Part shown: piece after piece, positions 1 to 31,490 of the stretch
Position numbering within the stretch: position 1 is the first letter of the stretch
How the letters are laid out: each line of letters begins with the position of its first letter
Source of the DNA: a virus
Strand: one strand, 5' to 3'
DNA length: 31,490 bases
IMG/VR virus record: IMGVR_UViG_3300012204_000018
Location: 1 to 31,490 of that record
The notes under the pieces: model-generated
What the model saw: only the letters and a program-made list of their open reading frames with translations
What the model was told of the DNA's origin: nothing
Database searches by the model: none
Program-made: the position numbers and the translations under genes

Positions 1-44
1 AACGGGCCGATACGGTCGCCCCGCGCACGAAACCCGACACCCCC

Positions 45-581
45 ATGATCCCCTTCACCCTTGCAGACATTGAGCGGGCGAAGCGACGCAACAAGATTGG
101 ACGGTGGGGCGGGTTTAACAAGGAAGTGTTAGTGGAGCGCATGATGCGGCTCCATGAGCAAGAAGTCAACATCCGTGATCTTGAACCTGACTTGATGTTG
201 ATGCGCACCCTGATCATGGACTTCATCGAGCGGTTCGAGTTATTCTCCGATGCGTTGCTCGCCTGGCACATGGACGGGGACGAAAACAAGAAGCCCAAGA
301 AACTAGTCGATATCGCGGACGCGGTGCGGATGATCGAATCCGTAAGTAAAGTCATACATCGCATGCACCAGATCGAGAACGAGGGTACGATCAGTATGGC
401 GATGTTCCGGAAGGTCTTGGAACAGATGGGTACGGTGGTCGCGGTGCAAGTGACCGACCTGGATACGTTGGCTCGCATTGAAGAACAGTGGGCCTCGATC
501 AACATCGACACCAAGAAAAAGAATGATTCTGGGGCCATTGACGCACAAGTCATTGACCGCAGCGATCGTTTGTTATCATAG
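45..581 (+). CDS. Probable terminase small subunit (5' end uncertain)
   Basis: This 178-residue protein sits 5 bases upstream of the terminase large subunit, the usual place for the small subunit, which binds the packaging site and loads the genome onto the large subunit. It is charged and mostly helical: a basic stretch near the N-terminus (ERAKRRNKIGRWGG) could be a DNA-binding element, and a helical core (about residues 90-130, containing VRMIESVSKVIHRMHQ) could oligomerise. The reading frame is open from base 3 to the window edge and the ATG at 45 has no Shine-Dalgarno sequence, so the true start may lie upstream of the window. The assignment rests on position and general character, not on a diagnostic motif; another packaging accessory protein is possible. 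Confidence 0.5.
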   Translation: MIPFTLADIERAKRRNKIGRWGGFNKEVLVERMMRLHEQEVNIRDLEPDLMLMRTLIMDFIERFELFSDALLAWHMDGDENKKPKKLVDIADAVRMIESVSKVIHRMHQIENEGTISMAMFRKVLEQMGTVVAVQVTDLDTLARIEEQWASINIDTKKKNDSGAIDAQVIDRSDRLLS

Positions 582-586
582 GGGCC

Positions 587-2212
587 ATGGCGTTCAAGAC
601 TCTCGGAGACCTCAAGCGCGGTTCTCTTGTCAAAAAAGGCACCGGTATCGACGTTAGTCCCGCCATTCTCGGTATGCGGATGGCCAGCCCGGCCTCCGCC
701 ACTAATCAGCGAAAGAAAGCCTGTGAAAACGACCTGGAGCAATTTTGCCGTGTATATCTCCGCAAACACTTTACAAAGGGTTTTGGGGACATGCACTACG
801 ACCTCTTCGACGCCTGTAACGGCCCGAGCCCCCACGCGGATAAGGGAAAACGGGTGGCGCGGATTGCTCCTCGAAAGTTTGGGAAGACCACCATCATCTC
901 CCTCGCTCTACCTCTATGGCATTTGGCTTATAAGCGCAAGTACTTCATCCTGCTCATTGGAGAGGCCTCAGGCACCGCGGAAGCCAATCTGGCGACGATT
1001 GTTGAGGAAGTAGAAACCAACGAACTTCTTCTGGAAGATTTTCCCCATTTACGACCGGCCCGCGACGCCAAAGGTCAGTTAGAGAAATGGACGGACCGTC
1101 AAATCACATTTGCCAGCGGTGCGACGGTCTTAGCAAAAGGCACGGGCGCGCGCATGCGCGGTCTGAAGAAGGGAAGTCGGCGACCCGACCTCGCGATTCT
1201 GGACGATCCGGAGTCGCCGGAGACCGCAGATACCTTCCTGAAACGTATCCGACATAAGAAGTGGTTCGGCGGCACGTTCATGGGCCTAGGTGACGATACC
1301 TGGGATGTGTTCGTGATCGGCAACTTGCCCCACCGTGATTGTCTGATTGCATCGCTGGTAGGAAGTAAGGAATGGGACGGCCTCCTGTGGCGAGCCATCA
1401 ACACCCTTCGTAAGGAAGAACGTCTCCCCATCGGGAATGTCTTGAACGACGGCTCGGCCCTGTGGCCCGAAGGTTGGTCCCTCGAACGCTTGGCCGCCTA
1501 TAAGCGAGAACCGGAAGTCGGTGCTCTAAACTTCGCACGCGAGATGATGAACGATCCGCGTGTCGAGGAAGAAAAGACGTTTGACCCATTAAAGTTCCAG
1601 TACGTGGAATGGACACGGGAACGTCTTAAGGAATACGAAGAAATCGTCACCGTCATTGACCCAGCGGGCGGGACCAAGGCTGGTGAGTTCAAGAAGGGGA
1701 AACGCGATTATGCCGCCATCGTGACGGGTGGTCGCTTGTCGGATGGGTGGATCGAGATCTTCGGCGTGGTTATGACGAAGAAAACGCCGGACTATCAAAT
1801 CAAACGGCTGCTGGATCAATACGAGCGGTTCGACAGCAAACTCGCGTGCGAGGAGAATATGTACAAGAATCTTCTCGCCCCCACCATCATGGAGGCGGCG
1901 AAGAAGAGGAAGCTGTATCCGACCATTACCGCGCACGAGCAACATGGGGCGCAAAATAAGATGACGCGGATCATTGGGATTCAACCGCAAGTTGCTGATC
2001 CGTCCACCCGTGTGGTAAGATTCGCGCGGCATCTTGTAGAAACGGTCCCCACTTACTTTGCACAGTTTGACGAATTTCCAGGGGATTGGGACGACGGCCC
2101 GGATGCCACCGAACAGCTGATCAAGCAACTTGAGAAGCGAATGGTGTACGGTCAACTAGGCGGGCCGACCGGAACATCCTACTGGAGATCAAGCAGTGCC
2201 CAAGCCGGTTAA
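587..2212 (+). CDS. terL: Terminase large subunit (packaging ATPase/nuclease)
   Basis: This is the motor that pumps DNA through the portal and cuts it. The 541-residue length is normal for the family. An N-terminal ATPase domain shows a Walker A-like loop (APRKFGKTT, about residues 94-102) and a Walker B strand with catalytic acids (DLAILDDPE, about 201-209). The C-terminal RNase H-like nuclease domain shows the expected acids: D358 in TVIDPAGG, E422/E423 in ACEEN, and D506 in the DDGPDA segment. The Walker A loop is a deviant form (R-K-F-G-K-T), as in many terminases. The ATG follows the upstream stop by 5 bases, and the gene overlaps the portal start by 17 bases, suggesting coupled translation. 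Confidence 0.93.
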   Translation: MAFKTLGDLKRGSLVKKGTGIDVSPAILGMRMASPASATNQRKKACENDLEQFCRVYLRKHFTKGFGDMHYDLFDACNGPSPHADKGKRVARIAPRKFGKTTIISLALPLWHLAYKRKYFILLIGEASGTAEANLATIVEEVETNELLLEDFPHLRPARDAKGQLEKWTDRQITFASGATVLAKGTGARMRGLKKGSRRPDLAILDDPESPETADTFLKRIRHKKWFGGTFMGLGDDTWDVFVIGNLPHRDCLIASLVGSKEWDGLLWRAINTLRKEERLPIGNVLNDGSALWPEGWSLERLAAYKREPEVGALNFAREMMNDPRVEEEKTFDPLKFQYVEWTRERLKEYEEIVTVIDPAGGTKAGEFKKGKRDYAAIVTGGRLSDGWIEIFGVVMTKKTPDYQIKRLLDQYERFDSKLACEENMYKNLLAPTIMEAAKKRKLYPTITAHEQHGAQNKMTRIIGIQPQVADPSTRVVRFARHLVETVPTYFAQFDEFPGDWDDGPDATEQLIKQLEKRMVYGQLGGPTGTSYWRSSSAQAG

Positions 2213-3692
2213 AATTGAGAAATATCGTCGCCCCGCGGATCAAGTGGCCGGCTTCAGTGAGGTCGGGTTTTCTGGGCTAAATGAGTCCGGTGGCATCATC
2301 CGCGAAGAGTTTCTACCCCAGCTGAAGGGCCGCCTGGGGATTCGCATCATTAAGGAGATGCGAGACAACGATCCCATCGTCGGCGCCATGTTGTTCGCGA
2401 TCGGCATGCTGATCCGGTCCGCCACGTGGAAAGTTAAACCTTTCAGCGAAGACAACGCCCACAAGAAACAAGCCGACTTCCTGTCCTCATGCATGCAGGA
2501 CATGTCTGGAACCTGGACCGACACCATGTCCGAGGTCATGACCATGGCCCCCTTCGGGTGGGCGTGGTTGGAGACGGTCTACAAGAAACGTAACGGTTAT
2601 ACACGGGCCGATAATGGATCGTCCTCGAAGTTCAAGGACGGTCTGGTCGGATGGCGGAAACTCCCATTGCGGTCCCAGGATAGTTTGTTCAAGTGGGACT
2701 TCGACGACCACAACGGTGTGCGCGCATTCAACCAGGTAACGGCCAACGGGAAGTCCGCCACAATTCCCATCGGCAAATCCCTCCTGTTTCGAACCGAAAG
2801 CAACAAGAACAATCCCGAAGGCCGTAGCGTTCTTCGGAATTCGTATCGACCGTGGTTCTTTAAAAAGCGCATCGAGGAAGTTGAGGGCGTCGGCGTCGAG
2901 CGCGACCTTGCCGGATTGCCCATGTTGCAGCCGCCCGAGGGACTTGACATCTGGAATCCCAACATTCCGAAGATGGTGCAGTACAAGAACCAGGCGGATA
3001 CCCTGGTGCGCAACATTCGCCGCGACGAACAAGAGGGTATCCTGTTGCCGTTCGGGTGGACATTGGAACTTCTGTCCACGGGCGGTAGCCGCACCTTCGA
3101 CACCACGACGATCATCGGCCGCTATAACAACCAGATCGCGATGACATGTCTCGCGGACTTCATCATTCTGGGCCACAACAACCGTTATGGGTCAAAAGCC
3201 TTGGCGGGGAATAAGACCCAGATGTTTCAAATGTCCATCATCGCATGGCTGGACATGATCCAGGATGTGTTCAACCGCTACGCGGTGCCGCGTCTCTGGC
3301 TGTTGAACGGGTTCGATGTCGAAGAGATGGCCGAGTTGCGGCACGGCGATGTGTCCGTGCCCAATCTGACCGAACTAGCCGACTACGTCTATCAGCTTCA
3401 TCAGGCTGGGATGGAAGTGTTCCCGAACGTTCCGCTTGAGAAGCACTTGTTCACGACCGCTGGCTTTCCTACTGACGGCGTGGAATTTGGACGCAAGGCC
3501 GAGCCTGTACCTATTGTTTCTCCAGGGGGTCTGAGTGGCAAACCTAATGCTGGCGGGGGCACGCGTCCCGCGCCGGGTGGACCGAATCCTCGCGGCAATT
3601 CAGGTGGACCTGCAAAGAAAAGCCGCCGCTATCAACGACGACGGCTCCGTACGCTCCGTCGTCGTTTGCGTGAAGTTAAAGGCTGGAACTGA
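2196..3692 (+). CDS. Portal protein
   Basis: The portal is the dodecameric ring at the capsid vertex through which DNA passes. The 498-residue length, position directly after TerL and text such as EMRDNDPIVGAMLFAIGMLIR (about residues 56-76) are typical of phage portal proteins; a later helical segment (near TQMFQMSIIAWLDMIQDVFNRY) fits the wing/stem region. The GTG at 2196 is preceded by GGAG at 2184-2187 and overlaps the terL end. From about residue 445 the sequence becomes a Gly/Pro linker and then an unusually arginine-rich tail (RRYQRRRLRTLRRRLR). That tail coincides with a better-looking protein in another frame, so the portal C-terminus may be a by-product of gene overlap. Confidence 0.85.
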   Translation: MPKPVKIEKYRRPADQVAGFSEVGFSGLNESGGIIREEFLPQLKGRLGIRIIKEMRDNDPIVGAMLFAIGMLIRSATWKVKPFSEDNAHKKQADFLSSCMQDMSGTWTDTMSEVMTMAPFGWAWLETVYKKRNGYTRADNGSSSKFKDGLVGWRKLPLRSQDSLFKWDFDDHNGVRAFNQVTANGKSATIPIGKSLLFRTESNKNNPEGRSVLRNSYRPWFFKKRIEEVEGVGVERDLAGLPMLQPPEGLDIWNPNIPKMVQYKNQADTLVRNIRRDEQEGILLPFGWTLELLSTGGSRTFDTTTIIGRYNNQIAMTCLADFIILGHNNRYGSKALAGNKTQMFQMSIIAWLDMIQDVFNRYAVPRLWLLNGFDVEEMAELRHGDVSVPNLTELADYVYQLHQAGMEVFPNVPLEKHLFTTAGFPTDGVEFGRKAEPVPIVSPGGLSGKPNAGGGTRPAPGGPNPRGNSGGPAKKSRRYQRRRLRTLRRRLREVKGWN

Positions 3693-3741
3693 CATCCCGC
3701 GCGTGGTAATCACCACGATCGAAACTGAAACGCAGGTGTAG
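3535..3741 (+). CDS. Small protein overlapping the portal 3' end
   Basis: A second reading frame runs through the last 158 bases of the portal gene and on to a stop 2 bases before the next gene. It would encode up to 68 residues. The second half (for example DDGSVRSVVVCVKLKAG and PRVVITTIETETQV) looks like an ordinary beta-strand protein, whereas the portal frame over the same bases is Arg-rich and biased. A GTG at 3535 is preceded by AGGGGG at 3524-3529; other in-frame starts are GTG 3577 and GTG 3604. Without it, 51 bases would separate portal and next gene in an otherwise tightly packed region. Function unknown; possibly a small head protein. Confidence 0.5.
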   Translation: MANLMLAGARVPRRVDRILAAIQVDLQRKAAAINDDGSVRSVVVCVKLKAGTDIPRVVITTIETETQV

Positions 3742-3743
3742 TT

Positions 3744-6038
3744 GTGGGACGAGTCCAGGTATCCAGCGTCATTGCAACCGGGTTTGTCGATACGCAAGAT
3801 TTCGTCATGCCCAGCAATGTGGGCTCGGGCAATACCTTGATTGCGGCCGTTGCGACATTCGGTGCTGGGCTCACAGACCCGGGCGGTATCACCGACAATA
3901 AAAGCAACACGTGGAAGAAACTCGTTTCGATTTTTAGTTCAGTAGGCGAAGCCTCAATCTGGTACGCAAAGAACTGTGCGTCAGGCGCAACTACCGTTAC
4001 CATGAATCCAGACGGAGGCGGAGACCTTCTGACGGGTGTGATCGGGGAATGGGATAATCTAGACGCCTCGAGTATAGAAGATCGCATTGGTTCGGCGTCG
4101 GTCCCCAGCACGACGACACCTTCAGTCAGCACATCTGCCGCCACCACGGCCGCGAATGAATTAGCTGTAGCGTTGTTGGCGCCGTATGAGGCGGTGTCCG
4201 GTGTGTCTGCGATTACTGAAGATGCCGCCTGGACACTGGTTGGTGAGGCTGAGGATGAAAGTCTTATCGCCATCAGTTTCATCGAGAAAACTCTGTCCTC
4301 GACTGGAACACCAACCGCGTCGTGGACGACAGCAGACCCCACAGATTCCGGCGTCGCAGTTATTGCCACCTTTAAAATTTTGACCGGTGGGGGCGGCTCT
4401 ACTTACAATGTATCTACTGCGCTAGGCGCAAAAGCTGGAGCGGCGTCCACGGGCAACCGTGGATTAAATACAAGCACTAGTCTCGCGGCATCCGCGACAA
4501 CCACGGCCCCTACAGGCAATCGCGGATTGAATACAAGCACAAGCCTGGCTACATCCGTAGCGGCGACTACCCCTGCGGGCAATCGTACATTGGCCATGGG
4601 TGCCAGCCTTGCTGCCTCGGTTGTTTCCTCTCCAGTAAGTAATCTTGCGTTCAGCATGAGCACAGGGTTAGCTACATCGGCATCCGCCGCACCGAATCGG
4701 ACCAAAGTTTTTTCTGGTACGACGACACTGGCGGTGACGCAAGCGATCGTTGATTCGTTTGTCAGAAATCACAACCTGGCCACATCGTTGGGCATTACGA
4801 GCGCACTGACCGATTCCGCGTCTCAGGGATTCAACTTATCCGTTATCGCTTCGATTGCGGCGGGATTATCTGATGTATCCCAGCTATCGGTACAAGGCAG
4901 CACATCGCTAGGTGTCGCTGCTGCATTGGCAGCCACGCGCAGTATTGCAGTGTCAGGGTCGATTGCACTCATAGTTTCTGGACAATTCGTTGCATCCCGT
5001 CAAACCACGTTCAATTTGTCTGCCGCGTTGCCGACAACAGCGGCTATCGCGCCGTTAATGGCGCTTAATCTGGCGAATACGATCGCGTTGGGTGCGACGG
5101 CTCAGTTCACACCCCAGCAATTGTTGTCTCTGCTCATGTCCACATCTTTGGGCATGGCAGCTGGTGTGCAGATGAATTTGCCTCTGCACAGTTGGGACAA
5201 TCTGGTGGGATTGATGGTGTCAGGTTATCTGTCTCCAGCAATTAGCGTTCAATTCAACTTGGCTGTGACGTTACCGTCTGCTGCGGGTCTACTTCCCTCG
5301 TTGACGGCAAACTGGATGCGGGCCTTGACCTTGCAGGCGAACTTGGCCATGTCGCCGACCACGCAGTCCATTTTGAACTTGATGACGCTGCTTAGCGAAA
5401 GTGCCGCCGTAGCCGTGTCGTCTAGTCAAAGTATTACGTCGTCCATAGCGCTATTTTCTGGTGTAGGTCTTGACCCGCGTGTGGGTGGTGCAAACTACAG
5501 CAATCTAGTCGGCCTCGCCATGGGGTCAACGATTGTGCCGATGGCTCTGCTTACTCAAGCCACCATCGTTCAACTGGCGGCAAATGCTGGGATCGTACCA
5601 TCGGCGCGAATGGACCAACTTGGCTTGGTGGGGGTGTCTGTCTCTGCAAGTACGCTCGTCGCGAATGCTATGGCGATGGAGGCCTGGGTTTCTTTAGGTG
5701 TGCAGACTCTGGCCAATGTGCAATTTCAACGCCAACTGGCTGCCAGTATCGCAATGCAGATGCGGGCGGATATTGTAGCCGCCGCTCAACGCGCCGTGAC
5801 GGATTCTATTGCGTTGGGAGCTTCGGCCGCCCAGGCACAGCAAGGTGGTTTGGTCCTCACACGGGCTCTTACGCTGGGTGCATCCCTGTCTTTGTTAGAG
5901 TTAGCTTCACTTTCGACCGACCCGGTTCGATTAGTCTTACAATTTGCCAGTGAGAGCCTAACCGGGTTATTGTTGGTATCCGAAAACCTGCAGGGCGGAA
6001 TCACGTTCATCAACGAGTCCCTTGACGCGATGGAATAA
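3744..6038 (+). CDS. Repetitive Ala/Ser/Thr-rich surface protein
   Basis: This 764-residue protein has two parts. The first about 210 residues read as a beta-sandwich domain (GNTLIAAVATFG, ITDNKSNTWKKL, ASIWYAKNCASGATTVTM), of a kind I associate with phage surface and appendage proteins. The remainder is built of imperfect repeats of about 21 residues with a recurring hydrophobic-Ser-Leu-Ala pattern (for example TSTSLAASA), best preserved at residues 237-299 and decaying towards the C-terminus. It has no catalytic motif, signal peptide or clear membrane anchor. Lying between portal and protease is unusual; a capsid- or neck-attached fibre or decoration is my inference. The GTG start at 3744 has a modest AGGTG upstream. 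Function not established. Confidence 0.6.
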   Translation: MGRVQVSSVIATGFVDTQDFVMPSNVGSGNTLIAAVATFGAGLTDPGGITDNKSNTWKKLVSIFSSVGEASIWYAKNCASGATTVTMNPDGGGDLLTGVIGEWDNLDASSIEDRIGSASVPSTTTPSVSTSAATTAANELAVALLAPYEAVSGVSAITEDAAWTLVGEAEDESLIAISFIEKTLSSTGTPTASWTTADPTDSGVAVIATFKILTGGGGSTYNVSTALGAKAGAASTGNRGLNTSTSLAASATTTAPTGNRGLNTSTSLATSVAATTPAGNRTLAMGASLAASVVSSPVSNLAFSMSTGLATSASAAPNRTKVFSGTTTLAVTQAIVDSFVRNHNLATSLGITSALTDSASQGFNLSVIASIAAGLSDVSQLSVQGSTSLGVAAALAATRSIAVSGSIALIVSGQFVASRQTTFNLSAALPTTAAIAPLMALNLANTIALGATAQFTPQQLLSLLMSTSLGMAAGVQMNLPLHSWDNLVGLMVSGYLSPAISVQFNLAVTLPSAAGLLPSLTANWMRALTLQANLAMSPTTQSILNLMTLLSESAAVAVSSSQSITSSIALFSGVGLDPRVGGANYSNLVGLAMGSTIVPMALLTQATIVQLAANAGIVPSARMDQLGLVGVSVSASTLVANAMAMEAWVSLGVQTLANVQFQRQLAASIAMQMRADIVAAAQRAVTDSIALGASAAQAQQGGLVLTRALTLGASLSLLELASLSTDPVRLVLQFASESLTGLLLVSENLQGGITFINESLDAME
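4452..4640 (+). repeat. Three tandem 63-bp coding repeats
   Basis: Units begin at 4452, 4515 and 4578, a strict 63-base (21-codon) period. They encode related segments starting GNRGLNTSTSLA, GNRGLNTSTSLA and GNRTLAMGASLA. The first two are closest, with differences mostly at silent positions; a fourth, weaker unit follows (SNLAFSMSTGLA). The repeats look like recent duplications within an older, decayed repeat array. Confidence 0.8.
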
Positions 6039-6040
6039 GT

Positions 6041-6403
6041 ATGGGCTACACTGAATTCAAGACGCCGGTCAACGAAGGTAGCTCACGTCGGTACTCGGCA
6101 CAGTTGACGAGTCCGGACGGCCCCGTGACGACGGCCGTGATTACGTCCATTCTATTCACCCTCTTCGACCCAAAGACAGGTACGGTCATCAATGGCCGGG
6201 ACAAACAAGAAGTCAAAAACCAGAACGGAGGCACTCTGGAGGATGATGGCTTGTTTGAACTCGTTCTGGGGCCAGCTGACATAAGCGCGATCGACACCAC
6301 ACGCTTCCAGAAACGGCGTGGGTTACTGGAAATTGCGTATACCAATGGGCACGAGAACCATGTGATCGGCTTTACGGTTGACAACTTGGTAAGGGTGCCC
6401 TAA
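6041..6403 (+). CDS. Small beta-sandwich virion protein (Ig-like/BppU N-terminal-like)
   Basis: A 120-residue protein starting 3 bases after the preceding stop. The pattern NEGSSRRYSAQL, SILFTLFDPKTGTVINGRDKQEV, then FELVLGPADIS and a final strand resembles the small Ig-like domains found as independent proteins or as the N-terminus of baseplate upper proteins in many phages: a sandwich describing a signed 'change in property' loop followed by a terminal strand pair. No enzyme motif, signal peptide or membrane segment is visible. Its tight coupling with the flanking appendage-like genes suggests it is a structural companion to them. The family assignment is by pattern and the exact role is unknown. 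Confidence 0.55.
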   Translation: MGYTEFKTPVNEGSSRRYSAQLTSPDGPVTTAVITSILFTLFDPKTGTVINGRDKQEVKNQNGGTLEDDGLFELVLGPADISAIDTTRFQKRRGLLEIAYTNGHENHVIGFTVDNLVRVP

Positions 6404-6418
6404 CAGAAGGACAGAACC

Positions 6419-7174
6419 ATGAGCTTCGGAGTAGACAATGTGTTGCCGTTTCCAGGCATCCACGCCGGCGTGAAGTTGCGGACGCGGTATACCGTAACGT
6501 GTCTGGACTGGGCCGGTCGCGTCAAGTGGCAGGAGGTATTCCAGAACAATGTGATGACGGTCGGTTTGAACGCGTTGCTGAACAACTCGTTCCAGACCAT
6601 TCCAGGCAGTGTCACGTGGTACGTGGGCCTGATCGGGGCTGGCACCGGTACGGTGGCGATCACGTCAGGCGCAGCGGCCGTGACGGGCACCAGCACGGCC
6701 TTCGCCAACGGCGACAACGGGAACGACCTGATCATCGTGGGGGCGGGCGCAGCAGGCGCCGATTTGATCACGACGGTCAGCGGCAACCCGAGCAGCGCAA
6801 CGGCTCTCACGGCTGGCAACAACGCGGGCACCACCGTGTCTGGTGCGTCCTATGCGTTGGAGCCGCGGCTCGCCGATACGATGGCGTCCAAATCCTTCAA
6901 CGAGACCGTCCCTTATTCGGATGCCACACGGCGGACGTGGACACCGAATGGTGCCGCATCGGCGGGCGCGATCTCGAATTCGTCAAGCAAGGCCGTGTTC
7001 AGCATCAACGCCACGGGGCGTGTCTTTGGCGCGTTCATGTGCGACAACAGCACCAAGAGCGGCACGACCGGTATTCTGTACGGCGGCGGCCTGTTTGTCA
7101 CCCAGGGATCGCGGGCCGTGGCCAACACGGATACGCTCAACGTTCAGGTAGACTTGTCCGCAGTCGCGGCGTAA
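6419..7174 (+). CDS. Virion surface protein with an inserted beta-solenoid-type module
   Basis: A 251-residue protein preceded by AAGGA at about 6407-6411. The outer frame (VMTVGLNALLNN, VTWYVGLIGAG, then SFNETVPYSDATRRTW and SKAVFSINATGRVFGAFM) matches a type of phage protein I recognise from many uncultured siphoviruses, usually near capsid or tail genes and lacking a known function. Between about residues 78 and 143 a Gly/Thr/Ala-rich module interrupts it (VTGTSTAF, LIIVGAGAAGADLITTV, AGTTVSGASYAL). The same type of module appears inside the tail hub protein at 20864, which suggests module exchange. Probably a decoration or appendage protein. Confidence 0.6.
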   Translation: MSFGVDNVLPFPGIHAGVKLRTRYTVTCLDWAGRVKWQEVFQNNVMTVGLNALLNNSFQTIPGSVTWYVGLIGAGTGTVAITSGAAAVTGTSTAFANGDNGNDLIIVGAGAAGADLITTVSGNPSSATALTAGNNAGTTVSGASYALEPRLADTMASKSFNETVPYSDATRRTWTPNGAASAGAISNSSSKAVFSINATGRVFGAFMCDNSTKSGTTGILYGGGLFVTQGSRAVANTDTLNVQVDLSAVAA

Positions 7175-7201
7175 CGGCCTGGAAAGCCAAGGAGTTATCA
7201 C

Positions 7202-7537
7202 ATGTCAGAACTTCTCACAGCAGGGCGTGCGTCGGTCGGTTCGCTGGATGTGGCGGGCAACCTCACGTGTCAGCGTATCGTACTCACCAAAACCGTGGTG
7301 GCTGTAGACCCTCCGAGCATTACGACGCTCGCGCTGGGCACGGTCGCGGTGACGGTTCCGGGCGTAGTGGTGGGCGATCTGGTCATTGCAACGCCGCCCG
7401 CAACATTGGAAGCGGGGCTCGTACCTATCAGCGCCATCGTGACCGCGCCGAATACGGTAACGCTCACGCTGTTGAATGCCAAGGGCACAACGGTAGACGG
7501 CGCATCGTTGAACTGGACGTTTGCCCTCGTCGGCTAG
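7202..7537 (+). CDS. Small beta-rich virion protein
   Basis: A 111-residue protein with AAGGAG upstream at about 7189-7194. It is rich in Val, Thr and Ala and predicted all-beta: a conserved-looking core (GTVAVTVPGVVVGDLVIA, NTVTLTLLNAKGTTVDG) resembles small phage proteins found with capsid or tail components in uncultured siphoviruses. It is the last gene before the promoter-terminator stretch, so it closes the first transcription block. No catalytic residues, signal peptide or membrane helix are visible. A capsid or tail decoration role is inferred from neighbours only. Confidence 0.5.
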   Translation: MSELLTAGRASVGSLDVAGNLTCQRIVLTKTVVAVDPPSITTLALGTVAVTVPGVVVGDLVIATPPATLEAGLVPISAIVTAPNTVTLTLLNAKGTTVDGASLNWTFALVG

Positions 7538-7567
7538 TTGACACCAGACGAGTGTTCGAGGTATAAC
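7538..7567 (+). promoter_or_regulatory. Near-consensus sigma70 promoter
   Basis: The perfect -35 hexamer TTGACA (7538-7543) is separated by 18 bases from TATAAC (7562-7567), a 5/6 match to the -10 consensus. It begins immediately after the TAG stop of the preceding gene. Predicted start of transcription is near 7571-7575. It would drive a leader of about 115 bases and, on read-through of the terminator, the protease-scaffold-capsid genes. Confidence 0.6.
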
Positions 7568-7573
7568 CATACG

Positions 7574-7690
7574 CGTCAAAGCCGGGCTGGGCACCGGTTG
7601 CCCGACTACAATTCAAAGCGTGCTCGACCGTCAGAGGAGTGGAGGCGGAGGCGGCCCTTGCCCGGGGGAATCGCCTCCGCCTCTTTTTTT
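7574..7690 (+). ncRNA. Structured leader or small RNA upstream of the protease
   Basis: The 153 bases between the preceding stop and the protease ATG hold no gene. A transcript from the promoter at 7538 would contain a 5-bp hairpin (GGGCA 7589-7593 with TGCCC 7599-7603; an alternative pairing is CGGGC 7583-7587 with GCCCG 7600-7604), a purine-rich AGAGGAG at 7633-7639, and the terminator hairpin. It could be a free small RNA or a cis-acting attenuator leader. No known riboswitch class is recognised. Confidence 0.3.
7642..7690 (+). terminator. Intrinsic terminator abutting the protease start codon
   Basis: A perfect 12-bp stem (7642-7653 pairs with 7672-7683) with an 18-base loop is followed by seven T residues (7684-7690). 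The ATG of the protease follows directly at 7691. This is a textbook rho-independent terminator, separating the terminase-portal-appendage block from the capsid block. Its contact with the start codon suggests it may also control translation. Confidence 0.85.
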
Positions 7691-8104
7691 ATGGGCCTAC
7701 CTGTTCACATCGTTGCCAAAGCGACGGTCGCCAAAGTCGACCAAGAACGCCGTCTCGTCTTCGGATGGGCTAGCGTGGCGATCGACAAGTCAGGCCAGAC
7801 CGTCACAGACTCCTACGACGACCAGATCGACATCGAAGAACTTGAAAATGCCGCCTATCAATTCACACTTCACTTCCGAGAACTAAACGCCGAACACGAA
7901 GGGCCTGCCCGTGGTGCGCTGGTCGAATCGATGGTGTTTACCCAGGAAAAGGCTGAGGCCATGGGTATTCCTGAAGGCGTCGTTCCCGAGGGGTGGTGGG
8001 TGGGTTTCTACGTGGAAGATGACGACGCCTGGGCGTTGGTCAAGTCCGGCAAGTACCCCATGTTCAGTATCGAAGGCTGGGCGAGTCGAGAGGAGGCCGC
8101 ATAG
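7691..8104 (+). CDS. Prohead serine protease, XkdF-like (S78_2 type)
   Basis: A 137-residue protein resembling the XkdF family of prohead proteases, which clear the scaffold during capsid maturation. Family-like features are the opening strands VAKVDQERRLVFGWASV, the likely catalytic histidine H69 (NAEHEG) and the likely serine S126 in PMFSIEG. I chose the ATG at 7691 because homology-like sequence begins there. The frame stays open upstream to about 7538, but that stretch would translate the terminator hairpin. No Shine-Dalgarno lies just upstream; AGAGGAG at 7633-7639 comes within about 9 bases of the ATG only if the hairpin folds. The stop overlaps the next GTG by one base. Confidence 0.8.
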   Translation: MGLPVHIVAKATVAKVDQERRLVFGWASVAIDKSGQTVTDSYDDQIDIEELENAAYQFTLHFRELNAEHEGPARGALVESMVFTQEKAEAMGIPEGVVPEGWWVGFYVEDDDAWALVKSGKYPMFSIEGWASREEAA

Positions 8105-9237
8105 TGCCCGCAATCAAGACATATAAGGCGTTCAAGCTCAAGGGCCTGGGCGTCAGTAAGGTGTCGCTCACCGCCCGGGGGGCCAATCCCCGTGCAGACG
8201 TCGTGCTCTACAAATCCAAGGATGCCGTGGACAAGGAAGGGGACACACCCCCCGTCAAGAAGACAACCTTCAACGACATCCGATCCGCCCGCGCCAAACG
8301 CGCCGCGATGTACGAAATTCTCACGATGTGCTATGACATGCAGGACTCGATGTCCTCGTCGTTGTACAACGGTGAGACCAAGGATGTCACCAAGTCCATC
8401 GATCAATTCCGATCCGCCGTTGACGAAGCGTTGAGTGCGTTGGCGTCCGGCGACTACAACAAGTCCGATCCCGACGCACTCATGCAAAAAGTCCTGGCGA
8501 AAGCGCAGGCTCACTTGGCCAAGTTCACTACCGAGGAGACCGACATGAAGAAGAAGCCCGCAACGGCGACCAAGAAGGCCGTCGCGACCGCCAAGCCGAC
8601 CAAGAAGTCGTATGAGGACATGACGCCCGAGGAGCTCGTTGCGCTCTGCAAGGCGCGCGACGCGGAAGATGAAGCCGTCAATGACGAGGACAATGACGAG
8701 GACAATGACGAGGATGATGACGACGACGAAGCCGTCATGAAGTCCCTGCCCCCGGCGGCACAGCGCCTCATCGCCAAGCGCGACGCGGAAGTGGCCAAGG
8801 CCACGGCCGACGCGAACGAAGCGACCAAGGTCGCCAAGCAGGCGCTCGAGAAGGCCGACGCCGCAGAAGAGGAACGTGCGCTCGCGGCCTGTGTCACCCG
8901 TGCGCGTGCTGAATTCAGCAACCTTCCCGGCACGCCGGAGGAAATCGGCACCGAGCTTCGCGACATCCAGAAGTCCTTCTCCAAGGAGAAGGCCGAGAAG
9001 ATGATCGCCCGCATGAAGAAGACCAACGCGGCGATGGCGGGTGTGTACAAGGAAGTCGGTGCGGACGACGGCGCCGAGGCGGACGCCTACGCCCAGCTCG
9101 AAGCCAAGGCGGTCGAAATCCAGAAGTCGGACATCCAGCTGAGCAAGGAACAGGCGTTCGACCGCGCCTGCACCAAGAACCCCGAACTGTTCAAGCAGTA
9201 TCGTCAGGAGCAGCGCCGTCAGGTGACTGTCAACTAG
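8104..9237 (+). CDS. Capsid scaffold protein (with XkdF-like N-terminal part)
   Basis: A 377-residue protein starting with GTG in a TAGTG overlap with the protease and preceded by GAGGAGG. The N-terminal part (VSKVSLTARGANPRADVVLYKS) resembles the C-terminal portion of XkdF-type proteases, suggesting protease and scaffold are a split polyprotein. From about residue 148 it is a Lys/Ala-rich linker, then an extremely acidic run of Asp/Glu/Asn near residues 194-209, then a long charged coiled-coil (about 215-370). This is typical of scaffolding proteins, which line the inside of the prohead and are degraded. An in-frame ATG at 8545 with a good ribosome site may give a shorter scaffold. Confidence 0.75.
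   Translation: MPAIKTYKAFKLKGLGVSKVSLTARGANPRADVVLYKSKDAVDKEGDTPPVKKTTFNDIRSARAKRAAMYEILTMCYDMQDSMSSSLYNGETKDVTKSIDQFRSAVDEALSALASGDYNKSDPDALMQKVLAKAQAHLAKFTTEETDMKKKPATATKKAVATAKPTKKSYEDMTPEELVALCKARDAEDEAVNDEDNDEDNDEDDDDDEAVMKSLPPAAQRLIAKRDAEVAKATADANEATKVAKQALEKADAAEEERALAACVTRARAEFSNLPGTPEEIGTELRDIQKSFSKEKAEKMIARMKKTNAAMAGVYKEVGADDGAEADAYAQLEAKAVEIQKSDIQLSKEQAFDRACTKNPELFKQYRQEQRRQVTVN
8545..9237 (+). CDS. Possible nested scaffold product from an internal start
   Basis: Within the scaffold gene GAGGAG (8533-8538) lies 6 bases before an in-frame ATG (8545). Initiation here would give a 230-residue protein beginning MKKKPATATKK and containing the acidic run and coiled-coil but not the XkdF-like N-terminal part. 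The start falls at a visible domain boundary. In lambda the scaffold Nu3 is made in this way from within gene C; here the arrangement is only suggested, since GAGGAG also simply encodes Glu-Glu. Confidence 0.35.
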   Translation: MKKKPATATKKAVATAKPTKKSYEDMTPEELVALCKARDAEDEAVNDEDNDEDNDEDDDDDEAVMKSLPPAAQRLIAKRDAEVAKATADANEATKVAKQALEKADAAEEERALAACVTRARAEFSNLPGTPEEIGTELRDIQKSFSKEKAEKMIARMKKTNAAMAGVYKEVGADDGAEADAYAQLEAKAVEIQKSDIQLSKEQAFDRACTKNPELFKQYRQEQRRQVTVN

Positions 9238-9254
9238 TCATCACATCCAGACTG

Positions 9255-9276
9255 GTGGGGGCCACGTGGCCCCCGC
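9255..9276 (+). other. GC-rich hairpin between scaffold and decoration genes
   Basis: An 18-base perfect palindrome (GGGGGCCACGTGGCCCCC, 9257-9274), extended by one wobble and one GC pair, lies between the two genes. There is no following T-run, so it is not a standard intrinsic terminator. It could stabilise or process the mRNA for the abundant decoration and capsid proteins downstream. Confidence 0.5.
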
Positions 9277-9297
9277 ACTTGTAGAGGAGTTACTCAC

Positions 9298-9708
9298 GTG
9301 CCGAACCTTTCAGCATTCGAAGTCCCCGGCGCTTACCAGTTCGGTTTCGAGCCGGGCGCGGACATGTCGGCGCAGTTGTTCCATGCGGTGAAGATGAACA
9401 CCGTAGGACAGGTGATCCCGATCGCCGCAATCACCGATAAACCGATCGGCGTGGCGCAGAGCAAGCCGGCCCTGGGAGGCAGCCAGGTGACGGTCATGTT
9501 CTTCGGAATCACGTTCATGGTGGCCGGTGCCGCCTTCGCCAATACGGGCGTCTCGATTGGCATCGACGCGACCGGTCGCGCCAAGGCCATCGTGCCGGGC
9601 ACCGACACTACGCAGTATCTGATCGGCTTCAACGTCAGCATCTGCGGCGCGGCGGACGAGCTCATCGCCGTGGCCTTCAACTGCCTGAACATTTCGCGTG
9701 CCGCGTAG
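9298..9708 (+). CDS. Capsid decoration protein (DUF2190/cement-like)
   Basis: A 136-residue protein directly before the major capsid gene, the normal place for decoration or cement proteins that stabilise the expanded shell. The pattern matches small beta-rich decoration proteins: FHAVKMNTVGQVIPIAA, then KPIGVAQSKPALGGSQVTVMFFG, a hydrophobic turn (MVAGAAFANTG) and a final YLIGFNVSICGAADELIAV strand pair. GTG 9298 is preceded by AGAGGAG at about 9283-9289. No membrane segment or enzyme motif. Confidence 0.72.
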   Translation: MPNLSAFEVPGAYQFGFEPGADMSAQLFHAVKMNTVGQVIPIAAITDKPIGVAQSKPALGGSQVTVMFFGITFMVAGAAFANTGVSIGIDATGRAKAIVPGTDTTQYLIGFNVSICGAADELIAVAFNCLNISRAA

Positions 9709-9741
9709 ACCGTCTACGACTTCGCACACAGGAGACCGATC

Positions 9742-10737
9742 ATGTTGATGCCCGTGAAGCGTGGACAGCCGACGTTGCAGGATGTTCACATCGACCAGGC
9801 GCTTACGCAGATCAGCGTAGCGCAGATTCAGGATCAGAGCAAGTTCTTGTTCAACAAGATTGCCCCGATCATCCCCGTGGACAAGCAGTCGGACAAGTAC
9901 TGGGTCTTCCCCAAGAACGAGTGGCTGATCGACGAGGCGCGCAAGCGCGGCGACTCGGAAGAGTCGGCCGGCGGCGGCTACGTGCTGTCGCAGGACAGCT
10001 ACTTCGCCGACGTGTGGGCGTACCACAAGGACCTGGGCTCTCAGGTCAAGGCGAACGCGGACGCGGGCCTTCAGCTCGAGCGCGGTACGACGCAATTCGT
10101 TACGAGCAAGTTGCTGCTCCGTGCGGAACTGCAGTTCATCAACGACTTCTTCAAGACCGGCGTGTGGGGCACGGACCGAGCGGGCGTCGCGGCAGGTCCG
10201 ACCGGTACGCAGTTCATCCAGTGGGATCAGTTCACCACGAGCGACCCGGTGACGGATATCGAACAGTCGAAGGACTACATCGAGTCTGTGACCGGCTTCG
10301 AGGCGAATACGATGGTCATCGGCAAGGCCGTCTGGATGAAGCTGAAACGGCATCCGGTCCTTCGCGACCAGATCAAGTACACCTCGCCGAATAACGTCAC
10401 CATCGACCTGCTCAAGCAGCTGTTCGAGATCGAGAACATCTACATCGGTCGCTCGATCCGCGCGACCAATAACCGGGGTGGCACGCCGGCCTACGCATAC
10501 AACTACGGGAAGATTTGCTGGATCGGCTACGTGAATCCGAGTCCGGCCCCCTTCACGCCAAGCGCGATGTACTCGTTCGGGTGGACGGGCGTCAGCGGCG
10601 GCCTGAACGTGCCGATTGCCATCGACAGCTTCGACATCCGCCGGCTGAAGACGACTCGGTACGAGGGCGAGTTCGCGGTGGACAACAAGATCGTCAGCGC
10701 CGACATGGGCGTGTACATGAGCGCTGTCGTCGCGTAG
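9742..10737 (+). CDS. Major capsid protein (HK97-type fold)
   Basis: A 331-residue protein with AGGAG just upstream of its ATG. It follows protease, scaffold and decoration genes and precedes connectors, as expected for the shell protein. Features consistent with an HK97-fold protein of this class are the N-terminal VHIDQALTQISVAQIQDQSKFLF, a middle helix-rich region with SKLLLRAELQFINDFFKTGVWG, the A-domain segment ANTMVIGKAVWMKLKRHP, and a C-terminal strand region (YEGEFAVDNKIVSADMGVYM). Codon use is strongly biased to C/G-ending codons here, fitting high expression. No obvious long N-terminal delta domain is present, which agrees with a separate scaffold. Confidence 0.88.
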   Translation: MLMPVKRGQPTLQDVHIDQALTQISVAQIQDQSKFLFNKIAPIIPVDKQSDKYWVFPKNEWLIDEARKRGDSEESAGGGYVLSQDSYFADVWAYHKDLGSQVKANADAGLQLERGTTQFVTSKLLLRAELQFINDFFKTGVWGTDRAGVAAGPTGTQFIQWDQFTTSDPVTDIEQSKDYIESVTGFEANTMVIGKAVWMKLKRHPVLRDQIKYTSPNNVTIDLLKQLFEIENIYIGRSIRATNNRGGTPAYAYNYGKICWIGYVNPSPAPFTPSAMYSFGWTGVSGGLNVPIAIDSFDIRRLKTTRYEGEFAVDNKIVSADMGVYMSAVVA

Positions 10738-10764
10738 ACGACGGCCATCAGTCAGGAGGCGACC

Positions 10765-10989
10765 GTGCTCGTAGTAGTGCAGCAGTCATTCCGGTACGGC
10801 GAACAGGAGGCCGTACCGGGTCAGTTGCTGGATGCCAGTGAGTGGCCAGATGAAAATCTCCGGGCCATGAAGAATCAGCGCTTCATTCGTGTGGCGACCA
10901 AGGACGAAATCGCTAGCGCTGTCGAAGAAGACGACGAACCGCCGCGACCGGTTCGGAAGAAGACCGCCGTCAAAATCCGCCGGCGGTAG
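10765..10989 (+). CDS. Small protein following the major capsid gene
   Basis: A 74-residue protein starting with GTG after AGGAGG (about 10754-10759). It begins with a beta strand pair (VVVQQSFRYGEQEAVPGQLL), has an acidic middle (EEDDEPP) and ends in a very basic tail (RKKTAVKIRRR). Similar small genes with an SH3-like or strand-rich N-terminus and charged tail commonly sit between the capsid and connector genes of siphoviruses. Role unknown; the basic tail could contact DNA or the capsid interior. Confidence 0.55.
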   Translation: MLVVVQQSFRYGEQEAVPGQLLDASEWPDENLRAMKNQRFIRVATKDEIASAVEEDDEPPRPVRKKTAVKIRRR

Positions 10990-11005
10990 ACCGAACGCTT
11001 CAGGT

Positions 11006-11049
11006 CAAAGGGCTGGGTTCTGGTTCCGCTTGAACCGCCCGGCCCTTTG
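11006..11049 (+). terminator. Long imperfect hairpin, possible terminator
   Basis: CAAAGGGC (11006-11013) pairs perfectly with GCCCTTTG (11042-11049). Inside, GGG (11015-11017) can pair with CCC (11038-11040) and GGTTC (11022-11026) with GAACC (11032-11036). There is no T-run after it, so it may be a weak terminator, an mRNA-stabilising hairpin or a processing site separating the capsid genes from the less abundant connectors. Confidence 0.4.
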
Positions 11050-11063
11050 TGTAAGGGGGTGAG

Positions 11064-11546
11064 ATGGCGTGGACATACGACGAAAACTTGGCCGAGCCGC
11101 GCGATCAGGTGCGTTTTCGCATCGGCGATACCAAGGCGATCGACCCCCAACTTCAAGACGAAGAAATCGACTTCCTCTTGGGCGCGAATGCTGATAACGT
11201 GTTGCAGGTCGCCATCCTGGCCGTTCGCGGTATTCTTGCTCGCTATTCACGCGGCGCGGACAAGTGGGTTGGCGATCTCAAAATCCTGTACAGCCAGAGG
11301 GTCAAGAACTATCAGGCACTTCTCGAGCAGTTGGAATCAGAAATCGCATCCCTAGGCGGGTTGGGATACGTGGCGATGCCAAGTGCTGGAGGCGTGTATG
11401 TGGCGGAGGAGTCCGCGATGCGTAGTCGGACGGACGTACTTCACAGTTCGTTCTATCGTGGCATGCACGACAACTTGTCCACGAATGAGATGAGAACCCG
11501 CACGGACGTGCTTGACAACGACAGCGGCGGTGGGGGAGAAGACTAA
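11064..11546 (+). CDS. Head-tail connector (gp6-like adaptor)
   Basis: A 160-residue protein with AAGGGGG upstream. The N-terminal two-thirds fits the small helical adaptors that dock beneath the portal: RDQVRFRIGDT, then DPQLQDEEIDFLLGAN, a helix with VAILAVRGILARYSR and DLKILYSQRVKNYQALLEQL. The C-terminal tail carries a short internal repeat (MRSRTDVLHS near residue 120 and MRTRTDVLDND near 143), then a Gly-rich acidic end. The gene stands first in a tightly packed connector operon. Confidence 0.75.
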   Translation: MAWTYDENLAEPRDQVRFRIGDTKAIDPQLQDEEIDFLLGANADNVLQVAILAVRGILARYSRGADKWVGDLKILYSQRVKNYQALLEQLESEIASLGGLGYVAMPSAGGVYVAEESAMRSRTDVLHSSFYRGMHDNLSTNEMRTRTDVLDNDSGGGGED

Positions 11547-11548
11547 TC

Positions 11549-11941
11549 ATGTTTGAGATGGAGTTTCTCGACATGATGCCACACCAAATCTCGGTGCAGT
11601 CCCAGAAATTCGTGTCCGGTGGAGACTTGGTACCCTTTGGCGATGCACGCCGGTACCAGTGTCGTATCTCTGGAAAGATTCTATCCTTACGGCGCCCGAA
11701 CAGTGAACAGGATACGGTCATCTTCGATATATGGGTGGGGGCACGGCTTCTGGACGATGGCACGGCACGGCCGGTAGACGTTGATGAGTTTACCGTGAAT
11801 GACAAAGTGACGTTGCCAGCAGGCCAGTCGTTTATCGATGAGTCACCGATCCTGTTCACGGCCGGCCGCATTACGGATGAAGACGGACCACACCATATTA
11901 AGTTACAGTGTGGATGGATGTACCATCGTCAGGGTCAGTAA
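11549..11941 (+). CDS. Head closure / stopper protein
   Basis: A 130-residue beta-rich protein, 2 bases after the adaptor stop. Its position and pattern (a cysteine-containing strand YQCRISGKILSL, DIWVGARLLDDG, NDKVTLPAG and a closing DEDGPHHIKLQCGWMY) resemble head-tail stopper proteins, which close the portal channel after packaging and attach the tail. No signal peptide or membrane segment. Confidence 0.6.
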   Translation: MFEMEFLDMMPHQISVQSQKFVSGGDLVPFGDARRYQCRISGKILSLRRPNSEQDTVIFDIWVGARLLDDGTARPVDVDEFTVNDKVTLPAGQSFIDESPILFTAGRITDEDGPHHIKLQCGWMYHRQGQ

Positions 11942-11942
11942 C

Positions 11943-12203
11943 ATGCAGGGCACACGGTTGCGAGGTGACTTCGACATCTTTCATGCGCCGAATGGCGCAT
12001 ATGGAAAGAATCCCCGTGTAGAAGGCCGATGGGAAATCAAAACACCCAACGGCTATTACGGCGGACTCAAAGAAGGTGTCTGGTCGATCGTAGAAGATGA
12101 AGACGGTGCTATTACCGTGAGTCCGTCCATTCGGGTCAGCGATGCCCAAGATCGTGAAATGTGGCATGGGTTTCTTGAACATGGTGTGTGGCGAAGCGTG
12201 TAA
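11943..12203 (+). CDS. Small conserved-looking protein in the connector operon
   Basis: An 86-residue protein beginning at ATG 11943, one base after the preceding TAA. The frame is open further upstream, but that part overlaps the stopper gene and reads as noise. It is rich in aromatic residues and Gly (RLRGDFDIFHAPNGAYG, GYYGGLKEGVWSIV) and ends with MWHGFLEHGVWRSV. I have a vague recognition of such a protein among uncultured siphoviruses but no function. It may be a minor neck component. Confidence 0.6.
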   Translation: MQGTRLRGDFDIFHAPNGAYGKNPRVEGRWEIKTPNGYYGGLKEGVWSIVEDEDGAITVSPSIRVSDAQDREMWHGFLEHGVWRSV

Positions 12204-12205
12204 CC

Positions 12206-12814
12206 ATGGCGTTCAAGGACGTTAACTTCGACGATGTCTATCGTAGCGAGATTTCTCGCTCGGGCCTGGGGTCTGCCCGGGGCATGGACTTTGCCGGAGA
12301 AGGCCTTCAAATCATTGGTGCTGAAGATGCCGTCGCCAAGTTGCACATGTTCGGTCTGCAAATCGTCAAAGCCAGCATCGTCAGTAGTAAGCGGTTTGCG
12401 GATTTGGTGTTGTTCACGTCTTTGAAGCATGTGCCGTTTGACACGGGCCTGTTATGGGAGTCCGGACGTGTGGACCGCGCCCACGATGCGAACGCGCACA
12501 AGTACGTGTACACGGTAGGCTACTACACCGATTACGCGGCCCTTGTTCATGAGAATCCGTACGGGAAAACATTTCATCAAGGGGTCGGTCCCTATCCCGG
12601 CGAACAGAAAATCGATCACTGGTTAACGTACGCGCTGGAAGTAGAATCCAAAGCCTTTCCGGACTTGGTACGCGGCGAAATCAGAGACCACGCGGCAGAA
12701 TTCATGGCGACCGGCGGGGCGAGTGCATCGTTATCTGTAGAGTTAAGTGGAAGTGGCGCAGGCGGCGGATCGTTCAGTAGTTGGGAAGATGTTCTGGCCA
12801 ATTGGAAGGTATAG
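12206..12814 (+). CDS. Tail completion protein (HK97 gp10-like)
   Basis: A 202-residue protein whose ATG lies 2 bases after the previous stop. The central region VPFDTGLLWESGRV, then YYTDYAALVHENPYGKTFHQG, GPYPGEQKIDHWLTYALE is the pattern of neck/tail-completion proteins (HK97 gp10 family), which form the joining ring at the head-proximal end of the tail. The C-terminus is a Ser/Gly-rich extension (SGSGAGGGSF). I chose ATG 12206; an in-frame start at 12188 would overlap the preceding gene. Confidence 0.68.
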   Translation: MAFKDVNFDDVYRSEISRSGLGSARGMDFAGEGLQIIGAEDAVAKLHMFGLQIVKASIVSSKRFADLVLFTSLKHVPFDTGLLWESGRVDRAHDANAHKYVYTVGYYTDYAALVHENPYGKTFHQGVGPYPGEQKIDHWLTYALEVESKAFPDLVRGEIRDHAAEFMATGGASASLSVELSGSGAGGGSFSSWEDVLANWKV

Positions 12815-12816
12815 CC

Positions 12817-13233
12817 ATGGGACTCTTGGCAGAATTCGCTTCGTATCTTGAATCACGCGGGTGTGGTGTGGTCAGCACAGACATCTTCGCTGGTAATGTA
12901 TTGCCTGAGGGCAATGGCGTCCCGGCGACGGCTATTTTTGTCAGTAACATGCCTGGATTTAAGTCCTATCGCGCCATGGGGGCCAGTGGCACCCCGGCCG
13001 CGTGTGAACAGCCAGTTGTCGAGATTATCGTACGTGCCCCGACGTTCGCGTTGTCAGAAGCTAAAATGGCGCAGGTATTCGCGGTGGTGGATTTCGAGGG
13101 GCAACGGATCATCGGGGGTACCCGCTACTTGCACATCACCACATTTGGTCCAGCAACGTACGAGGGAGAAGACGAGAAGAAACATAAACTTCACAAGGTG
13201 CGTGTGAAGTGTATGAAGGAGCGTTCTGTATGA
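12817..13233 (+). CDS. Tail terminator / minor capsid-like protein
   Basis: A 138-residue protein, ATG 2 bases after the previous stop. The pattern fits tail terminator proteins that cap the tail tube: N-terminal helix LLAEFASYLESRG, then GNVLPEGNGVPATAIFVSNMPG, EQPVVEIIVRAPTFALSEAKM, and late strands GTRYLHITTFGPATYEGED followed by a basic C-terminus. It sits between tail completion and tail tube genes, as expected. Its stop overlaps the next start (ATGA). Confidence 0.62.
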   Translation: MGLLAEFASYLESRGCGVVSTDIFAGNVLPEGNGVPATAIFVSNMPGFKSYRAMGASGTPAACEQPVVEIIVRAPTFALSEAKMAQVFAVVDFEGQRIIGGTRYLHITTFGPATYEGEDEKKHKLHKVRVKCMKERSV

Positions 13234-13457
13234 CCCCGCAACAGTTCATGTCGTACCTGGTCTCGCTAAAGGCGCAAGTCGAGTCCATGAGTGTGACGTT
13301 GGATTTGCTGATCATGCAGCATCATGCAAATTTGAAGAAGCCCGAACCTGATCCGAACGCGCCGTGTAGACATCCGGAGGATAGGCGGTTGCCCACTCCC
13401 GCCATGGGGCATCCGAACCGATCACTGTGCGGGATTTGTGGAGCTGAGGTAGAGTGA
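13230..13457 (+). CDS. Small zinc-ribbon-like protein
   Basis: A 75-residue protein translated from an ATGA overlap with GAAGGAG upstream. Residues 1-35 form a hydrophobic/amphipathic helix; the C-terminal half holds C46-R-H48 followed by RSLC67-G-I-C70-G, a plausible zinc-binding knuckle (C-x-H ... C-x2-C). Small proteins with this pattern occur in the head-tail region of siphoviruses without a defined job. The zinc site is inferred, not shown. Confidence 0.65.
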   Translation: MTPQQFMSYLVSLKAQVESMSVTLDLLIMQHHANLKKPEPDPNAPCRHPEDRRLPTPAMGHPNRSLCGICGAEVE

Positions 13458-13828
13458 TGAAGACCTATGAGTGTGTGGGCACACAGCCCCTGGATTTGAA
13501 CGACTTCACCCTCCACGTGGAACCCGGCGACCGGTTCGACGCGGAGTTGGACATCAACCACGAAAGCTTCCTGATTCGCATCGGCGCGATCGTCGTCGTT
13601 AACGGGTCGCAGGTCGAAACCAAGCCGCAGGCCCCAGCCATGGCAGGTGCGGTGTTGACGCCGGAACAGGCCGCGCAACGGTTGCCTGGCGACGGCTCGT
13701 CTGAAACATTTGTCCCGATGGCCGCGCCCGTGTCCCAGGATACGCCGGTGCCGATGCCGCCGGCTCAGGCCACGGATACGGCTGACGAGGTGCCGCAGGC
13801 GAAGTCCGTGCGCGGCACCAAGAAGTAA
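13457..13828 (+). CDS. Small head-tail region protein with Pro/Ala-rich tail
   Basis: A 123-residue protein starting at ATG 13457 (TGATG overlap; GAGG at 13446-13449; a GTG one codon upstream is the alternative). The first about 50 residues form a compact beta domain (FTLHVEPGDRFDAELDINHESFLIRIGAIVVV, here cited in part); the rest is an Ala/Pro/Thr-rich disordered tail ending in basic residues. Function unknown. Similar small genes follow the tail terminator in other phages. Confidence 0.6.
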   Translation: MKTYECVGTQPLDLNDFTLHVEPGDRFDAELDINHESFLIRIGAIVVVNGSQVETKPQAPAMAGAVLTPEQAAQRLPGDGSSETFVPMAAPVSQDTPVPMPPAQATDTADEVPQAKSVRGTKK

Positions 13829-13854
13829 GTCGTTCAACAGTCTAGGAGAGTGTC

Positions 13855-14598
13855 ATGTCAACGTTTACACTGACGGACGCGAAGATTATGCTGGGTGGAT
13901 ACAACCTATCCGCCTATCACAATCAGATCTCCGTCGAGCACTCCGCAGAAATGCTCGATGACACAGTCTTCGGCACGTCAGGTACGCGATCGGCCCATCC
14001 TGGACTGAAGACTGTCAAAGTCAACGGCACCGTGTTGTGGGACACCACCTTGGACGGTGTGCTATACCTACGCATCGGTGCGACGCGCGAAGTGATGTCC
14101 TATGCCGCGTTCGGGAACACAGTCGGCGACTTCGGCTTCATGACGCGCGGCGTCAACGCAGAGTACAATCCCCAGTCTGGCGAAGTCGGTCAGCTGATGT
14201 CTTCGCAGTTCACGGCCGAGGCGGCCAATACGCCATTGGTTCGTGGACAGATTCTCATTCCGATCTTGCCGGCCCTGACCGCGAACGGCACTTCCACGAT
14301 CGTGCAGTTGGGGGCCGTCACCGCGTTGCAGCGCATCTACTCCGCCTTGCACGTGTTCGCCCCGATTGGGGGCACGGGCTCACCTGGCATCACCGTCACC
14401 ATCGAATCGGCCGCGCTCATTGGCTTTGGCTCGCCGACGACGCGACTCACGCACACGACCATCAATTCGGTCAATCAGACGGTTGGCGATTGGCAGGAAG
14501 CCGCCGGTCCGATCACGGACCAGTTCTGGCGTGCCAAGTGGGTGCTCACAGGTACCACGCCCAGCTTCATTGCGTATCTGACGTTGGGTATTCAGTAA
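13855..14598 (+). CDS. Tail tube protein A
   Basis: A 247-residue protein with AGGAG upstream (TAGGAGAGTGTC before the ATG). Position before the tail assembly chaperones and tape measure identifies it as a tail tube candidate. It carries, at residues 30-52, the motif SAEMLDDTV-x-GTSGTRS-x2-PGLK, found at exactly the same residues in the next gene. It is larger than the neighbour, with a C-terminal beta-rich half (ITVTIESAALIGFG and the final strand FIAYLTLGIQ). It may be the main tube subunit, with the extra half as an external domain. Confidence 0.72.
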   Translation: MSTFTLTDAKIMLGGYNLSAYHNQISVEHSAEMLDDTVFGTSGTRSAHPGLKTVKVNGTVLWDTTLDGVLYLRIGATREVMSYAAFGNTVGDFGFMTRGVNAEYNPQSGEVGQLMSSQFTAEAANTPLVRGQILIPILPALTANGTSTIVQLGAVTALQRIYSALHVFAPIGGTGSPGITVTIESAALIGFGSPTTRLTHTTINSVNQTVGDWQEAAGPITDQFWRAKWVLTGTTPSFIAYLTLGIQ

Positions 14599-14620
14599 TC
14601 GAACGCACAGGAGACCTTCA

Positions 14621-15049
14621 ATGGCAACACTCGTCTATACTGACGCTTTCCTGTCCGTGGCCACCGTGGACCTGTCGGACCACGTCAAGTCACTGACACT
14701 CAACTACTCGGCGGAAATGCTCGACGATACTGTCATGGGCACGTCCGGTACTCGCTCCAGCAAACCGGGTTTGAAGAACTGGTCTCTTGAGGTTCAGTTC
14801 CTGCAGGACTTCGCCGCATCGTCGGTGGATGCGACCCTGTTCCCGCTGATTGGCGCCGCGTCATTCGCGGTCGCAACCCGTCAGTCGAAGACGGCGGCCA
14901 TCAGCGTCAGCAATCCGCAGTATTCCGGCAACGCCGTGCTGGAAAACTACACCCCGATTACGGGTGAAGTCGGTACGTTGGGTATGACCAACTGCACATT
15001 CCGGGCGGGTGGCGGCCCGGCGAACGTGTTGGCCCGCGCCACCACGTAG
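14621..15049 (+). CDS. Tail tube protein B (paralogue of A)
   Basis: A 142-residue protein, 22 bases after A, with AGGAG upstream. The block SAEMLDDTV-x-GTSGTRS-x2-PGLK occupies residues 30-52 as in A, and the flanking lengths match, while the DNA differs at most silent positions, so the duplication is old. The shorter C-terminus (NCTFRAGGGPANVLARATT, quoted in part) lacks A's second half. It may be a second tube or tube-cap subunit, giving a tail made of two related proteins. Confidence 0.72.
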   Translation: MATLVYTDAFLSVATVDLSDHVKSLTLNYSAEMLDDTVMGTSGTRSSKPGLKNWSLEVQFLQDFAASSVDATLFPLIGAASFAVATRQSKTAAISVSNPQYSGNAVLENYTPITGEVGTLGMTNCTFRAGGGPANVLARATT

Positions 15050-15195
15050 TTCTTCTTGGGGTGGAAGTGCCCCTTAGCGCCACGATCGACCGTCCGGGCG
15101 GGTATTGGGGTACCCCCCGGGCGGCCGCATGCGTCCCACGGCCCGGAGAGGGGGTTGTGGGGCGTTTGGCCAAACCCCAAAACAAGCACATCCAT
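15050..15195 (+). other. GC-rich structured gap before the tail chaperone
   Basis: These 146 bases contain no convincing gene: the chaperone frame is open through them from a GTG at 15061, but reads as noise. They contain the inverted repeat GGGG (15060-area) with CCCC, GGGTA/TACCC around 15111-15123, a duplicated CCGGGCGG, and a hairpin TGGGG..TTTGG (15158-15169) with CCAAACCCCA (15170-15179). No promoter hexamers were seen. No Shine-Dalgarno sequence is visible before ATG 15196. Confidence 0.45.
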
Positions 15196-15726
15196 ATGGC
15201 ACATGTTGTAGCAATGCCCGTACAGTCCGGGCCGGCGCGAGAAACATCTCCGTTCGTGTTGTTCGAAGAATTCGAAGCCATTCGGCCCGGTGTCGTGCGG
15301 AAGCGGAACTTCCGCTACGACCTGAACGCCCTCGCCGACTTCGAACAGGAAATCGGCATGGGGTTTGCCCAGCTGATGCAGATGAAGGCGACGTTCGCCA
15401 CGGCGCGCGCGATTGTCTGGGCGGGCCTGAAATGGGAAGACCGCGGTCTTTCCCTGGACTATGTCGGCGACTTGCTGGGCCGTTTGTTGAAGGTCGGCAA
15501 ATACGGCGTCAATGACTTCGTGATGATCGCCATGAAGGCGTGTGCGGAGCAGGGTGCCCTGGGTCCGGTGGCATCCAAGGCGGGGTCGGTGCCTGAGGGA
15601 CCGGCCGCTGATGCGGACCCAAACGAATTGGTGGGGAGCCTGGTCCAGCCCCCACAAACTGGAAGCGACGACGCCCCTGGACCCGATGGATCGAACTCGC
15701 TGAACCCATCGCCTACGGAGCCCTGA
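15196..15726 (+). CDS. Tail assembly chaperone, zero-frame product (gpG-like)
   Basis: A 176-residue product if no frameshift occurs. Tail assembly chaperones coat the tape measure protein while the tube polymerises. The core is SPFVLFEEFEAIRPGVVRK followed by NALADFEQEIGMGFAQLMQM and a helical region to about residue 120, then a low-complexity Pro/Asp/Gly tail. I chose ATG 15196; ATG 15214 is an alternative and neither has a good ribosome site. A -1 slippery site at codons 142-143 allows a longer product. Position immediately before the tape measure is diagnostic. Confidence 0.72.
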   Translation: MAHVVAMPVQSGPARETSPFVLFEEFEAIRPGVVRKRNFRYDLNALADFEQEIGMGFAQLMQMKATFATARAIVWAGLKWEDRGLSLDYVGDLLGRLLKVGKYGVNDFVMIAMKACAEQGALGPVASKAGSVPEGPAADADPNELVGSLVQPPQTGSDDAPGPDGSNSLNPSPTEP

Positions 15727-15947
15727 ATCTCAAGCCCTGGGAGTTCTGGCGTCTAACTCCCAGGGAGTATAACCACCTTGCGACGGGGTGGCGGTGGCGA
15801 CACAATCGTGAGCGTGATGATCGCGCGATTTGGGTTGCCACCCTCATCAACGGCGCAGGCCGAGTGAAAAGTCCGCTCACCCCGAGTCAGTTGCTGGGCC
15901 GTCCGGTCGGCGTTGACCCGGAGCCCGCTCCACGACGGAAGGCGTAA
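15196..15947 (+). CDS. Tail assembly chaperone, -1 frameshift fusion (gpGT-like)
   Basis: The slip at 15618-15624 joins residues 1-143 to a second frame (15624-15944) and gives a 250-residue protein. The second frame reads as good coding sequence: RWIELAEPIAYGALNLKPWE, then FWRLTPREYNHLATGW and LTPSQLLGRPVG, the pattern of the second half of gpG-gpGT-type chaperones. It is open upstream only to a stop at 15609, and contains no suitable start codon for the conserved part, so it can be made only as a fusion. Its stop lies 6 bases before the tape measure ATG. This gene is easily missed because it has no start of its own. Confidence 0.8.
15618..15655 (+). promoter_or_regulatory. -1 programmed frameshift signal
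   Basis: The heptamer C-CCA-AAC (15618-15624) lies in exactly the phase needed for a -1 slip from the chaperone frame: codons read GAC-CCA-AAC before and CCC-AAA after. Six bases later a stem begins: GTGGGG (15631-15636) pairs perfectly with CCCCAC (15650-15655) across a 13-base loop. Heptamer, spacer of 6 and hairpin match the known layout of stimulated -1 frameshift sites. Confidence 0.8.
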
Positions 15948-15953
15948 TATCCC

Positions 15954-18900
15954 ATGACGTTAGCGGAAATCCTGATTCGAGTCGGCGTCGATGCCAGTCG
16001 CGTCGCAACAGGATTGGGTGCGGCCGAAAAGTCGCTCGAGTCCTTCGGCACGCGCCTCTTCTTCCTGGGGTCGCGGATCACGGCGGGGGTTTCGGCCCCC
16101 GTCGCGGCCGCTGTCGCCGCTATCTCCCAAATTGGCCTGGAATTCGATCAGGCCATGACGGAAGCGCTCGCGATCATGGACCATGTCTCGCCGCAGATGC
16201 GGCAGCGCATGGAAGGTGTTGCCAAGGCCATTACCGAAACCACGAAATTTTCATCGACAGAGGGCGCCAAGGCCTTCTACGATCTCGCGTCCGCCGGCTT
16301 AAACGCCACGGAATCGATGCAGGCCTTACCTGTTGTGGCGCGGTTTGCCCAGGCGGGGTTGATTGACCTTGCCAAAGCGGGCGAATATCTCGCGGGTGCC
16401 CAAGCAGCCCTTGGTTCCAAGTCCGACGATACAAGTAAGAAAATCGCGGATATGGCAAAGATTTCGGACGTGCTGACCAAAGCGAATAATATCGCCCTGG
16501 GCACGGTCGAGGATTTCGCCAAAGCCCTGACGAACAAAGCCGGCCAACAGTTACGCATCTTTCACAAGGATGTGGAGGAAGGCGTGGCCGTCCTGGCCGC
16601 GTATGCGCAGCAGAATATTCGCGGCGCGGCCGCCGGCACACAACTCTACATGGCGATCCGCGACCTGGCCCGGTTCGCGACCAAGAACGCCGACGCCTTC
16701 AAGGCTCAGGGCATTGCCGTCTTTGATTCCGCCGGCAACATGCGGAATATGGCAGACATCATCGCCGACTTCGAGAACCGTCTGAAGGGCGCCTCGAACC
16801 AGCAAGCCGCGATGTTGTTCCAGATGCTGGGCATGACCGATCGGTCACGCGCCGCAACACAAGCCTTGATCGGGTACAGCGATTCGATCCGCGACTACGA
16901 AAAGCAATTGCGTAGTGCGGGCGGCACGACGAAGGAAGTTTCCGACAATCAGATGCAATCACTCAAGAACCAACTCTTGAGTGTCTACCATCAGTTCCAA
17001 AACGTTTTGATTGACATTTTCCAGGATTTCGAGCCGCTGTTGAGGACCAAGTTGGTACCGTCGCTTCAAGCGATGGTCGAAGTATTGAAAGATGGTGAGA
17101 AGTGGCTGAAGGGCCTTTCGACCGGTAGTAAGGAAGCCGTTTTAGGCATTACGGCACTACTGGTGATTGCCGGACCGTTGACCGCGTTCATTGGCTCCTG
17201 GTCGCTTCTCTTGAAAGTCGTGGCCATGCCCTTGGCCCCGTTGTTTGCGGCCGTGGGGGAAGGCGCACAAGCCGCTGGCACGGGCTTGGGAGCCGCCGCC
17301 GCTGGTGCCGCACCCGTGGCTACGTTGTGGTCTACCCTCGCGGATATTGCCACGGCCCTGATGACGCGGACCGCGCTGCTGTTTGGCGTGTTCGGGGCCG
17401 GCGTTATTGTCCTCGAGAAATTGGTGGGTGGATGGGGCAACCTTACCAAAGACTTCATTGCCACCGTCCCGCCCCTTGAAATTCTTCGTATTGCGTGGGA
17501 AGGTCTCGGTAAGACGTGGGAGACAATCAGAGAGCCACTAGGCAACGTCCTCAGCTACTTCTATGAATTGAGCCGCCTGGTGGGCGGTTCCACGTGGGAC
17601 GGAATGAAGACGTTGTGGGGCTACATGCGCGGCCTCGCAGACGTGCAGACCGAATTCCTTGGTCAGGGCCACGCTAGTCTCGTTTCATTCTTCGAAGAAT
17701 TGGCGAAGTGGATCGCTTCCCTGAATCCGGGTGTGCTCGCCCTTCTCGAACTGATGAAGCGGCTCAGTGACAAGGCCGGTGAAGCCGCGAAGCAGATGCG
17801 GGATGCCCGCAATCTCAACGCGTATGTTGAAGGGGCACATGGCACCGGGGATGTTGGGCTGTCCGATAATTTCCTTCAGCAAGCCGGTGTGCGCACCGGG
17901 TCCGGTCGGTTCTCGGTTACGGGTAGTGTCCCGGCGTTCGGTACGCCGCTAGGGTCGATGTTAAGCCGGCCGGTCACACCGAAGGATTTGCCGATCAATA
18001 CAGGACCACCTCCGGGTAACAATATCGCGACCAGCGTCACAAAGGACACATCTCTACTCAAGGCATATAAAACCGAAATTGCCGGCTTGGGCCAGATGTA
18101 CACCCAGGCGGTAAAGGATGGCGCCCCGCTTAAGGAGATTGTCGAAGCTTACGGAACGAAGTTCGAGGATGCCGGAAAGAAGGCGCGGGCGTGGGGCTTC
18201 GAACTGACCGGCGCGGTGAAGACCGGGTACGACGCCGTGATGAAGTACAATCTCGGCGAGTTCATTCGTAAACAAGACGCAGAACTCGTTACGTCGGGTA
18301 AGGCGTTCGTGGAAGTCTTCACGAAATACGGCACTGACATCACGACCAGCGTAAAGGGGTCCACCGACGAGCAGTTCAAGGCGGTCCAAGACCTTCAGAA
18401 TCGACTTATCGACATTGGGAAATCTGGGACAAACCAACAGATCGTTGAAATCAATCGTGCCGAGAAAGCGGAGATTGACGCGCTCAACGCCAAATCGAAC
18501 ATCGCAGAATCGACACGTAACCAAGAACTTGTTCTCATCCATGCGTATTACGATCATCAAGTTGACTTAGCGAAGCAAACGTACGACACGATTACGGAGC
18601 GGATGCACAAGGCGGGTGTCGATACCCAAGATGTGCAGAAAGAAACTGCCGATAAGTTGGAAACAACGTGGCGGCAGATGATGAAGTTCAATGCGGAAGC
18701 CGCGGACGGATTCAAGTTCGAAATCAACGACATCAAAAAAGCGTGGAACACCTGGTACGACCTCCTGAACCGGCCGAATCCCATGGCCAAGTTCTGGGGC
18801 TCTGTGGATACGACAATCAGTCCGTTTGTTCGCGAATTCAAGAATCTTTCTGACATTATCGGATCTGATACATCTGGTTTCGCATCGTTTGTCACAGGGT

Positions 18901-20867
18901 TTTCCGAAGTACTATCGGCCATGGAACTTGGCGCTAGAGCTGCCAAGACTGTATCGGAGTCGTTTGAAGGTATAAAGAAAGCTGTTGCGGAATCCAGAGA
19001 CGGCGTGTCTGGGTGGGGCGCGGACATGGCAAAGTCCTTGATTGGACTTGCCACCGGGATTGTGTCCGGGGTCGCTGCACTTTCATCTGCCACAGACCCG
19101 AAGAAATCTTTGACATCACGGATAGCTGGCGGGGCCATGGCTGGTGCCGAACTTGGTTCCAGTGTTGGCACTGGCCTCGCCATGGCCGGCATTATTGGCG
19201 GTTCCACGGCCAAGGGCCTTGCCGTGGCGGGTGTGTGGGGTGCGGCCGCTGGCGCGATTGTTGGTATCTTCATTGCCGTGTTTCGTGGCCGCCATACTCG
19301 TCAAGAAATGGCCAAGGTCGGCCACGAATGGGGCGCGACGATTAGTGAAGCTTTGGCCGATCAAATCCGTGAACAAGCGCACTCCATGTTCCAGGGAGAG
19401 GACATTGCCGCTGCCCTGTTCAACATGAAGGAGATCGTCAAGGCCGCTGGCGGGGTGAACGAAGCTAACCTAGACGAATTCACACACAAGTTGCGCGACA
19501 CATTCACGATGCTTGATCGTGGGTTGTTCACCGTCGCCCAAGCGAAGAAGGTCCTCACTGAAAACTTCCAAGACATCGCTGATGCAGTCTTGAACACGGG
19601 GGAAGTAGCGAGTAAAGAATTTACCGACATCATCGAGTACGCGGCCAAGTGGGGACTTCACATTAAAGCCATTACCGATTTCGTTCAAGGTCAGGCGGAA
19701 CGATTCGGTACGTCTATGGAAGCGATCGTGAAGGGCACGTCGTATTCCTTCACCGGGCTGTCAGACAAGATTGATACAGCGCGTCAGGCACTCGTTGACC
19801 TCAACAACGATCCCGAAGCGAAGCAAGAAGACATCAAGAAAGCCACGATCGAACTGCAAGACCTGTTGAATCAACAGGCACAGGCTGCCCTCAATTCGAC
19901 GGCGAAACTGGATGCGTTAACGGGCGTGGTATTGGCCGGCTTTAATCAGGCCATGAAGGACGGGGTTGGTATCATCACGGCCCTGAATTCCCAAGGCGGT
20001 GCCCTGGACGCCATTATCGCCGCCTACAAGGACCTGGGCGTTACGTCGGACAATGCGGCACTGGCCCAGTTGGTCAACCTTCGGAAATTGCAGGACACGT
20101 ATCCTGAGCTGGTCAACGGGGTGGGGTCGCTGGGTGACGCCATGTTGGCGTTGTCAAACATTGGCGGCTTGAACAAGGATACATTCGCCGCGATGCAGCA
20201 GACCGGTCTGGATATGTACAACGACTTGAGTGCAAAGGCCGCTCAACTCGGTGTGGATAACAGTTCAGCCGTGGCGATGATGGTGCCATTCCTGGAGGCC
20301 GTGATTTCAGGCAACAAGAAATACGGGTTTGCCATCGATGAAAACACGATGAAGCTCATAGAGCAGGCGCGCGAGATGGGTCTGTTGTCCGATGAGGAAT
20401 TGTCCACGAACGATATCCTCCGTGAAGGTTTGACGGCTATTATTGAAGCGTTGGGCGGCACGGTACCGGAGGCATTCAAGAAAGCTGCACAAGCCGCACA
20501 AAATGCCTTCGACGATGTAGCCAATGACGCGCAGACACAAATTGATCGGGCTGCCGATGCCTTTAGACAGTTCGACCCCGAGACCGTCAGAGTTCCATAC
20601 CAGTTCGTTCAGGTAGGCGATGACCCGCAGGTACCGCAAATGGATGTACCTGCGTTCGGGGCAGGTGGCGTAGTCTACGGCCCCACAATGGCTCAAGTGG
20701 GTGAGCGCGGTCCGGAGGTCATCACACCGCTCGACCAGTTCATGGGGATGATGCACCGCGACCGTGAAGAAGCCGTGGCCAACGTGTACATTGATGGCAA
20801 GCGCGCTGGCAAGGTCATTATGAGCAAGGCGAAAACCATTCTTCGTAACAATGGCATCCGGTCATGA
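15954..20867 (+). CDS. Tape measure protein
   Basis: At 1637 residues this is by far the longest gene, with the composition of a tape measure protein, which sets tail length and is ejected ahead of DNA. The N-terminus (ILIRVGVDASRVATGLGAAEKSLESFG) and the following region (AITETTKFSSTEGAKAFYDLASAGLN, cited in part) are of the TP901-type family. Hydrophobic blocks that could form membrane-inserting segments lie at about residues 390-495 and 1060-1115, separated by long charged helices. The C-terminus (GGVVYGPTMAQVGERGPEVI) is the typical end motif of tape measures. GGAAGG lies 11 bases before the ATG. The stop overlaps the next start. Confidence 0.93.
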   Translation: MTLAEILIRVGVDASRVATGLGAAEKSLESFGTRLFFLGSRITAGVSAPVAAAVAAISQIGLEFDQAMTEALAIMDHVSPQMRQRMEGVAKAITETTKFSSTEGAKAFYDLASAGLNATESMQALPVVARFAQAGLIDLAKAGEYLAGAQAALGSKSDDTSKKIADMAKISDVLTKANNIALGTVEDFAKALTNKAGQQLRIFHKDVEEGVAVLAAYAQQNIRGAAAGTQLYMAIRDLARFATKNADAFKAQGIAVFDSAGNMRNMADIIADFENRLKGASNQQAAMLFQMLGMTDRSRAATQALIGYSDSIRDYEKQLRSAGGTTKEVSDNQMQSLKNQLLSVYHQFQNVLIDIFQDFEPLLRTKLVPSLQAMVEVLKDGEKWLKGLSTGSKEAVLGITALLVIAGPLTAFIGSWSLLLKVVAMPLAPLFAAVGEGAQAAGTGLGAAAAGAAPVATLWSTLADIATALMTRTALLFGVFGAGVIVLEKLVGGWGNLTKDFIATVPPLEILRIAWEGLGKTWETIREPLGNVLSYFYELSRLVGGSTWDGMKTLWGYMRGLADVQTEFLGQGHASLVSFFEELAKWIASLNPGVLALLELMKRLSDKAGEAAKQMRDARNLNAYVEGAHGTGDVGLSDNFLQQAGVRTGSGRFSVTGSVPAFGTPLGSMLSRPVTPKDLPINTGPPPGNNIATSVTKDTSLLKAYKTEIAGLGQMYTQAVKDGAPLKEIVEAYGTKFEDAGKKARAWGFELTGAVKTGYDAVMKYNLGEFIRKQDAELVTSGKAFVEVFTKYGTDITTSVKGSTDEQFKAVQDLQNRLIDIGKSGTNQQIVEINRAEKAEIDALNAKSNIAESTRNQELVLIHAYYDHQVDLAKQTYDTITERMHKAGVDTQDVQKETADKLETTWRQMMKFNAEAADGFKFEINDIKKAWNTWYDLLNRPNPMAKFWGSVDTTISPFVREFKNLSDIIGSDTSGFASFVTGFSEVLSAMELGARAAKTVSESFEGIKKAVAESRDGVSGWGADMAKSLIGLATGIVSGVAALSSATDPKKSLTSRIAGGAMAGAELGSSVGTGLAMAGIIGGSTAKGLAVAGVWGAAAGAIVGIFIAVFRGRHTRQEMAKVGHEWGATISEALADQIREQAHSMFQGEDIAAALFNMKEIVKAAGGVNEANLDEFTHKLRDTFTMLDRGLFTVAQAKKVLTENFQDIADAVLNTGEVASKEFTDIIEYAAKWGLHIKAITDFVQGQAERFGTSMEAIVKGTSYSFTGLSDKIDTARQALVDLNNDPEAKQEDIKKATIELQDLLNQQAQAALNSTAKLDALTGVVLAGFNQAMKDGVGIITALNSQGGALDAIIAAYKDLGVTSDNAALAQLVNLRKLQDTYPELVNGVGSLGDAMLALSNIGGLNKDTFAAMQQTGLDMYNDLSAKAAQLGVDNSSAVAMMVPFLEAVISGNKKYGFAIDENTMKLIEQAREMGLLSDEELSTNDILREGLTAIIEALGGTVPEAFKKAAQAAQNAFDDVANDAQTQIDRAADAFRQFDPETVRVPYQFVQVGDDPQVPQMDVPAFGAGGVVYGPTMAQVGERGPEVITPLDQFMGMMHRDREEAVANVYIDGKRAGKVIMSKAKTILRNNGIRS

Positions 20868-22798
20868 GCCTGTCGCTATCCATTAACGGTACCGATCGCA
20901 CGGGCAACGTGCGGATTGATACGACGAGTTTCGACGAACAACTCAACGGTCAACAGTCCTTAGACTTTGAATTTCTGGACACGTCGGGGGCCATTCGCCC
21001 TGACCTCGGTCAGGAATTGATCATCTACGACAATCCGCGCACGTTCTCCGCGTCGATTTCGGCAAGCAGCACAGCGTTGACAGGGTCTGGATTTTCCATT
21101 GCGGATATCGGCCGCATGATCACGATCCCTGGGGCGGGTAGTGGGGGCACTCTTCACACATCAAAGGTCTTCGGATACGTAAACAGCACACACCTAACCC
21201 TTGAGCATGCGGCTGGCACCACGGTCGCCAGCGTCACGACCACGATCAGTGATAGGAAGTTTGCTGGACGCATTACGGATTACGAGGAATCTCCGTTCTA
21301 CGCAGACAGCGGTATCCTGATGCGGATGACGGTCGCTGACTATAACGAAGCGGCCACGATCGAACTGATCAACGTTGGCTTTGTTGGGCAAACATTGAAG
21401 GCCGCCGTGACGGTCTGTGTCAGTATTCTTGCTTCACATGGTGTGCGGCTCGATCCGAACATGGCCACAGGTCCGGTCTTGCCGGACTCGGAATTTGCCT
21501 TTCCCTACATTGACGCGGTGTTTAACCGGTTCTCAGAGTTGACCGGGTGGGTCTGGTACATCGACAACTCCAACACCTTGCGCTGGTTCGCACCAGGGGC
21601 CTTGTCCGCAACCACGCTTGATTCCACGCTACCGCTTGAGGGGACATTCAAGATTTCCAAGTCTTGGGGCGACTACCGAAACGTTCAGTGGTTGCAGATC
21701 GGCGGTTCTCAGCAACGTGATCTTCCCGAGACGTTTACCGGTAACGGGTCGGTGCGGAGTTTTCAGCTGACCGCTGTTCCCGTGAACAATCCGCCGGCCG
21801 GATCGGTGCGGGTCACGCGGAATCCTGGCGCCGTGATTACGGATTACCCGCTGGGTGTGTTCGGCGGACCGGAACTCTGGACGTATCACGATAATGGTGC
21901 GGGCGCCCGAACGCTTGATCAGAACGTCAGCGACCCTGTGCTTGGTGCCAGTGATACGGTCGCTCTCACGTATCTTGCACAGTATCCGATCGCCATTTTC
22001 AAGACGAATGCAGGCGGTATCAGCACGTATGGTGCGCGTGTACGAATCGATCAGGCCCCTGACATTACGGGGTTGGATGAAGGCTACGCGTATATTGATG
22101 CGCTTCTTCGCCGATACAGCACCTTCATTCCACGCCGTCTTAATTTCGATACGTACAGTCCCAACTTCTTACAAGGGTTTCTCTACGATGTGAATCTTCC
22201 AAGTCGAGGGATCAGCCATGTGAACTTCATGGTGGATCAGAAGACGACGCAAGACGACGGCACCGGCACCATGAAGTATTCGGTTGGTCTCATCGAGGGC
22301 AGTGAATTTCAAGCCTTGTGGGCCGAATACTTCCGTGGCGCGAGCAGTAGCGGTGGGGCGGGCTCGATTACGACGGGATCGTCTCCATCTATTCCAGGGG
22401 GCGGGTCGTCTGGCAATGCTGTGTTGCGTGGATTCTTGGGCGGGATGGACGGTGGTTTTGTCTTCCTGACAACAGCTGGTACCTGGTACGATATCAATAA
22501 CCGGGTGGACCTCTCATTACAGAGTACGTTGTTCCCGTCCGGTAGTGCGTTCTTCGTTCGTGTCCATGTGAAGTTGGTGGGAGGCACGGGCACCCCGCAC
22601 ATTCAGGCACGCTTATACAACCAGTCGACAGCCACTGGCGCAGGAACGGGTACACTCCTTGCCAATCCGTTGACCTACACGTACGACGGATTCTTTGTCA
22701 CGCTCAATTCGACCGAGTGCATCTTCAACCTTCAGTTGCAGTCCGATCAGTCAGGAATCAGAGGCTATGTCCAATTTGCGACGATTGAGTCTCGTTAG
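20864..22798 (+). CDS. Tail hub / baseplate protein
   Basis: A 644-residue protein starting in an ATGA overlap with the tape measure. Its opening SLSINGTDRTGNVRIDTTSFDEQLNGQ and the segments AGRITDYEESPF, RMTVADYNEA and NRFSELTGWVWYIDNSNTLRWF match the gp27-type hub fold, in which tail-tip proteins close the tube and carry receptor-binding parts. Residues about 57-132 hold an inserted module (TALTGSGFSIADIGRMITIPGAG) like that in the protein at 6419. The last about 140 residues, after a Gly/Ser linker near residue 500, look like a separate beta-rich carbohydrate-binding-type domain. Confidence 0.75.
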   Translation: MSLSLSINGTDRTGNVRIDTTSFDEQLNGQQSLDFEFLDTSGAIRPDLGQELIIYDNPRTFSASISASSTALTGSGFSIADIGRMITIPGAGSGGTLHTSKVFGYVNSTHLTLEHAAGTTVASVTTTISDRKFAGRITDYEESPFYADSGILMRMTVADYNEAATIELINVGFVGQTLKAAVTVCVSILASHGVRLDPNMATGPVLPDSEFAFPYIDAVFNRFSELTGWVWYIDNSNTLRWFAPGALSATTLDSTLPLEGTFKISKSWGDYRNVQWLQIGGSQQRDLPETFTGNGSVRSFQLTAVPVNNPPAGSVRVTRNPGAVITDYPLGVFGGPELWTYHDNGAGARTLDQNVSDPVLGASDTVALTYLAQYPIAIFKTNAGGISTYGARVRIDQAPDITGLDEGYAYIDALLRRYSTFIPRRLNFDTYSPNFLQGFLYDVNLPSRGISHVNFMVDQKTTQDDGTGTMKYSVGLIEGSEFQALWAEYFRGASSSGGAGSITTGSSPSIPGGGSSGNAVLRGFLGGMDGGFVFLTTAGTWYDINNRVDLSLQSTLFPSGSAFFVRVHVKLVGGTGTPHIQARLYNQSTATGAGTGTLLANPLTYTYDGFFVTLNSTECIFNLQLQSDQSGIRGYVQFATIESR

Positions 22799-25256
22799 TC
22801 TACGAGTCGTCTTGTGTTGCGTCTGCGCAATATTTTATTGCTCGGAGGCCCGTGCGCAAAACATCGACATGGGCTATGGCAGCGCAACGAATGCCTTTTC
22901 CGTGGGAACAAATACCTTCGGACAAGTCATGCGCGTCGTGGGCTTGAATAGCGTCATCGGGGCATCCGGCGGCGGGTCGTCTCCGATCTCGGTGGACAGC
23001 AACGGTGACATCTGGAAAGACCCCACGACTTTCATCAACACCATCGCCGAGTGGAGTCACACGACTAAAGTCTCGTTTGGAGGCGGCCTCAACGTCACGG
23101 TTGGGCCGATTAGCGGCGGATCGGGTACGATGAACCCCCTATTCAAGGATAACGTGGGGGATGTGCGTCGCGATGCTGGTTCTTCAATTACAACATCAGG
23201 TCACTGGAACTTCACCAATCCCTTGGACGGTCGGTTTGTCGTCGCAGGCTCAACGAATGGAGATACTGCACTTGGGTTTGATAATGTGCGCATCCATGAG
23301 AATGGTGGGTCGCCACGGCTCACGTGGGAAGATGCTTCGTTCTTACAATGGACAATCGACAATCTCAACGGCGCCATGCGGTTCTATCGAACCAGTAGTG
23401 CGGGTACGGCGGATCAAGTACCGCTACAGCTTTTCGATTACATCGTCTTCGATCCCAAAGCCAAGGCCATTTTACCGGCAAGACCATACGATATCAGCAT
23501 TGGATCACCACTAGACAAGTTCCTGGCCATCTATGCGGCAGAGTTGAATGTTGAGACACTTGTCCGGCAGAACATCATGGCCACCATGGGGGGCCGTATC
23601 CTTGTTCTACCCACCACGACGCTACGTGCAGACATCACATCCAGTACAACGTCCATCACCACCAACGAGAACAATATCATTGTTGGCGATATTGTCTATA
23701 TGGAAGGCGATGGTCGAGTAGAATTCATGTCCGTCAGTGCTGGGCCGGTACGCCTCAACCGCTGTATTATCGCTAGTTCATGTGCGACAGCCGACACCGT
23801 GACAAACTGGAATCAGGCAGGTGGTGGTGCGTTGACGCTAGATCGCGACCATCGATATCAGGGTGATGCTTCAGTAGTTGTCTCAAATACAGCTAGCTTT
23901 GCGTATTGGTCAGACGGTACGACGTGGCTGGTCAATTCCACTACGTATACTGTTCAGTTGGTGATTCGTCGTAGCGATGATGGCCCCATCGTTCCGGTCA
24001 CATCCTCAGCCTATGACTTATTTTGCGGATCGACGGATCAAGCCACGTCAACGACGGCTGACGATCTGGGTGTGAATGGTGCAGGTCATCATTGGTATAG
24101 ACTACATGGTGTGTGCAACCGTACGACCAGCTCTAATTTTGTTGGGGTGACGAATCTTCCCACGGGTGGCGTGACCCACAACTTGGACGCCATGCAGATC
24201 GAACTGGGCTCGACGATGACCACGTGGTCCCAGACGGCCTCCAGCTATACGGTCACTCGAAATCTTGATGGATCGGGCGGGAACTCGTGGATTGCCGGCA
24301 CAGCCGTTGCGAACACGGGTCAGACGGGTAACGGCTTCATCGACATTTACTCCACGCGTGGCGTGCGTGCGGGCACCGAGATTGGTCCCGCACTATGCGG
24401 CAATGTGCGTCAATCCAGCACCTACAATGATTGGGCAGCACGCTGGTGTGTTGGTCAGTTGCAAGGTGTGTACGGGTTTGGCAGTTCAACGTTTGGTATC
24501 GCGGCTGGGAATCCAACGGGCATACACTTCGATATTACGGATGCTGGTGGTGTCCGCTTCATGAATAACACCACCGTTCAGGCAGATTTTGTTTCTGCCG
24601 GCATCACGATTGGTAATCATGTCGCAAACACACCTGTGATGCTGTTGACTTCGACGGCATTGCAGTTCTGTATTTACGGAGGGGCTTGCACCTTTACCGT
24701 GGATGGCACGACCGGCAACATGCGCGGGGGGTCAGCGACGGGTCTCAGTACGGGAACTGGTTACTTTATTGGTGGTTCGGGTACGGCACGGTTCGGAGAT
24801 CCCGCCAGCGATTATTGGAAATGGGATGGGACGAACTTAACCGTACAGTCTTCGAATTTGACCGTTGGGTCAGGCGGCACACTCATGTTCCCAGGATCCA
24901 GCTGTTGCAGCGATCTGAACGCATACGGCTTCAAACGACAGTCTGGAAACAATGTGTACTTTGGCACCACCGCATGGGACAGCGGCACCATTTCCCAAGT
25001 GGCCGTATGGAATGTTCTTAACAACACCGCAAAGGCATCTGAAGTCAGCATTGGCGCAGGTAACGACGGTACCGTTCGGAATGTAATTCACGTGCAATCT
25101 GGTACAACCTTCGGCGGAGATTTGATCACTATCACTGTAGCCGCCGGTGGTAGTCTGAAGTTCAATGGCAACGCCGGCCTAACTACTACCGTCGTCGTAC
25201 CGTGCGGCACGTTGACTTTCACATTGGGGGCTTTGACTAATAAGGGCGCATGTTAG
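22767..25256 (+). CDS. Tail fibre-like protein with a Sec signal peptide, Cys-rich
   Basis: An 829-residue protein overlapping the hub gene by 32 bases. The N-terminus MSNLRRLSLVSLRVVLC continues hydrophobic to a clear signal-peptidase site (SEARA|QNID, residue 30). The remainder is Gly/Ser/Thr/Asn-rich, repetitive beta-strand sequence with tail-fibre character (HWNFTNPLDGRF, YDISIGSPLDKFLAIYAAEL, WDGTNLTVQSSNLTV) and a possible lectin-like domain at about residues 330-500. The mature region has 12 cysteines, including GSSCCSD and a terminal GAC, fitting an oxidising location. I chose ATG 22767 because the signal peptide starts there; an earlier in-frame ATG at 22695 would bury it. Function as receptor-binding fibre is inferred. 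Confidence 0.65.
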   Translation: MSNLRRLSLVSLRVVLCCVCAIFYCSEARAQNIDMGYGSATNAFSVGTNTFGQVMRVVGLNSVIGASGGGSSPISVDSNGDIWKDPTTFINTIAEWSHTTKVSFGGGLNVTVGPISGGSGTMNPLFKDNVGDVRRDAGSSITTSGHWNFTNPLDGRFVVAGSTNGDTALGFDNVRIHENGGSPRLTWEDASFLQWTIDNLNGAMRFYRTSSAGTADQVPLQLFDYIVFDPKAKAILPARPYDISIGSPLDKFLAIYAAELNVETLVRQNIMATMGGRILVLPTTTLRADITSSTTSITTNENNIIVGDIVYMEGDGRVEFMSVSAGPVRLNRCIIASSCATADTVTNWNQAGGGALTLDRDHRYQGDASVVVSNTASFAYWSDGTTWLVNSTTYTVQLVIRRSDDGPIVPVTSSAYDLFCGSTDQATSTTADDLGVNGAGHHWYRLHGVCNRTTSSNFVGVTNLPTGGVTHNLDAMQIELGSTMTTWSQTASSYTVTRNLDGSGGNSWIAGTAVANTGQTGNGFIDIYSTRGVRAGTEIGPALCGNVRQSSTYNDWAARWCVGQLQGVYGFGSSTFGIAAGNPTGIHFDITDAGGVRFMNNTTVQADFVSAGITIGNHVANTPVMLLTSTALQFCIYGGACTFTVDGTTGNMRGGSATGLSTGTGYFIGGSGTARFGDPASDYWKWDGTNLTVQSSNLTVGSGGTLMFPGSSCCSDLNAYGFKRQSGNNVYFGTTAWDSGTISQVAVWNVLNNTAKASEVSIGAGNDGTVRNVIHVQSGTTFGGDLITITVAAGGSLKFNGNAGLTTTVVVPCGTLTFTLGALTNKGAC

Positions 25257-25264
25257 TAAGGCCG

Positions 25265-25273
25265 TGGTACAAT
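25265..25273 (+). promoter_or_regulatory. Possible extended -10 promoter before the lysis genes
   Basis: TG-G-TACAAT (25265-25273) fits an extended -10 element, 34 bases before the start of the 25308 gene. There is no matching -35: a TTGACT at 25233-25238 is 29 bases away, too far. It lies just after the fibre stop, where a lysis promoter would be sensible. Confidence 0.3.
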
Positions 25274-25307
25274 GCGCCCGGACCCGTAACGTTAGGAGCG
25301 CGACACT

Positions 25308-25679
25308 ATGAGCACAATGCACGGAAGATTTTTGTCGGCCGGTTTCGTCGTATCGCTATTCCTTGCCGGCCTGTTCCTGTCCATGCCGACAGGGGCCCAG
25401 AAAGCCGATGTCAAGGCCGTTGTCCCGGCACTGACTGAACTACAACAGACGAAGGCGACTCTGATGCGAGTCGAGATGGACAATCTCGAAAAGCAGAAAC
25501 AGATCGCTAAGATGGCGAGCGATCTCGCCACATGTCAGCAACAGCAACTCAGCGGCGTGATGCGCAATCTCGAACCGGAGTTCTTGAAGCAATTGGGCGC
25601 CGGGTCGGACAGACAGTTCGATTGGAACTCCATGCAGGCGGTGCCCAAGATTGAAGCAAAGGGACCGGCCAGCAAGTAG
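25308..25679 (+). CDS. Secreted or membrane-anchored coiled-coil protein
   Basis: A 123-residue protein preceded by AGGAG. Residues 1-30 form a signal peptide or anchor (RFLSAGFVVSLFLAGLFLSM, possible cleavage TGA|QKAD at residue 30). The mature part is a coiled-coil (ALTELQQTKATLMRVEMDN, then EKQKQIAKMASDLATCQQQ), then a charged tail ending in PASK. The layout, one N-terminal hydrophobic segment and a periplasmic coiled-coil, is that of an inner-membrane spanin, but the neighbours give no clear outer-membrane partner. Role in lysis is a guess from position. Confidence 0.55.
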   Translation: MSTMHGRFLSAGFVVSLFLAGLFLSMPTGAQKADVKAVVPALTELQQTKATLMRVEMDNLEKQKQIAKMASDLATCQQQQLSGVMRNLEPEFLKQLGAGSDRQFDWNSMQAVPKIEAKGPASK

Positions 25680-25700
25680 GTGGAAACCAGAGGGTCGGTC

Positions 25701-26033
25701 ATGTCGCCAGAACTATGGGAGTGGTTACAAAAGTTAGGCTGGGCCGGCATTGGCTATGGTATCCTTTGGTTGAGTTTCAAGAGGAAGTGGATCTGGTCAC
25801 ACGAACTTGATCGTGCCGAGAAAAGTTTCGATGCGCGCATGGCCGAAAAAATCGTTGAACATGCGCGCCAGCTTTCTGAGAGAGACCTCACGATTCGAGA
25901 ATTAAAGCAAGACCGGGATCGGTTATTGGGTATTGCACTACGTCAAGCAGCCGTGACAGCGGCAAGTGTTTCAGTGCTGGAAAAAGTGATGCCCACTATC
26001 ACAATCCCGGAGAAGGTAGGTGACAACACATGA
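25701..26033 (+). CDS. Small membrane protein with coiled-coil
   Basis: A 110-residue protein. Residues about 12-28 (LGWAGIGYGILWLSF) are one hydrophobic segment, followed by FKRKW and a long charged coiled-coil (about residues 35-85: ELDRAEKSFDARMAEKIVEH, then SERDLTIRELKQDRDRLLG). Positive residues directly after the segment suggest the coiled-coil faces the cytoplasm, which argues against a classic spanin. Start chosen at ATG 25701 with AGAGGG upstream; an in-frame GTG at 25680 directly follows the previous stop. It overlaps the next gene by 4 bases. Function unknown. Confidence 0.6.
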   Translation: MSPELWEWLQKLGWAGIGYGILWLSFKRKWIWSHELDRAEKSFDARMAEKIVEHARQLSERDLTIRELKQDRDRLLGIALRQAAVTAASVSVLEKVMPTITIPEKVGDNT

Positions 26034-26278
26034 CGTCTTTCCTCCGTCGCGTATTCGGACGGCCGCGCCCCCCCGCGAGATCGTCTGATACCGAAGCCGT
26101 GACAGAGAAAGCGATCGAGTCTGAACCGTGTCCGGATACGTCATCCACAAGTTCAGTTGGCACATTCGAACGGCGCCGCCAGCTGGCGAAAATAGAGTGG
26201 CTGGAATGCCACCAACGAGAGATGGAAGAACGATTGAAACCGTACGAGGCGCTCAAAGAAATCCGTCAACGAGGATGA
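26030..26278 (+). CDS. Small charged protein of the lysis region
   Basis: An 82-residue protein starting in an ATGA overlap. The N-terminus is basic (FLRRVFGRPRPP), the middle Ser/Thr-rich and the C-terminus helical and charged (ERRRQLAKIEWLECHQREME). No membrane segment, signal peptide or known motif. Translational coupling on both sides suggests a role with the adjoining membrane proteins, but none can be named. Confidence 0.55.
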   Translation: MTSFLRRVFGRPRPPARSSDTEAVTEKAIESEPCPDTSSTSSVGTFERRRQLAKIEWLECHQREMEERLKPYEALKEIRQRG

Positions 26279-26649
26279 ACCTTATGGCGCTCTACATCTA
26301 CCGACTGACACAACTCGTAATCTCCATGATGGGCATTGTGTTCAGTGTGTGGGTTCTCAGAGACGCATTGGCTGATCGTCGCTGGATTCGGGAATCCGGC
26401 CGCAACGGGATTTTCCTGTTGCTGGTAAAGGAACGACTGTTCTTGAAACTTATCATCCTATTCGCCCAGCTGATCCCGTTCGTGTTTGGGTTGATGAGTG
26501 TCGTAGCCCCGGCGCCTCGCGTGTATACGTGGCGGGTGTACTTTACGCTCACATTGTTCTTGCTACTGACCGGACTATTGACCGCCGCGTCGTGTGTGAT
26601 AAAGTACTACCGCTCCAAAACAGTTAGTTATCACAAAGGAGATGCATAG
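26275..26649 (+). CDS. Three-helix membrane protein, possible holin-like
   Basis: A 124-residue protein with three predicted membrane segments (about residues 11-28, 57-78 and 88-110: LTQLVISMMGIVFSVWVL, LKLIILFAQLIPFVFGLMSV, YFTLTLFLLLTGLLTAASCV). It begins at ATG 26275 in an ATGA overlap; ATG 26284, which has GAGG at a better distance, is the alternative. Three helices and location before a holin-type gene and the endolysin make it a candidate holin, antiholin or accessory. Not recognised at family level. Confidence 0.55.
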   Translation: MNLMALYIYRLTQLVISMMGIVFSVWVLRDALADRRWIRESGRNGIFLLLVKERLFLKLIILFAQLIPFVFGLMSVVAPAPRVYTWRVYFTLTLFLLLTGLLTAASCVIKYYRSKTVSYHKGDA

Positions 26650-26934
26650 ATGCCACCCATGTTAGCTGCAGCATTAGGCGCGTTTGTTCGGCAAGGTTTC
26701 GCATGGCTTGCTGGATATGTGGTCGCGCGGGGAATCTGGACCTCAGATGCGGCCACCGCCTATGTGGAAGCCAGCGTCTTGTTTGTCCTCGCCCTGGGCT
26801 GGTCCCTCTGGCAGAAATACAAGGATCGACTGAAGTTCTTGTCGGCTTTGACCTTGCCGGCGGGCACATCGGAAGCCAAGGCTGAAGAGCACGCCGCCGG
26901 CCCCATGGCCCTTCCCGTTAACACTAAGCTGTAG
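26650..26934 (+). CDS. Holin candidate (Pam3 gp28-like)
   Basis: A 94-residue protein with AAAGGAG at about 26635-26641. It has two hydrophobic segments (about residues 4-26: LAAALGAFVRQGFAWLAGYV, and 38-55: AYVEASVLFVLALGWSLW) separated by a short loop, then YKDRLK and a polar tail. The layout, and the pattern around WSLWQKYKD, resemble small putative holins of the Pam3 gp28 type. It lies 13 bases before the endolysin. Holins form membrane lesions that let the endolysin out. Confidence 0.6.
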   Translation: MPPMLAAALGAFVRQGFAWLAGYVVARGIWTSDAATAYVEASVLFVLALGWSLWQKYKDRLKFLSALTLPAGTSEAKAEEHAAGPMALPVNTKL

Positions 26935-26947
26935 GAAAGGACACGTC

Positions 26948-27448
26948 ATGAACGAACAGGACCGCCAGACCCGCAACCGTGAACGGCTGGAGGAATGCCA
27001 TCCGGTCTTCTCCGCTCGGGTCGCCGCCATTATCGCGAACCTGGAGCACGACGGGTACCGTCCGCGTATCCAAGAGGCCTGGCGGTCCCCGTCTGATCAG
27101 TTGAAGGATTTTCAGTCTGGTCACAGTAAGTTGCAGTTTGGATTCCACAACACGACAGCGGTCGATGGAAAACCGGAGGCGTTGGCGGTAGACCTTCTGG
27201 ACGATGATCATCCGCTCACGCCAGGAACGCCGTACCTGATCGCGTTGGCTATTCATGCCAGTGCGTATGCGTGCCAAACGGGTCTGGATTGGGGATTGCC
27301 GGCCAAGATGAGAACACCTATCGACCTGGCCATCGCCAACCGCGACACCCAAGCACGACTCACACACATCGGCTGGGACCCAACCCATGTCGAGGCTGCG
27401 GATTTGACTGTCACTCAAGCGAAGAAGGGTGTACGCCCATTTGCCTAG
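26948..27448 (+). CDS. Endolysin, M15-type peptidoglycan peptidase
   Basis: A 166-residue protein with AAAGGA upstream. It has the layout of a VanY/L-Ala-D-Glu type M15 peptidase that cuts peptide cross-links: RIQEAWRSPSDQ (residues 40-51), then GHSKLQFGFHN with likely zinc ligand H67, ALAVD with D82, GLDWGLP, and the late WDPTHVE with likely ligand H147 and E149. Spacing between the H and D is longer than in the minimal SxHxxGxAxD motif, a variant often seen in phage members. No signal peptide, so it depends on a holin. It follows the holin candidate directly. Confidence 0.75.
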   Translation: MNEQDRQTRNRERLEECHPVFSARVAAIIANLEHDGYRPRIQEAWRSPSDQLKDFQSGHSKLQFGFHNTTAVDGKPEALAVDLLDDDHPLTPGTPYLIALAIHASAYACQTGLDWGLPAKMRTPIDLAIANRDTQARLTHIGWDPTHVEAADLTVTQAKKGVRPFA

Positions 27449-27457
27449 GGGGTCGCC

Positions 27458-28348
27458 GTGGGCCGGAGGATACGAAGTCATAAAGTGAGAAGCGGTTGGG
27501 ATTGGGAACCCACCTTACTCACGAATCCGATTCAGCGCGAAGACTTGGTTGAAATTTTCAAGCGAACATTGCACACTCGAAGGATCGCAACCGCCGCCGC
27601 ATTCCTGGGGATAGACTTAGCCGTATTCCTGAACGCGGTGCATTTTACCCAGAACGTGCGTCGAAAATGTTTGCGGTTAGGGGAGAAGCAATGGACCCGC
27701 GAACGTGCAGAAATCGTGTGTTGGCGGGTGGCCCATGCGTTGGGCTTATCGTTCTACGACATGTGGGGCGGCGACGAATTCGACCCGAAGAAAGTCATCC
27801 CATTATTTGCAAGCCCAGTAGGAAAGAAAGTCTCTATCAAACAACGGGAGTTTAGGTTACGGAGGGATCAGATGCATATCGTGAAAGCATCCATTGTTCT
27901 GTTGTGCCTGTTGGCTGGTGTGTCCACAGCCCGCGCACAATCCTGTCCGGCCGATGTGCCTGTGGGCACGGTCGTACTGAACGCGAACGGTATCTGCTAC
28001 GTCGCCAGTGACGAACACGACGCTACGGACCCGGTCAGCGGCACCGCCGTCCTGACGGGGTATTCGCTGTGTTTTTTCGCCTCGGGCGTGGACTCTGCGG
28101 ACCCGGCCGTGCAGCCGATCCAGGCATGCACATCACTGGGCAAGCCCACGCCGGCCGGCCCGAACAAGATTATTCAGATGGCACGTTCGGAGTTCGGAGC
28201 CGTACCGGTGGGAGCACTTTACAAGGCGGTCATCACGGCGGATGGTCCTGGCGGGAGCCTGAGGTCTCCCGGCTCACACGGTTTTTTCGGCCGACCGATC
28301 AACAGACCGCCGCATGCCCCGGGGGCTCCGATCATCTTCCATCAGTAG
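27458..28348 (+). CDS. DNA-binding-like protein fused in frame to a secreted protein
   Basis: The frame from GTG 27458 (AGGGGG upstream) to 28348 encodes 296 residues with two unlike halves. Residues 1-138 are basic and helical with a possible helix-turn-helix (RIATAAAFLGIDLAVFLNAV, about 42-61, and later RAEIVCWRVAHALGLSFYDM), so a phage regulator or DNA-binding protein is plausible. From M139 the protein restarts with a signal peptide and a secreted domain. The sequence just before M139 (REFRLRRDQ) translates a ribosome-binding site and looks non-coding, so the upstream gene has probably lost its stop codon. What the host makes may be a fusion, the downstream protein, or both. Confidence 0.5.
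   Translation: MGRRIRSHKVRSGWDWEPTLLTNPIQREDLVEIFKRTLHTRRIATAAAFLGIDLAVFLNAVHFTQNVRRKCLRLGEKQWTRERAEIVCWRVAHALGLSFYDMWGGDEFDPKKVIPLFASPVGKKVSIKQREFRLRRDQMHIVKASIVLLCLLAGVSTARAQSCPADVPVGTVVLNANGICYVASDEHDATDPVSGTAVLTGYSLCFFASGVDSADPAVQPIQACTSLGKPTPAGPNKIIQMARSEFGAVPVGALYKAVITADGPGGSLRSPGSHGFFGRPINRPPHAPGAPIIFHQ
27872..28348 (+). CDS. Nested secreted protein with Sec signal peptide
   Basis: A strong ribosome site, GGAGGG (27861-27866), lies 5 bases before ATG 27872 within the preceding frame. The 158-residue product starts MHIVKASIVLLCLLAG and has a likely cleavage site at ARA|QSC (residue 22). The mature part has beta-strand character resembling fibronectin-like secreted phage proteins (VGALYKAVITADGPGGSLRS and PPHAPGAPIIF). 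Its stop at 28346-28348 is followed by a coding segment in the -1 frame with no start, so the natural protein may be longer. Extracytoplasmic location is inferred from the signal peptide. Confidence 0.6.
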   Translation: MHIVKASIVLLCLLAGVSTARAQSCPADVPVGTVVLNANGICYVASDEHDATDPVSGTAVLTGYSLCFFASGVDSADPAVQPIQACTSLGKPTPAGPNKIIQMARSEFGAVPVGALYKAVITADGPGGSLRSPGSHGFFGRPINRPPHAPGAPIIFHQ

Positions 28349-28698
28349 AGGTCCTTGGGCCCTGGCCTAACTTCCTACGGGTCGGACAAGAAGCGACGGT
28401 CTCAATCCGGTTTCGTCGGCCTCTCAACGGGGCCGCCCTGGCGTGGGGTGGCTTGGATTTGGAAGGGGACGGCCAGCCGGGGTTCTACATGGGCAACGTC
28501 CAAGAAGATTTGACGAAGCCGCAAACCATGACGACGGGGTTGGATCGTGTACAAGTGATGGGGTTCACAGTCACAGCAAAGTCGTTGCCCCCTTCGGGCG
28601 GACCAAGCGGGCCCTATAACCTTCTTGCCAAGGTGGTGACGGTGGAAGGATGTATGGCCACAACCGGTAGGTCTCGGCAAACGGTCGTGACGCCGTAG
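28339..28698 (+). CDS. C-terminal coding segment without start codon
   Basis: The frame through 28698 reads as a good protein (SVEVLGPWPNFLRVGQEATV, LNGAALAWGGLDLEGDGQPG, RVQVMGFTVTAKSLPPSGG) but has no ATG, GTG or TTG between about 28200 and 28450. It lies -1 relative to the secreted protein at 27872. It would be joined to that protein either by a -1 slip at T-TTT-TTC (28282-28288) or after repair of a one-base deletion near 28330-28345. The ORF is open further upstream to 28069, but that part is a shadow of the neighbouring gene. Confidence 0.5.
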   Translation, partial: PSVEVLGPWPNFLRVGQEATVSIRFRRPLNGAALAWGGLDLEGDGQPGFYMGNVQEDLTKPQTMTTGLDRVQVMGFTVTAKSLPPSGGPSGPYNLLAKVVTVEGCMATTGRSRQTVVTP

Positions 28699-28708
28699 AG
28701 GAGATGAT

Positions 28709-31490
28709 ATGGCGGTTCCCGTGCGCGTCTTCCCTTCGCTCTCTTTTGATGCCAAGAATCGAGCGAGCGGAAATCTAGATATCGAATACAACGGCCGACT
28801 GATCCTTGATGGGAATAATCAACCCGTCAAGGGAATCGGTCCGCAGTTTCAGAAGACTGGCATCTACTTCCAATCGCAGTACGACGATTTCGAAGCATTG
28901 TTCTACTGGAATCCGTCGTCTACCATTCCCGCGCCGATCGCCGGTCCCTGTGCCAAGGGTGGAAACGTCGTCGCCACGGCCGTTAACGGGACGGCCTTGG
29001 CCGTCTGGCGTAACGATCCCGGTATCGGGCCGCGCATCATTTTCCAGGACGGCCGGCCAGACCTCTTGGGGTTTGACGTACCGTGTTTCTCGGATGATGG
29101 TAAGCATTTCGCTTGTCTTCGTCACGAGGATGGATGGCTGTTCTTGAACGGACAACCCATCACGGGCGCCTACAACTGTCGACTTCCCCGTTTCGGCGGC
29201 ACAACCCTAATGGCCGAGATCGGAACGAACGGCCAGGTCATTGGAATCGCCGATTGCAACAACCCTGACACGGTGGCGCATCCCGCCATCTTTGGATTCC
29301 CAGCCAGCAATGGAAAGGCCATGTTGCCGCTGATGAAACCACGCCCCGTGTGGGTGGCGGCGGTTGGGCAGTTGATGTACGTTTGCCACACGAATGATGC
29401 ACTCATCATGCTCCAGTGGGGCGGGCGTAAAGGTAAGGTGTTCGCGCGGAACACTAAGGGCCTAGATCAGGGCTACAACGATGCGCGACCTACCGCCGAT
29501 GGACAGGTACGCGCTGTGTGGTCGGAGAACGAAGGTCATCCAGGCGACCGCACACTCGACCTCAACAATCTGATCGATGTTGTGGATGAAGTATCCGTAT
29601 CACTTCTCCCACCAGCGGAGAATCCGCCCATCAACACACTACCAGACGCGCCCTGGGTGACTGACCCCAAAGGCACGAAGTACGATGTGCGTGCCATTTG
29701 GCGGGCGTCGGCTACAGCTGAGAAAGTTGTCGGGGGCCGCAGTTTCCTGTGGTTCCGGAAAAGCGACGGCGTAGCCGGTGATCCCCAAGGCGCGTGGGGG
29801 GCATGGTTCGATCACACCATCGATACAGACCACGATCGTCCAGTCGCTGGGCTGTGGATGGATTCGTCCACAGGTCAGTTCTTGGATGCAGATACGCCCA
29901 AGCCGCGGAATCGCTGGATGACATTTCAGCCAAAACGCTTGTGGTTTCCACTCGTGGGGACGAGCCCCTGGAAACAAGCATTCTCCACGGGGTTTCATTG
30001 GCGAGAATACGCCGCCGACAAGATCGACCCTGTGGCATCGGAGATGCGATTCGAAAGTGGCCAGGCCGTCATGGGCGGTATCGCCATGCGGTACCGACAT
30101 ACCTACGACGCATCCACTCAGGACGGATATATCGAATACTCCTACTACGATGTGGCGATGATCGAACGCCGCTGGGAAATGTGGAAGAACGGAAAACTCG
30201 AACAGTTCACGCAACCTGTACCGGTCACGGGGAAGGAATCGTTTGTGGCGCCGTGGATTCTCCCGACGAACGATATCCTTCCCCTTCTCGAAGGAGGGAC
30301 CATGCCAACGTTCCCCACAGCCCTGTGGGCACAATTCAGGTTAGTTCTACCGCCAACGTTTCTGTCCGCACCGGCGTCCGAGGCAAAGGACAATGAAGCT
30401 CGGAAATATGTGGCGAAGTTTGCCGCGCAGTGCGCATTCAGCCTCGGTCCCAATTGGGGGGCCAAGAATGCCGGGGGCGGTCGTCCATTATCCAAGGATG
30501 TCGTCGCATACCAAGAAGGTGGACGGCTCTACGGGTTTGACATGTTCTCCGGCCTTGGTGAGAACGTGACGACTGTCAATGCCAGTCCCAGCGCGATGGA
30601 CATCACGGGTCAGTCCTTTGTGCCGGCCGGAACCGGGACCGTTCCCGCGCCGCAAGATTTCATCGGGGCTGGTGGCGGCGGCACAACGGACCCCGGCGTA
30701 CCCAACACGCCGGGAACTCTATCCAGTGGTCGTGCCATCTTCACTACAACTGGGAAGAACGGCATCCGCTACATGACGGCGGAAGACGGTGGTGGTGAGC
30801 AGGGCGCCACGGTGCCGACGATTGTCAATGGCCAGCGGGTTGACCGTCCAGCGGGCCTTGTTGCCGCTTCACGTACACAAGCCGACATCGACCGCTACGG
30901 AACAGGGTGGCAGGAATGGTACGTCTCTCCCGCGAGCATTGACAACCTCACCGGCGTCTCGATCAAGTGTGGCGAGTTTTACGCGACGGCCTGGGGCACC
31001 AATGGGAAGATGGTGTTCAATCGGCGTGCTATCGGGCCGGGGGAAGTTTGGCGTCTACATCACCAAGATAACGGGGTGGCGCTCCAGGCCTACAATGACA
31101 AGTTCGTGTGTGCGGAACGCGACGCACAGGGTAACGTGACGGGCGAAGTGAATGTCAACCGCGATGCGCCGGGTGAATGGGAGACATTCACGGCGACCGG
31201 CTTGACAGTGGGCGGGGGCAGTTCAGCGGTTGGTGGAGGACCAACGGCCCCGTTGGCGTATCCTGTGGCCATCGACGGGCGTTTCTTCCGTGTGCCGATC
31301 GTCGGTGCCAGCATGTTGTATGCGGCCTCGCCGCTGATCGATTACCGGGCCGCACTGGACGAGAATCAGGCGCTCGGTTTCAACGCCGTGCGACTGTTCT
31401 GTGGCCAGTTGGAACAGGTGGGTCAGGATGTGGGCGGTAGCCTGTATTCCCGCTTGGCGCAGATTGCCCGGGATTGCTTGGACCGCCGCA
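28709..31490 (+). CDS. Receptor-binding / depolymerase spike (3' end outside window)
   Basis: An ATG at 28709 with AGAGGAG upstream opens a frame with no stop to the window end, so at least 927 residues. Residues about 1-330 contain repeated strand-and-W/G motifs (VVATAVNGTALAVWRNDPG, HFACLRHEDGWLFLNGQPIT) like a beta-propeller. About 330-650 form a mixed beta region. A Gly/Pro linker (about 652-672) leads to a fascin-like beta-trefoil (about 674-835: GVALQAYNDKFVCAE, NVNRDAPGEWETFT). After a second linker, residues from about 850 (DGRFFRVPIVGASML, ALDENQALGFNAVRLFCG) resemble the start of a TIM-barrel glycoside hydrolase. It probably binds and cleaves a surface polysaccharide. Confidence 0.7.
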   Translation, partial: MAVPVRVFPSLSFDAKNRASGNLDIEYNGRLILDGNNQPVKGIGPQFQKTGIYFQSQYDDFEALFYWNPSSTIPAPIAGPCAKGGNVVATAVNGTALAVWRNDPGIGPRIIFQDGRPDLLGFDVPCFSDDGKHFACLRHEDGWLFLNGQPITGAYNCRLPRFGGTTLMAEIGTNGQVIGIADCNNPDTVAHPAIFGFPASNGKAMLPLMKPRPVWVAAVGQLMYVCHTNDALIMLQWGGRKGKVFARNTKGLDQGYNDARPTADGQVRAVWSENEGHPGDRTLDLNNLIDVVDEVSVSLLPPAENPPINTLPDAPWVTDPKGTKYDVRAIWRASATAEKVVGGRSFLWFRKSDGVAGDPQGAWGAWFDHTIDTDHDRPVAGLWMDSSTGQFLDADTPKPRNRWMTFQPKRLWFPLVGTSPWKQAFSTGFHWREYAADKIDPVASEMRFESGQAVMGGIAMRYRHTYDASTQDGYIEYSYYDVAMIERRWEMWKNGKLEQFTQPVPVTGKESFVAPWILPTNDILPLLEGGTMPTFPTALWAQFRLVLPPTFLSAPASEAKDNEARKYVAKFAAQCAFSLGPNWGAKNAGGGRPLSKDVVAYQEGGRLYGFDMFSGLGENVTTVNASPSAMDITGQSFVPAGTGTVPAPQDFIGAGGGGTTDPGVPNTPGTLSSGRAIFTTTGKNGIRYMTAEDGGGEQGATVPTIVNGQRVDRPAGLVAASRTQADIDRYGTGWQEWYVSPASIDNLTGVSIKCGEFYATAWGTNGKMVFNRRAIGPGEVWRLHHQDNGVALQAYNDKFVCAERDAQGNVTGEVNVNRDAPGEWETFTATGLTVGGGSSAVGGGPTAPLAYPVAIDGRFFRVPIVGASMLYAASPLIDYRAALDENQALGFNAVRLFCGQLEQVGQDVGGSLYSRLAQIARDCLDRR

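Follow-up and report, generated by a model that had tools for sequence, protein, structure and literature searches.

A predicted −1 frameshift site in a tail assembly chaperone gene pair, conserved across a family of uncultivated phages

The window analyzed here, a stretch of 31,490 nucleotides covering positions 1 to 31,490 of the IMG/VR virus record IMGVR_UViG_3300012204_000018, carries an overlapping pair of reading frames at 15196-15947, which sits between the genes for a major tail protein and a tape measure protein. The features of this region are as follows:

14621-15049, plus strand: major tail protein, directly upstream of the pair (phrog_4574 major tail protein, E 2e-24)
15196-15726, plus strand: zero-frame product, first half of a tail assembly chaperone (G-like), ATG start, 176 aa
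15618-15624, plus strand: slippery heptamer C_CCA_AAC in −1 phase, read directly from the sequence
15624-15947, plus strand: −1 frame part of the predicted fusion (T-like half), 107 aa plus stop
15631-15655, plus strand: stem-loop with a 6-bp stem GUGGGG/CCCCAC and 2 inner pairs (RNAfold minimum free energy structure)
15954-20867, plus strand: tape measure protein, directly 3' of the pair (PhageMin_Tail, E 1e-25; several tape-measure PHROGs)

The two adjacent major tail protein genes at 13855-14598 and 14621-15049 resemble a duplication (36% identity over 136 alignment columns, E 4e-19). The gap of 146 bases that precedes the chaperone gene (15050-15195) is GC-rich and contains a GTCCGGGCGG motif; a promoter-like match was sought in this gap and none was found.

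The first chaperone frame could be extended upstream to an in-frame GTG at 15061, which would give an ORF of 221 aa. In the −1 frame, the final stop before the overlap is the TGA at 15609-15611, after which the frame is open from 15612 to the TAA at 15945-15947, and its earliest ATG, GTG or TTG is the GTG at 15864, which already lies within the conserved domain. The original prediction, which described a second half that has no start codon and overlaps the first in the −1 frame, is borne out by these positions. Because the second frame has no start codon, the program-made list of ORFs holds no second ORF here. Recomputed from the coordinates, a fusion of the two frames comes to 250 residues versus 176 for the zero-frame product alone, in full agreement with the lengths first proposed, and the heptamer lies nine bases past the last −1 stop, as had been claimed, when counted from the start of the TGA.

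The heptamer itself had also been placed correctly to the base and in exact phase: CCCAAAC at 15618-15624 is split as CCA AAC by the zero frame and as CCC AAA by the −1 frame. It is the sole in-phase XXXYYYZ heptamer of the overlap, and the only occurrence of CCCAAAC on the plus strand in 31,490 bases. With a background of 9 in-phase heptamers in 6,628 positions across 18 ORFs of the window, the chance of finding an in-phase XXXYYYZ in the 37-codon overlap is about 5%, and that of finding an XXXAAAN is about 1.7%. Judged on the window alone, the in-phase heptamer is thus suggestive of a frameshift site; it is the comparison with relatives that settles the question.

The protein sequences indicate that both frames belong to a tail chaperone. 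Specifically, the −1 product matches Pfam Phage_TAC_6 (PF09550) along a short segment of 25 residues with 24.5-24.7 bits, above the Pfam gathering cutoff of 23.4, so that a profile search against chaperone families, which had been proposed as a check, gave a positive answer. It also matches phrog_7377 (E 2e-10), and the first half matches phrog_2115, annotated as "tail protein" (E 2e-11). Among the relatives described below, the 36 C-halves in the alignment include 29 with a match to Phage_TAC_6 and three with a match to the lambda-type Phage_tail_T, in each case at E<=0.1, while 29 of 35 aligned N-halves match Phage_TAC_11 (PF11836) at the same threshold. Both halves further show weak profile similarity to the gene transfer agent gp10 / rcc01693-type proteins (Phage_TAC_11, Phage_TAC_6, TIGR02216). 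The window differs from these in staying below two of the cutoffs: its first half reaches 13.5-14.2 bits for Phage_TAC_11 (cutoff 27.8), and its second half 19.2 bits for TIGR02216, the GTA rcc01693 family (cutoff 56.1).

AlphaFold2 models, built from alignments from which two rows of the phage collection were left out, show a helical and confident C-half (mean pLDDT 88.5) and an N-half that is confident for approximately residues 41-120 and has a low-confidence tail beyond about residue 130, so that a slip at residue 143 would fall in a probably flexible tail. In BFVD, the two halves share one best structural match, the 247-residue viral protein A0A0K1LMC7, which we take to be the joined product of Bacillus phage Silence, since the lengths are equal and the identity of the accession is assumed. 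A search of solved structures with the C-half returned one match, chain HeliScrew4, without any stretch passing alone and without a phage homologue, the same search with the N-half gave no match, and no Foldseek match in the PDB reached an E below 2.

Relatives of the pair were found most effectively by alignment. As a single-protein query in a scan of viral contigs, the first half recovered no confirmed relative and the second half recovered one. With tblastn, both halves were matched in Geobacillus phage GBK2 (KJ159566) and Bacillus phage Silence (KT001912), and the N-half in a Syntrophomonadaceae phage, with N-half identities of 23-33% across the three; in all of them CCCAAAC or, in Silence, CCCAAAG ends the first frame, and the second half follows in the −1 frame. 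A five-row alignment of the C-half was too poorly conserved for scanning, whereas the N-half alignment worked and retrieved a further 80 loci from viruses and 3 from genomes. In total, 85 usable loci, the window and the three phages included, were grouped into 44 clusters at 70% identity. Two of the loci, L028 and L029, are one contig (IMGVR_UViG_3300037193_002415) with mirrored coordinates, probably a palindromic assembly artefact.

Across these relatives the slippery site is conserved. An in-phase XXXYYYZ heptamer lies within the overlap in 40 of the 44 clusters, where the two control phases yield 10 and 8. For AAA-type heptamers the corresponding counts are 37 clusters in phase and 6 and 6 in the control phases. 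This test is not circular, because the search patterns sit well upstream of the slip site. The commonest heptamers are AAAAAAC (12 clusters), CCCAAAC (10) and GGGAAAC (7), and whole sub-clusters are uniform, as with GGGAAAC in L033-L043, where it lies mostly 75 nt before the stop. A point against frameshifting is that a canonical in-phase heptamer is absent from four clusters (L021/L022, L024, L025 and L066/L067), all of which keep the −1 arrangement.

The same comparison bears on the possibility that an indel from sequencing or assembly split one gene into the two frames, or that they are a pseudogene in decay. The window comes from a metagenomic virus record, and a single-base error could in principle split a gene; the −1 arrangement nevertheless turns up in all 44 clusters, which are divergent and drawn from many contigs, with a slippery heptamer in the overlap of nearly all, and in isolated phages as well, so that independent records contradict this explanation, which we consider exceedingly improbable. 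An equally minute probability is assigned to a frame change by transcriptional rather than ribosomal slippage. Some relatives do have A_AAA_AAC or longer A runs, but the window has CCCAAAC, many relatives have this or GGGAAAC, and neither contains a homopolymer longer than three, while transcriptional realignment sites are often homopolymers of eight or longer (PMC3711429). The RNA structure found 3' of the site likewise fits ribosomal slippage.

Another explanation is that the second half has a gene of its own, whose translation would begin within the first gene or immediately past its end, at a non-standard start codon used through internal initiation or reinitiation. ATT, ATC and CTG codons do occur in the −1 frame ahead of the domain (at 15627, 15690, 15708 and 15723), and the GBK2 record gives the second half its own gene with a start further downstream. 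Set against this, the earliest standard start of the −1 frame in the window lies inside the conserved domain, and 31 of the 44 clusters, the window among them, lack any ATG, GTG or TTG in the stretch of the −1 frame that leads from its last stop to the domain, a count that is approximate in that the domain was located by a simple pattern. Relatives with an intact separate start for the second frame had been named in advance as evidence against frameshifting, and their being in the minority here counts against separate initiation, which would moreover leave the conserved in-phase heptamer and the adjoining RNA structure unexplained. As such, a separate gene appears very unlikely.

One further element of such frameshift sites, common though not universal, is a stimulatory RNA structure downstream of the slippery site. 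In the window, the arms of the stem are formed by 15631-15636 and 15650-15655, six nucleotides after the heptamer, so that the stem and spacer originally described are real; their energy, however, is no better than that of shuffled sequences, being ordinary for the base composition (z −0.63, with 47 of 200 shuffles folding equally well), and this is a second point against frameshifting when the window is considered alone. The family gives a clearer picture. In 40 representatives, 50-nt windows starting at +7 and +12 from the first base of the heptamer have mean z values of −1.53 and −1.43 (s.e.m. 0.30 and 0.24), and the means at all other offsets tested between −300 and +300 range from −0.4 to +0.1. 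The chaperone family has RNA structure at the expected place after the heptamer, and the window is a weak example of it (z −0.54). A Shine-Dalgarno-like element 5' of the heptamer was present in 32 of the 40, compared with 27.7 expected from shuffles, which is no clear enrichment.

The nearest known systems place the pair in context. The site of phage lambda itself is G_GGA_AAG. In lambda, too, the tape measure gene is preceded by a pair of ORFs that overlap, and a minority of ribosomes slip into the −1 frame as the first ORF nears its end; the outcome is mostly the short chaperone together with a minority of the fusion, whose extra domain recruits the tail tube protein (PMC5009743). The window differs from gpG/gpGT in its protein families, which are Phage_TAC_11/TAC_6-like, and in the second codon of its site, which is A_AAC. 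Silence is homologous in both halves, carries an annotated joined tape measure chaperone CDS and ends its ORF1 with CCCAAAG. It is distant from the window (identity of about 23% in the N-half and 36% in the C-half), has a stop codon immediately after the heptamer where the zero frame of the window continues for 33 codons, and possesses a much stronger hairpin (z −3.9 versus −0.5). GBK2, homologous in both halves as well, has CCCAAAC at the matching place, yet its record shows the halves as hypothetical proteins encoded separately and marks no frameshift; judging from its sequence, positions 2097-2776 likely encode a CCCAAAC frameshift fusion where two proteins are annotated.

The available data support a model in which 15196-15947 very probably yields a 176-residue chaperone and a predicted 250-residue −1 frameshift fusion. 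For the slippage itself, its rate and the role of the pair in assembly, we infer the following course. The majority of ribosomes would terminate at 15724-15726 and release the 176-residue chaperone, while a minority would slip one base back on CCCAAAC, with tRNA-Pro re-pairing from CCA to CCC and tRNA-Asn from AAC to AAA. The slipped ribosomes would then translate to 15944, joining the N-terminal chaperone domain to the helical Phage_TAC_6 domain through the junction peptide ...ADPNRIGGEPGPAPTNWK. By analogy with lambda gpG/gpGT, the tape measure protein would be coated by the part common to both products, and recruitment of the tail tube protein would fall to the extra domain, the ratio of the two products being set by the slip frequency. 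For comparison, C_CCA_AAG is shift-prone (PMC5009743), and a phage tail assembly chaperone cluster similar to HK97 shows frameshifting of 6-7% in E. coli (PMC3711429).

The site is thus very probably a further example of −1 programmed frameshifting of the lambda G/GT type, which is already well known. The core of the original prediction, a tail chaperone pair made by a −1 frameshift, holds up through the Phage_TAC_6 match, the tape measure neighbour and the heptamer and RNA structure across relatives. So does its description as a conserved, known feature of long-tailed phages, given that divergent relatives keep the layout and heptamer and that Silence is annotated as joined. Calling it the hidden element of this genome was an overstatement, as the feature is common in long-tailed phages.

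The choice of slippery codon in this family raises a question of its own. Counted within the family, XXXAAAC (X_XXA_AAC) is the site in 29 of the 44 clusters and the A_AAG type is rare. In the review literature, a second codon of the A_AAC type is viewed as mammalian-like and the A_AAG type as favoured in E. coli, and A_AAA_AAC is less shift-prone in E. coli than A_AAA_AAG (PMC5009743), which is a third point against frameshifting. That the TAC_11/TAC_6-like chaperone family shifts mainly on X_XXA_AAC instead of X_XXA_AAG is a tentative proposal, to which we give somewhat less than even credence.

The new results confirm the annotation of the gene pair as correct, where automated callers can split or miss such pairs, and add a family of uncultivated phages to those with a well-supported frameshift site. 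If the preference for X_XXA_AAC is true, it would imply that the hosts, or the RNA structures, promote efficient slippage of tRNA-Asn in bacteria. The family-wide A_AAC sites offer a ready set for studying tRNA-Asn slippage in bacteria.
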